Positions 1 through 64,000 of a DNA stretch of 64,000 nt are shown piece after piece (within the stretch, counting starts at the first letter, position 1; every line of letters begins with the position of its first letter). The DNA comes from an uncultured Clostridia bacterium (GTDB taxonomy: Bacteria > Bacillota > Clostridia > Peptostreptococcales > Anaerovoracaceae): positions 1-64,000 of the forward strand of contig CAMCQA010000004.1 of the NCBI GenBank assembly GCA_945876935.1, written 5' to 3'. Under the pieces are notes generated by a model, which was not told the origin of the DNA, searched no databases, and was given only the letters and a program-made list of their open reading frames with translations. Made by a program: the position numbers and the translations under genes.

Positions 1-41
1 TTTACATGGGGTTTGTTTCTTTCAAATTTCTGTTTTGCCAT
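1..41 (-). CDS. tuf: Elongation factor Tu, N-terminal fragment (runs off window start)
   Basis: Only the first 13 codons are present. Read on the minus strand from the ATG at 41-39 they give MAKQKFERNKPHV, the characteristic EF-Tu amino terminus. A good GGAG ribosome binding site sits just upstream at about 50-56. EF-Tu is the GTPase that delivers aminoacyl-tRNA to the ribosome. The gene lies 66 bases downstream of tRNA-Thr, a common tRNA-tuf arrangement, and probably shares its promoter. The rest of the gene lies outside the window. Confidence 0.9.
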   Translation of the reverse strand, partial: MAKQKFERNKPHV

Positions 42-107
42 TTTTGTTTCTCCTTCTAATAATCTAGTGAAATAAACATAACTTACTCGACAAAGTATAT
101 ATTTTAA

Positions 108-183
108 TGGAGCTGTTGAGCAGGATTGAACTGCCGACCTCTTCCTTACCGGGGAAGTGCTCTACCAACTGAGCTACAACAGC
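108..183 (-). tRNA. tRNA-Thr(GGT), with an unusual C at position 33
   Basis: A complete 76-nt cloverleaf reads on the minus strand: acceptor stem GCTGTTG/CAACAGC, D arm GCTC/GAGC, anticodon stem CTTCC/GGAAG, 5-nt variable loop, T arm GGCAG/CTGCT with loop TTCAATC, discriminator U and an encoded CCA. The 7-nt anticodon loop is CCGGTAA, so positions 34-36 are GGT (threonine). Position 33 is C rather than the nearly universal U. All stems pair, with one G-U in the T stem. It sits between rlmB and tuf. Confidence 0.93.
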
Positions 184-209
184 ACACCTTGCCAGAGTAT
201 ATTGTACTA

Positions 210-238
210 ATTTTAGCACACATTTACCAATACAGCAA
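210..238 (-). promoter_or_regulatory. Probable sigma-A promoter for tRNA-Thr and tuf
   Basis: On the minus strand a -35 element TTGCTG (238-233) is separated by 17 bases from a -10 element TAAAAT (215-210), preceded by the extended -10 dinucleotide TG. The start point would fall about 20 bases upstream of the mature tRNA 5' end. Confidence 0.55.
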
Positions 239-291
239 TAAAGTTTTGTGTATTGATATTGAAATACAAAGCTTTCTTAGAGTAATATCCG

Positions 292-1185
292 TTATTTTTT
301 ATTAAAAAATTTATTCTTAGCAACTTGATACATAGTTACTGCACCTGCATTAGAAACATTCAGAGAATTTATTCTTCCTCTCATAGGAATGGATATTACA
401 AAATCTGAAGACTCTCTCACGCTTTTACTGATACCCTTTCCTTCATTGCCTAAAACAATAGCAACTCCGCCTTTAAAGTCTACGCCAAAAATATCATCTC
501 CATCCATATCGCAAGAATATATCCAGATATTTTCTTCCTTAAGCTTCTCTATGGTACTAACTAGGTTAGTCACTTTAGCAACTTTTACATATTGACTAGC
601 TCCTGCCGCAGCTTTATCTACTGTCTGATTGACTCCAACAGCTCTTCTTTTAGGTATAATAATTCCATGAACTCCTGTGCATTCAGCCGTTCTCATTATA
701 GCTCCTAAGTTGTGAGGATCTGTTACGCTATCTAAGATAATAACAAAAGGTTCCTCACCTTTTTCCTTTGCAACTTCTAAAATCTCTTCTACACTTGAAT
801 ATTTAAACTCTGTAACAAAAGCTAGCACCCCCTGATGATTGTCAGTTCCAGCGATTCTTCCTAAAGCAGCTTTCTCTGCTCTATCTACTATTATTCCTTT
901 ATCTCTAGCAATAGCTACTATTTTCTTAATAGAGCCTTCACTATTGTCAGAAACAATAATTTTCTCAATTTCCCTATCGCTAACTAAAGCCTCCATTATT
1001 GAGTTTCTCCCTATAAGAATATCTTCTCTTGCTGAAGCCTCATCAGAGAAGTCATCTTTTGCTTGCTTATATGCTCTTTTGCTATTTAAATTATCTTTTT
1101 TATGTGCTTTATTTTTTCTTTCTTTGCCGTCTTCTCTTCTTAGTTTTTCAGCATTTTTGCTTGAATTGCTTTTGTTTCTCTTCAT
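292..1185 (-). CDS. rlmB: 23S rRNA (guanosine-2251-2'-O)-methyltransferase, TrmH/SpoU family
   Basis: 297 residues. RlmB transfers a methyl group from SAM to the 2'-OH of a P-loop guanosine in 23S rRNA. The first ~50 residues are a Lys/Arg-rich low-complexity extension, followed by a substrate-binding domain (~55-130) and a C-terminal SPOUT knot domain. The three SpoU motifs are visible: DPHNLGAIMRTAE, VLGNEGKGIS and IPMRGRINSLNVSNAGAV. Ends like this one, with NVSNAGA, are typical of RlmB. It is the last gene before tRNA-Thr and tuf, downstream of folA. The basic N-terminal tail is longer than in E. coli RlmB but is common in Firmicutes. Confidence 0.93.
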   Translation of the reverse strand: MKRNKSNSSKNAEKLRREDGKERKNKAHKKDNLNSKRAYKQAKDDFSDEASAREDILIGRNSIMEALVSDREIEKIIVSDNSEGSIKKIVAIARDKGIIVDRAEKAALGRIAGTDNHQGVLAFVTEFKYSSVEEILEVAKEKGEEPFVIILDSVTDPHNLGAIMRTAECTGVHGIIIPKRRAVGVNQTVDKAAAGASQYVKVAKVTNLVSTIEKLKEENIWIYSCDMDGDDIFGVDFKGGVAIVLGNEGKGISKSVRESSDFVISIPMRGRINSLNVSNAGAVTMYQVAKNKFFNKK

Positions 1186-1216
1186 TTATTTAAAACCTTT
1201 CCAAGTGAACAAGCTG

Positions 1217-1249
1217 AAAGACATCTGGCTGATTTAGCTAGATGTCTTT
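1217..1249 (-). terminator. Hairpin between folA and rlmB, possible weak terminator
   Basis: AAAGACATCT...AGATGTCTTT forms a long stem with inner GCT/AGC pairing, but there is no extended T run on either side. It could be an attenuator or an RNA-stability hairpin rather than a full terminator. Confidence 0.4.
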
Positions 1250-1260
1250 AACTCCTTAAG

Positions 1261-1752
1261 TTATTTAACTTTATCATACCTGAGGAACTGAAACTCAACT
1301 CCATTTTCCTTGTGACAAGGACCTGTCCATCCTATTTTAAAATCTTCTCTTTCATCTAAGTTTTCAAAATATCTATCGGCAGGAAAACTGCTAAAAATCT
1401 TTGTTACATAAATATGGTCACACTGATTTAAGAACTGCTTATATACCTGAGCTCCCCCTGATATAAAGATATCTTCATCGCTGTATTTTTCAAGTTCCTG
1501 CTTCAAAGCTTCCTCTCCAACGCAAACAACCACGCTATCATTAGCAAAGGTTTCATCTCTCGTCAGCACAATATTTGTTCTATTAGGAAGAGGCTTCTTA
1601 TTAGGGAAACTTTCTAGTGTCTTTCGCCCTATGACGATGACTTTTCCTTCAGTCTTTTCTTTGAAATACTTGAGTTCAGTAGGTAAGTGAATCAATAAAT
1701 CATTATCTCTCCCTATTCCCCAATTTTCATCAACTATTACTATACTATTCAT
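1261..1752 (-). CDS. folA: Dihydrofolate reductase
   Basis: 163 residues, normal length for bacterial DHFR. It reduces dihydrofolate to tetrahydrofolate with NADPH. The N-terminal strand and Met20-type loop are recognisable (IVIVDENWGIGRDNDLLIHLP), followed by the acidic substrate-binding helix region (ELKYFKEKT), the cofactor motif VIGRKTLESFP and the ISGGAQVYKQFL glycine pair. It lies 14 bases downstream of thyA, the usual coupling, because ThyA oxidises methylene-THF to dihydrofolate. A GGAG site precedes the ATG. Confidence 0.95.
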   Translation of the reverse strand: MNSIVIVDENWGIGRDNDLLIHLPTELKYFKEKTEGKVIVIGRKTLESFPNKKPLPNRTNIVLTRDETFANDSVVVCVGEEALKQELEKYSDEDIFISGGAQVYKQFLNQCDHIYVTKIFSSFPADRYFENLDEREDFKIGWTGPCHKENGVEFQFLRYDKVK

Positions 1753-1766
1753 ATTCCTTACTCCAA

Positions 1767-2597
1767 CTATATAGCTATAGGGATATTCTTTACCTGAGGG
1801 TGCTTCTCATAATCCTCAATAGTTATATCATCCACTGTAAAATCATAAAAATCCTTAACATCCGGATTCAGTTTGAATTTTGGTGCTGGAAACTCATCCC
1901 TAGTAATAAGCTCCTCAATAATAGGAATATGCCTATCGTAGATATGAGCATCTGAAATAACATGCACAAGCTCACCGGCTTTCAAACCTGAAACCTGGGC
2001 TAGCATATGCACTAAAACAGCGTACTGAACTACATTCCAGTTATTAGCCGCAAGAATATCTTGAGATCTCTGGTTTAAAATAGCATTTAATCTATCGCCT
2101 GTCACATTAAATGTAACACTGTAAGCACAAGGCTCAAGACCCATTTCCATTAAATCATCAAACTTATATATGTTCGTCATAATTCTTCTTGAGAACGGTG
2201 TATTTTTAAGCTGCCACAAAACATTATCAACCTGATCCATCTCTCCGTGAGGGAATTTATATTTAACACCAAGCTGATAACCATAAGCTTTTCCTATGGA
2301 TCCGTTTTCATCTGCCCATTCATCCCATATAGATGAGTTTAAGTCATTGATATTATTTGATTTCTTCTGCCAAATCCAAAGCATTTCATCAACTGCAGAC
2401 TTAATAGCAGTAGGTCTTAAAGTAAGAGCAGGGAATTCCTCTTGAAGATCGTATCTGTTCACAACACCAAAGCTCTTTATAGTGTGTGCAAAAGTTCCAT
2501 CAGGCCATTTAGCTCTAACAACTTGACCTTCTGAAGAATATCCATTTTCCAAAATATTCTTACACATATCTTTAAATAATTTATCTGCCTTACTCAT
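1767..2597 (-). CDS. thyA: Thymidylate synthase, ThyA type
   Basis: 276 residues. ThyA methylates dUMP to dTMP using methylene-THF. The catalytic cysteine is in EPCAYSVTF. The dUMP-binding residues appear in NQRSQDILAANNWNVVQYA and DAHIYDRH, and the C-terminal folate-binding end is present. The active-site context PCAYSVTF lacks the histidine of the E. coli PCHxxxQF motif and resembles Bacillus ThyA (PCVYETQW type), as does the ELLWIWQ..SNDVNDLN-like segment. I therefore place it in that lineage rather than the ThyB type. It overlaps mrnC by 8 bases and precedes folA. Confidence 0.95.
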   Translation of the reverse strand: MSKADKLFKDMCKNILENGYSSEGQVVRAKWPDGTFAHTIKSFGVVNRYDLQEEFPALTLRPTAIKSAVDEMLWIWQKKSNNINDLNSSIWDEWADENGSIGKAYGYQLGVKYKFPHGEMDQVDNVLWQLKNTPFSRRIMTNIYKFDDLMEMGLEPCAYSVTFNVTGDRLNAILNQRSQDILAANNWNVVQYAVLVHMLAQVSGLKAGELVHVISDAHIYDRHIPIIEELITRDEFPAPKFKLNPDVKDFYDFTVDDITIEDYEKHPQVKNIPIAI

Positions 2598-2976
2598 CTA
2601 TTGCCTCCATTGCCTTTTCCATTAAAAAATTCAATCTATCTTCATCTTCTGTAAGGTATAAGTATCCTATGAGACTTTCAAAGGCTGTAGCCCACTTGTA
2701 TGTCATCATATCCACGTTCTTAGCTTTTGTAGTAACTTTTTTATTTCTACTTCTTCTGACAAAAGTTTTCTCTTCCTCTGTCAATATGTCTTGCATAGCC
2801 TTTATAGCTTTAGCTTGCCCCTTTGCACTAACGTACTTTATCGCAATCTTATGAAGACCATCTGCATGAACTTGGCCTCTATCTATAATTTTTCTTCTAA
2901 CAAAGACCTCATATACGCCATCTCCCATATACGCAAATGCCGTAGTACTAAGGTTAAGAAAAGAATCTTTACTCAT
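2590..2976 (-). CDS. mrnC: Mini-ribonuclease III, 23S rRNA maturation
   Basis: 128 residues: an RNase III catalytic domain without the double-stranded RNA-binding domain. Mini-III removes the ends of 23S rRNA precursor in Firmicutes. The signature start LSTTAFAYMGDGVYEVFVRRKI carries the catalytic Asp (GDGVYE), and the second acidic site is in the FESLIGYLYL segment near residues 103-112. It is only 3 bases downstream of cysS, its usual neighbour in Clostridia, and overlaps thyA, so the genes are probably translationally coupled. Confidence 0.93.
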   Translation of the reverse strand: MSKDSFLNLSTTAFAYMGDGVYEVFVRRKIIDRGQVHADGLHKIAIKYVSAKGQAKAIKAMQDILTEEEKTFVRRSRNKKVTTKAKNVDMMTYKWATAFESLIGYLYLTEDEDRLNFLMEKAMEAIDE

Positions 2977-2979
2977 AGA

Positions 2980-4377
2980 TTATTCTTTCACTATCTGAAC
3001 TCCCTGCGGAGTATCTTTCAGTGTTATACCTTTCTCTTTTAATATATCTCTTATCTCATCAGCCCTAGCAAAGTTCTTCTCTGCTCTCGCCTTCTGTCTC
3101 TCTTCTACCAATGCTTCTATTTCAGAGTCTACTCCACTTTCATCCTTGGCTTCTAACAAGCCTAAAACTCCAGATAGCTCTAACAACATAGATAGAGCCT
3201 CTCCTGCAAACTCTTTGCTTGCGCCATCTTTTACAGTAGTATTTACAAAACTAACTAGCTCAAATATAGCTGCTAATGCATCCGCTGTATTTAAGTCATC
3301 ATCCATAGCTTTTTTAAAGTCATCTCTATATTTTGGAAGCTGCTCCAAAGCAGTTTTCTCGTCGCTAGTCAAAGCATCTAGACCTTTTTCCTGTAAGAAA
3401 ACTAAGTTGTCTCTAGCAGTTTCCAGTCTTCCAAGAGAAGCTTTTGCCATTTCCATAAGACCATCATTAAAATCTATAGGACTTCTATAGTGACCTGATA
3501 AAAGGAAAAATCTTATTACCTCTCCCTTATATCTTTCTAGAATCTCTCTAACTGTAAAGAAGTTGCCCAAGGATTTAGACATCTTTTCCTTATCTATTGT
3601 TATATATCCGTTGTGCATCCAATACTTTGCAAACTGAACTCCATTACATGCTTCTGATTGAGCAATTTCATTCTCATGATGAGGGAACTGTAAATCCTGT
3701 CCTCCTGCATGAATATCTATAGTAGCTCCAAGGTATCTCTTTGACATAGCAGAACACTCTATATGCCATCCTGGTCTGCCCATGCTCCAAGGAGACTCCC
3801 AAGCAATCTCGCTTTCTTCTTTTCTTTTTTTCCACAAAGCGAAATCTAGAGGCTCTCTCTTTTTCTCCTCAACCATTATTCTCGCACCGGCTTTTAGTTC
3901 ATCTATATTCTGCTTAGAAAGTTTTCCATAACCCTCAAATTTTGATGGACTATAATAAACGTCTCCCTCTACTTCATAAGCATACCCCTTCTCTATAAGA
4001 GTCTCGATAAACTCAATAATCTGAGGTATATTTTCAGAAACTTTAGGGTGAACTGTAGCAGGACTTATATTAAGAGCGTTTGTATCTTTGAAATACTCAT
4101 CTATATATTTCTCACTAACTTCACTTGCACTTAAGCCTTCCTCTTTAGCTCTGTTGATAATTTTGTCATCAACATCTGTAAAATTCTGTACGAAAATAAC
4201 CTTATTTCCAATATATTCTAAATATCTTCTCAACGTGTCAAAAACTACGAAAGGTCTAGCGTTTCCTAGGTGAAAAAAATTGTAAACTGTAGGTCCACAA
4301 ACATATATGCTAACTTGGTTTTCAACTATTGGAATAAATTCTTCTTTTTGTCTTGTAAGCGAATTATATACTTTCAT
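2980..4377 (-). CDS. cysS: Cysteinyl-tRNA synthetase
   Basis: 465 residues, full length. The class I HIGH signature is FHLGN (about residues 36-40) and the KMSKS motif is KMSKSLGNF. Zinc ligands are visible as the N-terminal YVCGPTVYN cysteine, the HIECSAMS cysteine and the HHENEIAQSEA histidine/glutamate cluster. The C-terminal anticodon-binding part ends LKDTPQGVQ, as expected for CysRS. It lies 37 bases downstream of cysE, so cysteine synthesis and charging appear to be co-transcribed. Confidence 0.97.
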   Translation of the reverse strand: MKVYNSLTRQKEEFIPIVENQVSIYVCGPTVYNFFHLGNARPFVVFDTLRRYLEYIGNKVIFVQNFTDVDDKIINRAKEEGLSASEVSEKYIDEYFKDTNALNISPATVHPKVSENIPQIIEFIETLIEKGYAYEVEGDVYYSPSKFEGYGKLSKQNIDELKAGARIMVEEKKREPLDFALWKKRKEESEIAWESPWSMGRPGWHIECSAMSKRYLGATIDIHAGGQDLQFPHHENEIAQSEACNGVQFAKYWMHNGYITIDKEKMSKSLGNFFTVREILERYKGEVIRFFLLSGHYRSPIDFNDGLMEMAKASLGRLETARDNLVFLQEKGLDALTSDEKTALEQLPKYRDDFKKAMDDDLNTADALAAIFELVSFVNTTVKDGASKEFAGEALSMLLELSGVLGLLEAKDESGVDSEIEALVEERQKARAEKNFARADEIRDILKEKGITLKDTPQGVQIVKE

Positions 4378-4414
4378 ATTCCTCTCCTATATTTTCAATT
4401 TTCCTTTAAACTTC

Positions 4415-5128
4415 TTATCTATCTTCTTCAAGAACTGAACAAGCGCAGCCCTCGTCTTCATCACTACATATATATTGTACCGGCAGAGGCTTTCCTTCCA
4501 TTCTAGCTAGCTCATCTTCTAAAGCGATAACTCGTCTTCTTAAACATTCTAGCTCAACTGCAATAGGATCTGGCATATTTACCTGATCCATTTCTTGATC
4601 CTTAAATTTTTCTCTCGTCTTCACTATGGTTCCTGGAATACCAACAACTGTACTTCCTGGAGGTACCTCTTTTAAAACAACTGACCCTGAGCCAATTTTA
4701 GAATCATCTCCGACAGTAAATGGACCTAAAACTTTGGCACCAGAGCTTACCATAACTCTATTGCCTAGGGTAGGGTGACGCTTTCCAGATTCTTTACCTG
4801 TACCTCCTAGAGTTACACCTTGATATATTGTACAATCATCACCTATCTCTGTAGTTTCTCCAATTACTATGCCCATACCATGGTCAATAAAACATCTTCT
4901 ACCAATCTGTGCCCCAGGGTGAATTTCAATCCCTGTTAAGAATCTCGCAAACTGCGAAGTCATTCTAGCTAGAAGTTTTAATTTATGCTTATATAAGAAG
5001 TGAGCTGGCTTATGAAATATCAATGCCCAAATTCCTGGGTAACACAAAAGAACCTCAACTCCATTTCTAGCTGCAGGATCCTTTTCTACTATATTTCTAA
5101 TATCCTCTCTTATATTCTTAAAAAACAC
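4415..5128 (-). CDS. cysE: Serine O-acetyltransferase
   Basis: 237 residues from the preferred GTG start at 5128, which has AAGGAG six bases upstream and yields the family-typical MFFKNIREDIRNI. An in-frame TTG 21 bases earlier has no comparable site. CysE acetylates serine, the first step of cysteine synthesis. Left-handed beta-helix hexapeptide repeats occupy residues ~90-190, and the active-site segment FIDHGMGIVIGETTEIGDD is intact. The C-terminal tail is unusual: it contains three cysteines in a CSDEDEGCACS segment and does not end in the isoleucine that docks into CysK in the classical cysteine synthase complex. Confidence 0.95.
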   Translation of the reverse strand: MFFKNIREDIRNIVEKDPAARNGVEVLLCYPGIWALIFHKPAHFLYKHKLKLLARMTSQFARFLTGIEIHPGAQIGRRCFIDHGMGIVIGETTEIGDDCTIYQGVTLGGTGKESGKRHPTLGNRVMVSSGAKVLGPFTVGDDSKIGSGSVVLKEVPPGSTVVGIPGTIVKTREKFKDQEMDQVNMPDPIAVELECLRRRVIALEDELARMEGKPLPVQYICSDEDEGCACSVLEEDR

Positions 5129-5275
5129 TATTTTCTCCTTATATTCCAAAGTATTTCAAACTATAAAACACCTTATCTCTAAAACTTAATTATACACCAA
5201 AACTCTCACTTTGTAAAGGCTACGTCCTTCTTTTAAAGTCAACTTCCACTTGGATATCCTTATTATTCAAAAGGC

Positions 5276-6094
5276 TTAACCGTGATAATCGGTTCCTCGA
5301 GTTACTATAAAACCTTGCTGTTCTGCTATTTCTAATAGCCTCTTTGTCTCTCGTCTATTATTTTTTGAATAATCTGCTTCGATACCAACAAGTCCCAGTG
5401 CTTTTAACTCTACCAGAAGCTCGCACAAGTGATCATAAAACGTATCACTTCCTCTATCCCCCATACCTTTTATCAAAATTGGATGCGCTAAAACAGGAAC
5501 GCCTCCACTTGATATTATAGATTTTATAGCTTCAGCTGCAGGTATTGTTACTCTCTTTATACCCTCTATTTCATCTTTTCTAAAGTAATTTGCAAAAACA
5601 TCTTCCAAATTCTTAAAGAAGCCTAGTTCGATTAAAACTCTTCCCATATCTGGCTTGCCTATGTAATTAGTGCTTTTGCCAAACAAGGCTTTCCTTATAT
5701 CTATATCGAAATCTCTATCTATGATACTGAAAATAAGTTCATTCTTCTCAGCTCTATCCATCTCTAACATTTTACATATCTCATTGAGCTTCTTATCCTC
5801 TTTATTTATACCGTAGCCGAGAATATGTAGCTGAATATCGCCTAAATTAGAGGATATTTCTATTCCGGAAATAAAATCAATGCCTAGCTCTCTTGCTTTT
5901 TTCTTACCACCATCAATACCTCCTAGAGCATCATGATCTGTGATAGAAACTAGTTTCATACCTCTACTTTTCTGTAATTCCATAAGATTATCGGGAGGTA
6001 GAAAGCCGTCAGAGTAAGTACTATGAACATGTAAATCCATAAGTTCTAGCGGTGTGCTTTTTATCTTTTTAAAGGCATTTGTCTCATTTATCAT
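5276..6094 (-). CDS. PHP-domain phosphoesterase (TrpH/YciV-like)
   Basis: 272 residues. The PHP metal-binding motifs are present: DLHVHSTYSDG near residue 20, SITDHDALGG near residue 51, GIEISS, and late PVLAHP and GTDYHG. Characterised relatives hydrolyse 3',5'-nucleoside bisphosphates and the 5' ends of RNA. The reading frame stops directly after GTDYHG, so the C-terminal ~10-20 residues seen in relatives are missing; all metal-binding motifs are retained. It overlaps the upstream DUF1461 gene by four bases (ATGA), indicating translational coupling. The substrate is inferred from family only. Confidence 0.85.
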   Translation of the reverse strand: MINETNAFKKIKSTPLELMDLHVHSTYSDGFLPPDNLMELQKSRGMKLVSITDHDALGGIDGGKKKARELGIDFISGIEISSNLGDIQLHILGYGINKEDKKLNEICKMLEMDRAEKNELIFSIIDRDFDIDIRKALFGKSTNYIGKPDMGRVLIELGFFKNLEDVFANYFRKDEIEGIKRVTIPAAEAIKSIISSGGVPVLAHPILIKGMGDRGSDTFYDHLCELLVELKALGLVGIEADYSKNNRRETKRLLEIAEQQGFIVTRGTDYHG

Positions 6095-6822
6095 AAAGAC
6101 CTCTTAAACATTCTCCTGTAACTGAATAGCCTATTCATAATATAAAATATTATGATCATTAGAAGCAAGCTTACAATAATGACAGCTCCACCAAAATAGT
6201 TTGGAAAATCGCTTTTCATAATTTGTATAAAAACATCTCCCGCTTCAAACCTAACTCCAAACAACTGTCTGAATATAAGCGTTCTTACATACCTTATAAA
6301 TATGCTAACACTGAATATTCCAATAATTACAATAAACCATATAACAGAGCTTTCAAAGCTATCGTATATTAGATGTCTCTCCTCCTGCTTATACAGATAA
6401 AGCAATATAATAGCTATGCTTATTCCAGTAATTATAGCAAATATCATAGCTATGTCCGCACCTGATCTAATGCTATCTGCAGTTACTATAGCTCTCTTAG
6501 AAAATACTTGCTGCGGTTTATAATCACTCTTTTCCTTTATGGATAAATCAGCCTTTCGATGTTTCATAAAATCGCCAAAATGCTTAGATAAATCTTCACC
6601 GCTAATTTCATAGGGAATATCTCTAGCGATAGCCGATTTTGTAAAGTAAAATGAATAGAAAGATTCTGATCTTATAACAATGCTAAATGATGTTAGAAAT
6701 ATTACGATAGGTAGGAGAATCATAAATATAGATGCTAAAATATCATTCCATGGCATGTTAAAGTCATTTCTAGTATTTCTCCACGGATTTTTCTTAGATG
6801 ATCTCACTCTAGATCCAAACAT
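6091..6822 (-). CDS. DUF1461/TIGR01906-type integral membrane protein
   Basis: 243 residues with four or five hydrophobic segments: about 28-50, 125-145, 160-180 and 205-230. The extracytoplasmic part after the first segment contains the ISGEDLSKHFGDFM stretch, and EERHLIYD precedes a later membrane segment. Both match the TIGR01906 family found in Firmicutes and some actinobacteria. The N-terminal 25 residues are basic and Arg-rich. The biochemical role of this family is unknown to me. It is coupled to the following PHP gene by a 4-base overlap. Confidence 0.75.
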   Translation of the reverse strand: MFGSRVRSSKKNPWRNTRNDFNMPWNDILASIFMILLPIVIFLTSFSIVIRSESFYSFYFTKSAIARDIPYEISGEDLSKHFGDFMKHRKADLSIKEKSDYKPQQVFSKRAIVTADSIRSGADIAMIFAIITGISIAIILLYLYKQEERHLIYDSFESSVIWFIVIIGIFSVSIFIRYVRTLIFRQLFGVRFEAGDVFIQIMKSDFPNYFGGAVIIVSLLLMIIIFYIMNRLFSYRRMFKRSL

Positions 6823-6964
6823 TACCTATCTCCTTTTCTATAATTTCAGACAATATCTTCTTAATTTTCAGTGCATACTTTATATTATCACAAATATTAT
6901 GCTTTTGTAAAAATTCAAATCCACTCTTTTGATATTGGTGGTTTTAATGTCCATATAACGCTAT

Positions 6965-6996
6965 AAAAGCTCATCGCCTAAATGCGATGAGCTTTT
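6965..6996 (-). terminator. Terminator after the Rrf2 regulator
   Basis: A perfect 13-bp inverted repeat AAAAGCTCATCGC/GCGATGAGCTTTT with a 6-base loop, just after the stop codon at 7002. The trailing T run is short (TTTTA). Confidence 0.75.
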
Positions 6997-7001
6997 AGTT
7001 A

Positions 7002-7406
7002 TTACATATTTGCTACTAAGTCACTAATTTTTTGACTTTTTAAAGTATCTTCAACCTGCTTTTGAATTTTCTCATAAACACCCTTCACCGAACATACATC
7101 TTCCGCACCTCTCGAGCATTCGTAATCATCTTCAAGGCAATAGTTCAGCTTCAATGTTTTTTCACTAAGAACAATAATGTCATACAGGCTTATTTCTTCA
7201 GGCGATCTACTTAGTATATAACCACCATTTCTACCTCTTTCAACTAACACAATACCGCCATCTACAAGCTTTTTGAAAATCTTTGCTAAATAGTTTATTG
7301 GTATATTCATGTTGTCTGATACATCGCTAGCCGTACGTTTACCACCAGAAGCAGCCAAATCCAAAACAGTTCTTATAGTATAGTCAGTCGTGATATTGAA
7401 TTGCAT
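7002..7406 (-). CDS. Rrf2-family transcriptional regulator with a likely Fe-S cluster
   Basis: 134 residues. An N-terminal winged helix (residues ~1-60) begins MQFNITTDYTIRTVLDLA and includes the recognition region INYLAKIFKKLVDGGIV and the RNGGY wing. Three cysteines follow with spacing C-x6-C-x7-C (CLEDDYECSRGAEDVC), the position that ligates a cluster in IscR and NsrR, so it is probably a redox or Fe-S sensor rather than a cluster-free CymR. No isc or suf genes are in the window, so the regulon is unknown. It starts 5 bases after the DUF1292 gene, so the two form an operon. Confidence 0.88.
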   Translation of the reverse strand: MQFNITTDYTIRTVLDLAASGGKRTASDVSDNMNIPINYLAKIFKKLVDGGIVLVERGRNGGYILSRSPEEISLYDIIVLSEKTLKLNYCLEDDYECSRGAEDVCSVKGVYEKIQKQVEDTLKSQKISDLVANM

Positions 7407-7411
7407 ATTTC

Positions 7412-7744
7412 TTATTCTCCTAAAGCTTCCATTACTTGATCGAAGCCTACCACAGCTGCTTCATATTCTTCATCATCCTGAATTTCAATGATATCGAAAG
7501 TCTCTTCTTCATCACCTTCAGCTGGATTTTCAACATATCTAAAGATCCAAACGTCATACTCCTCATCTTCTTTCTGCTCTAAAGGAGATAAAGCGATATA
7601 ATCTTTCTTTTCACCTTTGTATTCGATATCATAAACACCGATAACAGATGTCTGGATTTCTTTTACTTCTCCGTTTTCATCTTCCATTTCTAAAGTAACA
7701 ACCATTTCTTCTTCCTGAATATCTCTATTTTTATTATCTACCAT
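7412..7744 (-). CDS. DUF1292-family acidic protein
   Basis: 110 residues, very acidic. The core (residues 13-75) has the DUF1292 pattern: TLEMEDENGEVKE, then VIGVYDIEYKGEKKDYIALSP, then YDVWIFRY. These small beta-rich proteins are common in Firmicutes (YrzB-like) and have no established function. The C-terminal third is almost all Glu/Asp plus hydrophobics. It is the first gene of a two-gene unit with the Rrf2 regulator and has a clear TAGGAGG-type site at 7751-7757. Confidence 0.85.
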   Translation of the reverse strand: MVDNKNRDIQEEEMVVTLEMEDENGEVKEIQTSVIGVYDIEYKGEKKDYIALSPLEQKEDEEYDVWIFRYVENPAEGDEEETFDIIEIQDDEEYEAAVVGFDQVMEALGE

Positions 7745-7875
7745 AATACTTTCCTCCTATTTTATAATTTTATAGTAAAAATTTAATATTACCATCATTG
7801 TCTAATTTACTTAATTATATACTTATAACCCAAGTTTTTCAAGCATAAACATGAATATCGTAAAGTATTACCAAG

Positions 7876-9804
7876 CTATCTATTAGAATAGAATTTGATA
7901 ATCTCACTAGCATTGGCTGACGTTATACCTTTAACTTCAGATAACTCATCTATCGAAGCCAATTTAATCTTGTCTACACTGCCAAAATGTGCCAATAAGG
8001 CGCTTCTCTTTTTAGGTCCTATACCTTTAATATTGTCTAGTTCAGAAGCCACCATAGCTTTACTTCTAAGCCCCCTATGATAATCGATAGCGAATCTATG
8101 AACCTCTTCCTGAATATTTCCTATATATGAATATAGCATATTTCCATCATTGATTGCTCTAAGGTTCACTTCCCTCAGATGAGGAGTTTCATTTTTATTA
8201 ATAGCTTCAATAGCTTCTGAAAAGTAAATAAGCCTATCGGTTCTATGTTTTTTATCTTTTATCATACCTACTACTGTAACAGGCACATCGTATTTATCTA
8301 TTATATTTTTAACGACACCTATATGGCCTGCGCCACCATCTATAAGCATAATCTTAGGTAAAGGTAAGAATCCCTTATCTCCGGCAAGAGCTCTCTCTAT
8401 ACGTCTCGTAACAGTTTCAGCCATAGATCCATAATCATCAGCCTTACCCTCAACACTTTTAATCTTAAACTTTCTGTAAGCGCTTGTCAGTTTATTTAGT
8501 CCTTCAAATGCTACGAGTACTCCAACGTTGTCTATCCCATTAGTATTGGAAATGTCATACGCTTCTACCTTAAGTTTATCATCAAACAGCTCAACTATCT
8601 CACCAGTCTCTGAGTTTACAATCTCTGTTATATTGCCTCGGGTATTAGAGTTACTAATAATCTCATTTAATACTTTTGATAGTTTTGTTTCTTTATCTTT
8701 CTTATTTTTTTCATTCTCTGTAGAAATACTCATCATTTCTACTACATCTTGTTTGGCAAGTTCAAGCAAAGACTTCTTCTCACCTTTAGGCTCATCATTT
8801 ATCTTGACCTTAAAGCCCCACAACTCTTCTAAAAATTGCTCTATAAGATTTCTATCATTTATAGGTTCATCTACAATTAGTTCTGATATACCATCTATTT
8901 GATTGCTGTAATACTGCTTTATAAATGCCTCTAAAACTTTATCTCTCGGTGTTTTTTCATCAAACTCTATAGAGAATACTTCTCTCGATGACAAAATTCC
9001 ATTTTCTACTCTAAACAAAATAATTTGCTTTCTCTGTCCCAAAAGAATAACATCCATATTGATGCCCTGCTTTAAAACAACTCTCTGCTTTTCCATAAGA
9101 GCCTTTGCATTTGCAGCATAATCCCTATAAATAGCTGCATTCTCATAATCTAGACGCTCGGACGCCTTCCTCATCTCTTCTTCAAAAAAACTAATAAGAT
9201 CTTTAGATTTCCCCTTAAGAAAAGACTCTATTTGAGAAAGTCTATTGATATACTCCGATCTACTCTCTTTCCCTATACACATTCCATTACATTGTTCTAT
9301 GTAATAATTAAGACAAGGTTTAAAGCCTTTAGGAAAGGTTCTTCTTCGGCACTTCTTGAGTTTATACACTCTATTCAAAAGATCTATCATACTATTCACA
9401 GCGCCAACGTCCGTATAGGGGCCAAAATATTTAGCGCCATCTTTCAAAACTTGCCTAGTTTTTTCAATTCTTGGCCAAAATTCCTTTGTTATTTTTATAT
9501 AAGGATATGTTTTATCGTCCCTAAGAAGAATATTATACTTAGGCTGGTGCTTTTTAATAAGGTTGTTTTCTAATATGAGCGCTTCCATTTCGCTTCCACA
9601 CCTTATATATTCAAAAGAGTCTATATTGGATACCATAGCTCTGCTTTTGGCATCCAAAGCTTTCGATGATTGAAAATATTGTCTAACTCTATTTTTCAGC
9701 GATCTGGCTTTTCCAACATATATTATATTTCCAAGCGCATCCTTATGCATATATACACCGGGAGCATCAGGAAGCTTTTTTAAATTTTCTTTTATATCAA
9801 ACAT
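7876..9804 (-). CDS. uvrC: Excinuclease ABC subunit C
   Basis: 642 residues from the ATG at 9804, which has AGGGAG nine bases upstream and gives MFDIKENLKKLPDAPGVY; the longer frame would begin with TTG. UvrC makes both incisions in nucleotide excision repair. The N-terminal GIY-YIG nuclease (VYMHKDALGNIIYVGKA), the UVR/coiled-coil UvrB-binding region (~200-240), the RNase H-like C-terminal nuclease (VEAYDISNTNG, MLIDGGAGHIG) and two helix-hairpin-helix motifs (LDNIKGIGPKKRSALL, LSEVKGITSANASEI) are all present. It ends a unit with the S11-like gene, 39 bases upstream. Confidence 0.97.
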   Translation of the reverse strand: MFDIKENLKKLPDAPGVYMHKDALGNIIYVGKARSLKNRVRQYFQSSKALDAKSRAMVSNIDSFEYIRCGSEMEALILENNLIKKHQPKYNILLRDDKTYPYIKITKEFWPRIEKTRQVLKDGAKYFGPYTDVGAVNSMIDLLNRVYKLKKCRRRTFPKGFKPCLNYYIEQCNGMCIGKESRSEYINRLSQIESFLKGKSKDLISFFEEEMRKASERLDYENAAIYRDYAANAKALMEKQRVVLKQGINMDVILLGQRKQIILFRVENGILSSREVFSIEFDEKTPRDKVLEAFIKQYYSNQIDGISELIVDEPINDRNLIEQFLEELWGFKVKINDEPKGEKKSLLELAKQDVVEMMSISTENEKNKKDKETKLSKVLNEIISNSNTRGNITEIVNSETGEIVELFDDKLKVEAYDISNTNGIDNVGVLVAFEGLNKLTSAYRKFKIKSVEGKADDYGSMAETVTRRIERALAGDKGFLPLPKIMLIDGGAGHIGVVKNIIDKYDVPVTVVGMIKDKKHRTDRLIYFSEAIEAINKNETPHLREVNLRAINDGNMLYSYIGNIQEEVHRFAIDYHRGLRSKAMVASELDNIKGIGPKKRSALLAHFGSVDKIKLASIDELSEVKGITSANASEIIKFYSNR

Positions 9805-9843
9805 CCACCTAAACTCCCTATACGAATTCAAACTTTAAATCTC

Positions 9844-11067
9844 TTAATAAGGCCAGTTTCTTCTTCTCTTCTCTTCTCTTTCCTTAGCTAATCTCAACTC
9901 TTCTCTTCTTCTTTTTTCCTCTTTTTCTTTTGCTATTCTTATGAGTTTTTTCTTTCTTTTTCTCTTAATTACTATTACAAAAATCAAAAGAAGAATTATC
10001 AAAGTGCTTCCTATAGCCATCATATAATCAGAAATTCCTATTTTGCTCCAAGGTCCGCCCGTAACGATGTTCTCCTTGGTTACAATAGATACGCTCCCTG
10101 TTATATCCCCAGCTTCCATAGCATCCAGCCTACCTACTACCACACCTTTTTCAACAGGTGCTATCAAGTCTTTATCTATAGTAATCTTTCTCTTTACTAT
10201 ATCATCGTCCGCCTCTTTAGGCAGTGTCACATAAAGGTCTCCTGCAGCCACTACTTTACAGTAACTCTTTCTGCCACCCTTCACCTTTATCTTATCTACA
10301 ACTTCCCCTTTTTCTAAAACCCTGTATGTTCTATATTTATTCAAAGAGTACTTTAAAATTTTATTGCTGTCTTCCAAGTTACCATCAGCTGTTGCACCAC
10401 CTACGGTTATAGCAGTAAAGTAGCTATCACCCTTCTGTCCTATACTTAAACTATAAATATCCTCTTCAGTTCCCTGTGCTAGAACCTTATAACTTACATC
10501 GCTTTTTTTACTAATTTTTTTTAAGCTCAACTCTTTTCTAACATCATCGGAACCTAAGACTTTTGACATTAGCTGAGAAGCCTCTCTTATTGTGGTCAGA
10601 TCACCACTTCCATTGCCTTCTAAAGTTCCTATTTTAGTATTTTCTAACCCTAAATTTGTAATAACCTCATTAGCCTTGGTTATAGCGTCAGTCTCATCTC
10701 CTAGCTTCTCTTTTATAAATTCTCTGATATTTTCTATATCATTTTCATCTATGAGTTTGCCTATTTCTGCTTCCTCACCCTCTAAATAACCGCCTTCATA
10801 CAAAGCTGCCAATGTTAAAATACCATTTATCTGATTAGGAGCAAAGCTCGAATTTTCTTCCTTTTGAAAAATCACAGCTCCACTCTTACTGTCGGCTGCT
10901 CCATATGCTGTTCCATCTATTAGAGGAGCATCTTTAACTCCATATACAAAACTCATTGAAAAAAAAGAAACAATTGTAATCATAACAAAAGCAAGTAAAG
11001 GTAATATCTCTACACCTCTTCTAACTTTTATCTTTTTCAGTTTTTTTAAATATTTTTTTAAATCCAT
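9844..11067 (-). CDS. Membrane-anchored S11 (D,D-carboxypeptidase-like) pseudoenzyme
   Basis: 407 residues: cytoplasmic basic start, transmembrane segment ~20-42, an extracellular domain, a second transmembrane segment ~345-367 and a strongly basic/acidic cytoplasmic tail. Residues 55-90 (AADSKSGAVIFQKE..FAPNQINGILTLAALYEGG) align with the start of PBP5/DacF-type peptidases, but the SxxK nucleophile motif is replaced (PNQINGI) and no KTG is seen. The C-terminal part (KYRTYRVLEKGEVVDKIKV..LIAPVEKGVVVGRL) matches the beta-rich S11 C-terminal domain. I infer a non-catalytic peptidoglycan-associated protein. It is upstream of uvrC in the same unit. Confidence 0.7.
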   Translation of the reverse strand: MDLKKYLKKLKKIKVRRGVEILPLLAFVMITIVSFFSMSFVYGVKDAPLIDGTAYGAADSKSGAVIFQKEENSSFAPNQINGILTLAALYEGGYLEGEEAEIGKLIDENDIENIREFIKEKLGDETDAITKANEVITNLGLENTKIGTLEGNGSGDLTTIREASQLMSKVLGSDDVRKELSLKKISKKSDVSYKVLAQGTEEDIYSLSIGQKGDSYFTAITVGGATADGNLEDSNKILKYSLNKYRTYRVLEKGEVVDKIKVKGGRKSYCKVVAAGDLYVTLPKEADDDIVKRKITIDKDLIAPVEKGVVVGRLDAMEAGDITGSVSIVTKENIVTGGPWSKIGISDYMMAIGSTLIILLLIFVIVIKRKRKKKLIRIAKEKEEKRRREELRLAKEREEKRRRNWPY

Positions 11068-11111
11068 CTTTTATTCTCTAACAAAATATAAACCAATTTT
11101 CTTACTACAAC

Positions 11112-12647
11112 CTACTTCTCGGCATCTTTCATATTATAGAAGGTCCAAACAGAAACTTCTGAAAGCGTAGGGTGCGGAACCATAGTCTCTCTTATAGATC
11201 TCAATCTATGCGGCTTAAGCTTTCTCTTAACCTGCATATTTCTCATTTTTCTTGAAAAAGGAGTTTCAATATCTTCATTTATAGGCGCGATTCTATGTTT
11301 TCCTAGATTCATATGAAGTAAATACGGTTGGATTAACGTTGATGCCATAGGACCTATTACGTGCATTCCTAGAATATCTCCACTTTCCTTATCAACAATC
11401 ATCTTAGCAAAAGCGTCTAGATCATCTTCCATGTCAAAGCCCATGGCATATCCCTTAGCAGTCATAGCATATCTATTTAACCCTATCTCTAAGGTATAAC
11501 CTTTTTCTCTAGCTTCCTTTTCTGTCATGCCAACATGAGCAACTTCTGGATAGCAAAATGTAACTGCTGGTACTAAATCATATCTTGCCCATCTAATATC
11601 ATCTATGCTCTCTGATATGAATAAATTGTGAGCAACAATATCGGCTTCATAATTTGCTTTATGCCTAAATTGTTGTTTTCCATTTATATCTCCTATTGCC
11701 CAAACACCTTCTACAGAAGTTTCTAAGAACTCATTTGTTCTAATCCATCCTCTGTCGTCCGTTTGAATATTGGTATTTTCCAGATGCAGAGAGTCGCTAT
11801 TAGGAACTATGCCCGAAGCTAAAAGTATCTCGTCACCTCTAACTTCCATCTGCTCGCCAGTCGTCTTATCCTCTATCGTTAAAATTTTCTTGCCATTTTC
11901 AGCTTTTAAAGAAACTGCAACTTTATTTAGAAGAACATTAACGCCAATTTCTTCCATATAACCTTTCACTAGTGGAGAGATATCCTCATCTTCCTTAGGC
12001 AAAAGTCTAACATTTCTCTGAACAAGTGTAACTTTAGTACCAAGACTTGCAAACGTACTTGCAAATTCTGTTCCTATAGCGCCACCTCCCATAACAATTA
12101 ACTCTTCATACGGCTTATCTGGGTATTTATCTCCAAAGAAACTTTCACTCGTTATATATCCGGTCTCCTTTAGCCCTGGAAACTCTACTACATTAGTTCT
12201 TCCACCAACATTGATGAAAATTTTATCAGCAGTCATCTCTATCTTATCTATAGAGCCATCTTCTCTTCTGATATCTACAGCAACTACTTTATCTGATAAG
12301 AAGTATCCAGTGCCCTCATATACATCAACATTCTCTTCAGCCAGATAAAATTCTCTAAGCTCTATACTTTCATCAATTTTATTCCAAACTCTCTTGGATA
12401 AAGTTTCCCAATCAACTCTAACATTATCAGCTAAAACACCTATTTTAGAGCCTTCTTTAGCTCTTCTTAATTCTTCAGCTGCAGTTACCATAACTTTAGT
12501 AGGAATACACCCTCTTGTAAGACAAGTACCTCCAAATTTTCCTTTTTCAATCTGGGCACACTTTAAGCCTTTTTTAGTAGCTTCCTCAATTATTGTATTA
12601 CCTGCACCTGTACCTATAACTATAACATCATATTTTTTCATTTTCAT
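11112..12647 (-). CDS. Pyridine nucleotide-disulfide oxidoreductase, class I (lipoamide dehydrogenase-like)
   Basis: 511 residues. An FAD dinucleotide fold starts DVIVIGTGAGNTIIEEA, and the redox disulfide is in GGTCLTRGCIPTKV (C-x4-C). The NAD(P) fold is VMGGGAIGTEFASTFASLG, the second FAD motif is VWAIGDING, and the C-terminal catalytic His-Glu motif is PHPTLSE. An extra ~35-residue basic stretch (INEDIETPFSRKMRNM..) precedes that motif, which classical lipoamide dehydrogenases lack. No 2-oxoacid dehydrogenase or glycine-cleavage genes are adjacent, so the disulfide substrate is uncertain: dihydrolipoamide or a low-molecular-weight thiol are both possible. Confidence 0.85.
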   Translation of the reverse strand: MKMKKYDVIVIGTGAGNTIIEEATKKGLKCAQIEKGKFGGTCLTRGCIPTKVMVTAAEELRRAKEGSKIGVLADNVRVDWETLSKRVWNKIDESIELREFYLAEENVDVYEGTGYFLSDKVVAVDIRREDGSIDKIEMTADKIFINVGGRTNVVEFPGLKETGYITSESFFGDKYPDKPYEELIVMGGGAIGTEFASTFASLGTKVTLVQRNVRLLPKEDEDISPLVKGYMEEIGVNVLLNKVAVSLKAENGKKILTIEDKTTGEQMEVRGDEILLASGIVPNSDSLHLENTNIQTDDRGWIRTNEFLETSVEGVWAIGDINGKQQFRHKANYEADIVAHNLFISESIDDIRWARYDLVPAVTFCYPEVAHVGMTEKEAREKGYTLEIGLNRYAMTAKGYAMGFDMEDDLDAFAKMIVDKESGDILGMHVIGPMASTLIQPYLLHMNLGKHRIAPINEDIETPFSRKMRNMQVKRKLKPHRLRSIRETMVPHPTLSEVSVWTFYNMKDAEK

Positions 12648-12774
12648 TACCTCCGAAAAAAGAGCACCATCTACTAAGATTGTACCCTTTTAAATCCGTT
12701 TCTATTCTCTAATATTATTTTGACGTTATATATTCTTACTTTATTCACAATAGACTGATATTTCTATTTTTAAT

Positions 12775-14025
12775 CTATCTATTTAAAAACTTATCTATCA
12801 GCTCTTTTCCACTCTCAACGAATGCTCCTCTAGAACAAGTTTTTTCAGAAAAGTTTGAAATTTCAGCGTTATCAACATCTACATTTTCTTCTATTGTCTT
12901 TTGATATATTACAAAGGGTACAGGTTCATCACCATGGTTGCCATCTGAAGAAAAAGTAAAATGATCAGGAGCTACAAGAATAGAAAATTCGTCAAATTCC
13001 TTTTCCATAAACTCTACAAGAGGAGCTAAAATTTCTCTATCTATAAACTCTATGCTTTTAACTTTTCCATTTGCATCTCTTCTGTGAGAGCAATCGTCCG
13101 GAGCTTCTATATGAAGAAAAACAAAATCTTTCCCCTCCATAAAAGCATCTTTGACAGCTCTAACTTTTGCATCATAGTCAGTATCGATAGTTCCTGTAGC
13201 TGTTGGAATATCAGCAACATCCATATTCGCCCATCTTCCTATGCCTTTTACTATATTTACTCCGCTCACAAGAGCTGAAGAAAGGCCTCTTCTTAAGTTA
13301 AAGTCCTCATCCTTCATGGCCGTTCCTTGCCCCCAAAACCATACTGCATCTATTGGCTGAAGCCCTCTGCTCTCCCTTACTAAATTTACAGAACTTTTCT
13401 CAAATACAGCTATTGATATCTGAATAATTTTCTCAAGCATAGTCACTTTTTTAATATCGTCACTGTTTTTAGAAGGAAGGTAATCTCTTATTGGTTCTCC
13501 TAAAAAAGTATGGGCAGACTGTAAGTTTAATGTTGAAAAATCTCCTTCTGCAACCATTATATTTTTAAAACCACTTCCACTATATAGATTTATTTCTGGA
13601 AAATCTTTTTCGTTTAAAAGAGCCTCTTTAAGCTCGTCTATAAGCTGGTTTGACTCCTCATCACTTATTTTATCTACTCCATAGTTGAGCATTATGCTAT
13701 CTTCATAGCTGGATTTTTTAGCAAGAGAAACAAAATTCATCCTAAATGCTGAACTTCCTTCTTTTAAGTGAATGTTAGCACCCAGAGCTTCTAACGAAGC
13801 TCTTCCAGTCAATATGTGCTGCGGATTGTAACCAAGCAAAGAAAGGTTACCTACATCAGAACCAGATACCATGTTTTCCGGTATAGTCCTTACCATCCCT
13901 ACTAAGCCTTTACTCGCCAGCATATCCAGTACAGGTGTGCTAGCCTTCTCAAAAGGAGTCTTTCCCTCCAAAGAAGCAACAGGCTTATCGGCGGCTCCAT
14001 CCGGCACTACCACAAGCCATTTCAT
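12775..14025 (-). CDS. apgM: Cofactor-independent phosphoglycerate mutase, archaeal (ApgM) type
   Basis: 416 residues, alkaline-phosphatase superfamily. It interconverts 3- and 2-phosphoglycerate. The start MKWLVVVPDGAADKPV carries the first metal-binding Asp, and PENMVSGSDVGNLSLLGYNP carries the catalytic Ser region. Late DDCSHRRD and VAPDHFT motifs supply further metal ligands. Members of this family are sometimes annotated as homoserine kinase-like. It sits 25 bases downstream of serC, which suggests a link with 3-phosphoglycerate supply for serine synthesis. Confidence 0.9.
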   Translation of the reverse strand: MKWLVVVPDGAADKPVASLEGKTPFEKASTPVLDMLASKGLVGMVRTIPENMVSGSDVGNLSLLGYNPQHILTGRASLEALGANIHLKEGSSAFRMNFVSLAKKSSYEDSIMLNYGVDKISDEESNQLIDELKEALLNEKDFPEINLYSGSGFKNIMVAEGDFSTLNLQSAHTFLGEPIRDYLPSKNSDDIKKVTMLEKIIQISIAVFEKSSVNLVRESRGLQPIDAVWFWGQGTAMKDEDFNLRRGLSSALVSGVNIVKGIGRWANMDVADIPTATGTIDTDYDAKVRAVKDAFMEGKDFVFLHIEAPDDCSHRRDANGKVKSIEFIDREILAPLVEFMEKEFDEFSILVAPDHFTFSSDGNHGDEPVPFVIYQKTIEENVDVDNAEISNFSEKTCSRGAFVESGKELIDKFLNR

Positions 14026-14050
14026 ATATTTCCTCTTTCACTTACTAAGT

Positions 14051-15136
14051 TTAAAGATTATCCTCTTCAAACTTCTTCATAAATGCAATGAGAGTATCAA
14101 CACCTTCTTCTGGCATTGCGTTGTAAATAGATGCTCTCATGCCCCCTATACTTCTATGTCCACCTAAATTCACAAGGCCTTGCGCCTTAGCTTCTGAAAC
14201 AAATTTCTTATCCATAGCTTCATCTCCAGTTATAAAAACTACGTTCATAAGAGATCTGTCTTCAACTACAACTGGACACTCGTAGAGTCTGCTCTCATCG
14301 ATGAATGTGTAAAGCTTATCTGCTTTTCTTACATTAATTTCATTCATAGCCTTAAGTCCACCTCTTTCAACAAGAAGTTTGAAAACTTCACCAGCTACAT
14401 ATATAGCAAAACAAGGCGGGGTGTTGTATGAAGAGTCGTTATCCGCATGGATTTTATAATCTAAGTACACCGGAACATCATCAGGTGCGTGGCCGATTAA
14501 GTCTTCTCTTATAATCACTAGAGTTACACCCGCTGGTCCTACATTCTTCTGAGCGCCTGCATAAATTACTCCATATTTTGTAACATCAACTTCTTCTGAA
14601 AGAATGCAAGAAGACATATCCGCTACTACAGGAATGTCACCAAAGTCTGCATCGTAGTTGTAGTGAGTTCCATAAATAGTATTGTTATACGTAATGTGAA
14701 CATAGTCACAGTCTTGTCTTATTTCTGATTTGTCAACTCTTGGAATATATGTAAAGTTATCCTCCTCAGAACTTGCAACAACCCTTACATCTCCATATTT
14801 AGCTGCCTCTTTAGCAGCTTTCTTCCCCCAAGAGCCAGCCACAATATAGTCTGCTTTCTTTGAATTTCTCATCAAATTTAAAGGAATCATTGAAAATTGC
14901 AAAGTAGCTCCACCCTGCAAGAACAATACCTTGTAATTATCAGGAATATTCATAAGTTTCCTTAGATTTTTTTCAGCATCTTCAATTATTTTAATAAACT
15001 CTGCCGAACGATGAGACATCTCCATAACTGACTGCCCACTGCCATTGTAGTTTAATAAGTTTGCTTGTACTTTTTCTATAACTTCAACAGGTAACATTGA
15101 TGGACCTGCTGAAAAATTAAATACTCTTTTTTCCAT
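14051..15136 (-). CDS. serC: Phosphoserine aminotransferase
   Basis: 361 residues, typical length. It converts 3-phosphohydroxypyruvate plus glutamate to phosphoserine. The family start FNFSAGPSMLPVEVIEK, the substrate segment MEMSHRSAEF and the PLP lysine in IYAGAQKNVGPAGVT are clear. It is divergent from serA, the preceding enzyme of the pathway, across a 119-bp intergenic region that contains a palindromic double promoter, and is followed by apgM. Confidence 0.97.
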   Translation of the reverse strand: MEKRVFNFSAGPSMLPVEVIEKVQANLLNYNGSGQSVMEMSHRSAEFIKIIEDAEKNLRKLMNIPDNYKVLFLQGGATLQFSMIPLNLMRNSKKADYIVAGSWGKKAAKEAAKYGDVRVVASSEEDNFTYIPRVDKSEIRQDCDYVHITYNNTIYGTHYNYDADFGDIPVVADMSSCILSEEVDVTKYGVIYAGAQKNVGPAGVTLVIIREDLIGHAPDDVPVYLDYKIHADNDSSYNTPPCFAIYVAGEVFKLLVERGGLKAMNEINVRKADKLYTFIDESRLYECPVVVEDRSLMNVVFITGDEAMDKKFVSEAKAQGLVNLGGHRSIGGMRASIYNAMPEEGVDTLIAFMKKFEEDNL

Positions 15137-15163
15137 GTCTAATTCCTCCTAAGATATCTCTTT

Positions 15164-15192
15164 ATTATATCACTTTACTTGTTTTGGGTAAA
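15164..15192 (-). promoter_or_regulatory. Promoter for serC (half of a palindromic divergent promoter)
   Basis: On the minus strand TTTACC (15192-15187) and TATAAT (15169-15164) are 17 bases apart. Both elements lie in or touch the 13-bp inverted repeat at 15166-15178 and 15188-15200. Confidence 0.65.
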
Positions 15193-15202
15193 GTGATATA
15201 AT
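15174..15202 (+). promoter_or_regulatory. Promoter for serA (other half of the palindromic divergent promoter)
   Basis: On the plus strand TTTACT (15174-15179) and a perfect TATAAT (15197-15202) are 17 bases apart. This promoter overlaps the serC promoter back to back, and the inverted repeat TATATCACTTTAC/GTAAAGTGATATA underlies both. It may also be an operator. Confidence 0.65.
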
Positions 15203-15255
15203 CGTTAGAATAGGCTTTAAAAGCTTTAAAATACTTAATTTATTGGAGGCTAACT

Positions 15256-16425
15256 ATGTATAAAATTGCTACATTAAACAAGATTTCTTCTATAGGTCTA
15301 AGAAGACTTACAGATAAATATACTATAACTGACGATATTCAGGAGGCTACAGGCATCATGGTAAGAAGCCAAGCTATGCACGATATGGAATTCCCTGAAG
15401 AGCTTTTAGCTATAGCTAGAGCAGGTGCAGGTGTTAACAATATTCCTCTTGATAAGTGTGCTGAGAAGGGGATTGTTGTTTTCAATACTCCTGGTGCCAA
15501 TGCAAATGCTGTTAAAGAACTTGTAATAGCAGGACTTATCCTTGGAGCTAGAAACATATCAGAGGGTATCAGCTGGGCTAACGGTCTTACTACAGATGTT
15601 GCAAAATCTGTGGAAAAGGGCAAAAGCCAATTTGCAGGAACTGAAATAAAAGGTAAAACTCTAGGTGTTGTAGGCCTTGGTGCAATCGGTGTTTTAGTAG
15701 CTAATGCTGCTCAGAGCCTAGGAATGAAAGTTATAGGATACGATCCATTCATAACTTTAAAAGCAGCGCACAACCTTTCAAACACTGTACCAGTATCTCA
15801 AGATTTATCAGATATGATAAGCCAATGTGATTTCATAACTCTTCATATTCCTGCTACAGAAAATACTACAGGAATGATAGATTCAAGAAGATTTGGAGAA
15901 ATGAAGCCAGGAACTGTGCTTCTTAACTTCTCAAGAGATAAGCTTGTAAATGAAAAGGCTCTTCTATTCGCTTTGGAAGAAGGAATATTATCAAAATATG
16001 TAACTGATTTTCCTACAGAAGCACTGATGGGTAAAGAAAATATAATTCTTTTACCTCATATAGGAGCATCTACAAAGGAAGCTGAAGACAATTGTGCTGT
16101 TATGGCAGCTGATCAGCTTATGGAGTATATAGAAAAAGGAAATATCGTGAACTCAGTCAACTTCCCTGCATGCTCTTTAGGTGAACTAAACCCTGAAGCA
16201 TACGAAAGAATATGCATATTAAATAAAAACGTTCCTTCTATGCTTGGGAAGATAACAGGTATATTGTCAGATTTAAATGTAAATATCAGAGATCTTACAA
16301 ATAAATCCAAAGGCGATTACGCTGTAACTCTTATAGATGTTGACTCCGCTGTAACACAAGAAGAGCTTGATAAAGCACTTGATATTGACGGCATAATAAG
16401 TATAAGAGTTATAAAAATAAAATAG
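15256..16425 (+). CDS. serA: D-3-phosphoglycerate dehydrogenase
   Basis: 389 residues. It oxidises 3-phosphoglycerate to phosphohydroxypyruvate, the first step of serine synthesis. The NAD fold GKTLGVVGLGAIGVLVANAA is at ~130-150, the catalytic Arg/Glu region spans LLNFSRDKLVNEKAL to FPTEALMG, and the catalytic His is in ILLPHIGASTKEAE. A C-terminal ACT domain (~320-389, MLGKITGILSDLNVNIRDL) suggests allosteric feedback, probably by serine. An AGGAGG-like site (TGGAGG) precedes the ATG. It is divergent from serC and monocistronic, ending in a strong terminator. Confidence 0.97.
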   Translation: MYKIATLNKISSIGLRRLTDKYTITDDIQEATGIMVRSQAMHDMEFPEELLAIARAGAGVNNIPLDKCAEKGIVVFNTPGANANAVKELVIAGLILGARNISEGISWANGLTTDVAKSVEKGKSQFAGTEIKGKTLGVVGLGAIGVLVANAAQSLGMKVIGYDPFITLKAAHNLSNTVPVSQDLSDMISQCDFITLHIPATENTTGMIDSRRFGEMKPGTVLLNFSRDKLVNEKALLFALEEGILSKYVTDFPTEALMGKENIILLPHIGASTKEAEDNCAVMAADQLMEYIEKGNIVNSVNFPACSLGELNPEAYERICILNKNVPSMLGKITGILSDLNVNIRDLTNKSKGDYAVTLIDVDSAVTQEELDKALDIDGIISIRVIKIK

Positions 16426-16432
16426 AAAAAGC

Positions 16433-16478
16433 CCTGCAAATTATGATACATATTCATAATCTGCAGGACATTTTTTAT
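16433..16478 (+). terminator. serA terminator
   Basis: CCTGCAaATTATGA pairs with TCATAATcTGCAGG, forming a 13-14 bp stem with a 7-base loop, followed by CATTTTTTATTG. Confidence 0.9.
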
Positions 16479-16504
16479 TGTACATAAACTTAAAGCACAA
16501 ATCT

Positions 16505-16540
16505 CAAAAAAACAAACACACGGCAAAAGCCGTGCGTTTG
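16505..16540 (-). terminator. Terminator of the CofE-like gene
   Basis: On the minus strand CGCACGGC-TTTT-GCCGTGTG is followed by TTTGTTTTTTT. An outer ATCTCAAA/TTTGAGAT pairing extends the hairpin across the T run. It faces the serA terminator. Confidence 0.9.
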
Positions 16541-16549
16541 AGATAGTAT

Positions 16550-17749
16550 TTATTTTGTGTAATTATCGAAATATCCTTGAATGAATATTATAGGTGTACC
16601 CTTGTCACCAGAGCCTGATGTTAAGTCACATAAAGAACCTATAAGATCTGTAAGCCTTCTTGGAGTTGTTCCTTGAGAAACCATATTAGCAACAAGACTT
16701 TCTTTCTTCTCATCCTTTTCCCTTATATAGTTAGAAATTGCAGCCTTAAGCTCATCTCCACTTAGCTGAGCAAAATCATTATCTGCAAGATATTTAAGTT
16801 TTACTTCATTTGGTGTTCCCTCTAGTCCCATAGTATATCCTGGAGACACTACTGGGTCAGCAAGTTCCCAAATCTTTCCTACAGGATCTTTAAATGCACC
16901 ATCTCCGTACACCATAACTTCAACAGTTTTTCCTGTTGCAGCTTTGATATTTTCCTGAACTTTGTACACAAACTCTGTACAGTCATTAGGAAATAGTTTT
17001 ATTGTATTTTCAGTAGCCTTATTAGAACCTAAAAGACCATATTTCGTATTAAATCCACTTCCATCTACACTTTCGCAAAGAATATCGTCCATACCAACAA
17101 CTCTTTCTGCTCCAGCTTCCTTTAGAAGTCTCTTAGTTCTCTCTCTTGTGTGGATATCACACTGAAGAACATTTTTAGTGTAACCAACGATAGCCTTAGG
17201 ACTGTTAGCAAATATAATCTCTGCTTCAGCACCCTCTTCTTCGATGATACTCTTATAATAAGCTACATAGTCTACACCTGTGAACGTATGGCTTGATTTT
17301 CCAAAGTGACCTTCAAACTCTGCTTCGCTTAGTACATCGCTATAAGGATTAACATTTGCTTTATCTAAAAGATCCCAATCAAGAAGGTGGTTTCCAACTT
17401 CATCGCTCGGATAGCTAAGCATTAAATAAACTTTCTTAGCTCCTCTAGCTATACCTCTAAGGCAAATCGCAAATCTGTTTCTACTCAGAATAGGGAAGAT
17501 AACACCTACGTCTTCTCCACCAAGCTTACTTTTAACATCTGCAGCTATCTGGTCTATAGTAGCGTAGTTACCCTGAACTCTAGCCACGATGGATTCTGTT
17601 ATAGAAACTATATCTCTATCGCCAATTGAATACTCTCCAGCTTTCTCAGCTTCAAGAATAACATCTGTTACGATTTGTTCTAAATTATCTCCTTCTCTTA
17701 TGATAGGAGCTCTCATTCCTCTACAAACTGTTCCAACTCTTCTTTCCAT
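16550..17749 (-). CDS. Coenzyme F420-0:L-glutamate ligase (CofE)-like protein
   Basis: 399 residues. The N-terminal half (VGTVCRGMRAPIIREGDNL..DIVSITESIVARVQGN) has the CofE-family beta-rich fold start with its conserved ITESI-R-QG segment. The middle contains VLQCDIHTRERTKRLLKEAGA and MVYGDGAFKDPVGKIWELADP, which also fit the family. CofE adds glutamate to F420-0, but Clostridia of this type are not known to make F420, and no other cof gene is in the window. The substrate here is therefore probably something else. It is monocistronic, with its own terminator. Confidence 0.75.
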   Translation of the reverse strand: MERRVGTVCRGMRAPIIREGDNLEQIVTDVILEAEKAGEYSIGDRDIVSITESIVARVQGNYATIDQIAADVKSKLGGEDVGVIFPILSRNRFAICLRGIARGAKKVYLMLSYPSDEVGNHLLDWDLLDKANVNPYSDVLSEAEFEGHFGKSSHTFTGVDYVAYYKSIIEEEGAEAEIIFANSPKAIVGYTKNVLQCDIHTRERTKRLLKEAGAERVVGMDDILCESVDGSGFNTKYGLLGSNKATENTIKLFPNDCTEFVYKVQENIKAATGKTVEVMVYGDGAFKDPVGKIWELADPVVSPGYTMGLEGTPNEVKLKYLADNDFAQLSGDELKAAISNYIREKDEKKESLVANMVSQGTTPRRLTDLIGSLCDLTSGSGDKGTPIIFIQGYFDNYTK

Positions 17750-17859
17750 ACTATCTCTCCTTTATTTTTAAGTATCTTTAAGTACTCTTTAAAGTTATCA
17801 CATTAGCTATTATATCAGTATTATAGCTTTTTGCAATATAAAATTCATTTATATAGATT

Positions 17860-20451
17860 TTAACTATAGAGATTGTCGTTGGAAATAGATTTGCTACTTT
17901 CTGTGTACATCTTTGTAAATTCTTTAATATTGTTGTTAAGAATATTCTTGACTTCTTCTCCATCTGGAAATCCAAAATTAAGCAACATATTTTTTTCTAG
18001 TGATACCAAGCAACGAGTCGCAGGTTCATCTTCTCTAAAGTAGCCTAAAGCTACACTATAATCTTCTTCAACTATAACTCTTTCAAGAATATACATATTT
18101 CCATCATCTGCTAAAATACTTTTATATGTTTCCTCTGACACTGCCAAGTTCATTCTTTCTATAAAATCTAATCTAAGCTTTGAAAATACCCCTATGCTCA
18201 TAAAGAAGGTGTAAACAAGTTCTCTTTCGCCATCATCTATTACTACAACAGTTTCTCCACTTTCAGTCTTTCTTATATCTTCACCTAAGATAAATGCTAT
18301 CGATTCTATACCCTGATCATCGATATCGACACTCTCGCTAACTTTAACTCGTCTAAACTCTTTGGAGCTTAGCTCTTCTTTTCTAAATTCTAACTTTTCT
18401 CTAAAAATTCTATCTTCCTCTTCATCTTCCATATGAAGGAGAAGTTCTCCCGGTTTCGATATCCCTCTTTTTAGATCATCGATTAAAGCTCTAACTAAAT
18501 AGATGTCTTCTTTTCTCTTTGACACAACATTCATAGCTCTCTCAAAAGCGGCTTTACCTTTTCCAGTTAGCGCCAAAACTGCAGTATAATACCAGTTCAT
18601 GAAAAATGCTTCATCTACCTTAGTTCCCATTTCAAACATATCATAAGCGTCAGAAATAAATCCTCTTCTTAGAAAAACTTGTCCAAATGTATAGAACCAT
18701 TTTCCAAGCCCTTTCTTCTCAGCATCCTCGATGCTATGCCCTGTTATTACTAAAAGAAGCTCCATAGCTCTAAAACTATCTTCCTTAAGGATATACTGCC
18801 CTGCTTCTGAAATGAGTTCGGCATCTCCAAAGATTTCATCTCCACTAAAAATATCTTTATCGATAAGCTTCTGCATTTCATCCATTATATAGCAGTATAT
18901 TTCCACATATTCTATATCTTCTCCTGACTGCAGGCCTTCTAACATAAAGTCAACCGTCTGTCTTAGTTCATCAGACATCTTTCCTTGAGCCCTTCTCGGC
19001 ATTATAACTTCTCTAGTGTATTCAGCCTTTTCTTCTAGCCAGCTTTTCATATTATCATAATAGTCTTCATCAAAATCTATGAACAAGTACTCTTCAGTTT
19101 GCGCTTCCTCAACATTTTTGCCCTCCTTCACATATCTTGCTTTAGTATAGGTATCAACATGCTGAGTATAGGCTTCTTCCATATATCTCTTAGTCATGAT
19201 TTTTCCAGATTCATCAAAAATATCATAAGGAAGCTGACAATCAAATCGATCTCTTATGTACTCCCTTATAGGATAAGAAAACCCTTCTCTTAGGGAGTTC
19301 TCAAATTCTTGCCTTATATCCTCGTCTAAATCATCTCTTAAAAAACCCATTTCTACCATTGCTCTGACATATATAGCAATATGAGTTAAGCCATTAATTT
19401 CCGGAGCATTTAGGCCTTTAGCTCCAATTTTATATATATGAATGTTTCCATCATAAGAAAATTCCTCTTCTTCATAAGTCTGATTTTCTATAGATTCTAT
19501 AGCCTTTTGCACTAGAGCTTTCTCAGGACAAATTTCATCTCTTACAAATATTCCTCCATCATCTCTTCTAAAAGCACTTCCTTCTGGGCTATCTAAAATA
19601 AACTGCACTTCCTCATCGTAATTCAGAAGATGCTGTATATCATAAATATCAAAGTACTTAAAGTCAGAAAGTTCCTCTTCACTTTCAAGACCACTTAAAA
19701 ATATCCATCCCGAATCCTCTGAACCTTTTAGCTCATCTCTAAAGCATACGCCAACCTTATTACCTTCAACCATGATTTTATCAGAAACTAGGCATAGCTT
19801 ATATGCAATATCATCAGATATTATCTCTCTTTGTTCTGTCGGCTTTATTTTAAGAGGCTTAACAGCTCCTTGGCACGAGTTTAATCTTTGCAGATCAATA
19901 TGCTCAACATTTCTGATATGTGCAATTCTCTCAAAAAGACTCATGACTCCATGGTTATTTTTAAATGTTATCTCTTCAGGATATAGAGGTTCAACATGTA
20001 GCAAAGACGCATAGCAAGTATCCAGCGCTACCTTGTAGTCCTGTCTACCTGGAAATAAAATAATCCCGTTGAAGTTGTTTACTAATCTATCATTACTGCC
20101 TATGCACTCGTTTACTGTACCGGGAAACATCTCCTTTCCTTCCTTAGTCATAGCATATGTCATATTTATCCAATCTAAAATAAAAGCTGATTCGTCTGTT
20201 CTTTCCTCTACATCCCAACCTTCCTTCATTGGAAAAACTAGCTCTGGCACCGAACCATCACTCATAATCTGATAACCTAACCCAATAGTTATAACATATT
20301 TGCACTTTTCATTTGGAGAGTCAACAAAAAGCACATCTATTGTTTTCTCCTCGTCAAATGTATTGGTGCTATAAGCCTCACTTATAGCACCATATAACTC
20401 TTCTATTTTATTAACGAGAATTTCTCTATCTTTATCTGAATACGAAAACAT
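17860..20451 (-). CDS. Large multidomain protein: SUFU-like domain, Imm33 (DUF2185)-like domain and helical repeats
   Basis: 863 residues, no signal peptide or membrane segment. The N-terminal ~200 residues (VITIGLGYQIMSDGSVPELVFPM..GIILFPGRQDYK) resemble bacterial suppressor-of-fused (SUFU) domains. Residues ~230-310 (VGVCFRDELKGSEDSGWIFLSG..FDIYDIQHLLNY) match DUF2185/Imm33, a family assigned to polymorphic-toxin immunity. Residues ~530-690 look like TPR-type alpha-helical repeats, followed by a C-terminal alpha/beta domain I do not recognise. Both recognised domains are found as immunity proteins, but no toxin gene is adjacent. A role as a stand-alone immunity or stress protein is inference. 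Confidence 0.6.
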   Translation of the reverse strand: MFSYSDKDREILVNKIEELYGAISEAYSTNTFDEEKTIDVLFVDSPNEKCKYVITIGLGYQIMSDGSVPELVFPMKEGWDVEERTDESAFILDWINMTYAMTKEGKEMFPGTVNECIGSNDRLVNNFNGIILFPGRQDYKVALDTCYASLLHVEPLYPEEITFKNNHGVMSLFERIAHIRNVEHIDLQRLNSCQGAVKPLKIKPTEQREIISDDIAYKLCLVSDKIMVEGNKVGVCFRDELKGSEDSGWIFLSGLESEEELSDFKYFDIYDIQHLLNYDEEVQFILDSPEGSAFRRDDGGIFVRDEICPEKALVQKAIESIENQTYEEEEFSYDGNIHIYKIGAKGLNAPEINGLTHIAIYVRAMVEMGFLRDDLDEDIRQEFENSLREGFSYPIREYIRDRFDCQLPYDIFDESGKIMTKRYMEEAYTQHVDTYTKARYVKEGKNVEEAQTEEYLFIDFDEDYYDNMKSWLEEKAEYTREVIMPRRAQGKMSDELRQTVDFMLEGLQSGEDIEYVEIYCYIMDEMQKLIDKDIFSGDEIFGDAELISEAGQYILKEDSFRAMELLLVITGHSIEDAEKKGLGKWFYTFGQVFLRRGFISDAYDMFEMGTKVDEAFFMNWYYTAVLALTGKGKAAFERAMNVVSKRKEDIYLVRALIDDLKRGISKPGELLLHMEDEEEDRIFREKLEFRKEELSSKEFRRVKVSESVDIDDQGIESIAFILGEDIRKTESGETVVVIDDGERELVYTFFMSIGVFSKLRLDFIERMNLAVSEETYKSILADDGNMYILERVIVEEDYSVALGYFREDEPATRCLVSLEKNMLLNFGFPDGEEVKNILNNNIKEFTKMYTESSKSISNDNLYS

Positions 20452-20536
20452 AAATCCTCCTATAAGTACTATTTCTTTTCAATATTATGTTTCTTCATAT
20501 GTTAAATTGTACCATATTAGAAAAGTTTTCCAAATA

Positions 20537-20568
20537 AAAAGGTGCCAGTTTATAACCTGACACCTTTT
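20537..20568 (-). terminator. Thiolase terminator
   Basis: On the minus strand AAAAGGTGTCAG and CTGGCACCTTTTT pair with one G-U wobble. The wobble orientation favours the minus-strand transcript. Confidence 0.8.
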
Positions 20569-20626
20569 TAAGCTCTTTCATTTAAAAATACAAACCCTTT
20601 ATTGATATTATTTTATATCGACGTTC

Positions 20627-21805
20627 TTATCTTTCTACTACTAAAGAAGTACCCATTCCGCCACCGATACATAGAGTAGCAAGACCCTTCTTAGCACCTC
20701 TTTTTTCCATTTCGTGTAGTAAGCTTACTAGGATTCTACATCCAGATGCTCCGATTGGGTGACCTATAGCGATAGCGCCACCGTTTACGTTTACGATAGA
20801 TGGATCGAATCCAAGATCTCTACATACAGCTAAAGACTGTGCAGCGAAAGCTTCGTTAGCTTCGATTAGGTCAAGATCCTTAACTTCTAGACCAGCTTTC
20901 TTTAAAGCTTTCTGAGAAGCTGGAACTGGACCGATACCCATGATGTTAGGGTCAACACCAGCAGATGCATAACCTGTGATTGTAGCCATTGGCTTTAGAC
21001 CTAATTCATCAGCTTTTTCTTTTGACATTACTACGATTGCAGCACCAGCATCATTGATACCTGAAGCGTTAGCAGCTGTTACCATACCATCCTTTTTGAA
21101 CGCTGGCTTTAGCTTAGCTAGACCTTCTGCAGTTGTTCCAAATTTAGGGAACTCATCTGTATCAAATACAACTGGATCTCCCTTTCTCTGTGGGATTTCA
21201 ACTGGAACGATTTCGTCCTTGAATCTTCCTGATTTAACTGCTGCTTCTGCTTTGTTCTGAGAATCTGCAGCGAACTGGTCTAGTTCTTCTCTTGTTAGAC
21301 CCCACTGATCACAGATATTTTCAGCTGTAATACCCATGTGGATTCCCTGGAATGCATCTGTTAGACCATCGTTGATCATCATATCTAATTCCTGATAGTG
21401 ACCCATTCTAGCGCCCCATCTGCTCTTCATATTAGCATAACCAGACATAGACATGTTTTCTGCACCACCTGCTACGATGATATCTGCATCTCCAGCCTTG
21501 ATGATCTGTGCTGCTAGCTCTACAGCTCTTAGACCTGATCCACAAACTTTGTTAATTGTCATAGCTGGAACTTCAATTGGAAGACCTGCATCGATAACCA
21601 TCTGTCTAGCTACGTTCTGTCCTAGTCCACCCTGAAGTACACAACCCATAATTACTTCATCAACATCTTTACCTTCAACACCTGCTTTTTCTAGAGCTGC
21701 TTTGATAGCTATAGCTCCTAAAGTTCTTGTTGGAACGCTCTTTAGGCTACCACCAAAGTTACCAATAGGTGTTCTTACCGCACTTACAATTACTGCTTCT
21801 CTCAT
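20627..21805 (-). CDS. thlA: Acetyl-CoA acetyltransferase (thiolase)
   Basis: 392 residues, standard length. It condenses two acetyl-CoA to acetoacetyl-CoA. The acylated cysteine is in [15 protein letters not shown] (~88), the catalytic His in [18 protein letters not shown] (~348) and the second cysteine in [11 protein letters not shown] (~378). GC content is slightly higher than its neighbours, as expected for a highly expressed gene. With hbd at 50.5 kb it supplies the first two steps of the butyrate/crotonyl-CoA route; crt and bcd are not in the window. It has its own promoter region and terminator. Confidence 0.96.
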
Positions 21806-21939
21806 TGTTTTATTCCTCCTAAATACTTAATTAAATCTCTTACATATCTGAATTAGAAATCAATTTATATACATATAATAACACCCCAAAAACCTTTTTT
21901 CAATAGTTTTTGTTAAAAAATTAACAGTACTTTTAAAAT

Positions 21940-21968
21940 AAAAGACTTTCCTCTCGGAAAGCCTTATT
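21940..21968 (-). terminator. Terminator of the DUF2156 gene
   Basis: On the minus strand GGCTTTCC-GAGA-GGAAAGTC is followed by TTTTATTTT. Confidence 0.8.
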
Positions 21969-21991
21969 TTATATCGTCAACACTATTTGTT

Positions 21992-22930
21992 TTAATCATC
22001 TATTGTTATTATATATTTATCTAAAAGCTTAATAGGTTTGTAACTCAACTTAGCTTTTCTTAAACCAGGAAGTCCCATGTCTTCCTCACGATTCACTCTT
22101 GTTATATGCTCTGGAAGATGCTTGCAAAATTCTGTGTTGATCGCCTGATATATGCCTCTATAGTCTGTGTTCCCCTTTTCAATATGAACAACAGCCATAT
22201 CATCTGTCATTAGACTTCCAACACTTAACGCTTCAATCTTTCCATCGATGTAAATAACACCACCTTGATATCCACCATCTTCTATGTTTTCAAAAACATT
22301 TCTCATAGCTCTCTCTTCCATCATAAGAAGCTCCATCTCATGAGGTGGTATATCTTTCTTGGCATTAAACTCCTTTATAAATCTCATAGCATCATCTGCC
22401 ATACAGCTTGTCATATGCTTATATTCATAAGTATAGTTGTTGTTAAAGTAATTCAAATGATTTTTCTTGCTATGAAGACTTCTCCCTCTCAGATGAATAA
22501 GCGCATCTTTCTCATAGATATAGTCATAATTTGCTCTGTCATCCTCAATTACAAGTTTACTACCGAAGGCTTTCTGAAGCTCTTTTACTACAACTTCTGG
22601 AATAAGCCTCATTATAAATGGTTGACCCGCTTCTTCAAATTTCTCCTTGGCAAGAAGTACGGTCTCTTTGAGCTTTTCTGTATCGTAATATCCAGTAGCT
22701 GTCATAGGAGCTTCCATAAAAGGTAATATTATATCCTCTTGAAGCTCAAGGTGGCTAGTTCCACAGACACATACGTATTCTCCTAATTTCTCCCAGCTAA
22801 ACATATTGATATCTCTCCACATATATAGAGACGAAAATGTTAGGCCAGATGTTTCGTAGTTAAATCCTCTAAGATACTTTTCAAGCTCTTTTCTATTATC
22901 AATTGTTATTTTATTATCAAATATATACAT
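21992..22930 (-). CDS. DUF2156 (GNAT-fold) protein
   Basis: 312 residues with no membrane segment. The N-terminal part (SGLTFSSLYMWRDINMFSW) and the central SLHSKKNHLNYFNNNYTYEYKHM segment, followed by GGVIYIDGKIEALSVGSLM and a C-terminal GLPGLRKAKLSYKPIKLLDKY, match the DUF2156 family. This family is related to the soluble acyltransferase domain of aminoacyl-phosphatidylglycerol synthase (MprF) but here lacks the flippase. An aminoacyl or acyl transfer activity is plausible, with the acceptor unknown. It is likely the last gene of a run with isochorismatase, surE and cobB. Confidence 0.8.
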   Translation of the reverse strand: MYIFDNKITIDNRKELEKYLRGFNYETSGLTFSSLYMWRDINMFSWEKLGEYVCVCGTSHLELQEDIILPFMEAPMTATGYYDTEKLKETVLLAKEKFEEAGQPFIMRLIPEVVVKELQKAFGSKLVIEDDRANYDYIYEKDALIHLRGRSLHSKKNHLNYFNNNYTYEYKHMTSCMADDAMRFIKEFNAKKDIPPHEMELLMMEERAMRNVFENIEDGGYQGGVIYIDGKIEALSVGSLMTDDMAVVHIEKGNTDYRGIYQAINTEFCKHLPEHITRVNREEDMGLPGLRKAKLSYKPIKLLDKYIITIDD

Positions 22931-22973
22931 TACTTGATATTCACTTCCTTTTCAGTGGTCTAAGACCATTTTC

Positions 22974-23525
22974 TTATTTTACTATCTTTGAAATCTGCTT
23001 AAACTCTTCTCCGCCAGCTTTTTCAAGCACTTCAAAAAGAACAGATTCGTAACTAGCTATTTTTACCCCTTCTGCCATCATTCTTTCTAGTGCATATTTC
23101 TTATCGTTTTTATTTCTTGATGAAACACAATCATGAAGAACATATACTTCGTAACCTTCTTCCATTAGATCAAATGCTGTCTGTAAAACACAGATATGAG
23201 TCTCCATACCTGTAAGTATAACTTTTTTACGTCCTGTAGCCTTTAGCCTTTCCATAAATTCTGGAGTTTTTGCACAACTAAAGTAAGTCTTTTCAACATG
23301 TTCAAACTCACCTATAGCCTCTTTAACCTGACTGTTTGTCTCTCCAAGACCTTTTGTGTACTGCTGAGTTACTATAACAGGAATATCTAAAACTTTCATC
23401 CCTTTAAAAAATCTTACAAGTTTATCAAGTAAAGCTTCTCCTTTGTATATAGCTCCTAGCATTGAATCCTGAATATCCAAGCTAACTGCTACAAAATCGT
23501 TTTTATTAAATAGTTTGTTTGTCAT
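22974..23525 (-). CDS. Isochorismatase-family cysteine hydrolase
   Basis: 183 residues from the preferred ATG at 23525; a GTG three codons earlier is the alternative. The start FVAVSLDIQDSM contains the catalytic Asp, the mid-chain lysine lies in the GRKKVILTG region, and the nucleophilic cysteine is in GMETHICVLQTAFDLMEEG with the preceding cis-peptide motif. This superfamily hydrolyses amides such as nicotinamide or ureido compounds. The location just downstream of a sirtuin, which releases nicotinamide, makes a nicotinamidase-like role attractive but unproven, since the metal-binding DxHxxH of true PncA is absent. It overlaps surE by 20 bases. Confidence 0.85.
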   Translation of the reverse strand: MTNKLFNKNDFVAVSLDIQDSMLGAIYKGEALLDKLVRFFKGMKVLDIPVIVTQQYTKGLGETNSQVKEAIGEFEHVEKTYFSCAKTPEFMERLKATGRKKVILTGMETHICVLQTAFDLMEEGYEVYVLHDCVSSRNKNDKKYALERMMAEGVKIASYESVLFEVLEKAGGEEFKQISKIVK

Positions 23526-24291
23526 AATAATCACCTAGTTCCTTTAGTTTTCTCTCATCTGTAGTGTCAAAATTTAGAGGTGTTACAGATATAAATCCAT
23601 TGTCTACAGCCTCTACATCTGTTGAAATCAAAGATTCATCGTCTAAATACTGTTTAACGATTTCACCTCCGTAGACAACTTCTACCTTGTTGTCTCCTAG
23701 CTCTTTTTTATCGAACCACTCTCCATACTTTCTTATGCCCAGCTTAACTGTTTTAAAACCTTTTATTTCCTTAGTATCTATATCCGGAAAATTAACATTT
23801 AACATATATGTAGGATTTTTTATATCCTTTTCCTCAAGAGAAAGTATGATTTCTTTACCTTTTTTAGCCGCAAATTTAAAGTCGCCACCTTTGTGGTTAT
23901 CAAGTGAAAGCGCAACGGCCATAACTCCTGACATAAGAGCCTCTCTCGCTGCACCAACCGTTCCGCTATAGAGCACATCACTGCCTACATTACCACCGTA
24001 GTTTATACCCGATACGACTAAATCTATATTTATATCTCTGCTTTCAAAAAGCTGCAAACCCATTTTCACACAGTCCGCAGGGCTACCAGTCATAGAGTAA
24101 GATTCCTTTGCAAAAGGTATGTAATAGGGTTCAAGAATCATCTTTTCATTCATAGTTATGCTTTGTCCTGCTCCACTTTGCTGACTTTTAGGTGCAACAA
24201 CAAATACATTGCCTATAGAAGAAAGTTCTTCTGTTAAAATAGCTACAGCTTCCGTAAATACTCCATCGTCATTAGCTATAAGTATATTCAT
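23506..24291 (-). CDS. surE: 5'/3'-nucleotidase SurE
   Basis: 261 residues. SurE dephosphorylates nucleoside 5'- and 3'-monophosphates in a metal-dependent way. The start MNILIANDDGVFTEAV carries the metal-binding Asp pair, and PKSQQSGAGQS, GSPADCVKMGL and VSGINYGGNVGSDVLYSGTVGAA are all canonical. It overlaps the sirtuin stop by 4 bases (ATGA) and the downstream hydrolase start, so the three genes look translationally coupled. Confidence 0.96.
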   Translation of the reverse strand: MNILIANDDGVFTEAVAILTEELSSIGNVFVVAPKSQQSGAGQSITMNEKMILEPYYIPFAKESYSMTGSPADCVKMGLQLFESRDINIDLVVSGINYGGNVGSDVLYSGTVGAAREALMSGVMAVALSLDNHKGGDFKFAAKKGKEIILSLEEKDIKNPTYMLNVNFPDIDTKEIKGFKTVKLGIRKYGEWFDKKELGDNKVEVVYGGEIVKQYLDDESLISTDVEAVDNGFISVTPLNFDTTDERKLKELGDYYDKQTI

Positions 24292-25034
24292 ATTATTTTA
24301 CCTAATACCTCTCCTATTCTTTCATTGATAACAAGACTTGCTCTAGAATCATAAGGAGTGCTATCTCTATTTATAAGAATTAGATTTTTCCCTCTGAAGT
24401 ACTCAATCAATCCCGCTGCAGGATATACGGCAAGAGAAGTTCCTCCAATAATTAAGGTATCAGCCTCCATTATACTTTGAATAGCACCTCTAACTGTATC
24501 ATCATCGAGAGATTCTTCAAATAGTACAACATCCGGCTTTACAATGCCACCACAAGCATCACAAACTGGAACATTATCCTTACAATTTTCTTCATCGATA
24601 ACATAGTTCAAGTCAAAGAACTTTCCACACTTCATACAATTGTTTCTGTGAACAGAGCCGTGAAGTTCATAAACTTTTTCTGAGCCTGCCTCCTGATGAA
24701 GATTATCGATATTTTGAGTTATAACAGCCTTTAATTTACCTTTCTTCTCCAGCTCTGATAAAGCCATGTGCGCCTTATTAGGTTTAGCATCTAAGTAAAT
24801 CAGATTTTCCTTATAATAAGAATAAAAAATATCCGTATTCTTCATAAAGAAAGTGTGAGAAAGCATATATTCTGGACTATAATTATATTTTGATTTAGCC
24901 TTATAGAGACCTTCTTCTGATCTGAAGTCTGGAATATTGCTCTCTGTGGAAACACCTGCTCCTCCAAAGAATACGATATTGTTACTTTCATCTATTATTC
25001 TTTTTAATTCTTTTATCTTGTCTTCAATACTCAT
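24288..25034 (-). CDS. cobB: NAD-dependent protein deacetylase (sirtuin)
   Basis: 248 residues. It removes acyl groups from lysine, consuming NAD and releasing nicotinamide. The NAD motif GGAGVSTESNIPDFRSEEGLY, the catalytic region ITQNIDNLHQEAGSEKVYELHGSV with its histidine, and a four-cysteine zinc ribbon (CMKCGKFF...CDACGG) are all intact. It is the first gene of the cobB-surE-isochorismatase run, and an ATG with upstream GAGG defines the start. Confidence 0.95.
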   Translation of the reverse strand: MSIEDKIKELKRIIDESNNIVFFGGAGVSTESNIPDFRSEEGLYKAKSKYNYSPEYMLSHTFFMKNTDIFYSYYKENLIYLDAKPNKAHMALSELEKKGKLKAVITQNIDNLHQEAGSEKVYELHGSVHRNNCMKCGKFFDLNYVIDEENCKDNVPVCDACGGIVKPDVVLFEESLDDDTVRGAIQSIMEADTLIIGGTSLAVYPAAGLIEYFRGKNLILINRDSTPYDSRASLVINERIGEVLGKII

Positions 25035-25141
25035 ATTTTACCTCACTATTTCCATTATATCATAATTTTAGTATAAACGAGAAAATGAAAACACCAAAAA
25101 AGCCTGACAAAAGCCAGGCTAATTTGATAGTAACTGTTAGG

Positions 25142-25690
25142 TTAAATTGCTTCATGATATGCAAAAAGTTTCTTTGCATTTGTTTTACATAAGGCTACAG
25201 CTAGTATCATCGCTAATATCATACCTACTGCAAACTGAACAATATTCATAGGAATAGCACTAAGTGGCACTATAAAATTACCTAGCATAAATCCTTCTGC
25301 TAAATAATATCCCAATATCATAACGCTTCCGCCTATAACCATGCCAAATAGCTCTACAACTCTAAGGGTAGTTTCAGAAACGCCTTTTCTTATAGCTTTT
25401 TCTATAAATATTCCCATAGCAACTGCCATTAAATACTTAACAACTAAGGTAATTGGAGCGTACTGTGCATATCCAAGAAGCAAGTCTGCCAAGGCTGATC
25501 CAAAGCCACTAGCTACTGCTCCCCACTTCCATCCAAGAAGAAGAACTCCGAAAAATATCATACTGTCTCCTAAGTGAATATATCCTCCTGTCGCTGGTAC
25601 AGGCACACTTATAGACATTGTCGCCACACATATCATAGCCATCATCAAAGCCACAAGAACTAATCTTAAACCTTCACTCTTTCTCTCCAT
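25142..25690 (-). CDS. ECF transporter S component (vitamin-binding membrane protein)
   Basis: 182 residues from the ATG at 25690, which has a GGGGGTT site; an upstream in-frame extension overlaps the divergent regulator promoter and is unlikely. Five to six hydrophobic helices are visible. The segment PVPATGGYIHLGDSMIFFGVLLLGWKWGAVASGFGSALADLLLGYAQYAP is typical of ECF S components of the PF07155 type. No A/T components are adjacent, as is usual for group II ECF systems sharing a common module. Because it is divergent from a MocR/PdxR-like regulator, the substrate may be a B6 vitamer. That is inference from context. Confidence 0.82.
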   Translation of the reverse strand: MERKSEGLRLVLVALMMAMICVATMSISVPVPATGGYIHLGDSMIFFGVLLLGWKWGAVASGFGSALADLLLGYAQYAPITLVVKYLMAVAMGIFIEKAIRKGVSETTLRVVELFGMVIGGSVMILGYYLAEGFMLGNFIVPLSAIPMNIVQFAVGMILAMILAVALCKTNAKKLFAYHEAI

Positions 25691-25796
25691 TTTGTAACCC
25701 CCTTTATTTCTATTGTCATTATATCTCAAAAATGATATTATCAAAATATACAAATATTTAAAATTTAACCATTACAGTTATAGAAAGGCATATTCT

Positions 25797-27218
25797 ATGA
25801 TTACATCTATTCCTATTATTTTGGAAGAAAATTCCTCAATTCCTTTATATATGCAGATATATGAGCAAATTAAAAACTTTATTCTCTCTCAAGGCATAAA
25901 AAAAGATGATAAACTCCCATCATTGAGAAGTATGTCATCTCGCCTGAAAGTAAGTGTTACAACTGTTGATTTAGCTTATTCACAACTTTTAGTAGAGGGT
26001 TATATAAGAAGCAAAAAGAATAGTGGATATTTTGTAGACTTTACTCCTCCAAAAGATTCAACAAGTACACTTTTTTATGAAAATCAAAATACAGATATAA
26101 ACACTTTTCATCAAAATGCTTTAGATGACTATCTTTTAAGCTCATACAGTCACGAAAACTACGATACCACATCATTTGATTTTTCAAAGTGGAAAAAGTG
26201 TGTAAATAAAGTTTTAACACATTATCCCCATCTTCTATTAACTGAGTCTCATCCTCAAGGAGAAGAAATTTTAAGAAGAGAAATATCAAAATACATTTAC
26301 TCTTCAAGGGGAGTTAGTTCTCTACCTGAGCAGATATTTATATCAGCCGGAACCCAGCAAACTACTTTTCATATATCTAATATGTTAAAGTCTATGGGGA
26401 TACTCAATGTTTCTTTAGAAAGCCCTGGGTATGCACCAGTAGCTAAGGTATTTTCCGATTACGGATTTTATGTAAAAGAAGTTCCTGTATCTGAGCTTGG
26501 CGTAGACATCGAAGCATTACCACAAAATATAAACAGCGCTTTATACGTAAGTCCATCAAATCAATTTCCAACAGGTAGCGTGATGCCCATAGGAGAAAGA
26601 CACAAACTGCTTAATTGGGCTTATGAAAACAACAGCTACATCATAGAAGATGACTATGATAGCGAACTTCGTTATTTCGGAAGACCGATACCTCCTCTAC
26701 AAAGCTTGGATACAGAAGAAAGAGTAATATATCTTGGCTCTTTTTCTTCTACTTTATTTCCAGCTATAAAAATAAGTTATATGGTCGTTCCAAAGTCACT
26801 GCTTTCTTATATGGAAAATCTATCTAAAGGATATACGCAGACTTGCTCAAAAACAGAACAGTTAGCCCTTTCTTTCTTTATGGAAGATGGGAAATATATG
26901 CAAGCTATTAAAAAAATGAGGAGAAGCTACTCTCAGAAAATAGATGCAATACTGAACTTTTTAGAACAAAATATAAAAAACGATGAAATCCAGGTTAAAA
27001 ATACTTACTCAGGTATTACCTTGTCTATGATTGTTTCATCTACCAAAAGTCAAGAACAATTATCTGAAGAAGCAAAGTCATTAGGGCTCAACATAGTTCC
27101 TTCTCCAGAAGTAAATAAAAATCCTTCTTTAAAAAATATGATTTTTTACTACAATACTTTACCTATTGAAAAGCTCAGAAGTTTAATGAGCGCTCTTATG
27201 AGAGTCTGGTTTAAATAA
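25797..27218 (+). CDS. MocR/PdxR-like regulator: GntR winged helix fused to an aminotransferase fold
   Basis: 473 residues from the ATG at 25797 (AAAGG site eight bases upstream); a longer frame upstream is unlikely. The GntR-type DNA-binding domain is at ~10-80 (IPLYMQIYEQIKNFILSQG..LPSLRSMSSRLKVSVTTVDLAY) and a fold-type I aminotransferase domain at ~130-473 (YVSPSNQFPTGSVMP, IIEDDYDSELRY). MocR proteins bind PLP as effector through a lysine in a GTFSKxL motif. Here the motif reads GSFSSTLFPAIKISY, so Ser318 replaces that lysine. It probably regulates the divergent ECF gene. Confidence 0.88.
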   Translation: MITSIPIILEENSSIPLYMQIYEQIKNFILSQGIKKDDKLPSLRSMSSRLKVSVTTVDLAYSQLLVEGYIRSKKNSGYFVDFTPPKDSTSTLFYENQNTDINTFHQNALDDYLLSSYSHENYDTTSFDFSKWKKCVNKVLTHYPHLLLTESHPQGEEILRREISKYIYSSRGVSSLPEQIFISAGTQQTTFHISNMLKSMGILNVSLESPGYAPVAKVFSDYGFYVKEVPVSELGVDIEALPQNINSALYVSPSNQFPTGSVMPIGERHKLLNWAYENNSYIIEDDYDSELRYFGRPIPPLQSLDTEERVIYLGSFSSTLFPAIKISYMVVPKSLLSYMENLSKGYTQTCSKTEQLALSFFMEDGKYMQAIKKMRRSYSQKIDAILNFLEQNIKNDEIQVKNTYSGITLSMIVSSTKSQEQLSEEAKSLGLNIVPSPEVNKNPSLKNMIFYYNTLPIEKLRSLMSALMRVWFK

Positions 27219-27221
27219 AAT

Positions 27222-27260
27222 AAAAGCACTAAACATAACAAACATGTCTAGTGCTTTTTT
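27222..27260. terminator. Bidirectional terminator between the MocR-like and HIRAN genes
   Basis: AAAAGCACTA/TAGTGCTTTT stem, flanked by T runs on the plus strand and a shorter one on the minus strand. The genes converge here. Confidence 0.85.
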
Positions 27261-27270
27261 AATTTACAAA

Positions 27271-27639
27271 TTATCTAGCATCATTTACGCTCACAAGTAC
27301 TCTTACCTGTCTTTCAGAATGTTCTTCTAAATTTTTACTTCGTATTTTAGCCGAAAAAACATCAGAGTGTCCATAGTATAATAGCATGCTCAATAGGGAG
27401 TTCTTATCTCTTGGTACATAACCAATCTTGTACTCACCGTAATATATAGCAATCGCTTGAGGATCATAAGGATTATCCGGTTCACAAACTAACTCTACCT
27501 TATCTCCTATAGAAAGCTCCTCTATTACTTCTAAACCATCCCAATATGTAAACCCTGCCACATAAAAATCCATATAGAATTTACTTGGCTCATAAGGCTT
27601 ATATTCAGCTGACACTTTTCTTACCTTCTGTAATCCCAT
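27271..27639 (-). CDS. Stand-alone HIRAN-domain protein
   Basis: 122 residues, one HIRAN domain and nothing else: FYVAGFTYWDG at ~27, LVCEPDNPYDPQAIAIYYGEYKIGYVPRDKN at ~55-85, then a short C-terminal strand. In eukaryotic HLTF this domain binds 3' ssDNA ends; in bacteria it occurs alone or with nucleases and helicases. No nuclease gene is adjacent here. A role in nucleic-acid recognition is inferred from the domain. It has its own AGGAGG site and converges on the MocR-like gene. Confidence 0.85.
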   Translation of the reverse strand: MGLQKVRKVSAEYKPYEPSKFYMDFYVAGFTYWDGLEVIEELSIGDKVELVCEPDNPYDPQAIAIYYGEYKIGYVPRDKNSLLSMLLYYGHSDVFSAKIRSKNLEEHSERQVRVLVSVNDAR

Positions 27640-27714
27640 TGTATTCCTCCTTTCTTATAATTACAAAATTATTATATCACTTTTATTAAATTAGTCAAAT
27701 ATAGTGAAATATAC

Positions 27715-27751
27715 GAAAAAAAATGGCACAATCTCTTTTGACTGCACCATT
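27715..27751 (-). terminator. nrdJ terminator
   Basis: On the minus strand AATGGTGCA pairs with TGTGCCATT across a 12-base loop, followed immediately by eight T residues. Confidence 0.88.
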
Positions 27752-27796
27752 ATTTCATATAAATTTAAGTTGTATTTCATCTAATATTGTAAAGTA

Positions 27797-30076
27797 TTAG
27801 CTACACTTACTCCATCCACAACCTCTGCAAATGTTACATCCTTCTTCAAAAGATATTGGATCTCCACATTCTGGACAATGAACTTTACCATCAGTTTCTG
27901 GCTTTACAGCCTGCGGCTTAGGTACATTCTTCATAGGATCAATACCAACACTCTTCTTAAGCTCTAGCTCATCTTGAATTTCTTTATACATATCCATTAG
28001 AGCATTACCTACTGCCATCGGACAACAAGCACCTTTACTTGTATCTTTCTTAGTAACTCTTCTAGTTGTATAAGAAGGACAAGAACCTGTTGAGTTTAAC
28101 TGATCAACAATAGTCTCCATATCTATACCACCTCTTGCAGAAATTGAAATCATTCTAGATAGACCGACCATGAAGTTGTTACATCCACCTGTAGAGCCTT
28201 TGCTCAAGTAAGTTTCAAGAAGAGCTCCATTATGAGGATCAAATAAAGCGATACAGTGAAGACTTCCACAACCTGTCATAAGCTTTCTCTTCTTACCAAT
28301 TACATCGTCACTTACAAGAAGGATTTCTCCTCTTGCTAGACCTTCTCCCGCTGTAGGAGTTTCGTGCTCTGGCTTCTTATCATCTATAGCTAAAATACCT
28401 GTTCTTGCACAACCATCTCTGTATATAGTTATACCTTTCAAGCCTTTTTCATGTGCATACAAGTACAATTTCTCTGTTTCCTCTACTGTAAAGCTATTTG
28501 GCACATTTACAGTTGAACTTATTGATGCATCGATATGATTTTGCCATACACTCTGCATTTCTATTCTCTGTTTGTATCCAAGAGTCATAGCTGTTACAAA
28601 GAACTCTGGAAGCTCTGCATCCATAGGAAGCCCAAATTTATCCATGTAATCCTGTACTATCTTTGTATAAACTTTGTAATAAACATCCTCTCCGTGAAGA
28701 GATTCTGTCTTTCTTTCATAATAAGTTGCAAAGATTGGCTCTATACCACCAGAAATTCCTAGCATAGTTGATATCGTTCCCGTAGGAGCAATAGTTAGAA
28801 GCTGAGAGTTTCTAAGACCGAAGCTTCTCACAAGCTCTTTAGTCTGCTCTGTTGTGTTAGCAAGGAAGAAAGGCGTACTCATAACCTCATCCTTTGCAAA
28901 ACCTGGATATGATCCTTCTTCTTTTGCAAGTTTAGCTGAAGCTGCAATAGCTGAATCTGCCATTGCAAAACCGATTTTATCACAAAGCTCTAAAGCCTCT
29001 TCTTCACCATAAGTAACACCTAGCTTAACCATTGTATCTGCTAGGCCCATTATACCTAGACCAATCTGTCTCCATCTCTCAACACTCTTTTGTTGTTCTT
29101 CAAGAGGATGTAAAGGAAGACCTTCATCTAAAACTTCATTAAGAGCTTTAACGGATGCTTCTACACAGCCTCTAAAACCATCAAAGTCAAAACTAGCATT
29201 TGGACCAAAAGGATCTTCTACAAAGGCTGCTAGATTTATACTACCTAAAAGGCAGCTTCCTCCAGCTGGTAGAGGTTCTTCTGCACAAGGATTTACACCT
29301 GCAAATTTAAACTCCTCAGTATTGCTCAACAAATTCCAATTCTCAACTCTATCCCAAAATAGAGCACCTGGCTCTGCATAATCCCAATTTGTTTCTGCAA
29401 TTTTTCTGAAAAGTTCTCTAGCGTTAACTAGTTTCTCTACCTTTTCGCCAGTTTCTTCTCTTAAGAACTCAAGGTTATATTCCTTATCTGCTCTTACTGC
29501 CTCCATAAAATCATCTCTAATTCTTATGGAAATATTTGCTTTTGTAACTTTCTCTAAGTCAGTCTTAAGGCCTATAAAGTCAAGTAAATCAGGATGCTTA
29601 CAATCTATAGAGATCATAAGAGCTCCTCTTCTGCCGTTCTGTCCGATAAGACCAGTTACTAGAGAGTATAACTCCATAAATGAAACTGCACCACTAGTTT
29701 CCTTAGCAGCATTATTTATTCTTGCTCCCTTAGGGCTAAGATTTGATATATCAATACCACATCCTCCACCATAGCTATACGTTCTTGCAAGTTTCTTTGC
29801 ACAGTCAAAAATACTTTCTATATTATCTGAAGGAGGCTCTATAACGTAACAGTTGGAGTAAGTAACCTTTCTACCGCTCTTATTAAGACCTCTATTTGAT
29901 AGAATTCTTCCACCGAACAAGAACTTTTTCTCTTCAATATATTTCTGTATTTCTTCATTTCCGCCACTAACTCTATGTAGCCACTCATCAAAAGACTCGC
30001 CTTCATTCTGATATTTCTTCTGCCAAATATCAATTCCAAGCTGATTCTCTTCACCTAACCACTTTTTCTCCAACAT
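27797..30076 (-). CDS. nrdJ: Adenosylcobalamin-dependent (class II) ribonucleotide reductase
   Basis: 759 residues. It reduces ribonucleotides to deoxyribonucleotides using a B12-derived radical, so it works without oxygen. The active-site region has SNCYVIEPP and the NPCAEEPLPAGGSCLLGSINL core, with the FxxR-type loops following. The C-terminal region has the redox cysteines and a terminal four-cysteine zinc ribbon (CPECGDPISFEEGCNICRGCGW). No N-terminal ATP-cone is present, so overall activity control by dATP is unlikely. There is no cobalamin riboswitch upstream, but an NrdR-type operator sits in its promoter. Monocistronic. Confidence 0.95.
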   Translation of the reverse strand: MLEKKWLGEENQLGIDIWQKKYQNEGESFDEWLHRVSGGNEEIQKYIEEKKFLFGGRILSNRGLNKSGRKVTYSNCYVIEPPSDNIESIFDCAKKLARTYSYGGGCGIDISNLSPKGARINNAAKETSGAVSFMELYSLVTGLIGQNGRRGALMISIDCKHPDLLDFIGLKTDLEKVTKANISIRIRDDFMEAVRADKEYNLEFLREETGEKVEKLVNARELFRKIAETNWDYAEPGALFWDRVENWNLLSNTEEFKFAGVNPCAEEPLPAGGSCLLGSINLAAFVEDPFGPNASFDFDGFRGCVEASVKALNEVLDEGLPLHPLEEQQKSVERWRQIGLGIMGLADTMVKLGVTYGEEEALELCDKIGFAMADSAIAASAKLAKEEGSYPGFAKDEVMSTPFFLANTTEQTKELVRSFGLRNSQLLTIAPTGTISTMLGISGGIEPIFATYYERKTESLHGEDVYYKVYTKIVQDYMDKFGLPMDAELPEFFVTAMTLGYKQRIEMQSVWQNHIDASISSTVNVPNSFTVEETEKLYLYAHEKGLKGITIYRDGCARTGILAIDDKKPEHETPTAGEGLARGEILLVSDDVIGKKRKLMTGCGSLHCIALFDPHNGALLETYLSKGSTGGCNNFMVGLSRMISISARGGIDMETIVDQLNSTGSCPSYTTRRVTKKDTSKGACCPMAVGNALMDMYKEIQDELELKKSVGIDPMKNVPKPQAVKPETDGKVHCPECGDPISFEEGCNICRGCGWSKCS

Positions 30077-30179
30077 TTTTCTTCTCCTATAATTTAATTC
30101 CTCTTTGTTGACAGAGATTTTATTTTAATATATGAATATCTCCATCTCCACCAATTCATATCTCAAATCAGTGAAATAT

Positions 30180-30208
30180 ATCATACCACAATATATCGTG
30201 GTTTTCAA
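30180..30208 (-). promoter_or_regulatory. nrdJ promoter with NrdR-like operator in the spacer
   Basis: On the minus strand TTGAAA (30208-30203), a 17-base spacer and TATGAT (30185-30180). The spacer is almost exactly ACCACGATA/TATTGTGGT (30202-30185), a near-perfect 18-bp palindrome that fits the NrdR box consensus acaCwATAtATwGtgt. A repressor bound there would block RNA polymerase. A second NrdR box at helical spacing is not clear. Confidence 0.7.
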
Positions 30209-30214
30209 TCTAAA

Positions 30215-30257
30215 AACAAAAAAAATACACTAGTTGTTTGATATAAAAATAACTAGC
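30215..30257 (-). terminator. Probable terminator of the DUF368 gene
   Basis: On the minus strand CTAGTT and AACTAG pair across a 15-base loop, followed by TGTATTTTTTTTG. The stem is short. Confidence 0.5.
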
Positions 30258-30312
30258 ATATTTATTCTTTTACAATATTAAATTTTCATTTTATCAAGCT
30301 TTTTACTTAGGT

Positions 30313-31128
30313 TTACTCATTTCTAGAAGATATATATGCAGTCGCTGCAAACCCTATAAACAAAAATATTGATACATACCCTTCCATACTATTTTCCCAG
30401 CCTGGATAAACAAAGAACACAGAACCTAAAACTAAACCTAAGATACTAAAGTACATTGCTTGCGGAAATAGTGCCAAAGCTTTCTTTATTCCTTGAATCC
30501 CCATCACTAGTCCAATTAACGTTCCAATCGACATAGGTATTAATATAGATAGTTTAAACTCCCCTATGCTTTCTATAACAATATTGTAGGTACCAATTAA
30601 AAGCATAACTAATGAGCCACTAATTCCAGGTATTATCATGGCTATCGCTGCTATGATTCCTGAAAGAACTATTAGAAGAAACATCTTATAATCTACCGAG
30701 CCAATATCATCTATTCCTTTATTGTGAAGTCCATCTTGATTGACAAAGCTCAAAACAGCCATAGATAGAAACATCACTATAGCTAACCCTACATTGTAAA
30801 GCTTAGGCTTCTCTCCTTGACATCCATTTCTATATATTAAGGGAATGCTTCCAACTATTAACCCTAAAAATATAAATCCTAAAGCCATAGGATAGCTCTG
30901 CCTCATAGATAATATAATCTTGCTTAATCCTATGATCCCAGCACCTACTCCTACAAGAAACAATGTCAAAAACCTCTTGTTCTCTCGCCATCCCTTTAAG
31001 GATAATGCATTTAACAGTTTATCATATATATTTAGAACTACTGCCATAGTTCCACCACTTACACCTGGAATAGCGTTTGAGACACCTACTAATATCCCAG
31101 ACAAAAATACTTTTATATCTTTTCCCAT
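30313..31128 (-). CDS. DUF368 membrane protein, probable undecaprenyl-phosphate transporter (PopT-like)
   Basis: 271 residues from the ATG at 31128; the GTG six bases earlier abuts the AAGG site and is less likely. Eight or so hydrophobic helices. The family motif SGILVGVSNAIPGVSGGTMAVVLNIYDKLL near the N-terminus and its inverted-repeat counterpart AIAMIIPGISGSLVMLLIGTYN in the middle are characteristic of DUF368. Members have been linked to recycling of the C55 lipid carrier across the membrane in Gram-positive bacteria. It stands alone between nrdJ and the repeat-rich island. Confidence 0.85.
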   Translation of the reverse strand: MGKDIKVFLSGILVGVSNAIPGVSGGTMAVVLNIYDKLLNALSLKGWRENKRFLTLFLVGVGAGIIGLSKIILSMRQSYPMALGFIFLGLIVGSIPLIYRNGCQGEKPKLYNVGLAIVMFLSMAVLSFVNQDGLHNKGIDDIGSVDYKMFLLIVLSGIIAAIAMIIPGISGSLVMLLIGTYNIVIESIGEFKLSILIPMSIGTLIGLVMGIQGIKKALALFPQAMYFSILGLVLGSVFFVYPGWENSMEGYVSIFLFIGFAATAYISSRNE

Positions 31129-31228
31129 TCTCACCCTTAAAACTTGTTTAAAAAATTATACAAAATTCCTTAGATAATTTTTTAACAATCCTATTGTAAC
31201 TTTGTTAAAAATATGTTAATTTATTATT

Positions 31229-31406
31229 ACTTGCTCGAGAAACTATCTAAGTTAATGAGACAAGTACCTTATCATTTTTATATCTGCTTTTGAGAGTTGA
31301 CCGGAAAAGCTTTAAATTGCAAGCCGAGTAACAGCTCTCTTAAGCAACACCATTTTCAGATTTTTTTAGAAGTGTTGTTAAAAACATAACAACACTTCTT
31401 TATTTT
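31229..31406 (+). ncRNA. Candidate small structured RNA with its own promoter and terminator
   Basis: An extended -10 promoter (TTGTAA at 31194-31199, 17-base spacer, TG-T-TAATTT ending at 31222) precedes a segment where GAGAGTTG and CAGCTCTC form an 8-bp stem enclosing ACCGG, GCTT..AAGC and a GAG-TAAC single-stranded part. A perfect 12-bp terminator hairpin follows. No gene follows on the plus strand, so a free-standing RNA fits better than a riboswitch. The family is not recognised. Confidence 0.4.
31369..31406 (+). terminator. Strong plus-strand terminator with no obvious upstream gene
   Basis: GAAGTGTTGTTA/TAACAACACTTC, 12 bp perfect, 6-base loop, followed by TTTATTTTT. The minus strand lacks a T run after the hairpin, so it serves a plus-strand transcript. 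Confidence 0.85.
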
Positions 31407-31738
31407 TCATTTAATATACCAATTAAATACATATAGTTTACTTCCATTCTGATAAAATTTTATAATATATGCATAGCATAAAACTATAAGCTACTTTAGA
31501 ATACCACTTTATTATAACATTGTCTATATTTAACAATAACGATTCTTGATCTGTATGACAGACTTGCTTTCTAATATAAGAGCTTCTATTTACAGCATAC
31601 AATTTAATAAATACGTAGCTCATTTCGAAGCAAACTTAAAGTAATTATCCTTAGCCAACTATAGCTCACCTCCTTGTATTACCAGTCATACCAATCATAC
31701 CAACCATCTTCACGCCAACCTTCTGGATAATAAAAACA

Positions 31739-31927
31739 CATGCCTGACCACTCCTTACCAATCCACTGGTACCACAATTTCTGCAAACCCTATTTTTAAT
31801 AACTCTTCTGCTTACATAAAACCTCCTTTGCTGTTGATGTTTACCATAACAACCTTTTCTTTCTATTATTTTGTGGTATAAAAAAAGAACCCTACTATAG
31901 TAAAGTTCTTAGTTTTTATATTATTTA
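31739..31927 (-). repeat. Duplicated block, copy 1 (downstream of paralogue A)
   Basis: About 190 bp that recur at 33199-33385 with roughly 90% identity and a constant offset of 1460 bases. Each copy lies directly downstream of a paralogue gene and holds its terminator, an AAAGGAGG site followed by ATG and an immediate stop, and the 5' part of the WYQWIGKEW remnant. Confidence 0.85.
31879..31910 (-). terminator. Terminator of paralogue A
   Basis: On the minus strand AGAACTTTACTA pairs with TAGTAGGGTTCT (two G-U pairs), followed by TTTTTTT. The copy after paralogue B is degraded in the stem. Confidence 0.8.
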
Positions 31928-31933
31928 TTTATG

Positions 31934-32362
31934 CTATTCACTTAGCACTCTCATAAGTTCATTTAATCTTTCGGCTTCATAATTTGCTACACCAATATCT
32001 GTCAGCTCTTTATCAATTAACATTGTATTGTTAAATGTGAACTCCATACAAGTACTATACAATTCAACATCTTTGCCTATAAAAACCCTATCTAATTCGT
32101 CATCTATCCCAAATACTCCAAATTCATCTGCTAATTTTATTAACTCTTGAAATACAAGTTTTCCCAGATAAGATGTCCAAGGACTGCCGTCTTGGTAAAT
32201 TTGTATTTGTATAGTGGATTTGGTACCTTCTAATATATTAAATATTATTTTTGATTTGCGAACATTGTTTTCAACTGGCATAAAATCATTTAGTAACTCT
32301 AAAGCTTCCACCAATCTTTTACCACTTTCTGATAATATATTCTCTAACTTAACTTCTCTCAT
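31934..32362 (-). CDS. Unrecognised small protein, tandem paralogue A
   Basis: 142 residues, soluble, acidic. I do not recognise the family. It shares with paralogues B and C an N-terminal helix with SGK(R/K)L(V/Y)EAL.LL..F, a central strand-turn IQIYQDGSPWTSYLGKLVFQEL (consensus (I/V)(Y/F)Q.(S/G)SPW.S.LG.LVF) and LIKLADEFGVF. The conserved part is the first ~100 residues; the C-terminal ~40 diverge. AGGAG lies eight bases before the ATG. It is preceded by a ~650-base leader containing the larger structured-RNA copy. Tandem, diverging small proteins are typical of immunity or antitoxin families, but no toxin is identifiable. Confidence 0.7.
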   Translation of the reverse strand: MREVKLENILSESGKRLVEALELLNDFMPVENNVRKSKIIFNILEGTKSTIQIQIYQDGSPWTSYLGKLVFQELIKLADEFGVFGIDDELDRVFIGKDVELYSTCMEFTFNNTMLIDKELTDIGVANYEAERLNELMRVLSE

Positions 32363-33198
32363 GCTTATATCTCCTATTCATACATTAACTCTTAATGATC
32401 TCATATATAGATATCCTTTTTATCTACTATAATAAGTATAATAATCTTTACAAGTAGCAAACTTTAATAAATTTGCTACTCCTCCAGTATCTTTTACAAA
32501 ACCGTTTAGCAATAATATTGCTATATCACTCAACTAATAATTCTTTTAATGCTTAATCATTTTAGATGCTTTCTTTTGGCATTTCAATATATATACTTTG
32601 GGTACGACACCTAACTCCCGACATCAAGTCGTTTGTAATGTGATATACATCAAGCATTGACCACGATATCGTATGCACAACCTGTTTCTATATATCTATT
32701 GATAGATGTATTATTTGGACTTCTTACCCCTTAACTGCTAGATTTATCATCCGTGCAGTCTTGCTCTCATCTTATCCCCATACTTGCTATACCCATATAA
32801 CCTTAGTAGAGTCGGTGAGCAACCTTGACACTTAATCAAGCGTACAACAGCCTCTATCAACTAGACACCGTTTTATTCTTTACCACCTTGTACGGTAGGT
32901 GTACCTATAAGCAGTATAGTTCACCCTATACGCTCATAGCGGTTTAGTTCAATAACGTATCTGTTCTAGCACCTGCTGGTTTTACCTTGCAGGGAAGGGC
33001 TTCACAGCTTTTACCTTTCGGCTTCTGCCGTTCTTCCTTTCAATTGTAATGCAAAAAAAACGTCAAAAATGTTGGCAAAAATCAAAAAACTTTGTACTAT
33101 TTTCAATATATTTTTGAATTGTCTGCAATAAAAAAAGAAGCCTCAGAATCGCCCATAATTGAAATATTTTGGAAATAGGTAATAAAGTATTAGATGCT
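32363..33198 (-). other. Long leader of paralogue A: structured RNA plus a coding remnant
   Basis: About 840 bp without a normal gene. From the upstream (high-coordinate) end it has AT-rich DNA with a promoter-like block (~33055-33110), the large structured RNA candidate (32620-33055), and an open 38-codon minus frame at 32420-32533 encoding LSDIAILLLNGFVKDTGG and ending DYYTYYSR. That frame contains a GTAGCAAA/TTTGCTAC hairpin and lacks a convincing ribosome binding site. Confidence 0.5.
32620..33055 (-). ncRNA. Candidate large structured RNA, copy 2 (upstream of paralogue A)
   Basis: GC-richer than surrounding intergenic DNA and full of short helices. On the minus strand: CGGC-AGAA-GCCG and CCTGC..GCAGG near 32990-33040. 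Next come CTATGAGC/GCTTATAG (32939-32932 with 32912-32905) enclosing GTATAG-GGTGAA-CTATAC (32931-32914), a CACCT/AGGTG hairpin with loop ACCGTACA (32901-32884), and CTTGAT..GTCAAG (32840-32824). The same helices occur with compensatory changes at 34180-34294. Ends are approximate. Class not recognised. Confidence 0.6.
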
Positions 33199-33385
33199 CA
33201 TGCCTGACCACTCCTTACCAATCCACTGATACCAGAATTTCTGCAAACCCTGTTTTAAATAACTCTTCTACTTACATAAAACCTCCTTTGCTGTTGATGT
33301 TTACAATAACAACCTTTTCTTTCTATTATTTTGTGACATAAAAAAAGAGCCCTACTATCATAAAGTCCTTAATTTTATATTATTT
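33199..33385 (-). repeat. Duplicated block, copy 2 (downstream of paralogue B)
   Basis: Second copy of the block at 31739-31927. The remnant frame here reads QGLQKFWYQWIGKEWSGM and then stops, so the duplication ends inside the remnant. The embedded terminator stem is degraded relative to copy 1. Confidence 0.85.
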
Positions 33386-33808
33386 TACTGTTAAGTTTGT
33401 TAGTAGTTTTTCTAATTTTATCTTATAAAAATCATTGGATAGCTTGGTTCTGGATGGCGAAATCTCAGTAACACCAAGAAAACTAAATGTAACCTTTGTT
33501 GACAAATCTTCTAATAGTGGATTTTCTACTATTTCTTCCTCTAAGGCTGGATATACACCCCACTCATCAGATAATTCAACTAACTTATTGAAAACCAATT
33601 GCCCTAAAGGACTAAACCACGGACTACTATTCTGAAATACCATTATTTCTATCTCATTGGAAAAAGGTAGCAACGGCAATTCAATTTGAACAATTGACTT
33701 CTCAGCCTCCATTTCCACTGTTTTAAACTGTTCTAACAGTCTTAAAGCCTCATATAATTTTTTGCCACTATCTGTAATTACTCCTTCTAACTTTACTTTT
33801 TTCTCCAT
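33380..33808 (-). CDS. Unrecognised small protein, tandem paralogue B
   Basis: 142 residues, homologous to A and C (ITDSGKKLYEALRLLEQFKTVE near the start; IMVFQNSSPWFSPLGQLVFNKLVELSDEWGVY in the middle), with a divergent, more basic C-terminus. An excellent AGGAGG lies five bases before the ATG. It is preceded by the shorter structured-RNA copy and followed by the duplicated block. Similar leader lengths for A and B suggest the module RNA-plus-gene was duplicated as a unit. Function unknown. Confidence 0.7.
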   Translation of the reverse strand: MEKKVKLEGVITDSGKKLYEALRLLEQFKTVEMEAEKSIVQIELPLLPFSNEIEIMVFQNSSPWFSPLGQLVFNKLVELSDEWGVYPALEEEIVENPLLEDLSTKVTFSFLGVTEISPSRTKLSNDFYKIKLEKLLTNLTVK

Positions 33809-34475
33809 TCATACCTCCTACTTGTATATAAGCTATATTATTTGTTTTTTCTTTCCTCTAAAACAGCTTCTCTTTATTGTGCCATCAATTATATTCTTGT
33901 TTGATAGTCTACTTACTTTATTGTTTCTCTATCACCACCTCCAATATTTAAATAGTTTTCCTTTAAAATCTGCTTGTTTTATGCTTTTTCATCATTTCGG
34001 CATGCTTATTTCTGCTATAAAGCCCAACATCCTACATCTAGCAGTTTATTGAAGTGATATACATCAAGCATTGATCACGACTCTACATTCACCATACTTT
34101 AAGCATACCTATTTGCAAGTGTAATTACTCTGACTATTGCCACTTTTACCCGAAGGTACTTGCCGAACTACCCGACAACCTTGATACCTAATCAAGCGTA
34201 CAACGACCCTCGCAAACTAGACGCCGTTTTATTCTTTAACGCCCTGTACGGTGGGCGTACCTAACATGCTAACAATTCACCTTGTTCGTGCTAGTGGTTT
34301 GGTATAAATAACTTACTTAACTAACTTAGAAATAACCTACTTAAAAAGAAGAAAGAAAAACAGGAACTAAACTTCTGAGGCGTTCCTCTCTCCCCTCACT
34401 TATATATATTGTTAAAATTGCAAAAAAAGTGACGAACATTTTGTACTTTTATAAAAACATTTTTATAAATTCTCT
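33809..34475 (-). other. Long leader of paralogue B
   Basis: About 670 bp without a convincing gene: a promoter-like AT-rich block (~34385-34460), a segment with GAGG-AACG-CCTC pairing, structured RNA copy 1 (34020-34330), then AT-rich DNA with a GGAGGTG site followed by a six-codon frame. Plus-strand frames here are short and have no ribosome binding site. Confidence 0.5.
34020..34330 (-). ncRNA. Candidate large structured RNA, copy 1 (upstream of paralogue B)
   Basis: Minus-strand helices equivalent to the copy at 32.6-33.05 kb: CTAGCA/TGTTAG (34294-34289 with 34266-34261) enclosing AACAA-GGTGAA-TTGTT (34286-34271), ACGCCC-ACCGTACA-GGGCGT (34258-34239), and CTTGAT..ATCAAG (34196-34180). 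A conserved 3' element GATATACATCAAGCATTGA lies at about 34056-34074 (and 32642-32660 in the other copy). The 5' domain of the larger copy is missing or diverged here. Confidence 0.6.
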
Positions 34476-34507
34476 TTTAAAAGGAGTATCGAAATAAACG
34501 ATACTCC
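34476..34507 (-). terminator. Terminator of paralogue C
   Basis: GGAGTATCG/CGATACTCC, 9 bp, 7-base loop, followed on the minus strand by TTTTAAAAG. Confidence 0.75.
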
Positions 34508-34535
34508 TAAACATTACTCCTACTCTACTTATTTA

Positions 34536-34988
34536 TTACTTTCTCTTAGTTTCTTCTATAAACTTGTTTTGAAGCTCCTCCTCGTATTTGACAAGATGTT
34601 CATAAGCTCTTACACCCCGCATACCTTCGGCAACCTCTGCTGACAACACATTTGTATTATAGAAGTTGAGCAGTATATATGTATCATATTCTTCTATTCT
34701 TTCTCCCAGTTCTATATTATCTTCATCGACTGAAAATATATTCCAGTCATCTGCTAACTCTATTAGTCTTTTAAAAACCAATCTACCTAACGGAGATTGC
34801 CACGGGCTACTACTCTGATATATTACTACCTCTTTATCAGAGTGGCTAAAAATATCATCTCTGCAACTCACCAGTGCGCGTTCATATGGCTGTTCAGCAG
34901 CTTTAAATTGATCTAACAACTCTAGCGCTTCCACTAACCTTTTCCCACTATCTGATAATACTTCATTTAGCATTTTTTCTATATTCAT
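34536..34988 (-). CDS. Unrecognised small protein, tandem paralogue C
   Basis: 150 residues from the ATG at 34988, which has AAGGAG five bases upstream and aligns with the starts of A and B; ten extra upstream codons are unlikely. The shared core is LSDSGKRLVEALELLDQFKAAEQ, then VVIYQSSSPWQSPLGRLVFKRLIELADDWNIF. C has the longest C-terminal tail (helical, charged) and no structured-RNA leader; only a promoter-like block at about 35090-35165 precedes it. It may represent the founding copy, with B and A derived from it. Function unknown. Confidence 0.7.
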   Translation of the reverse strand: MNIEKMLNEVLSDSGKRLVEALELLDQFKAAEQPYERALVSCRDDIFSHSDKEVVIYQSSSPWQSPLGRLVFKRLIELADDWNIFSVDEDNIELGERIEEYDTYILLNFYNTNVLSAEVAEGMRGVRAYEHLVKYEEELQNKFIEETKRK

Positions 34989-35179
34989 TTTTTCTCCTTG
35001 TTTTATCATCTTTGACACATTAATACTTCATATCTCGTTCTTTCTCCCCCTTTCTTCACTGTGTTTCTTCTTTCAGTTTTACTATTTCCTCCTCACTCTT
35101 ATATATATGAATGAAAATGGTAAAATTTGCTCCAAAATTGACAATTTCTTTGTATTTTTTTTAATACAAAAACTAACCA

Positions 35180-35215
35180 TAAAAAAGCACCCTCACATAA
35201 AATAAGGATGCTTTT
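35180..35215 (-). terminator. ctpA terminator
   Basis: On the minus strand AAAAGCATCC pairs with GGGTGCTTTT, followed by TTATGG after a run of six T residues. Confidence 0.8.
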
Positions 35216-35233
35216 ATTTTGTTCATCTATTTA

Positions 35234-36466
35234 TTATTTCTTTAATTCTTCTATAGCTTTATTAAGCTGTATATCCTCATCATCATCTGAGGATTGTTTA
35301 ACTTCAATATCAGGAATCACGCCTCTCTTATGGATTTTCTGATTCTTAGGAGTATAGTATTCTGCCGTAGTAAGCTTAACAGCTGTTCCATCTCCTAAAT
35401 TAAAAATCTGCTGTATTATTCCTTTACCATAAGAAGTCTCTCCGATAATTTTCGCCTTTCCAAAGTCCTGCATAGCACCGGCAAATATCTCTGAAGCACT
35501 TGCACTATTACCATTTATTAGGACAACCATTTTCTCATCAAGCTGGTGCTCTTCATCAGATGTCCATTCTCTCTCTAGTCCATGCCTATTTTTAGTATAG
35601 ACTACTCTACCTTCTGGAAGTACATAGTCTAACATCTCTACCGTGCTTTTTACCAAACCTCCCGGATTATTTCTAAGGTCTATTACAAAACTTCTTGCTC
35701 CTTTAGCTTTGAGTTTCATTATAGCCTGTTCAAAATCTTCATCTGATGAATCTGTAAATTCGGATATTTTTATATATCCAATATTTCCCTCAATAATATC
35801 AGTAGATACACTGCTTACCTTAACTTCTTTCCTTTGAATATTTTTATCAATTTTTTTATTTTCAGATTCTCTATAAAATTCTAACTGAACTCTTGTGCCC
35901 TCTTTACCTCTTATAAGCTTTACAACATCTCCAAGGTTGTCTCCCTTCAGCTTTTTTCCCTCTACGGATATAAGCTCATCACCTTTTTTAAGACCACTCT
36001 CTTCAGCAGAGGAGTTTTCAAACACCTCATCTATATATACTCTCTTATCATCAGCTTGTCTAAATTTAACACCTATACCAAAGAATCGACCTTCTGTTTC
36101 TTCCTTGAGAAGCCTAAGTTCTTCCTCATCTAAGTACGATGAGTACGGATCTCCCAAACCTTCGACCATTCCATCTAAATCATCAACATTCAGCTTGTCC
36201 TCTGATATGTCATCATAATACAGATAGTTATCCTTTATGAGGCTTTTAAGTTGATCTTCTTTGGATGTTGTTCCAGAATCAAAATAATTACCTCCCAAAT
36301 CTAGTACATTGATAAATACACCTATTAAGGTTAATACTATCGTTATAAATACACCAATAATTACTACTTTAGATCCTTGGAAACCTCTAGTATCTATGGG
36401 TGCCATACTTCTTTTTTGCGTTTCTTCTTCGCCGTTATACATTTCTTTTTTATCAAATTCACTCAT
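35234..36466 (-). CDS. ctpA: C-terminal processing peptidase, S41 family
   Basis: 410 residues: short cytoplasmic start, one transmembrane helix at ~33-52, then an extracytoplasmic enzyme. The N-terminal helical part (GMVEGLGDPYSSYLDEEE) is typical, followed by a PDZ domain (~125-205, FFGIGVKFRQ..LKKGDELISVEGK) and the S41 protease domain. The catalytic Ser is in NGNSASASEIFAGAM and the Lys in ETSYGKGIIQ. It cleaves exported proteins from their C-termini; substrates cannot be read from the sequence. Monocistronic with its own terminator. Confidence 0.95.
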   Translation of the reverse strand: MSEFDKKEMYNGEEETQKRSMAPIDTRGFQGSKVVIIGVFITIVLTLIGVFINVLDLGGNYFDSGTTSKEDQLKSLIKDNYLYYDDISEDKLNVDDLDGMVEGLGDPYSSYLDEEELRLLKEETEGRFFGIGVKFRQADDKRVYIDEVFENSSAEESGLKKGDELISVEGKKLKGDNLGDVVKLIRGKEGTRVQLEFYRESENKKIDKNIQRKEVKVSSVSTDIIEGNIGYIKISEFTDSSDEDFEQAIMKLKAKGARSFVIDLRNNPGGLVKSTVEMLDYVLPEGRVVYTKNRHGLEREWTSDEEHQLDEKMVVLINGNSASASEIFAGAMQDFGKAKIIGETSYGKGIIQQIFNLGDGTAVKLTTAEYYTPKNQKIHKRGVIPDIEVKQSSDDDEDIQLNKAIEELKK

Positions 36467-36658
36467 TTTATATCTCCTACAAGACTATAGATAGTCTAAA
36501 GCTTATTCTATCACAGTCTTTTACTATTTGTAAATTCAATATAATTAGTATAGCACCCATAAACTCTATTAAATGATATATTTTATCCTTTGTCCAAGAT
36601 GCGTTCATTTTTCCAGTCACTCTTATGTCAAAATTGCTTCTTTTAGAAAATTATTTTC

Positions 36659-36808
36659 CTATATCCATTTCTTATCTTTTTTTATTAGTTTCTTTATTAA
36701 TCTATATCCTCCATAAATCAAAAGAATTACTCCAACTAATTGTCCTATTGCAAACGCAGGTCCTTGTACTTCCCATGTGTTCATCCAGCTTTCTATAATA
36801 TTTTCCAT
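36659..36808 (-). CDS. Small single-pass membrane protein (49 residues)
   Basis: A 49-residue frame beginning MENIIESWMNTW with a strong GAGGAGG site seven bases before the ATG. Residues 17-35 form one transmembrane helix (AFAIGQLVGVILLIYGGY), followed by a short basic tail (RLIKKLIKKDKKWI), so the N-terminus is probably outside and the tail in the cytoplasm. I do not recognise a family. The strong ribosome binding site, isolated position and membrane topology argue that it is translated. Upstream DNA is AT-rich enough for a promoter, but I cannot single one out. Confidence 0.6.
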   Translation of the reverse strand: MENIIESWMNTWEVQGPAFAIGQLVGVILLIYGGYRLIKKLIKKDKKWI

Positions 36809-37186
36809 AGTATCCTCCTCAATTTTACATTTAACTTACAATACGTAAAACCTAAAATACAGCAAATTTTGAACTTTATGTTTGCATCTTGGAAATTTTT
36901 GTCTTTATTATATTAGTATATCATATAATATATCAAAAAAAATTTCTTTATATGGCAAAACTCCTGTATTATATGATGAAATGATAGCTTTATATATCAA
37001 ATATCCAAACTATAAAAAATTATTATATTTTTTATATTACTTGCTTGTGGTTTAATAAACAATATTTGTTTAATTATTTTACATAAGCAGGATACTATTA
37101 CATAACATCTACATATGACTCCATTTGATATTAATATAAAGATACAGCCAGCAAAGTATTTCACTACTTTGATCAAATCTATTCAA

Positions 37187-37217
37187 AGAAAAAAGGGCTT
37201 GATATCACAAGCCCTTC
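37187..37217 (-). terminator. metA terminator
   Basis: AAGGGCTTG-TGATAT-CAAGCCCTT followed by a run of six T residues on the minus strand. Confidence 0.92.
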
Positions 37218-37233
37218 ATATTTCTTTATCAAT

Positions 37234-38160
37234 TTAAAATTCTGTTCCATCAAGATCGTAAGGTGTAGCCTGATAAACATAGTAATTTAGCCAATTCCCA
37301 AATAAAAGACTAGCATGTCCTCTCCATCTCATAAGAATCTCTTTTTCAGGATCATCATCCTTAAAATAATTAGCAGGAACGTCAATATCAATACCTTTTT
37401 GAACATCTCTGAAATATTCCTGAGCAAGAGTATCTTTGTCATACTCGTGATGTCCCATGATATATATTTCTCTGCCGTTATCGGTAGCTATTATATGAGG
37501 CCCAACCTCTTCTGATTCTGCAAGTATTCTCAGCTCTGGCCTAGCTAAAATATCTTCCTTTGAAACTTCGGTATTTCTGCTGTGAGGCGCAAAGAAAACT
37601 TCATCAAAACCTCTAAGAAGAGGGCTATGCTCTCTTACAACCTTCTGCTCGTATACTCCAAAAATTTTCTTATTCAACACGCTTTTATCTATACCGTGGT
37701 TGTAGTATAAACCAGCTTGAGCTCCCCAGCAAATAAACATTCTGCTATAGACATTCTTTTCACTGTAGTCAAATAACTCTGTAAGCTCTTTCCAATAATC
37801 TACATCTTCAAAATTATAGAATTCTACCGGCGCTCCTGTTATTATCATACCGTCAAAACGTTTATTTTTACTTTTAATCTCATCTAATGTTGAATAAAAA
37901 TTCTCTAGATGATCTTCAGATACGTTCTGAGAGCTGTGACTTTCCATTCTAACCAAGGTTATATTTACCTGAAGAGGGCTATTTGATAGAGCTCTTATAA
38001 ACTGAGTCTCTGTTGCAATTTTAGTAGGCATAAGGTTCACTATAGCAATCTCTATAGGTCTTATATCCTGAGTCTGAGCTCTGCCTTCTTTCATAGTGAA
38101 TATATTTTCCTCCTGCATCTTAGATATTGCAGGAAGCCCATTTGGTACAATTACAGGCAT
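37234..38160 (-). CDS. metA: Homoserine O-acetyltransferase, MetA fold
   Basis: 308 residues, full length. It acylates homoserine in methionine synthesis. The nucleophile Cys144 is in CWGAQAGLYY, with catalytic His237 and Glu239 in GHHEYD. Residue 113 in GAPVEFYNFEDVDYW, equivalent to position 111 of the characterised enzymes, is Glu. In this family Glu there favours acetyl-CoA and Gly favours succinyl-CoA, so I predict O-acetylhomoserine as the product. That fits metY 22 bases upstream, which uses O-acetylhomoserine. Confidence 0.94.
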   Translation of the reverse strand: MPVIVPNGLPAISKMQEENIFTMKEGRAQTQDIRPIEIAIVNLMPTKIATETQFIRALSNSPLQVNITLVRMESHSSQNVSEDHLENFYSTLDEIKSKNKRFDGMIITGAPVEFYNFEDVDYWKELTELFDYSEKNVYSRMFICWGAQAGLYYNHGIDKSVLNKKIFGVYEQKVVREHSPLLRGFDEVFFAPHSRNTEVSKEDILARPELRILAESEEVGPHIIATDNGREIYIMGHHEYDKDTLAQEYFRDVQKGIDIDVPANYFKDDDPEKEILMRWRGHASLLFGNWLNYYVYQATPYDLDGTEF

Positions 38161-38182
38161 TTAAACACCTCCTCTGTATGAA

Positions 38183-39463
38183 CTAAATAGCTTCTAAAGC
38201 CTTATTGAAATCATTCTTAATATCTTCAAAAGATTCACATCCAACAGAAAGTCTTATCATTTCAGGTCTAACTCCTGATTTAATTTGTTCTTCCTCTGTT
38301 AGCTGTCTATGTGTTGTGCTAGCTGGATGTAATACGCTAGTTCTTATATCACCTACGTGAACAACCATACTAGCTAGCTCTAAAGCTTCAAGTAGTTTCT
38401 CTCCTTCTGCTTTTCCACCCTTTACTCCAAAAGCGATAACACCACTCGCTCCCTTTGGAAGGTACTTATCGCATAGCTCCTTTGACTCGTGGCCTTCTAA
38501 TCCTGGATAATTAACCCACTCAACTTTTGGATGATTTTCTAAGAATTGAGCTACCTTTAGAGCATTTTCGCTGTGTCTTTCCATTCTCAAGTGCAAAGTA
38601 TCTAGTCCCTGTATTGATAGAAAAGCATTTTGAGGACTCATAGTGCATCCAAAATCTCTTAGCATGTGTGCTCTTAACTTCACTGAGAAAGCCATATTGC
38701 CAAATGTTTCATAGAATTTTAATCCATGATAGCTATCATCAGCTTCTACCATCATAGGATACTTATCCTTATGAGCTTCCCAGTCAAATGTTCCTGCTTC
38801 AACAACAACTCCGCCTACGGCTGTCGCATGTCCATCAATCCATTTAGTTGTACTGTGTAAAACTAGATCTGCACCATGCTTGATAGGATTACATAGGTAC
38901 GGTGATGCTAAAGTGTTATCTACTGCTAAAGGAACCTGTGCAGCATCAGCTAGAGCTCTAAATTTCTCAAAATCTAAAATTGTCATAGCCGGATTAGCTA
39001 GAGTTTCAGCAAAGATTAGTTTAGTATTTGGCTTAATAGCTTTCTTAAGTTCTTCTAAATCTGCATTCTGATCTACGAAGGTAACATCTATACCCATATC
39101 ATTTAATCTAACCTTTAAAAGATTGAAACTTCCTCCGTATATGGAAGATGAACTTATGATATGATCTCCATTCTTACAGATGTTAAGTATAGTTATAAGA
39201 AGAGCTGATTGTCCTGAAGATGTTGCTATTGCAGCAGTACCACCTTCTAGCTCCGCCATTTTATTTTCAAATACACCTACAGTAGGATTTCCTAGTCTGC
39301 TGTACATAAAATCAGCAATTTCTAGATTGAACAGTTTAGCCATATCCTCTGAACTGTAGTATCTGTAAGTTGTGCTCTGAACGATTGGAGGTACCTGAGC
39401 CTGACCTCTCTCTGCTTTATAGCCTCCGTGTATACATCTTGTCTCTAATCCATATTTATTCAT
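38183..39463 (-). CDS. metY: O-acetylhomoserine sulfhydrylase
   Basis: 426 residues, Cys/Met-metabolism PLP enzyme of the long MetY type. It joins O-acetylhomoserine and sulfide to homocysteine. The family start ETRCIHGGYKAERGQ, the cofactor phosphate site YSRLGNPT..ALATSSGQSAL-like segment and the PLP lysine in LVLHSTTKWIDGHATAVGG are clear, with the C-terminal IRLSVGCESFEDI. It lies in a two-gene unit with metA. No SAM riboswitch or T-box is visible in the short upstream gap. Confidence 0.95.
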   Translation of the reverse strand: MNKYGLETRCIHGGYKAERGQAQVPPIVQSTTYRYYSSEDMAKLFNLEIADFMYSRLGNPTVGVFENKMAELEGGTAAIATSSGQSALLITILNICKNGDHIISSSSIYGGSFNLLKVRLNDMGIDVTFVDQNADLEELKKAIKPNTKLIFAETLANPAMTILDFEKFRALADAAQVPLAVDNTLASPYLCNPIKHGADLVLHSTTKWIDGHATAVGGVVVEAGTFDWEAHKDKYPMMVEADDSYHGLKFYETFGNMAFSVKLRAHMLRDFGCTMSPQNAFLSIQGLDTLHLRMERHSENALKVAQFLENHPKVEWVNYPGLEGHESKELCDKYLPKGASGVIAFGVKGGKAEGEKLLEALELASMVVHVGDIRTSVLHPASTTHRQLTEEEQIKSGVRPEMIRLSVGCESFEDIKNDFNKALEAI

Positions 39464-39508
39464 TCATTACCTCTTTCTTTCATCATTTCAAGTTATAACG
39501 TTATATAA

Positions 39509-39766
39509 TCAGGTTCTCGCATATAGGGTCTTTGTATGAATCCCCTGCAGAGCTCCTAATTTACCAGAAATCGCATTGATTATATCGCTTGGGGCATCGA
39601 CTGCCACACTTATAATCCCTATGTTTTTTTCATTATATGGAACGCCCATTCTTCCTATTACATAATTTCTATATTCATGTAAAATTTGATTCAACTTATC
39701 TACAGATTCGTTATCAGCAAGATCATTGCTTACAATAATTCCTATAAGGGCTACTCTCTTTTCCAT
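39509..39766 (-). CDS. TM1266-type iron-only hydrogenase system regulator
   Basis: 85 residues. The sequence (KRVALIGIIVSNDLADNESVDKLNQILHEYRNYVIGRMGVPY, then GIISVAVDAPSDIINAISGKLG) fits the TM1266 family: a ferredoxin-like ACT/NikR-C-type fold without a DNA-binding domain. These proteins usually accompany hydE, hydF and hydG, which here lie 4-8 kb away, separated by tRNA-modification and synthetase genes. The effector and partner are not established. It is 45 bases upstream of metY, probably only by proximity. Confidence 0.85.
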   Translation of the reverse strand: MEKRVALIGIIVSNDLADNESVDKLNQILHEYRNYVIGRMGVPYNEKNIGIISVAVDAPSDIINAISGKLGALQGIHTKTLYART

Positions 39767-39817
39767 ATTTCCTCTCTTATTATCTTTTAATACCTTATCA
39801 TTTTTATATCTCTTTGT

Positions 39818-40267
39818 TTAAGAAAGAATCTCCACATTTAGGTTTGATTCTTCTATCATCTCCTGCGCAAGCTTATCAGGATAACCGTTTTTTACAACAA
39901 CTCTTTTAATGCCTGCATTTATTATCATTTTGCTACATATTACACATGGCTGATGGGTTATATACATAGTTGCACCTTCGATACTCTGACCTAAGGTTGC
40001 TGCTTGGATAATTGCATTTTGCTCAGCGTGTAAAGCTCTACAAAGCTCATGCCTTTCTCCAGAAGGAATTTGAAGCTTTTCTCTCAAACATCCTCCAAGT
40101 TCCTCGCAATGCGGTAGTCCTTTAGGGGCTCCGTTATAACCTGTGGCTATAATATGCTTATCTTTCACTATAATTGCTCCCACCTGTCTTCTCAGACATG
40201 TAGATCTTGTAGATGTTAACTCTGCCATTTCCATGAAGTATTCATCCCAACTAGGTCTTTTCATCAT
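39818..40267 (-). CDS. comEB: Deoxycytidylate deaminase (ComEB type)
   Basis: 149 residues. It converts dCMP to dUMP, feeding thymidylate synthase. The zinc site is HAEQNAI with PCVICSK (catalytic Glu and three ligands), and the N-terminal [15 protein letters not shown] and [12 protein letters not shown] segments are family-specific. An insertion with extra Cys/His residues between these motifs is usual for dCMP deaminases. It is 9 bases downstream of truA. Confidence 0.93.
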
Positions 40268-40276
40268 TTCTCCTCT

Positions 40277-41032
40277 TTATATATTCATATCTTTATGAAA
40301 AATTTCCTTTAAATAGAGTCCTTGAGGCTCTGCCGTGTGACCTGCATTCTTTCTATCACAACTTAAAATAATATCCCTCAATTCTTGTGGCTCTCTCTTA
40401 CCGTAACCCACTTCTATCAAGGTCCCCATTATATTTCTAACCATTTTGTATAAAAAACCATCTCCATTAATCTCTGTCGAAATCCTGTCTCCATCTTGAA
40501 ATATCTCAATAGAGTTAACAGTTCTAACTGTGGTTTCTACTTCCTGTCCACCTGAAGCTTGAAAAGCCTTAAAATCATGGGTTCCTAAGATATATTTAGA
40601 AGCTTCCTTCATTTTTACCACATTTAATGGCTTTTCAACATAGTATACAAAATTTCTATGAATAGGATTCTTATATGAGGAATTAACTATCTCATATCTA
40701 TAAGTTTTATTTTTGGTATAACTCATGGAGTGAAATTCCAGAGGAACTTCTCTAGCTTCTAAAATTTGAACAGCTTGATTCAAAAGCTTATTAGCAGCTC
40801 TAGCAATATTTTCTGTTGGTATAGAGAATTCACCGGAAAAATTAGCTATCTGTCCAAGTGCGTGAACTCCTTTATCTGTTCTACTTGTTCCTATAATTCT
40901 AATCTCCTGATTGCACAATATAGATAGTACTCTCTCTACTTCTCCTTGAGCTGTAATAACATTAGGCTGCCTTTGCCAACCATGAAATGCACTGCCATCA
41001 TACTGTATTTTTAAAAGAATATTTCTTCTCAT
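40277..41032 (-). CDS. truA: tRNA pseudouridine(38-40) synthase
   Basis: 251 residues from the ATG at 41032, with GAGG six bases upstream; the ATG two codons earlier touches that site. It makes pseudouridine at positions 38-40 of the tRNA anticodon stem-loop. The catalytic Asp is in GTSRTDKGVHALGQ (~55), with the YDGSAFHGWQRQP start and the later GDGFLYKMVRNIMGTL motif. It lies between yhbY and comEB, with short gaps. Confidence 0.96.
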   Translation of the reverse strand: MRRNILLKIQYDGSAFHGWQRQPNVITAQGEVERVLSILCNQEIRIIGTSRTDKGVHALGQIANFSGEFSIPTENIARAANKLLNQAVQILEAREVPLEFHSMSYTKNKTYRYEIVNSSYKNPIHRNFVYYVEKPLNVVKMKEASKYILGTHDFKAFQASGGQEVETTVRTVNSIEIFQDGDRISTEINGDGFLYKMVRNIMGTLIEVGYGKREPQELRDIILSCDRKNAGHTAEPQGLYLKEIFHKDMNI

Positions 41033-41047
41033 AAACATCCTCTTCTG

Positions 41048-41335
41048 TTAAAGTTCTATTTGCTTGTTATCTTTAGATTCTCTATAAAGTACAAATTTTC
41101 TTCCTATGGCCTGAACAAACTCTGCACCAAGCTCTTCTGCTAATTGATTAGCCACATCTTTTGGATTTAACTGGCTGGCCTCCTGAAGTTTAACTTTTAC
41201 AAGCTCTCTTTTTTCAAAACCTATCTCCAATTCCTTTTTTATATTCTCGGTCAGCTCTGCCTTCCCTATAAATACTGTAGGCTCTATATTGTGGGCAAGC
41301 TTCTTTAAATAGCTTCTCTGTTTTCCTGTAAGCAT
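41048..41335 (-). CDS. yhbY: YhbY-family RNA-binding protein (CRM domain)
   Basis: 95 residues, a single CRM domain: LTGKQRSYLKKLAHNIEPTVFIGK at the N-terminus, the middle helix ELVKVKLQ, and AIGRKFVLYR with the GxxG-like loop at the end. It associates with precursor 50S subunits in characterised bacteria. It lies upstream of truA and downstream of glnS, behind a glnS terminator. Confidence 0.93.
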   Translation of the reverse strand: MLTGKQRSYLKKLAHNIEPTVFIGKAELTENIKKELEIGFEKRELVKVKLQEASQLNPKDVANQLAEELGAEFVQAIGRKFVLYRESKDNKQIEL

Positions 41336-41378
41336 CTTATCTCCTCTTTTACTTCAATTTTATTTCTATATATGCACA

Positions 41379-41411
41379 AAGAAGCTCATCGTCTAATGAC
41401 GATGGCTTCTT
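41379..41411 (-). terminator. glnS terminator
   Basis: On the minus strand AGAAGCCATCGTC pairs with GACGATGAGCTTCT with one bulged base. A short TTTG follows. Confidence 0.75.
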
Positions 41412-41423
41412 TCTATTCAACAT

Positions 41424-43070
41424 CTATTTAACTTTAAAACTACTTTTTAAATCTACAATCTTGTTGAAAACTTTTTCCTCCTCATTGCATAACTTGCTGT
41501 CTGCAATGTAATAACCGTGTCTAAAAAATTGGAATCTTTCACCTGGTTTAGCATCTTTCAAACTAGGCTCTCCATACCCTATAGTTTCCTCAAGAGAGTG
41601 CTCATTAAACACCTGATTTCCATTTTCATCATCTATCATAAGGTTACTATAGTTTCTTATCTTGATAGGTATTGCCGTTTTAGCATCTACCCAGTGAATT
41701 GTTCCTTTAACTTTTCTTCCTTCAAAATTAAGGCCACTTCTTGTTTCAGGGTCATAAGTACATAGAAGCTCTTTTATTGTACCGTCTTCATTTTTTACAA
41801 CCTCGTTACAAGTAATGAAGTAAGCTCCCTTGAATCTAACTTCGTTGCCAGGAAATAGTCTGAAATACTTCTTCACCGGAACTTCCATGAAGTCATCTCC
41901 ATCTATCCAAAGTTCCTTGCTAAAAGGAACTGTTCTATTTCCAAGGCTCTCATTATTTCTGTTGTTCTCCATCTCCATGTCTTCTGTCATATCATCAGGG
42001 TAATTAGTTATAATTACTTTAATCGGATTTTCAACGACATTTCTTGATGGAACCTTATCCTGAAGATCATTTCTTATGAAGAATTCCAAATTTGCCATCT
42101 CTACTTTTGAGTTTGCCTTAGCAACCCCGATTTCCTCACAGAAAGCTCTTATCGATTCTGGAGTGTATCCTCTTCTTCTAATGCCTGCAATAGTAGGCAT
42201 TCTAGGATCATCCCAGCCCTCTACGACAGCTTCATCTACAAGCTTCTTCAAATGTCTCTTTGACATAATAGTTCCTGTTAGATTTAGTCTAGCAAACTCT
42301 ATCTGCTGAGGCGGAGCTGGCCATTTGCCAACCTCTCTAAGAGTCCATTCATAAAAAGGTCTCTGATCTTCAAATTCTAGCGTACATATAGAGTGAGTAA
42401 TTCCTTCGATGGCATCCTCTATAGGGTGTGCAAAGGTATACATAGGATAAATACACCATTCATCTTTTGTATTGTGATGAGTAGCATGAGATATTCTGTA
42501 TATAACAGGGTCTCTCATATTGATATTAGGCGATGACATATCAATTTTCGCTCTTAAAACTTTTTCACCATCCTTGTATACACCAGCTCTCATATCTTCA
42601 AATAACTTTTTATTCTCTTCGATAGATCTGTTTCTATACGGACTTTCTTTTCCACCTTCTTTTAGAGTACCTCTATGTTCTCTAATTTCCTCTTGAGAAA
42701 GATCATCTACATAAGCTAGTCCTTTTTCTATAAGAATCATTGCACTTTCATACATTTCTTCAAAATAGTCTGATGCCCATCTTCTTTCATCCCAGTTAAA
42801 TCCTAGCCACTTCACATCTTCTTCGATACTCTTAACATATTCGATGTCTTCCTTTACAGGGTTTGTGTCATCGTATCTAAGGTTACACTTACCACCATAT
42901 TTAGCAGCTGTTGAAAAGTTTAAGCATATGGATTTTGCATGACCTATATGAAGGTATCCGTTTGGCTCTGGTGGAAATCTTGTATAAACATCTCCGCCGT
43001 ACTTACCACTTTCTATATCTTTATCTATTATATTGTGTATAAAATTTGAACTCTTTTTTTCTTCAAACAT
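41424..43070 (-). CDS. glnS: Glutaminyl-tRNA synthetase
   Basis: 548 residues, class I. The HIGH motif is [16 protein letters not shown] and the KMSKS equivalent is [11 protein letters not shown]. The two C-terminal beta-barrels of the GlxRS type follow ([25 protein letters not shown], then [22 protein letters not shown]). [27 protein letters not shown] is GlnRS rather than GluRS-like. Many Firmicutes lack GlnRS and rely on GatCAB transamidation, so this gene is a notable trait, though found in several Clostridia. Confidence 0.95.
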
Positions 43071-43189
43071 AGCTACCTCCGTTTATTTCAATACATTATT
43101 ATACCATATTCCTCTTTCCTTTTTCCATTGATATATTTGAAATCAGTAGCCTTTTCTTACTTTTTTAGTTTTTAATACACAAAGACATA

Positions 43190-43234
43190 TAAAAAAAGCC
43201 TCTCCAAAACAAAAATTTGTTATGGAGAAGGCTT
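43190..43234 (-). terminator. Terminator of the small membrane protein gene
   Basis: On the minus strand AAGCCTTCTCCATAACAAA pairs imperfectly with TTTGTTTTGGAGAGGCTT, followed by seven T residues. Confidence 0.9.
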
Positions 43235-43257
43235 ATTATATTTATTTTTCATCACTT

Positions 43258-43512
43258 CTATATAAGAGCTATCACTGAATTAACGATAGCCAAAATTCCT
43301 ATTAGTATGGCTGATAGCCTTTTTCTCTTTTCATGACGAAGTGTATTAGCTATATATATTGTAGATCCTAAAACGTAGATACAGAAGATAATTACTATCG
43401 CACTGCTAGATTTTAAAGAATCTCCACGAGAAGCTAGACTAACACCTATGGCATAAAGCACATTTATTAAAAATAACAGCTCAATGAAAATGTTTTTCTT
43501 GTCAGTATTCAT
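43258..43512 (-). CDS. Small three-helix membrane protein
   Basis: 84 residues from the ATG at 43512, chosen because AAGGAGG lies five bases upstream; seven more in-frame codons would precede it in the longer frame. Three hydrophobic helices span about residues 9-27, 35-55 and 63-82, with a basic loop LRHEKRKR between the last two. I do not recognise a family. It is a single-gene unit between hydF and glnS, with a strong terminator. Confidence 0.7.
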   Translation of the reverse strand: MNTDKKNIFIELLFLINVLYAIGVSLASRGDSLKSSSAIVIIFCIYVLGSTIYIANTLRHEKRKRLSAILIGILAIVNSVIALI

Positions 43513-43586
43513 AAATACCTCCTTGCTATACAAACTATAGTTGAAGTAATTATACTGCAGCTCTTTCGCTAAGTAAATACCTTTAT

Positions 43587-44780
43587 TTAATAAACCACAT
43601 CATCTAAAATGCCCATAAGCTCAGCTATTGTTATACCATAATTAGTCATAGGAACATTTTTCTCTACGGCTTCTTCGACTCTGCTCATCATATATTTTCT
43701 ATTAAACATACATGCTCCACAGTGTATAACAAGATCGTACTTGTCCACAGCATCACTCCAGTTATTGCCTGATACTATATCGATCTGCATCCCTTGTCCA
43801 AATCTTTTTCTTAAAAGAGCTGGAATCTTAACTCGTCCAATATCCTCTTCAAGAGGTGCATGAGCACAAGCTTCTGCAATAAGAACTCTTGAATTTTCAT
43901 CCAAGGAGTTAATTTTTTTAGCTCCTTCTATAAAGACATTTATATCTCCCTTAAATGCAGCAAACAATACTGAAAACGATGTTAATTTACTTTCTTTTGG
44001 AATCGTTTCTTTAACCTGTTTAAAGCACTGACTGTCCGTAATAACGAGATCCGGATGATTTTTTAAATATCCTAAAGAACCCTGAAGCTTATCTAAAGTA
44101 GTTGAAACAACTGTACACTTCTTATCAAGGAGTTCTCTTATAGTTTGAACCTGAGGCAATATGAGTCTGCCTTTAGGAGCCTGAATATCTTGAGGCATAA
44201 CAAGCAGCACTAAATCTCCTTCATCTGCAAGTGAACCTAAAATATTTCTTCTGTAATAATCTTCAGGAATACATTCAGAAATTTTACTGATTATGAAACT
44301 CCTGCTATCTTCAGCTTTCTCAGGATTAAAAAGATATACTTCCTGATCTATAGCTTTTTCTATTCTCTTAGAAAGCTCTTTTCTCCCTTCTATATCAGCC
44401 TTACTTAAAATACATACAGTTGGAATATTTTTATTTTTTAATTGATCCAGCCATTTTATTTCTTCATCGATTTCATCTGTATCATCAAATATGAGAATAG
44501 CAACATCTGTCTTTCTAAGAGCATTCTCTGTCGCCTTCATTCTTTGCTCACCTAACTGACTCTTATCAGAAAATCCAGCTGTATCAATAAATACAACAGG
44601 GCCTAACGGATGAAGCTCAATAGATTTATAAACAGGATCCGTAGTAGTACCCTCAACATCTGAAACAAGAGAAACCTCGTGTCCAACCATAGTATTTACA
44701 AAGAAACTTTTTCCGCTGTTCGTTCTTCCAAATACACCTATATGAAGTCTATTTCCTCTCGTCGTATCATTTAACGTCAT
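43587..44780 (-). CDS. hydF: [FeFe]-hydrogenase H-cluster maturation GTPase
   Basis: 397 residues. HydF is the scaffold that receives the diiron precursor made by HydG and HydE and delivers it to the hydrogenase. N-terminal GTPase domain: P-loop GRTNSGKSFFVN, switch GTTTDPV, IDTAGF and a SKAD motif. Dimerisation domain ~200-270. C-terminal cluster domain with EACAHAPLEEDIGR and HCGACMFNRKYM, supplying the three cysteines and a histidine. Downstream of hydG by 31 bases. Confidence 0.95.
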   Translation of the reverse strand: MTLNDTTRGNRLHIGVFGRTNSGKSFFVNTMVGHEVSLVSDVEGTTTDPVYKSIELHPLGPVVFIDTAGFSDKSQLGEQRMKATENALRKTDVAILIFDDTDEIDEEIKWLDQLKNKNIPTVCILSKADIEGRKELSKRIEKAIDQEVYLFNPEKAEDSRSFIISKISECIPEDYYRRNILGSLADEGDLVLLVMPQDIQAPKGRLILPQVQTIRELLDKKCTVVSTTLDKLQGSLGYLKNHPDLVITDSQCFKQVKETIPKESKLTSFSVLFAAFKGDINVFIEGAKKINSLDENSRVLIAEACAHAPLEEDIGRVKIPALLRKRFGQGMQIDIVSGNNWSDAVDKYDLVIHCGACMFNRKYMMSRVEEAVEKNVPMTNYGITIAELMGILDDVVY

Positions 44781-44811
44781 ATTTGTATCATTCTCCTATA
44801 TAATTAATATT

Positions 44812-46233
44812 TTAGAATCTGAAATCTCTATTGCCATCTTTGATATTAGCAACATAGTCTTCTGTAATTTTCTTTACCTTTTCGCTTGGGATAGTAGCTA
44901 TTCTTTCGGCAATTAGCTTCTCTCCCTTTTCTTTTGTCTCATCTGAAGCATAGTCTTCAAGGTACTCTGTCAATGTCATAAGAGCGTTAGGCTGACAGAT
45001 ATTAGCAATCTGACCTGATTTTAGCAGACTCATAAATCTATCTCCTGTTCTTCCTTCCCTGTAACATGCTGTACAGAAAGATGGTACGTATCCAATATCT
45101 ATTAACCAGTCAACAACTTCGCCTAATGTTCTATTATCTGAAACATCAAACTGCGCGCTATTATCTTCAGGGGCTTCTTCCTCAACATATCCGCCTACAC
45201 TAGTTTTAGATCCACCAGAAATCTGAGTTATACCTATTTCTAGAGCTTGTCTTCTCATTTCCATACTTTCCCTAGTTGACATTATCATTCCTGTATATGG
45301 AACTGCAATTCTCAAAACTGCAATAATTCTCTTGAATACATCATCAGGAACGCCATTATCAAATTCCTCCGGATCTATATCATCTGCAGGTCTTATTCTT
45401 GGGACTGAAATTGTGTGAGGGCCTACTCCAAATGTGTCTTCAAGGTGCTTCGCATGCATTAGCATACCTACAAAGTCGTACTTATAGTTTTCTAGTCCAT
45501 ATAGTACACCGCAGCCTACATCATCAAGACCTGCTTCCATTGCTCTATCCATAGCTTCTGTGTGATAAGCATAATCGCTCTTAGGTCCAGTAGGATGAAG
45601 CTTTTCATAACTTTCCTTGTTATATGTTTCCTGGAATAATATGTATGTTCCAATTCCTGCCTCTTTAAGCTTTCTGTAGTCTTCAACCGTTGTCGCAGCT
45701 ATATTTACATTTACTCTTCTAATCTGACCATTCTTATGCTTTATACTGTAAATAGTCTCTATGCTCTCTAAAATATATTCTAAAGGATTCATCTTTGGAT
45801 CCTCACCGGCTTCTAGAGCAAGTCTCTTATGTCCCATATCTTGAAGTGCAATTACTTCCTGCCTTATTTCTTCTTGAGTAAGCTTCTTTCTTGTAATATT
45901 AGTATTCTGACCATGATATGGACAGTAAACACAACCATTTACACAATAATTAGAAAGGTATAGAGGTGCAAACATTACTATTCTATTTCCATAAAACTTT
46001 TCTTTTATTCCTTTTGCAATAGTAAAAATTCCCTCTATAATCTGAGGATCCTCGCACTCTAAAAGAGTCATAGCTTCCTTAAAATCTAGCCCTTCTGCTT
46101 TCTTCCCTTTTTCAAGAATTTTCCTCATTAGCTCTAAGTCATTCTTGTTTTCTTCTGCGTAAGCAAGAGTTTTTCTTATCTCACTATCAGAGATAAATTC
46201 TTCTGCTACCCTACTTGTACTGTTGTAACTCAT
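44812..46233 (-). CDS. hydG: [FeFe]-hydrogenase maturase HydG (radical-SAM tyrosine lyase)
   Basis: 473 residues. HydG cleaves tyrosine to p-cresol, CO and cyanide for the H-cluster. The radical-SAM CX3CX2C is in NYCVNGCVYCPYHGQN (~100), and the C-terminal auxiliary cluster motif is SFCTACYREGRTGDRFM (~385-400). Full length, including both clusters. It lies 16 bases downstream of hydE in the hydEGF operon. Confidence 0.96.
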   Translation of the reverse strand: MSYNSTSRVAEEFISDSEIRKTLAYAEENKNDLELMRKILEKGKKAEGLDFKEAMTLLECEDPQIIEGIFTIAKGIKEKFYGNRIVMFAPLYLSNYCVNGCVYCPYHGQNTNITRKKLTQEEIRQEVIALQDMGHKRLALEAGEDPKMNPLEYILESIETIYSIKHKNGQIRRVNVNIAATTVEDYRKLKEAGIGTYILFQETYNKESYEKLHPTGPKSDYAYHTEAMDRAMEAGLDDVGCGVLYGLENYKYDFVGMLMHAKHLEDTFGVGPHTISVPRIRPADDIDPEEFDNGVPDDVFKRIIAVLRIAVPYTGMIMSTRESMEMRRQALEIGITQISGGSKTSVGGYVEEEAPEDNSAQFDVSDNRTLGEVVDWLIDIGYVPSFCTACYREGRTGDRFMSLLKSGQIANICQPNALMTLTEYLEDYASDETKEKGEKLIAERIATIPSEKVKKITEDYVANIKDGNRDFRF

Positions 46234-46249
46234 AACACTTCCTCCTTTT

Positions 46250-47212
46250 TTATACAGGTACTCTCCCCAGAGACCTTATCATATTCTCTAGCTCTATTCT
46301 CTCTTTAACGATATCTGTTTCATCCAGCTCTGCCGGATATATTTTATAAGCATCCTTATATTTCTTAGGATTTACTTTTCTCATAATAACATTAGCTCCA
46401 TTGCTAAAAGTCTTTAATCTCTCTTCTGGACTCAGAACCCCTACTGCAGTAGTAACAGGTAAATTTGCTTTTGGCAGAAGAATTCTCGCTAGGGATACGC
46501 ATCTTCTCGTAAGTTCAACGCTCCCATTTTCATTTCCTGAAAGTTCAGTATCAGGATGAGATATGTAAGGTCCTATACCTGCCATATCACAAGGTATTTC
46601 TGTAAGCTGTAAAAGATCATTAGCTAGACTTTCTACGCTTTGATTTGGAAGTCCTACCATAAAGCCACTACCTGTCTCATATCCTAGCTCTTTCAAATCA
46701 TGAAGCACTCTTATTCTATCTTTTAGTTTGTGTCCTGGATGAAGAAATTCATAAAGCTTTTCATCTGTCGTCTCATGTCTAAGCAAATATCTGTTAGCTC
46801 CTCCATCTTTAAGCTTCTTAAGAACATCTCTTTTAAGCTCTCCGGCACTCAAAGTTACTGCTACGTCAGAATCTATACTTTTTATTCCATGAATAGCTCT
46901 AAGGAGAATCTCGCCATCAGCAAACATCGGATCTTCGCCGCCTTGCAAAACCATGGTTCTATATCCTGCAGCAATAGCATCTTTCGCTATGTCAACTATT
47001 TCATCTGCATCCATTCTATATCTTATAGCAGATTCGTTTTTTCTATTTAGACCACAATATTTACAAGGCATCTTACAATAGCTACTAAACTCTATTATAG
47101 CTCTTATAAATACATCATCGCCTTTTTCTATTTTTCTTATTTCGTTAGCCTTATTATAAAAAGATGTAAAATCATCTAGCTGTAAAGCTTCTATAGTCTC
47201 TTTCCTATTCAT
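46250..47212 (-). CDS. hydE: [FeFe]-hydrogenase maturase HydE (radical SAM)
   Basis: 320 residues from the ATG at 47212, with GGGAG just upstream; a 29-codon upstream in-frame extension runs through the leader terminator and is not a plausible start. The radical-SAM CX3CX2C is in SSYCKMPCKYCGLN. MVLQGGEDPMF and GLPNQSVESLANDLLQL are HydE/BioB-like. HydE acts on the HydG product to build the dithiolate-bridged precursor. No hydrogenase structural gene is in the window. Confidence 0.95.
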   Translation of the reverse strand: MNRKETIEALQLDDFTSFYNKANEIRKIEKGDDVFIRAIIEFSSYCKMPCKYCGLNRKNESAIRYRMDADEIVDIAKDAIAAGYRTMVLQGGEDPMFADGEILLRAIHGIKSIDSDVAVTLSAGELKRDVLKKLKDGGANRYLLRHETTDEKLYEFLHPGHKLKDRIRVLHDLKELGYETGSGFMVGLPNQSVESLANDLLQLTEIPCDMAGIGPYISHPDTELSGNENGSVELTRRCVSLARILLPKANLPVTTAVGVLSPEERLKTFSNGANVIMRKVNPKKYKDAYKIYPAELDETDIVKERIELENMIRSLGRVPV

Positions 47213-47222
47213 CAGATCTCCC

Positions 47223-47345
47223 AAATAAAAAATCCTCCACCAAAGTGAAGGAAGCACCAAAAAAACACATCTAAAATGTATCTCTTTTACGCCTTCCACC
47301 TCGGTATAACCCTCGGCGTTAGTACGCCTATTTACTTTTATTTTT
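47223..47345 (-). promoter_or_regulatory. Attenuator-like leader of the hydEGF operon
   Basis: Just upstream of hydE a terminator hairpin (TCCTTCAC-TTTG-GTGGAGGA, 47252-47233) is followed by TTTTTTATTT. Further upstream are three mutually exclusive segments on the minus strand: GGCGT (47328-47324), ACGCC (47319-47315) and GGCGT (47293-47289), plus GGTTATACC pairing. GGTGGAAGG (47300-47292) can pair with CTTCC/CCTTC of the terminator arm and so act as an antiterminator. The signal is unknown, and no listed riboswitch class matched. Confidence 0.6.
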
Positions 47346-47423
47346 ATAAGTATTTATTCTCAAATCAAAGCTAGTTTAATCTAAAATACTAAAAATTGTT
47401 ATAAATTTATCTATCTAATTTCT

Positions 47424-48278
47424 CTAATCCTTCCATTTTCCTTTTACAGCTCTATCTCTGCCGGCGAGGTCTTTTGTAATCTCAATATCTGAAAAGCCTT
47501 TTTCTTTCATGAGCTTAGCGACAGAAACACCTTGGTCATATCCTATTTCAAAAACAAGATAACCTTTTTTCTTTAGGTGTGATGGAGCTTCATCTACTAT
47601 TTTTTCATAAAAATCTAGACCAGTCTCCCCTCCGTCTAAAGCCAATAAGGGATCATGCTCTCTTACCTCCACCTGAAGAGTAGCAATATCTGCACTCTTT
47701 ATGTAAGGAGGGTTAGATACAATTAGATTATATTTTTTAATCTTCTTATTCGTAAAAAGATCAGATTCTAATAGTTCTAGCTTTACACCATTAAGTTTTG
47801 CATTTTCATCTGTCAGCTCCAAAGCTTTCTGACTCAAATCAACCGATGTAAGCTTAATAGATTTCTTCTCCTCTTCCATCATTTTATATAATGATATTCC
47901 TATTATACCAGAGCCACAACACAAATCCAAAACTTTATCCTTATTTTCAATGTGCTCCTTAGCCTGCAAAACTACAGCTTCTGTATCCATTCGTGGAATT
48001 AAAACTTCCTTTTTCACTTTAAAAGGATATCCCATAAATTCCGTTTCCCCTAAAATATGCTGTAACGGCTCTCTAGAAGCTCTTCTTTTTACCATTTCAA
48101 AAAAAGCTTCTATTTCTCCATCTTCTGCCTCTTTTGACCATCTTTGAAAGAAACCCATTTTATCTATTTTTTTAAGGTGACAGTAAATTTGCTCAGCTTC
48201 CAATTTGGAGTTTTCAACTCCGCCTTCTGCCAGCTGTTTCTGTCCCATAAGAATTATATCTGAAATCAGCAAACTCAT
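47424..48278 (-). CDS. prmC: Peptide chain release factor N5-glutamine methyltransferase
   Basis: 284 residues. It methylates the GGQ glutamine of RF1/RF2. The N-terminal helical domain (~1-75) is followed by a SAM-binding Rossmann domain: VLDLCCGSGIIGISL and the catalytic NPPY in LIVSNPPYIKSADI. ILGETEFMGYPF and VLIPRMDTE are the PrmC-specific segments. It lies 9 bases downstream of rho. The usual partner prfA is not adjacent here. Confidence 0.94.
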   Translation of the reverse strand: MSLLISDIILMGQKQLAEGGVENSKLEAEQIYCHLKKIDKMGFFQRWSKEAEDGEIEAFFEMVKRRASREPLQHILGETEFMGYPFKVKKEVLIPRMDTEAVVLQAKEHIENKDKVLDLCCGSGIIGISLYKMMEEEKKSIKLTSVDLSQKALELTDENAKLNGVKLELLESDLFTNKKIKKYNLIVSNPPYIKSADIATLQVEVREHDPLLALDGGETGLDFYEKIVDEAPSHLKKKGYLVFEIGYDQGVSVAKLMKEKGFSDIEITKDLAGRDRAVKGKWKD

Positions 48279-48287
48279 AATGCCTCC

Positions 48288-49484
48288 CTAAAGCTTTACC
48301 TTGTCCATAATTTTAACTAATTCACTATTATTTTTAGTATTTTCCATAACGTCCAAAAGAGTTTCTAAAGTCTCTAGACTGCCCTTTTGATCAAGACGCC
48401 TTCTTATACTCCACATACAAGCCAATTCATCTTGATTCAATAACAAATCTTCTCTTCTAGTTCCCGATTTCGTAATATCTATAGCTGGAAAGATTCTTCT
48501 CTCAGACATGGATCTATCAAGATGAAGTTCCATGTTACCTGTTCCTTTAAACTCTTCAAATATTACATCATCCATTCGGCTTCCTGTATCAACTAAAGCA
48601 GTGGCTAAAATAGTTACGCTTCCACCCTCTTCTAAGTTTCTGGCAGCACCAAAGAATTTCTTCGGCTTGTATAAAGATCCTGGGTCAAGACCACCTGATA
48701 ATGTTCTACCAGAGCTTGGAATAACTAGGTTATAAGCCCTTGCAAGCCTTGTGATGCTATCCATCAATATAACTACATCTTTTCCCTGCTCTGCCAATCT
48801 CTGGGCCCTTGCAAGAACCATTTCTGCCACCTTAACATGGTGAGAAGGCTGTTCATCAAAAGTTGAATAAATAACCTCATTATGATTTTTCAAAGATCTT
48901 TTCATATCAGTAACTTCTTCCGGTCTCTCATCTATAAGAAGAACTATCAATTCAACATCCGGGTAGTTTTCCTCTATAGCAGCTGCAACCTTCTTCATAA
49001 GTACTGTTTTACCTGCTTTTGGCTGAGCTACTATCATTCCTCTCTGCCCAAACCCTATAGGCGCAATAAGATCTATAAGTCTCATTGACAAATCTCTCTG
49101 ATTATTAAAACTTATTCTTTTGTTAGGAAAAATCGGTGTTAACTTGTCAAAATCTTTTCTTTCCTTAGCTTTATCTGGCGACTGCCCATTCACTTTAACA
49201 ACCTGAAGAAGACCACCAAACTTTTCATTGTCCCTCGCCTCTCTGGCAATACCGAGAACTTTATCTCCTGTTTTTAAATTAAATCTTCTTATTTGGCTAT
49301 TAGCTACATAAATATCATCAGAGCTTGTTAAAAAGTTATGAAAACGCAAAAATCCGAATCCGTTTTCAGAAATCTCTAAAATTCCTTCAACTTCTTTCTT
49401 CTCATAATCCTTTTCTTTATTCTCATCTGTTGACTCTTTAATATTTTCAGGTGTCAATATATCTAAATTTTCTCTTTTATCCAT
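48288..49484 (-). CDS. rho: Transcription termination factor Rho
   Basis: 398 residues. It is a hexameric RNA helicase that ends transcription. A short charged N-terminus precedes the RNA-binding OB/CSD domain ([25 protein letters not shown]), and the ATPase core has the Walker A segment [17 protein letters not shown], the [15 protein letters not shown] linker, [16 protein letters not shown] and the Q-loop region. No long insertion. It is the first gene of a rho-prmC unit, with its own upstream promoter region shared divergently with an ECF gene. Confidence 0.97.
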
Positions 49485-49576
49485 TTTTCATCCTTAATTT
49501 TTTCAACTTTATCGCCTATATATTATATCAGTTATGCACAATTATTTAAACAATGGCTTTTATTTATATTTAATTA

Positions 49577-49605
49577 TTGAAAAATCTATATTCCACTTGT
49601 ATAAT
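49577..49605 (+). promoter_or_regulatory. Sigma-A promoter of the ECF S-component gene
   Basis: TTGAAA (49577-49582), 17-base spacer, TATAAT (49600-49605). The start codon is 51 bases further, with an AAGGAG site. No riboswitch fits in the short leader. Confidence 0.75.
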
Positions 49606-49655
49606 GTATAAGTATTGTATTATATCTCAAGAGAGAATGATAACAAGGAGAAATC

Positions 49656-50315
49656 ATGAGTACATTAAAAATTGAAGATCAGAAGAAGAAATCACTTAAT
49701 TTAGTTCTTCTAGCACTATTTGCAGGAGTAATTGTAGTTATGGCCTTCGTACCATTTGTTGGCTATATACCTTTAGGCTTTACAAGAGCTACAATAATCC
49801 ACGTGCCCGTTATTATAGGATCTATCTTTTTAGGCCCTAAAAATGGAGCAATTTTAGGAGGAGTATTTGGTCTTACTAGTGTGATTAACAACACTATAAA
49901 TCCAACACCTGCTTCTTTCGTATTTTCACCATTTTATGAACTAGGTGATGTACATGGAGGAATCTCAAGCTTAATCGTAGCTATGGTTCCAAGAATACTT
50001 GTAGGGGTAGTTCCTTACTTTGTATTCAAGTTTGTTGTAGAAAGAGTAGATAATCCTAGTTCAATAAGAACATCAGTAGGTTTAGCTCTATCTGGCATAG
50101 CTGGAGCTCTAACAAACACGCTTCTAGTAATGAATCTAATATTCTTACTATTTAGAGACAACTATGCTTCTATAAATAAAATCGATGTTAGCGTATTATA
50201 TAAGTTCATAGCAGGCATCATAGCAGTAAACGGTGTACCTGAAGCTATAGTAGCAGGAATAATCGTTTTAGGTCTTGGAAAGGTTTTACTGAAAAATAAC
50301 TTAAAGCAAGTTTAA
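49656..50315 (+). CDS. ECF transporter S component
   Basis: 219 residues, six hydrophobic helices. The segment VPFVGYIPLGFTRATIIHVPVIIGSIFLGPKNGAILGGVFGLTSVINN is typical of the PF12822 group of ECF S components, which bind vitamins or related small molecules at the outer membrane face. No A or T subunit is adjacent. The substrate cannot be assigned: no riboswitch precedes it and neighbours give no clue. Single-gene unit with its own promoter and terminator, divergent from rho. Confidence 0.85.
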   Translation: MSTLKIEDQKKKSLNLVLLALFAGVIVVMAFVPFVGYIPLGFTRATIIHVPVIIGSIFLGPKNGAILGGVFGLTSVINNTINPTPASFVFSPFYELGDVHGGISSLIVAMVPRILVGVVPYFVFKFVVERVDNPSSIRTSVGLALSGIAGALTNTLLVMNLIFLLFRDNYASINKIDVSVLYKFIAGIIAVNGVPEAIVAGIIVLGLGKVLLKNNLKQV

Positions 50316-50381
50316 GAAGACACAGAAAGACAAGACATTTTATATAATTTAATAGTTAACGGTAAATACAATACATATTAC

Positions 50382-50408
50382 AGAGCATCTGATAGGTGCT
50401 CTTTTTTT
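50382..50408 (+). terminator. Terminator of the ECF S-component gene
   Basis: AGAGCATC/GGTGCTCT stem followed by TTTTTTT. Confidence 0.88.
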
Positions 50409-50420
50409 ATTAAGCTAATA

Positions 50421-50448
50421 AAAAAAGCCCGAAGACTGATCTTCGGGC
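50421..50448 (-). terminator. hbd terminator
   Basis: GCCCGAAG/CTTCGGGC perfect 8-bp stem, followed by seven T residues on the minus strand. Confidence 0.92.
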
Positions 50449-50472
50449 AAATATTTTTAGTATTTTCAGATA

Positions 50473-51315
50473 TTAATACTTGAAGAAACCTTCTCCGCTC
50501 TTCATACCTAGCTTGCCAGCTCTTACCATTTTCTTTAGTAAAACGTGTGGTCTGTACTTAGGATCACCGTATTCTGTGTAAAGAACGTTCATGATAGCTA
50601 GAACGATATCTAGACCTACAAGGTCACCTAAAGCTAGAGGTCCCATTGGGTGGTTTGCACCTAGCTTCATAGCATTGTCAATTCCTTCTGCATCAGCTAC
50701 ACCATCAGCTAAGATACCTACAGCTTCGTTGATCATAGGAATTAGGATTCTGTTTACAACAAATCCTGGAGCCTCAGCAACTTCTACTGGAGTCTTCTTT
50801 AGAGAAACAGATAGTTCTGTTACAACATCTCTTGTTTCATCTGAAGTTGTTAGACCTTTGATGATTTCTACTAGCTTCATAGCTGGTACTGGGTTGAAGA
50901 AGTGTAGACCTACAACCTTATCTGGTCTCTTTGTAGCAGCAGCAATCTCTGTAATTGATAGAGATGAAGTATTTGTAGCTAGAATAGTTTCTGGTTTGCA
51001 AAGTTCATCTAACTCAGCAAATAGAGCTTTCTTAGCATCCATATCTTCTGTCGCAGCTTCGATAATTAGATCAGCATCTGCAACGATAGCAATATCTGTA
51101 GATCCTGAGATTCTTCCTAGAATTTCTTCTTTTTCAGCTTCTGTTAGCTTTTCTTTTGCTACCATTTTTTCTAGGTTCTTAACAACCTTAGCCATACCGC
51201 TGTCTACAGAAGTCTGTCTTCTCGCTCTAAGAACAACTTCGTAACCATTCTGTGCTAGTACCTGAATAATACCAGCTCCCATTGTTCCTGTACCTAGTAC
51301 ACCAATTTTTTTCAT
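50473..51315 (-). CDS. hbd: 3-hydroxybutyryl-CoA dehydrogenase
   Basis: 280 residues, typical length. It reduces acetoacetyl-CoA to 3-hydroxybutyryl-CoA. The dinucleotide fold is [18 protein letters not shown], the catalytic His is in [18 protein letters not shown] with a nearby Glu, and [16 protein letters not shown] and [15 protein letters not shown] are canonical. After the second strand the sequence reads [10 protein letters not shown], where NAD-preferring relatives carry an acidic residue. The Arg pair suggests NADP(H) use. Its partners crt, bcd and etfAB are not in the window. Confidence 0.96.
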
Positions 51316-51525
51316 TTTTCATTCCTCCTAAAATACAATTCCTTTAAGATTTTATTTTTAGCTCTTTAAATTTAGCTAATTGTTAAAAAATTAACTAAAT
51401 ATATCTTCATTATACACAGTATGTGTACACTTGTAAAGTGAATATATGAAAAATAGAGTGAAATTCCATCTATTTTTTTCGTATTTTTTTCTCTATCTTA
51501 TTTAAGCCTTCTTCAAAATTTTTTT

Positions 51526-52698
51526 CTACTGACTTTCAGTTCCTAAAATTGAAGAAATTGCTCCTATCATCATAACATAATATGTTAGTTGTCCTAGGCT
51601 GAAAGCATCCGCCATATCTATTTCTAAATCTACAAAATTATTTGATAGTCTGCCAAGAACCTCTCTTTCTTCAAATACACAGATATCTTTCAATTCATTG
51701 ACGGTCATAGATTCCAATCCTATCCCTAGATTTTCTGCTAACGAAATATTCTCCTCAACACTTCTAGCACTCAGAGTTATATTGAGAGCCTTATCCTTTA
51801 TAGAGTTTAAGTTTTCAATATTTGTAGCGGCACATGACGTCTCATCCACTAAAAAAGTTGGCATAAAATTTCCCTTTGAGCCAGTAGATAATATGCTCTG
51901 CATCCACTGACATAGAGGTTCAAAATTCTTTTGTCTAAAAGAAACGAGACTGGCAGCAAACCCCTTATCACTTAAAATTTTTCTTGCAATAGCCAAGTCT
52001 CCGCCATTGATATCCCACAGCGAGTCTGTAGCCATAACTTCACAACCAGATACAAATCTCTTTATATCAACACCTGCCACAGCCATCAAAAACAAGCTGA
52101 ATGTACTTATGATACTGTAAGAGCCTATCTCGGACGAGAAGAAATTAAAAACTCCACTTCCTGACTCTCCCGCCATAGTAGCAAGTTTACCATTCATGTT
52201 ATCACTAACTATCATGATTCTTCTAGGCGCCACTTCTTTGCCGTATCTGTTTTCCATATATTCTCTGAGAACACTGTAAGATGCGATCGTTTCTCTTCTC
52301 TCTCCATCTCTTGATATAACACAAGCATTAACTTCATAATGCCTCATTTTCTCAAGAAGCTTTCTAAGATCCACACTGCTTATCGATTCATCAACAAACT
52401 CAACTTCTGGCTCTGCTCCACGCTTTGTTCCAATAGCCTCAATAATAGCTTTAGCTCCTATAATCTCAGACTTTTCTCCTATTACTACAAATATTCCACA
52501 AGTATCCTGAGCTGCAAGAGCTGTCATGATAAGATCTTCTAACTCATTATCTCCTATGCTCATAGGTCTTTTAACCCATCCATATTCTTCCTTACTATCA
52601 CTCCAAAGCTCATCTATAGCATCTTCTACTTGTCTATAATGAGTATTTAAATCTTCATTAGTAATATCTATAAGATTAAAATCTATATTAAGTTTCAT
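51526..52698 (-). CDS. Glucose-6-phosphate isomerase-like SIS-domain protein, probably not an isomerase
   Basis: 390 residues against ~450 for bacterial PGI. The PGI fold is recognisable throughout: GIFVVIGEKSEIIGAKAIIEAIG, YEVNACVISRDGERRETIASYSVLREYMENRYGKE, IGSYSIISTFSLFLMAVAGVDI and a final DMADAFSLGQLTYYVMMIGA. The sugar-phosphate motifs are altered: GIGGSYLGA is now GEKSEIIGA, SKSGTTTE is now SRDGERRE, and the final ~40 residues with the catalytic Lys are absent. I infer a pseudoenzyme or a different SIS activity. It is 28 bases downstream of the DUF1846 gene. Confidence 0.75.
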   Translation of the reverse strand: MKLNIDFNLIDITNEDLNTHYRQVEDAIDELWSDSKEEYGWVKRPMSIGDNELEDLIMTALAAQDTCGIFVVIGEKSEIIGAKAIIEAIGTKRGAEPEVEFVDESISSVDLRKLLEKMRHYEVNACVISRDGERRETIASYSVLREYMENRYGKEVAPRRIMIVSDNMNGKLATMAGESGSGVFNFFSSEIGSYSIISTFSLFLMAVAGVDIKRFVSGCEVMATDSLWDINGGDLAIARKILSDKGFAASLVSFRQKNFEPLCQWMQSILSTGSKGNFMPTFLVDETSCAATNIENLNSIKDKALNITLSARSVEENISLAENLGIGLESMTVNELKDICVFEEREVLGRLSNNFVDLEIDMADAFSLGQLTYYVMMIGAISSILGTESQ

Positions 52699-52726
52699 AC
52701 CTTTCCTCTTTCATTGAAAATTTTAT

Positions 52727-54229
52727 CTATTTAAAGTATAGATTATTTGTTGAAAATTCTGGATCGCAAGTTATATCTATTCCAAGGTTTCCAAGAAGCT
52801 GCTCATCCTTATCATTAAGTATAGCTGTACAATGAGCTTTACAGTTTCTTAGCTCTCTCAATTTATCAACAGCCTTTGCTGCCTTATCATTGACACTCGA
52901 TGATACAACTAAAGCATTCAAGATTTCTTCCACATTCAAAGAAACTTTTTCCTGTAAAAGAACGTCTCTCTTAAGACCTTGAATATCTTCTAAAACTTCC
53001 GGCATAATTAGATGTTCCTTATCATCCATACCTGCAAGAACCTTAACAGCATTTAAAATAGCTGACGCTTCTGCTGACATTAAAGATGAATTTCTTCCTG
53101 TAACTATTTTGCCATTGTGAAGCTCTATAGCAACGGCAACAACATTCTCACAATCTTTCTTTTCTTCTAGATACTCTCTTGCTGCTGTAACTACCTTTCT
53201 ATCGCTAGTTTTAGCTCCAACTTCTTCCATAAGAAGTCTAACTCTTTCGCAAGCTGCTTCATCTACTTTTCCCTTCTTATAGTCACATTGAGCTATAAGG
53301 TTTCTTCTTATAATTTCCTGCTTTGCAGATTCACGACAAACCTCATCATCGGTAATCCCAAAGCCTACCATGTTAACACCCATATCCGTTGGAGATTTAT
53401 ATTCGCACTCTCCTCCAGTTATTTTTTCTATAATTCTCTTAACTATAGGAAATACTTCCAAATCTCTATTGTAATTAATAGCAGTGCTGCCATAAGCATC
53501 TAGGTGAAAAGCATCTATCATGTTAACATCTTTAAGATCTGCTGTGGCAGCTTCATAAGCTACATTTACTGGATGCTTTAAAGGAAGGTTCCAAACTGGA
53601 AAAGTTTCAAACTTAGCATATCTTACTCTGTTACCACGTTTGTTTTCATGATAAAGCTGAGAAAGGCACGTAGCTAGCTTTCCGCTTCCACCACCTGGCC
53701 CGGTAACAACACATAAAGGCTTTGTAGTGTCAATGTAAGGATTTGCTCCATAGCCCTCATCACTTACTATAGTCTCCACATCTGTAGGATAACCTTTTGT
53801 AAATTTATGTTTATAGGTTTTAACGCCTCTTCTTTCCAGCTTGCTTATGAACATATCAACAGCAGGATTTTCTTCATATCTTGTAACTACTACGCTATTT
53901 ACAGAAAGACCGTATTTTCTAAATACATCTATAAGTCTGAAGACTTCAAGATCGTAAGTTATACCAAAATCCTGTCTAGTCTTATTAGTAGCGATATCTC
54001 CTGCATAAATACAGATTATAATTTCAGCTTCATCTTTCAATTTTTGTAGAAGCTTTATTTTACCATTTTCATCGAAACCTGGAAGAACTCTCATCGCATG
54101 CTTATCATGAACAAGTTTACCTCCAAATTCCAAATACAATTTTTGTCCATTTCCTTTTTTAATTCTCTCTAAAATATACTTGGATTGAAGCTCAATATAC
54201 TTTTCTGCGTCAAAGCCTAGTTTAAACAT
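52727..54229 (-). CDS. DUF1846-family protein
   Basis: 500 residues, no membrane segments. The start [23 protein letters not shown], the central [23 protein letters not shown] nucleotide-binding-like loop and [23 protein letters not shown] are hallmarks of DUF1846, a widespread but functionally unassigned family in Firmicutes and other anaerobes. It is probably co-transcribed with the PGI-like gene. A nucleotide- or amino-acid-related role is speculative. Confidence 0.85.
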
Positions 54230-54281
54230 CTTTTCTCCCTTCTTTTATCTGAATACAACTGCGAATTAGTCTCTAGCTAAA

Positions 54282-54380
54282 CTAAATAAGTATAGCAAAA
54301 CCTATCGATGAAACTATCATTATACCTGCTATAAAAATAGCTATTACCTTCATCCACTTTTTTCTTTTCTCTAAATTCAT
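54282..54380 (-). CDS. Small single-pass membrane protein, possibly Prli42/DUF4044-like (32 residues)
   Basis: A 32-residue frame: basic start MNLEKRKKWMK followed by one hydrophobic helix VIAIFIAGIMIVSSIGFAIL and a stop. A GAGGAG site lies eight bases before the ATG. Length, Lys-rich N-terminus and single C-terminal helix resemble the tiny Prli42/DUF4044 membrane proteins of Firmicutes, but such short sequences give weak homology evidence. It lies between DUF1934 and DUF1846 genes in the same direction. Confidence 0.6.
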   Translation of the reverse strand: MNLEKRKKWMKVIAIFIAGIMIVSSIGFAILI

Positions 54381-54416
54381 TATGAAATCTCCTCAGTCTA
54401 AAAGTTTCTATTACAT

Positions 54417-54845
54417 CTAAATAATTTCTATATCTAGAGTATTTCTGCTTGTAGCAAGTCCTCTAAGACTTATATAGCTATCTATATGAAGATGCCCTTG
54501 CCCGTCCATGTCTAAAGTGTTTTCTATCTTATTGGCAAAAACTTCCAAAGCCATCTGCCCAGCTGGTGTTAAGTAGTGAGTAGTCACTCTTTTACCTTGA
54601 ACAAATTCCATATCTGCAGCCACATTATTATCTATTCGTCTCGTAACCCTTACTGCCTTATCATCTACCCTAACAGTCGTTTTACCATCTATGAAACCAA
54701 TCTCTTCACTTTCCTGATAAATCAAATATATTACGCCATTTCTCTCATACATTTTAGCTTCTGTAATATATTCTAACTGCTGATCTTCATCGTTTTCATA
54801 TTTCTGATGACCAGAAATCTTTATTAGTATATCTTTCATATCCAC
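54417..54845 (-). CDS. DUF1934-family beta-barrel protein
   Basis: 142 residues. It begins MDMKDILIKISGHQKYENDEDQQLEYITEAKMYERNG and continues VIYLIYQESEEIGFIDGKTTVRV, the DUF1934 (YwiB-like) pattern, a small lipocalin-like barrel of unknown function. THYLTPAGQMALEVFANKIENTLDMDG and the final SYISLRGLATSRNTLDI strand are also typical. It starts 5 bases after hslO, so it is probably in that operon. Confidence 0.85.
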   Translation of the reverse strand: MDMKDILIKISGHQKYENDEDQQLEYITEAKMYERNGVIYLIYQESEEIGFIDGKTTVRVDDKAVRVTRRIDNNVAADMEFVQGKRVTTHYLTPAGQMALEVFANKIENTLDMDGQGHLHIDSYISLRGLATSRNTLDIEII

Positions 54846-54850
54846 CTCTT

Positions 54851-55762
54851 CTATAGGCTATCTAGAATTTCCTTAATATCTTTATCATCAAAATAATACT
54901 TTTTATTGCAGAAGTGACAACTCATCTCTGCTTTTTCATCTTCATGTAAAATATTTTCTATTTCTTCTTTGCCTATAGTTATAAACGCCTTTTCTATCCT
55001 ATCTCTATTACAATCACATTTTAATTCAACTTCTCTAAACTCTAAAAGTTCAGGCTTAAATTCTTCATTTATATTCTCAAAGATTAAATCTGCTAAAGCT
55101 TTTATAACATCCTCCTGCGTTCCTCCCTGCTCAAGAGCCTTCTCAACATATCCTGTTATATGTGACATGCCCCCAATTAACTCTTCTAGAGCGTCTATAG
55201 CCTCGTCTTTTGCTCCAGGTAAAACCTCTATAATCATGCCTCCTGCAGCTTTAACTCTCTGATCAACATCAATCTTCACACCTAGAGCAACAGATGTTGC
55301 TTTCTGCTCACTTTGTAAAAAGTAAGAAGTTAAATCTTCTGCAACTTCACCTGATATAAGCTCAATACTTCCAACATAAGGCTCTTTTAAACCTAAATCC
55401 TTTGTAACAAAAAGCTGCCCATTTCCTATAGCTTTACCAACATTAAGCTTACCGTTCTCACTCAAAGGCAGCTCTACATCAGGATTTGAAATATATCCTT
55501 TCACTCTGCCATCACCGTAAGCCGTTGCAAGAATCTGCTTTGCAGGTCCATCTCCCTGCAAAATAACAGATATACTATTTTCTTCTGACTTTAAATCCAA
55601 GCTCATAAGAGCGGTCGCTATCAATACCCTGCCTAATGCTGCAGTAGCAAGAGGAGTAGTCATATGGAGCTTTCTTGATTCCTCCACTATATCTGTCATA
55701 TTAGCAATATGAACTCTATATGATTTGCTTTTATCTATAGCAGTAAACACTTTATTTCTCAT
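54851..55762 (-). CDS. hslO: Hsp33 redox-regulated chaperone
   Basis: 303 residues from the ATG at 55762, giving the family-typical MRNKVFTAIDKSKSYRVHIANMTDIV; nine extra codons upstream overlap the preceding gene further and look spurious. Hsp33 is activated when oxidation releases its zinc. The C-terminal CxC...CxxC zinc motif is present (ELKCDCNRDRI and MSCHFCNKKYYF). It overlaps the phosphosugar mutase stop by 11 bases and is followed by DUF1934. Confidence 0.95.
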   Translation of the reverse strand: MRNKVFTAIDKSKSYRVHIANMTDIVEESRKLHMTTPLATAALGRVLIATALMSLDLKSEENSISVILQGDGPAKQILATAYGDGRVKGYISNPDVELPLSENGKLNVGKAIGNGQLFVTKDLGLKEPYVGSIELISGEVAEDLTSYFLQSEQKATSVALGVKIDVDQRVKAAGGMIIEVLPGAKDEAIDALEELIGGMSHITGYVEKALEQGGTQEDVIKALADLIFENINEEFKPELLEFREVELKCDCNRDRIEKAFITIGKEEIENILHEDEKAEMSCHFCNKKYYFDDKDIKEILDSL

Positions 55763-57524
55763 AATCTTTATATTCCTCCACCATTTCATTAACCTTTTTT
55801 AATAGTCCCTTAGACTTTTGAGAAAGGTTATACTCAACCTTATCCCAACATATTATATATACCTTTAGTTTTGGCTCTGTACCAGATTTTCTAATTATAA
55901 GCTTCCAATCCTCGCCTCTTAACTCTAGTATATTGGATTTTGGAAGCTGCAGTTTTGATTCTTTCACCTTGCCATCATCAAAATTTTCAGTTCCCTCAAA
56001 ATAATCAAATAAACTATTAGCTTTAAAAATGTCTATTAAATCATTTTTTCTATTTCTCAGGTTATCCATGAAGCTATCCATCAGCTTAGATCCCTCATAG
56101 CCTTCAAATACGTAATTAACTGTTTTCTCTAAATAATATCCATAACTCTCATAGACTTCAGATAAAATTTGATCTAGGCTCTTGTTAATATCTTTGCAGT
56201 AAGCAACAAGCTTCGCTAATAAAAATGCTGTAGATATGCCATCTTTATCTCTTATTAACTGACTTAACAAAAATCCATTGCCTTCTTCAAAAGCAATAAA
56301 TAGTTTTTTCCCTTTCAAAGACAGTTCTTCTAATTTCTCGCCCATATATTTAAAGCCTATAAGCGTCTCTTCAACTCCAGCGCCTTCTGCTTCAACAATT
56401 TTTTCTATAAGCGGGCTGGATACAATACTTCTTAGAACTTTATAGTTTTTTATTTCATCTTTTCTATCATTTAAAAGAAGCTGCTCCTTGATGTACCAAG
56501 ACAATAAAGTAGCTACTTGATTACCCGTAAATACTCTATTTCCTGTTGCTAGACCTATTCTATCGCAATCTGGATCTGTAACTATAGCTGCATCTGCTGA
56601 AAATCTCTCCATGATTTTTATCGCTTCTCTGTATGTCTCCTCGTACTCTGGGTTAGGATCCGGACAAGTAGGAAAATCTCCATTCTCTTCCCATTGTAAA
56701 TCAACCTTGTGAATTTTCTTTATTCCCTCTTTTTCAAGCAACTTTGTTATAGGTCTTCTTCCCGTTCCATAAAGAGGACTATATGATAGTTCTATATTTT
56801 CTAAATCTCCAGATAACCAATTAAATTCTTTTGAAAGACACTGTATGTATTTATCTTCATTAGCATCATTCAATACTGTTATATTTTCATGATAACTACC
56901 ACCTATAACTTTTTCTTCATCTAACTCTCTAATAATTTTATTAATCTTCATTAGATTTTCATCAAAAATATCAGTCTTTTCAATAAATCCCAGAATATCT
57001 TCAGCTTCATTATCTAAAATCTGATATCCACGATCGTTATATACCTTATATCCGTTGTATATTTTGTTGTTGTGACTAGCTGTTATCATAACACCAAAAT
57101 CACAGCCTAGATTTCTTATAGCAAAGGACAGAATCGGTACTGCAGTCATATTTTCAAAAATTAGCGCCTCTATACCTTCATTAGCTAATACCAAAGCTGT
57201 TGCATTAGCAAACTTTCTAGAGTTATTCCTATTATCATAAGAGATAATTACTTTAGGCTTGCATTTATCACCTTTTGAATATCTCTTACTAAGAATATAA
57301 GAGCTCAAACCTTTAGTCGCTTTAGCAACAACAAAGGTATTCATTCTGTTTGTACCTATGCCCATGATGCCTCGTAAGCCAGATGTTCCAAAGGAAAGCT
57401 CCCTATAAAAAGAGTCTTCAACAAGAGCATCATCCTTACCCATTTCTTCAAGAAAAGTCAATGCTTCATCAAAGTTATGTAATTGTTTCTTCCATAAATG
57501 GTATCTACTTTTCCACTCTGTCAT
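55752..57524 (-). CDS. pgcA: Phosphoglucomutase/phosphomannomutase (PgcA-like)
   Basis: 590 residues, alpha-D-phosphohexomutase superfamily, the long form seen in Firmicutes. The phosphoserine loop is TASHNNKIYNGYKVY (Ser in TASHN), the metal-binding loop DPDCDRIG, the sugar loop FEEGNGFL and the phosphate-binding loop RKSGTEPKLKVYI. It interconverts glucose-1-P and glucose-6-P, perhaps also mannose phosphates. Upstream of hslO. Confidence 0.93.
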   Translation of the reverse strand: MTEWKSRYHLWKKQLHNFDEALTFLEEMGKDDALVEDSFYRELSFGTSGLRGIMGIGTNRMNTFVVAKATKGLSSYILSKRYSKGDKCKPKVIISYDNRNNSRKFANATALVLANEGIEALIFENMTAVPILSFAIRNLGCDFGVMITASHNNKIYNGYKVYNDRGYQILDNEAEDILGFIEKTDIFDENLMKINKIIRELDEEKVIGGSYHENITVLNDANEDKYIQCLSKEFNWLSGDLENIELSYSPLYGTGRRPITKLLEKEGIKKIHKVDLQWEENGDFPTCPDPNPEYEETYREAIKIMERFSADAAIVTDPDCDRIGLATGNRVFTGNQVATLLSWYIKEQLLLNDRKDEIKNYKVLRSIVSSPLIEKIVEAEGAGVEETLIGFKYMGEKLEELSLKGKKLFIAFEEGNGFLLSQLIRDKDGISTAFLLAKLVAYCKDINKSLDQILSEVYESYGYYLEKTVNYVFEGYEGSKLMDSFMDNLRNRKNDLIDIFKANSLFDYFEGTENFDDGKVKESKLQLPKSNILELRGEDWKLIIRKSGTEPKLKVYIICWDKVEYNLSQKSKGLLKKVNEMVEEYKDYEK

Positions 57525-57552
57525 AACAATCTCCTAAGGTATAGGTTATCAA

Positions 57553-57583
57553 TGAAAAAAGCGTGATTTATCACGCTTTTCTG
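57553..57583 (-). terminator. Terminator of the GntR regulator gene
   Basis: AAAAGCGTGATAAATCACGC stem on the minus strand followed by six T residues. Confidence 0.9.
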
Positions 57584-57612
57584 TCCAAAATTTGAACAGT
57601 TTCAAAACTGCT

Positions 57613-58296
57613 CTAAATTTTATTATCTCTCGTTTCCAAGTTGTATTCTAAAACTATACCTCTCATAATATCTCTCATATGCTCCTTAGCAAGTTTTCTG
57701 GCATTCTGAGCATCCCCATTTGCTATTTCTTTATACAAAGCTTCATGATCTGAAACAATATCATGGTTTTTTCTAAAATCTCCATAGTATATATGTCTAA
57801 ATCTTAAAAGTTCTTCCCTAAGTTGTGAAACTAGGTTAATTAGCACCTGATTTTGAGTACCTCTAACGATTACATCGTGAAAATCTGTATCCCAAAATAC
57901 AATATCATGCCTATCACCTCTATCGAAAGCTTCTTTACACTTTTCCATAGCTTCTCTAAGCTCAACAAGTAAAGAATCTGTAACTCTCTCAGCTGCATAG
58001 TAAGCCGACATTCCATCAATTTCTTCTCTAACTTCAAGAATCTCCATAAGCTCCTGTATGCTGATTTTTGTTACATATGCTCCTCTATTAGGAATAATCT
58101 TTACTAAGCCATCATCGGCTAACATTTTAATGGCTTCTCTTATAGGTGTTCTACTAGCACCTTTCTCTTTTGAAAGCTCCAGCTCCATCAATCTCATTCC
58201 TGGAGGTCTCTGACCATATAGTATCTCCTCTTTAAGCTCTTCATATATGGCTTTTCGAAGAGACTTTTGATTGTTCATCAAATCTTGTCCATTCAT
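57613..58296 (-). CDS. GntR-family regulator, FadR/FCD subfamily
   Basis: 227 residues. The N-terminal winged helix (~12-75) has RKAIYEELKEEILYGQRPPGMRLMELELSKEKGASRTPIREAIKML, and the alpha-helical FCD ligand domain (~90-220) carries the metal-binding Asp/His pattern DTDFHDVIVRGTQN and late HIYYGDF, DHEALYKEIANGD. Ligands are usually small carboxylates. It overlaps ispE by 4 bases (ATGA), so it is co-transcribed with it; a functional link is not obvious. Confidence 0.92.
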   Translation of the reverse strand: MNGQDLMNNQKSLRKAIYEELKEEILYGQRPPGMRLMELELSKEKGASRTPIREAIKMLADDGLVKIIPNRGAYVTKISIQELMEILEVREEIDGMSAYYAAERVTDSLLVELREAMEKCKEAFDRGDRHDIVFWDTDFHDVIVRGTQNQVLINLVSQLREELLRFRHIYYGDFRKNHDIVSDHEALYKEIANGDAQNARKLAKEHMRDIMRGIVLEYNLETRDNKI

Positions 58297-59234
58297 ACCA
58301 TTGTCCTCGTCATATAAGTTTCTCTATTTACTGACTTTAACTTATAAAATCCAACCTTCAGTTCTTTCTCGTTTGGAATTAATCCAAAAACTGTCGGTCC
58401 ACTTCCGCTCATCATAAAAAAGCTATTCTTACATGCTTTTTTCATTTCTTCTTTAGTCTGACAAACAAGTTTATACTTATTTAAGGTGTATGTCTCTAGT
58501 ACATTTACCATGGTTTTTCTCGCATATTCCACAGTTAAACTCTCCTCTTCAAGAGCTTTTATAACACCTTCATTGTTAGGTCTTTTAATTATCTCATTTA
58601 AAACAAGACCTTGATACACTTCTTTAGTTGATACAGAAATAGGCGGCTTACTCACTAAAATAAGTGAATCTAATGGTTTTATGGGCTCTATCTCTGTTCC
58701 TTTACCTCTAGCAATCGCACAGAAAGAAGCCATTTTATTCTCTCTAATGCTTTTATCTAAAGCTTTGTTTCCCTTCGCATTTGATATGATAGAAAATGGG
58801 ATATCGGAGCCTAACTCCTCACTTAGCTTACAAAGTTCTTCCAAGCTTAAACCCAAATTCCAAATATGGTTTAACCCCAGCATGACAGCCGCACAGTCGC
58901 TGCTGCCCCCTGCCATTCCGGCAGCGACGGGAAGCTTCTTTCCTATGTCTATACGCAGCTTCCCGCCCTTGTCATTGAAATGCTTTTCGATGACAAGCTG
59001 TGCGGCCTTGTAGGCCAAGTTGCGCTGATCCACAGAAATATAATACTTATTTGTCTTCAGTTCTATGTCAATTACAGGTGAATCATTATTTTCCCACCAT
59101 CTTATGAGAATATCGTCAGCAAGATGAACAGCCTGCATTATCATCTCTAATTTATGAAAACCATCATCGTATTTACCAACAACATCTAAGGTAAGGTTAA
59201 TTTTGCCATAAGCCTTTAGCTTTATACTCTTCAT
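58293..59234 (-). CDS. ispE: 4-diphosphocytidyl-2-C-methyl-D-erythritol kinase
   Basis: 313 residues from the ATG at 59234, with an AAGGTG site; a 26-codon upstream frame enters the intergenic region. GHMP kinase of the non-mevalonate isoprenoid pathway. AYGKINLTLDVVGKYDDGFHKLEMIMQAV is the substrate-side start, the ATP loop is PVAAGMAGGSSDCAAV, and the third GHMP motif is MMSGSGPTVFGL. The stretch 58880-59040, which encodes the conserved ATP-loop region, is markedly GC-rich (about 55%) compared with its flanks (about 32-42%). Confidence 0.94.
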   Translation of the reverse strand: MKSIKLKAYGKINLTLDVVGKYDDGFHKLEMIMQAVHLADDILIRWWENNDSPVIDIELKTNKYYISVDQRNLAYKAAQLVIEKHFNDKGGKLRIDIGKKLPVAAGMAGGSSDCAAVMLGLNHIWNLGLSLEELCKLSEELGSDIPFSIISNAKGNKALDKSIRENKMASFCAIARGKGTEIEPIKPLDSLILVSKPPISVSTKEVYQGLVLNEIIKRPNNEGVIKALEEESLTVEYARKTMVNVLETYTLNKYKLVCQTKEEMKKACKNSFFMMSGSGPTVFGLIPNEKELKVGFYKLKSVNRETYMTRTMV

Positions 59235-59287
59235 AACATCACCTTCCTCACATATCCTTAACATTACTATTATATCACATATACCAC

Positions 59288-59318
59288 AAAAAATGGGCAA
59301 CTTACAGCCCATTTTTTA
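59288..59318 (-). terminator. Terminator between ispE and the Ig-like protein gene
   Basis: AAAAAATGGGC/GCCCATTTTTT with an 8-base loop. Lying at the 3' end of the Ig-like gene, it separates it from ispE, so ispE probably has its own promoter. Confidence 0.88.
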
Positions 59319-59323
59319 TAAAT

Positions 59324-60181
59324 TTATTTCTTTTTCTTTCCTTTTCCCTTACCTTGCTTGCTAGCTTTGATTTTAGCCTCTATTTCAGCTCTTTTTTTAT
59401 CTTCTGCTCTCTTCTTGCTTACATATTTAGAGCCTTTTGCCGCAGCTGATGAAACAGATGAAACTTTATAAGTTTTAACTTCTTCAAAGTCTTCATCTTC
59501 GTCATAATCGAAATAGTCTTCATCTTCGTCATCTTTACGCTTAGCAGCCTTAGCAGCTTCTTTATCTTTTCTCTTTTTCTCTTCTGCTAATACTTCTTCT
59601 AGAGATTTACCAGTTTCTTTTGCCACCTTATATGGATTGAACTTTTCCTGCTTAGCAGCCTGTTTTTTATCTTGTTCTTTTTCTTTTTTCATAGCTCTAG
59701 AAGATGCGTATATCATACCAACTATCATAATAGCCATCATGCCCATGGATATCATAGTATTAGTTTTTGAGTTTATTGTCTCAAATTCAACCTCTATATC
59801 CTTTTCAAGTTGCCCACCTTCACTAGAAGTGAACGCTTTATCTACAATAAGCTTATATTTTGTTGTTTCTTTCAATTCCTCAGAGCTGTCAACAAGAACT
59901 AAAACAACCTTCTTATCTTTCTCATTAAAATAAGTTGTTGTCTTAATTTCTTTACCGTCGCTATCTACAATTTTACAAAGTTTCTTATTAGCCTCAGCAT
60001 TTTCATCGCTATAAACTTCCTGATTGAAGAAAACTTTCACTCCCATATTCTCAGTAGGAATGCCGTCTGCTCCATTCTTAGGAGAAGTTTTTTCAACCAT
60101 AAAACCCTGTGCACTCGCTACATCTAAGCCTATGAAAAACACCATAATTAAAACCGAAAATATGGCTGCTAATCTTTTCAT
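59324..60181 (-). CDS. Exported Ig-like (Big_5-type) membrane protein with charged cytoplasmic tail
   Basis: 285 residues. Signal peptide/first membrane segment ~5-24 ending ASAQG, an extracellular Ig-like domain ~28-130 (KTSPKNGADGIPTENMGVKVFFNQEV..TTKYKLIVDKAFTSSEGG), which is the Big_5 pattern, a transmembrane helix ~142-160 and a long cytoplasmic tail. The tail alternates Lys/Glu-rich coil with an acidic DEDEDYFDYDEDEDFEEV patch and ends in a Lys/Gly-rich run (KQGKGKGKKKK). I recognise the extracellular domain type but no specific function; the tail could bind nucleic acid or protein. Upstream of ispE, downstream of tadA with a 4-base overlap. Confidence 0.75.
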   Translation of the reverse strand: MKRLAAIFSVLIMVFFIGLDVASAQGFMVEKTSPKNGADGIPTENMGVKVFFNQEVYSDENAEANKKLCKIVDSDGKEIKTTTYFNEKDKKVVLVLVDSSEELKETTKYKLIVDKAFTSSEGGQLEKDIEVEFETINSKTNTMISMGMMAIMIVGMIYASSRAMKKEKEQDKKQAAKQEKFNPYKVAKETGKSLEEVLAEEKKRKDKEAAKAAKRKDDEDEDYFDYDEDEDFEEVKTYKVSSVSSAAAKGSKYVSKKRAEDKKRAEIEAKIKASKQGKGKGKKKK

Positions 60182-60642
60182 TCTTTATTCCTCCGCTTTT
60201 CCAATCTCAATTCTTTAAAAAAATTTACAAGAAGCTCTCTACACTCTTCTGCAAGTAAACCATACTCAATCTCTATCTTATGATTTAATTGGTTTTCGTC
60301 TGCCAATCTATATTTTGATACGCAAGCTCCTGTTTTTTCATCTAAGGTGCCTATAACAATCTTCTTAACTCTTGCCAAAATACTTGCTCCAACGCACATT
60401 AAACATGGCTCACAAGTCACATACAAAGTAGATTGATATAGTCTGCTATACCCTATGTTTGAAGCTGCTTCTTTAATAGCGATAATCTCTGCATGAGCTG
60501 TTGGATCCTTATCGCCCTCAATTCTGTTGTATCCTCTGCCAATGATTTTTCCATCTGACACTAAAACAGCTCCAACTGGAACTTCTCCTTCAGAATAAGC
60601 TTTTTTTGCCTCATCAATGGCTTCTCTCATAAATTTTTCCAT
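60178..60642 (-). CDS. tadA: tRNA adenosine(34) deaminase
   Basis: 154 residues from the ATG at 60642; thirteen earlier codons begin with TTG and lack a site. It converts A34 of tRNA-Arg(ACG) to inosine. The zinc/catalytic motif is HAEIIAIKEA with PCLMCVGAS, plus the family start MREAIDEAKKAYSEGEVPVGAV and AGNRIEGDKDPTAHAE-like region. The two start options are close; homology favours the shorter. It overlaps the Ig-like gene by 4 bases. Confidence 0.93.
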   Translation of the reverse strand: MEKFMREAIDEAKKAYSEGEVPVGAVLVSDGKIIGRGYNRIEGDKDPTAHAEIIAIKEAASNIGYSRLYQSTLYVTCEPCLMCVGASILARVKKIVIGTLDEKTGACVSKYRLADENQLNHKIEIEYGLLAEECRELLVNFFKELRLEKRRNKE

Positions 60643-60828
60643 ATACTGTAAAATCCTATCATATTTCGCCCTTTTTTTCAATATTTAGGTATAATAAAGT
60701 TTAGATTGTCCCTATTAAAACTCCTTTAAAATCTCAATAATTTAAGCGATCTCTCTTTTTATTGATAAGATATGCTACCTCTAGTATAATTAAGCTAAGG
60801 AAGAACTCTATACTGAAAGGAAATTTAT

Positions 60829-61389
60829 ATGATATTAGATATAATCATTGTAGGCGTTTTTCTACTATTTGCTGCTATAGGTATGAAGAAGGGTTTTATG
60901 GCTTCACTAATAGACATGTTCAGGGCCATTTTATCTCTTGTTCTTTGCATATTTCTAGTTCCAATAGTAAGAAAACTTCTAGTTGAAAATAACCATTTGT
61001 ACAAAGACTTTTTACCTGAGGATGAACTTAGCACTTTCATCCCTAAAATCCTTGAAAACACTTTTTTATCGCCTATTACCGATTTAATTGTAAACACTAT
61101 TTTATTCATAGTAATATTTATTTTAGTTAAATGGGCTATAAAGATTTTTGCGAAAATGCTATCAAGTAGAGACAAGAAAAGTCTCGTTGGCGGTTTTGAT
61201 AGTTTTCTAGGCTTCTTATTTGGTTCAATAAAGGGTCTTATAATAATATCTTTAGGTGTTTCTGTAATGCTTCCCCTAATAGATATCTTAGGCTTTAGTA
61301 GTTCTATAGATGGGCAAGCTCTCATAGAAAGCTCTTATATAGCTAACTATATATATAACGAGAATCCTCTTTGGAAGCTAACTGTATAA
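60829..61389 (+). CDS. CvpA-family membrane protein
   Basis: 186 residues, four hydrophobic helices (about 2-22, 28-48, 83-108, 128-150). The start LDIIIVGVFLLFAAIGMKKGFMASLIDMFRAI and the later GGFDSFLGFLFGSIKGLIIISLG match the CvpA family (related to colicin V production/bile resistance proteins) of unknown mechanism. An AAAGGAAA site precedes the ATG. Divergent from tadA and monocistronic, with a terminator shared with the feo side. Confidence 0.85.
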   Translation: MILDIIIVGVFLLFAAIGMKKGFMASLIDMFRAILSLVLCIFLVPIVRKLLVENNHLYKDFLPEDELSTFIPKILENTFLSPITDLIVNTILFIVIFILVKWAIKIFAKMLSSRDKKSLVGGFDSFLGFLFGSIKGLIIISLGVSVMLPLIDILGFSSSIDGQALIESSYIANYIYNENPLWKLTV

Positions 61390-61422
61390 TTAGTAGCCTA
61401 GTCTTATTATAAGTAAAAAATA

Positions 61423-61450
61423 AAAAGCGAGCATAACTGCTCGCTTTTCT
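61423..61450. terminator. Bidirectional terminator after the CvpA gene
   Basis: AAAAGCGAGCA-TAAC-TGCTCGCTTTT, 11 bp perfect. It serves both the CvpA gene (+) and the feo unit (-). Confidence 0.9.
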
Positions 61451-61545
61451 TTTGCTTTATAAAAGCTTATATTGTTACAATTAAAGGATTTAAAAATTTA
61501 TAAATGTTTACTAAGTCTGGAAATATCCATCTTAGTGTAAAAAGT

Positions 61546-61704
61546 CTACTTATGTGACGAACAGGATGATGAACTACATCCACCTGAGCAACCGCCTGAA
61601 CAATCACAGCTCATGCCCTTACCCTGTTTCTTTCTTCTAAACATATTAGCAACGATCGCTGCAACAACAATTACTAATATTCCTCCGAAAATATAAGTAC
61701 CCAT
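61546..61704 (-). CDS. FeoB-associated Cys-rich membrane protein
   Basis: 52 residues: one transmembrane helix (MGTYIFGGILVIVVAAIVANMF), a short basic stretch RRKKQGKGM and a Cys/Ser/Gly-rich tail (CDCSGGCSGGCSSSSCSSHK) with five cysteines. This matches the small FeoB-associated Cys-rich proteins that follow feoB in many Firmicutes and may bind iron. It starts 21 bases after the feoB stop, with an AGGTG-type site. Confidence 0.88.
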   Translation of the reverse strand: MGTYIFGGILVIVVAAIVANMFRRKKQGKGMSCDCSGGCSGGCSSSSCSSHK

Positions 61705-61724
61705 TTTTCACCTCTTTTCTAGGC

Positions 61725-64000
61725 TTATGCCTTTAAACGACCTTTCTCCGGTCTAACTAGAAGGTATACAAATGCAGCAACTATTAGGAATGATAGGCCT
61801 GTCCATACATTGAATCCACCACCATTAAATAGTACAGCCAAGTGATAAACAGCTAAGCTCACAACGTAAGCTAATCCTGTCTGATAACCTATAGCAATCC
61901 ATGTCCATTTAGCACTATTCATTTCTCTCTTTATAGCACCTATAGCGGCAAAACATGGAGCACATAGTAAGTTGAATACTAAGAATGAGTAAGCTGCTTC
62001 TGGAGAGAAAACTTCTTTCATGTTAGCCCAAATCTGCCATCCATTTTCTGCAACTTCAGATCCTGCATAAAGTACACCGAATGTACCTACTACGTTTTCT
62101 TTAGCTATAAGTCCTGTAACTGCTGCAACTGCACTTCTCCAGTTGCCCCAACCTAAAGGAATAAATATCCAAGCAATATATCCACCTATGATAGCAAGTA
62201 TACTGTCTTCCATTTCTACCATACCGAACTTGCCATCTGCAAATCCATAGCTAGAGCCAAACCATACGAATATTGTTGCAAGCAAGATAACTGTTCCTGC
62301 TTTCTTGATGAATGACCATCCTCTTTCCCACATAGATCTTAGAACATTTCCTAGTGTTGGGATATGATATGCAGGTAGCTCCATTACAAATGGTGCTGGA
62401 TCTCCTGAGAATACCTTTGTCTTCTTAAGAATGATACCGGAACAAATTATAGCTGCAATTCCAACAAAGTAAGCAGATGGTGCTACCCAAGGAGCTCCTT
62501 TGAATAGGGCACCTGCAATAAGAGCTATAATTGGCAACTTAGCACTACATGGTATGAATGATGTAGTGATGATAGTCATTCTTCTATCTCTTTCGTTTTC
62601 AATTGTACGAGATGCCATAATACCAGGTACACTACATCCTGTTCCTACTAGCATAGGAATAAATGATTTTCCTGATAATCCAAACTTTCTAAAGATTCTA
62701 TCCATGATGAAAGCTACTCTCGCCATGTATCCACAACCTTCTAAGAAAGCTAAGAATAAGAATAAAACTAACATCTGTGGTACGAATCCTAGAACAGCAC
62801 CAACGCCGGCGATTATACCATCTACAATCAGCTGCTGTAACCAGTCAGCTGTATTTAGGCTTTCCAATAGCTCACTTGCCATAACTGGAATACCCTTAAT
62901 CCATGTTCCAAATTCATTTGGATCTGGTTCTTCTACTTTCTGTGCCTCCTGATAATCGGCAAATGTAACATCTAAAGTCTTCTTAATGTTACCTTCATCA
63001 TCTCTAACTTCAGCTTTAGCAACTAAATCAGCTGCATCTGCAGGCTCTACACTAGCTTCTTCAGCGGCTGCTTCAAAAGATTCTATCTTAAGCTGAGCCA
63101 TATCATAGTCACCTACAACTTCTTCATACTGAGCAGAACCTTTTCCAAATAAGAAGAATCCGTCTCCGAACAGTCCGTCATTCGCCCAGTCAGTAGCCCA
63201 TGTACCTACAGTTTGAATTGAGAAATAATAAACTACAAACATAACCAATGCAAATATTGGTAGACCTAACCATCTATTTGTAACGACTCTATCTATTTTA
63301 TCAGATGTTGTCATCGTATTAATCTCATTTTTCTTATAGCAGTCTCCTATGATTGAGCTTATGTAGTCGTATCTTTCACAAGTGATTAAACTTTCAGCAT
63401 CATCATCTTCAACTTCTTCTACTTTTGCTATAATACCTTCTATTTTAGATAAAACAGCTGCATCTATGCTTAGCTTTGCAGCAATTTTTTCATCTCTTTC
63501 AAACAGCTTTAAAGCGTACCAGCCTTTTTCTATATCTGAAAAGTCTCCTGAAATAAGGCTCTTGATTTCTTCAATAGCCGATTTGATATTTTCTCCAAAG
63601 TTATGCTTAGCTACAGTAGATTTATTCATTGTAGCTATTTCAACAGCTTTAGCTGCAGCTTCAACTATACCTTCATTCTTTAAAGCAGAGATTTCAACAA
63701 CCGGACAGCCAATTTCTTCTGATAGCTTAGCTACATTTATTTCATCTCCTCTTTTTCTTACAATATCAATCATATTAACAGCAATTATCATAGGAATTCC
63801 TAGTTCAACAAGCTGACTTGTAAGATATAAGTTTCTCTCTAGATTTGAACCATCAATGATATTTAGAATAGCATCAGGCTTCTCATCTATTAAATAATTT
63901 CTCGCTACCACTTCTTCCAAAGTATATGGTGAAAGTGAATATATACCAGGCAGGTCAACAATTGTAACATCCTTGTGCTTTTTTAGTTTACCTTCCTTCT
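61725..64000 (-). CDS. feoB: Ferrous iron transport protein B (N-terminus cut off by window end)
   Basis: 758 residues in the window; the start and the G1 motif lie beyond 64000. The frame is open to the edge and encodes the G3 segment VDLPGIYSLSPYT there, then NMID (G4) and the G5 region. A GDI-like helical domain follows, then the membrane domain with Gate motifs (LVGTGCSVPGIMASRTIENERDRR.. and TSFIPCSAKLPII). Between the first and second membrane helices there is an unusual ~80-residue acidic, extracytoplasmic insertion (62895-63140). Followed by the Cys-rich partner gene. Confidence 0.96.
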   Translation of the reverse strand, partial: KEGKLKKHKDVTIVDLPGIYSLSPYTLEEVVARNYLIDEKPDAILNIIDGSNLERNLYLTSQLVELGIPMIIAVNMIDIVRKRGDEINVAKLSEEIGCPVVEISALKNEGIVEAAAKAVEIATMNKSTVAKHNFGENIKSAIEEIKSLISGDFSDIEKGWYALKLFERDEKIAAKLSIDAAVLSKIEGIIAKVEEVEDDDAESLITCERYDYISSIIGDCYKKNEINTMTTSDKIDRVVTNRWLGLPIFALVMFVVYYFSIQTVGTWATDWANDGLFGDGFFLFGKGSAQYEEVVGDYDMAQLKIESFEAAAEEASVEPADAADLVAKAEVRDDEGNIKKTLDVTFADYQEAQKVEEPDPNEFGTWIKGIPVMASELLESLNTADWLQQLIVDGIIAGVGAVLGFVPQMLVLFLFLAFLEGCGYMARVAFIMDRIFRKFGLSGKSFIPMLVGTGCSVPGIMASRTIENERDRRMTIITTSFIPCSAKLPIIALIAGALFKGAPWVAPSAYFVGIAAIICSGIILKKTKVFSGDPAPFVMELPAYHIPTLGNVLRSMWERGWSFIKKAGTVILLATIFVWFGSSYGFADGKFGMVEMEDSILAIIGGYIAWIFIPLGWGNWRSAVAAVTGLIAKENVVGTFGVLYAGSEVAENGWQIWANMKEVFSPEAAYSFLVFNLLCAPCFAAIGAIKREMNSAKWTWIAIGYQTGLAYVVSLAVYHLAVLFNGGGFNVWTGLSFLIVAAFVYLLVRPEKGRLKA

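Follow-up and report, generated by a model that had tools for sequence, protein, structure and literature searches.

Why does a short island in a clostridial genome carry two copies of an ornate structured RNA, each ahead of one member of a small family of orphan genes, and what would such an RNA do there? The island (31225-35230 of the window, the 64,000-nucleotide stretch of DNA that was analysed) lies between the gene for an S41 C-terminal processing peptidase and a VCA0040-like (DUF368) gene, both neighbours being housekeeping genes. Its minus strand carries RNA copies A and B, with cores of ~290 and ~350 nt and one common fold, and three paralogue genes, two of which follow an RNA in the same sense (Table 1). 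The congener G002 lacks the whole stretch: there the peptidase gene has the VCA0040-like gene as its direct neighbour, at a distance of 427 bp; 74 bp adjoining the second flanking gene can be aligned at 77%. Among the genomes examined, the ~4-kb stretch appears to be private to this lineage, and its gain is a simpler reading than its loss in the congener. No integrase or tRNA was seen at the island edges.

Table 1. Positions of the RNA copies, their helices and the associated genes and signals (window coordinates; MFE, MFE fold)
Feature	Position (copy A or single)	Position (copy B)	Strand	Basis
RNA copy A core	34013..34304		-	alignment to copy B, covarying helices
RNA copy B core		32601..32950	-	alignment to copy A, covarying helices
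Extra 5' hairpins, copy B only (ACGGC..GCUGU; CCUGC..GCAGG)		32950..33055	-	MFE and centroid fold; no counterpart in copy A
P2 hairpin, loop GGUGAA	34261..34294	32905-32939	-	5 doubly changed pairs, two stems
P3 hairpin, loop ACCGUACA	34240..34257	32884-32901	-	2 doubly changed pairs
Predicted pseudoknot, P3-loop CGUACA (34250-34245) with UGUACG (34202-34197)	34197..34250	32894-32889 with 32846-32841	-	complementary, invariant
P4, AACGGC/GUCGUU, crosses helix L	34202..34228	32846-32872	-	3 one-sided wobble changes
Long-range helix L, UCUA.G.UUUGCGAG / CUUGCAAA.UAGG	34108..34221	32865-32853 with 32706-32695, UUGAUAGA/UCUAUCAA	-	5 doubly changed and 2 wobble pairs, 0 broken
P5 hairpin, CUUGAU/AUCAAG	34180..34196	32824-32840	-	1 wobble change
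P6 helix, UUGUCG/CGGCAA	34160..34178	32822-32817 with 32766-32761, extended	-	2 doubly changed and 1 wobble pair
P7 hairpin	34147..34158	32735-32758	-	3 doubly changed pairs
3' domain, P11 (9 bp) closing P9 and P10	34016..34087	32603-32673	-	covarying pairs
gene1, orphan paralogue without RNA	34536..35018		-	ORF list, comparison of paralogues
gene2, orphan paralogue downstream of RNA A	33380..33808		-	ORF list, comparison of paralogues
gene3, orphan paralogue downstream of RNA B	31934..32362		-	ORF list, comparison of paralogues
Shared upstream element, AAAA(N)(G)TACAAA ... ATATATAAG(A)GTGAGG	35089..35150 (gene1); 34390-34464 (before RNA A)	about 33050-33115 (before RNA B)	-	direct repeats D7, D8, D16, alignment A7
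Terminator-like hairpin 3' of gene3	31885..31910		-	consensus scan; similar sequence 3' of gene2 in the 189-bp repeat

Architecture of the RNA

The helices quoted in the first-pass annotation were all found in place on the minus strand when they were rechecked in the sequence. Between the copies, GUAUAG-GGUGAA-CUAUAC becomes AACAA-GGUGAA-UUGUU, the outer stem CUAUGAGC/GCUUAUAG becomes CUAGCA/UGUUAG, and the hairpin with the ACCGUACA loop changes its stem, all as had been described. Two points needed adjustment. The CUUGAU/AUCAAG pairing, said to be kept, is so in copy A, whereas copy B has CUUGAU/GUCAAG (one U-A replaced by U-G); and the copies were rightly placed, but their cores reach slightly further, to 34013 and 32601. 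Copy B does have extra hairpins near its 5' end, which bring it to 456 nt (to about 33055), and it has the higher G+C that had been ascribed to it (0.37-0.42, against about 0.29 in the adjoining sequence).

The refined fold adds to that description the long-range helix L, the 9-bp P11 and two predicted pseudoknots. Hairpins P2 and P3 form a 5' domain. Helix L, in which five of the eight main pairs are doubly changed and which is also found in the MFE of copy A, encloses P5, P6, P7 and a small P8 to make up a central domain. Enclosed by L, the strand GUCGUUGUACG has two predicted partners beyond the helix, AACGGC (forming P4) and the P3 loop (CGUACA/UGUACG). Both pairings cross L and would give the RNA a double pseudoknot; of the two, P4 shows wobble changes only, and the P3-loop pairing, identical in both copies, is thus without covariation. 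In the 3' domain, a three-way junction joins P9 and P10 to the closing helix P11 (four doubly changed and two wobble pairs); P10 has one doubly changed and one wobble pair. The apical loop of P9 is C-UUGAU-G, and that of P10 is UAGAU in copy A (C-UAGAU-G) and UUGAU in copy B. A terminal pairing P1 (CCAA/UUGG in one copy, CUAA/UUAG in the other) can be proposed only tentatively, since one of its bases is also used by P11.

The motif CUUGAU occurs three times in copy B (32601-32840: P5 strand, P9 loop and P10 loop) and twice in copy A (34016-34196). The P5 strand AUCAAG could pair with those CUUGAU loops instead, a possible switch.

Selection on the fold

Is this structure selected? The first-pass annotation had taken the compensatory changes as a sign that it is, and a test in which no helices were picked beforehand agrees. 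With RNAalifold on a MAFFT alignment of the two copies, the consensus energy was -53.3, compared to -27.2 (sd 3.8) in 200 column shuffles that preserved gaps and conservation (z -6.9), and 16 pairs were changed on both sides, compared to 6.7 (sd 2.4) in the shuffles, none of which reached 16. On the opposite strand the same test gave a z of only -2.2, which places the RNA on the strand that also encodes the genes. Folding of single sequences only mildly beats shuffles (z -1.6 and -2.4 for the two copies), and the evidence therefore rests on the comparison between the copies; two sequences amount to one evolutionary comparison.

The hand-refined model has 85 pairs: 50 are the same in both copies, 24 differ at both positions, 11 differ at one, and none is broken. 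Because it was drawn with both sequences in view (a previous draft had three broken pairs at helix ends), its pair count serves to describe the fold, and the fair statistical measure is the shuffle test. Each of the 11 one-sided changes involves a G-U wobble when read on the minus strand; read on the plus strand it would be an A-C mismatch, and the minus strand is thereby identified as the functional one. Taken together, these comparisons make it very nearly certain that the RNA structure is under selection.

Leader or free-standing RNA

What, then, is the RNA for? There is about an even chance (roughly 0.5) that it is a co-transcribed leader acting in cis on its paralogue gene, and this reading is favoured over that of a processed, free-standing RNA. 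Position and strand support the leader placement put forward in the first-pass annotation for two of the three genes: both copies lie in gene sense, 205 nt (A to gene2) and 239 nt (B to gene3) before the ORF, and both follow an element that also precedes the RNA-less gene1, although its second half is weak before RNA B. The consensus scan placed a minus-strand terminator after gene3 but none at the 3' end of either RNA copy or in the stretch from there to the gene, and the simplest reading is a single transcript with the RNA as its leader. Each transcript would comprise the shared upstream element, in which we infer a promoter, the RNA, and the ORF for a 142-residue orphan protein. The RNA copies are ~75% identical in their alignment, compared to 48-53% for the DNA and 35-39% for the proteins of the paralogue genes. 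On the other hand, gene1 lacks the RNA, the 3' end of the RNA is >200 nt from the start codon, nothing resembling a conserved expression platform (a terminator/antiterminator or a stem that would sequester the start site) could be recognised, and a promoter scan gave 20 sites, compared to 19.8 (sd 3.4) in shuffles.

Such a leader might, for instance, bind a ligand or the paralogous protein itself (autogenous control), and so affect the elongation of transcription, the stability of the RNA or its translation. The RNA-gene unit would have entered or arisen between the S41 peptidase and VCA0040-like genes and then been duplicated. The similar elements upstream of gene1, RNA A and RNA B suggest an ancestral unit of element, gene and terminator, with the RNA sitting between element and gene in two of the three cases.

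The long gap, the lack of an expression platform and the greater conservation of RNA than protein keep another reading alive, and where a fold is better conserved than the gene behind it, the RNA itself could just as well be the functional product. The RNA may thus be free-standing or processed, perhaps as part of a ribonucleoprotein with the orphan protein duplicated alongside it, or of an RNA assembly; the ORFs would then be its partners and not its targets. This is the less probable of the two, but it is a serious competitor: at ~290-350 nt and with two predicted pseudoknots, the RNA is more elaborate than most leaders. It has to accommodate the fact that neither copy ends in a terminator and that both precede an ORF in sense. 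For the proteins, a weak helix-strand model resembled dsRNA-binding and homing-endonuclease folds only at insignificant scores (no match at E 0.001), and the AlphaFold models (pLDDT 48 and 37) are too weak for reading. A bolder and rather unlikely version is that a new pseudoknotted RNA class and a new small-protein family work together as a duplicated system peculiar to this lineage, with a role in, say, defence or conflict, neither part being homologous to anything described.

The three paralogue proteins have the motifs SGK.L.EAL.LL..F and SPW.S.LG.LVF in common. Searches of Pfam, NCBIfam, PHROGs, PADLOC and the PDB gave no convincing relative, and a protein profile run against 350 family and 381 class genomes gave no match that is credible as a homologue; the best one in a family genome (L017) lies on the antisense strand of a long gene. 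A 37-codon TTG frame (LSDIAILLLNGFVKDTGGVANLLKFATCKDYYTYYSR; 32533-32420 of the window, minus strand), lacking a good ribosome-binding site, lies between RNA B and gene3 in the presumed leader, and it has no counterpart upstream of gene2.

Relationship to known RNAs

Does the RNA belong to a known class? The first-pass annotation had suggested that ROOL- or GOLLD-like classes be considered. These are likewise multi-helix, pseudoknotted bacterial RNAs of unknown function, found in phage or prophage and often near tRNAs; no prophage or tRNA cluster was seen beside RNA A or B, and the sole tRNA of the window is at 111-183. They are also longer, ROOL env-120 being 659 nt and GOLLD often over 800 nt (PMC12286853). 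Compared to lengths above about 600 nt, the cores here are only 290-350 nt, half the ROOL length or less (456 nt with the hairpins of copy B), and the ROOL and GOLLD covariance models do not match, which speaks against membership. OLE RNA, too, is an ornate structured RNA adjoining protein genes, but no Rfam family matches here. Large riboswitches and autogenous leaders (T-box, cobalamin, ribosomal-protein) share a complex gene-sense fold upstream of an ORF, and differ in that no Rfam leader family matches, no expression platform is recognised and the downstream genes are orphans.

Group I and group II introns combine a pseudoknotted multi-helix fold with an adjacent small ORF, and a diverged intron of the self-splicing kind, or some other ribozyme accompanied by its ORF, would also fit an island that is missing from the congener. 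Such an element is very improbable, however, given that no gene or structural RNA is interrupted, no Rfam intron or ribozyme family matches even at E 10, and the proteins carry no intron-encoded domain and match no endonuclease, maturase or reverse transcriptase family.

In general, Rfam cmscan matched neither copy to any family at gathering scores or up to E 10; relaxed matches (snoRNA, JPX, astro_FSE) are chance ones to eukaryotic or viral families. A resemblance of copy A to 23S rRNA was set aside, as copy B lacks it and no Rfam rRNA matched. No third copy or remnant was found in 30900-35300 (filters off), nor a further copy elsewhere in the genome, and blastn in 60 relatives found none beyond the two copies. 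The covariance-model search proposed earlier did recover both copies, but it brought no homologue: model R1 (core), run on two partly overlapping sets of 350 family genomes and 391 class genomes, and R3 (3' domain), run on 327 family genomes, found only these two. Across about 700 genomes besides this one, no match was convincing as a relative, with the proviso that Infernal's stricter filters could miss distant ones. The weak R1 matches were antisense inside a membrane-protein gene (L053), aligned only with most of the model's middle missing (L014) or partial (L015 and L055), and in the R3 match in G035 P10 was unconvincing. A gapped-pattern search of genome contigs gave six chance matches, and the covariance model gave a score to L008 alone (E 1.7). 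Phages and plasmids, searched at DNA and protein level, yielded nothing convincing, and viral contigs, searched by protein and RNA patterns, nothing at all; the RNA is absent from the phage and viral collections.

Large structured RNAs are normally recognised through their presence in many genomes. Here, two divergent copies in one genome suffice to expose an elaborate selected fold unseen by family-based searches. If this case is a guide, the orphan islands of bacteria may harbour RNA classes that escape Rfam-style discovery, and pairs of paralogues offer a route to finding them. The RNA, itself without an Rfam match, is duplicated alongside orphan, fast-diverging genes, and the pair of RNA and orphan protein is small enough for direct testing.

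Repeats in the island

The two copies do lie in a repeat-rich island, but that they are a DNA repeat (a transposon end) or a coding relic with stems arisen by chance is scarcely credible, given the 24 doubly changed pairs, the strand-specific wobbles, longest sense stop-free runs of only 35-37 codons and the absence of any other copy from the genome.

The probable terminator of gene1 is an inverted repeat, GGAGTATCG..CGATACTCC followed by TTTT (34475-34510), which lies in the interval from that gene to RNA A and was not among the sites of the terminator scan. A 189-bp direct repeat (31728-31916 and 33188-33376, 90% identical) lies directly 3' of gene3 and gene2, respectively, and its copies are much more alike than the genes themselves. 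It contains a terminator-like hairpin, then a strong ribosome-binding site and ATG-TAA. After these comes what looks like a decayed tryptophan-rich reading frame (WYQWIGKEWSGM), which in the gene3 copy continues to CFYYPEGWREDGWYDWYDW.
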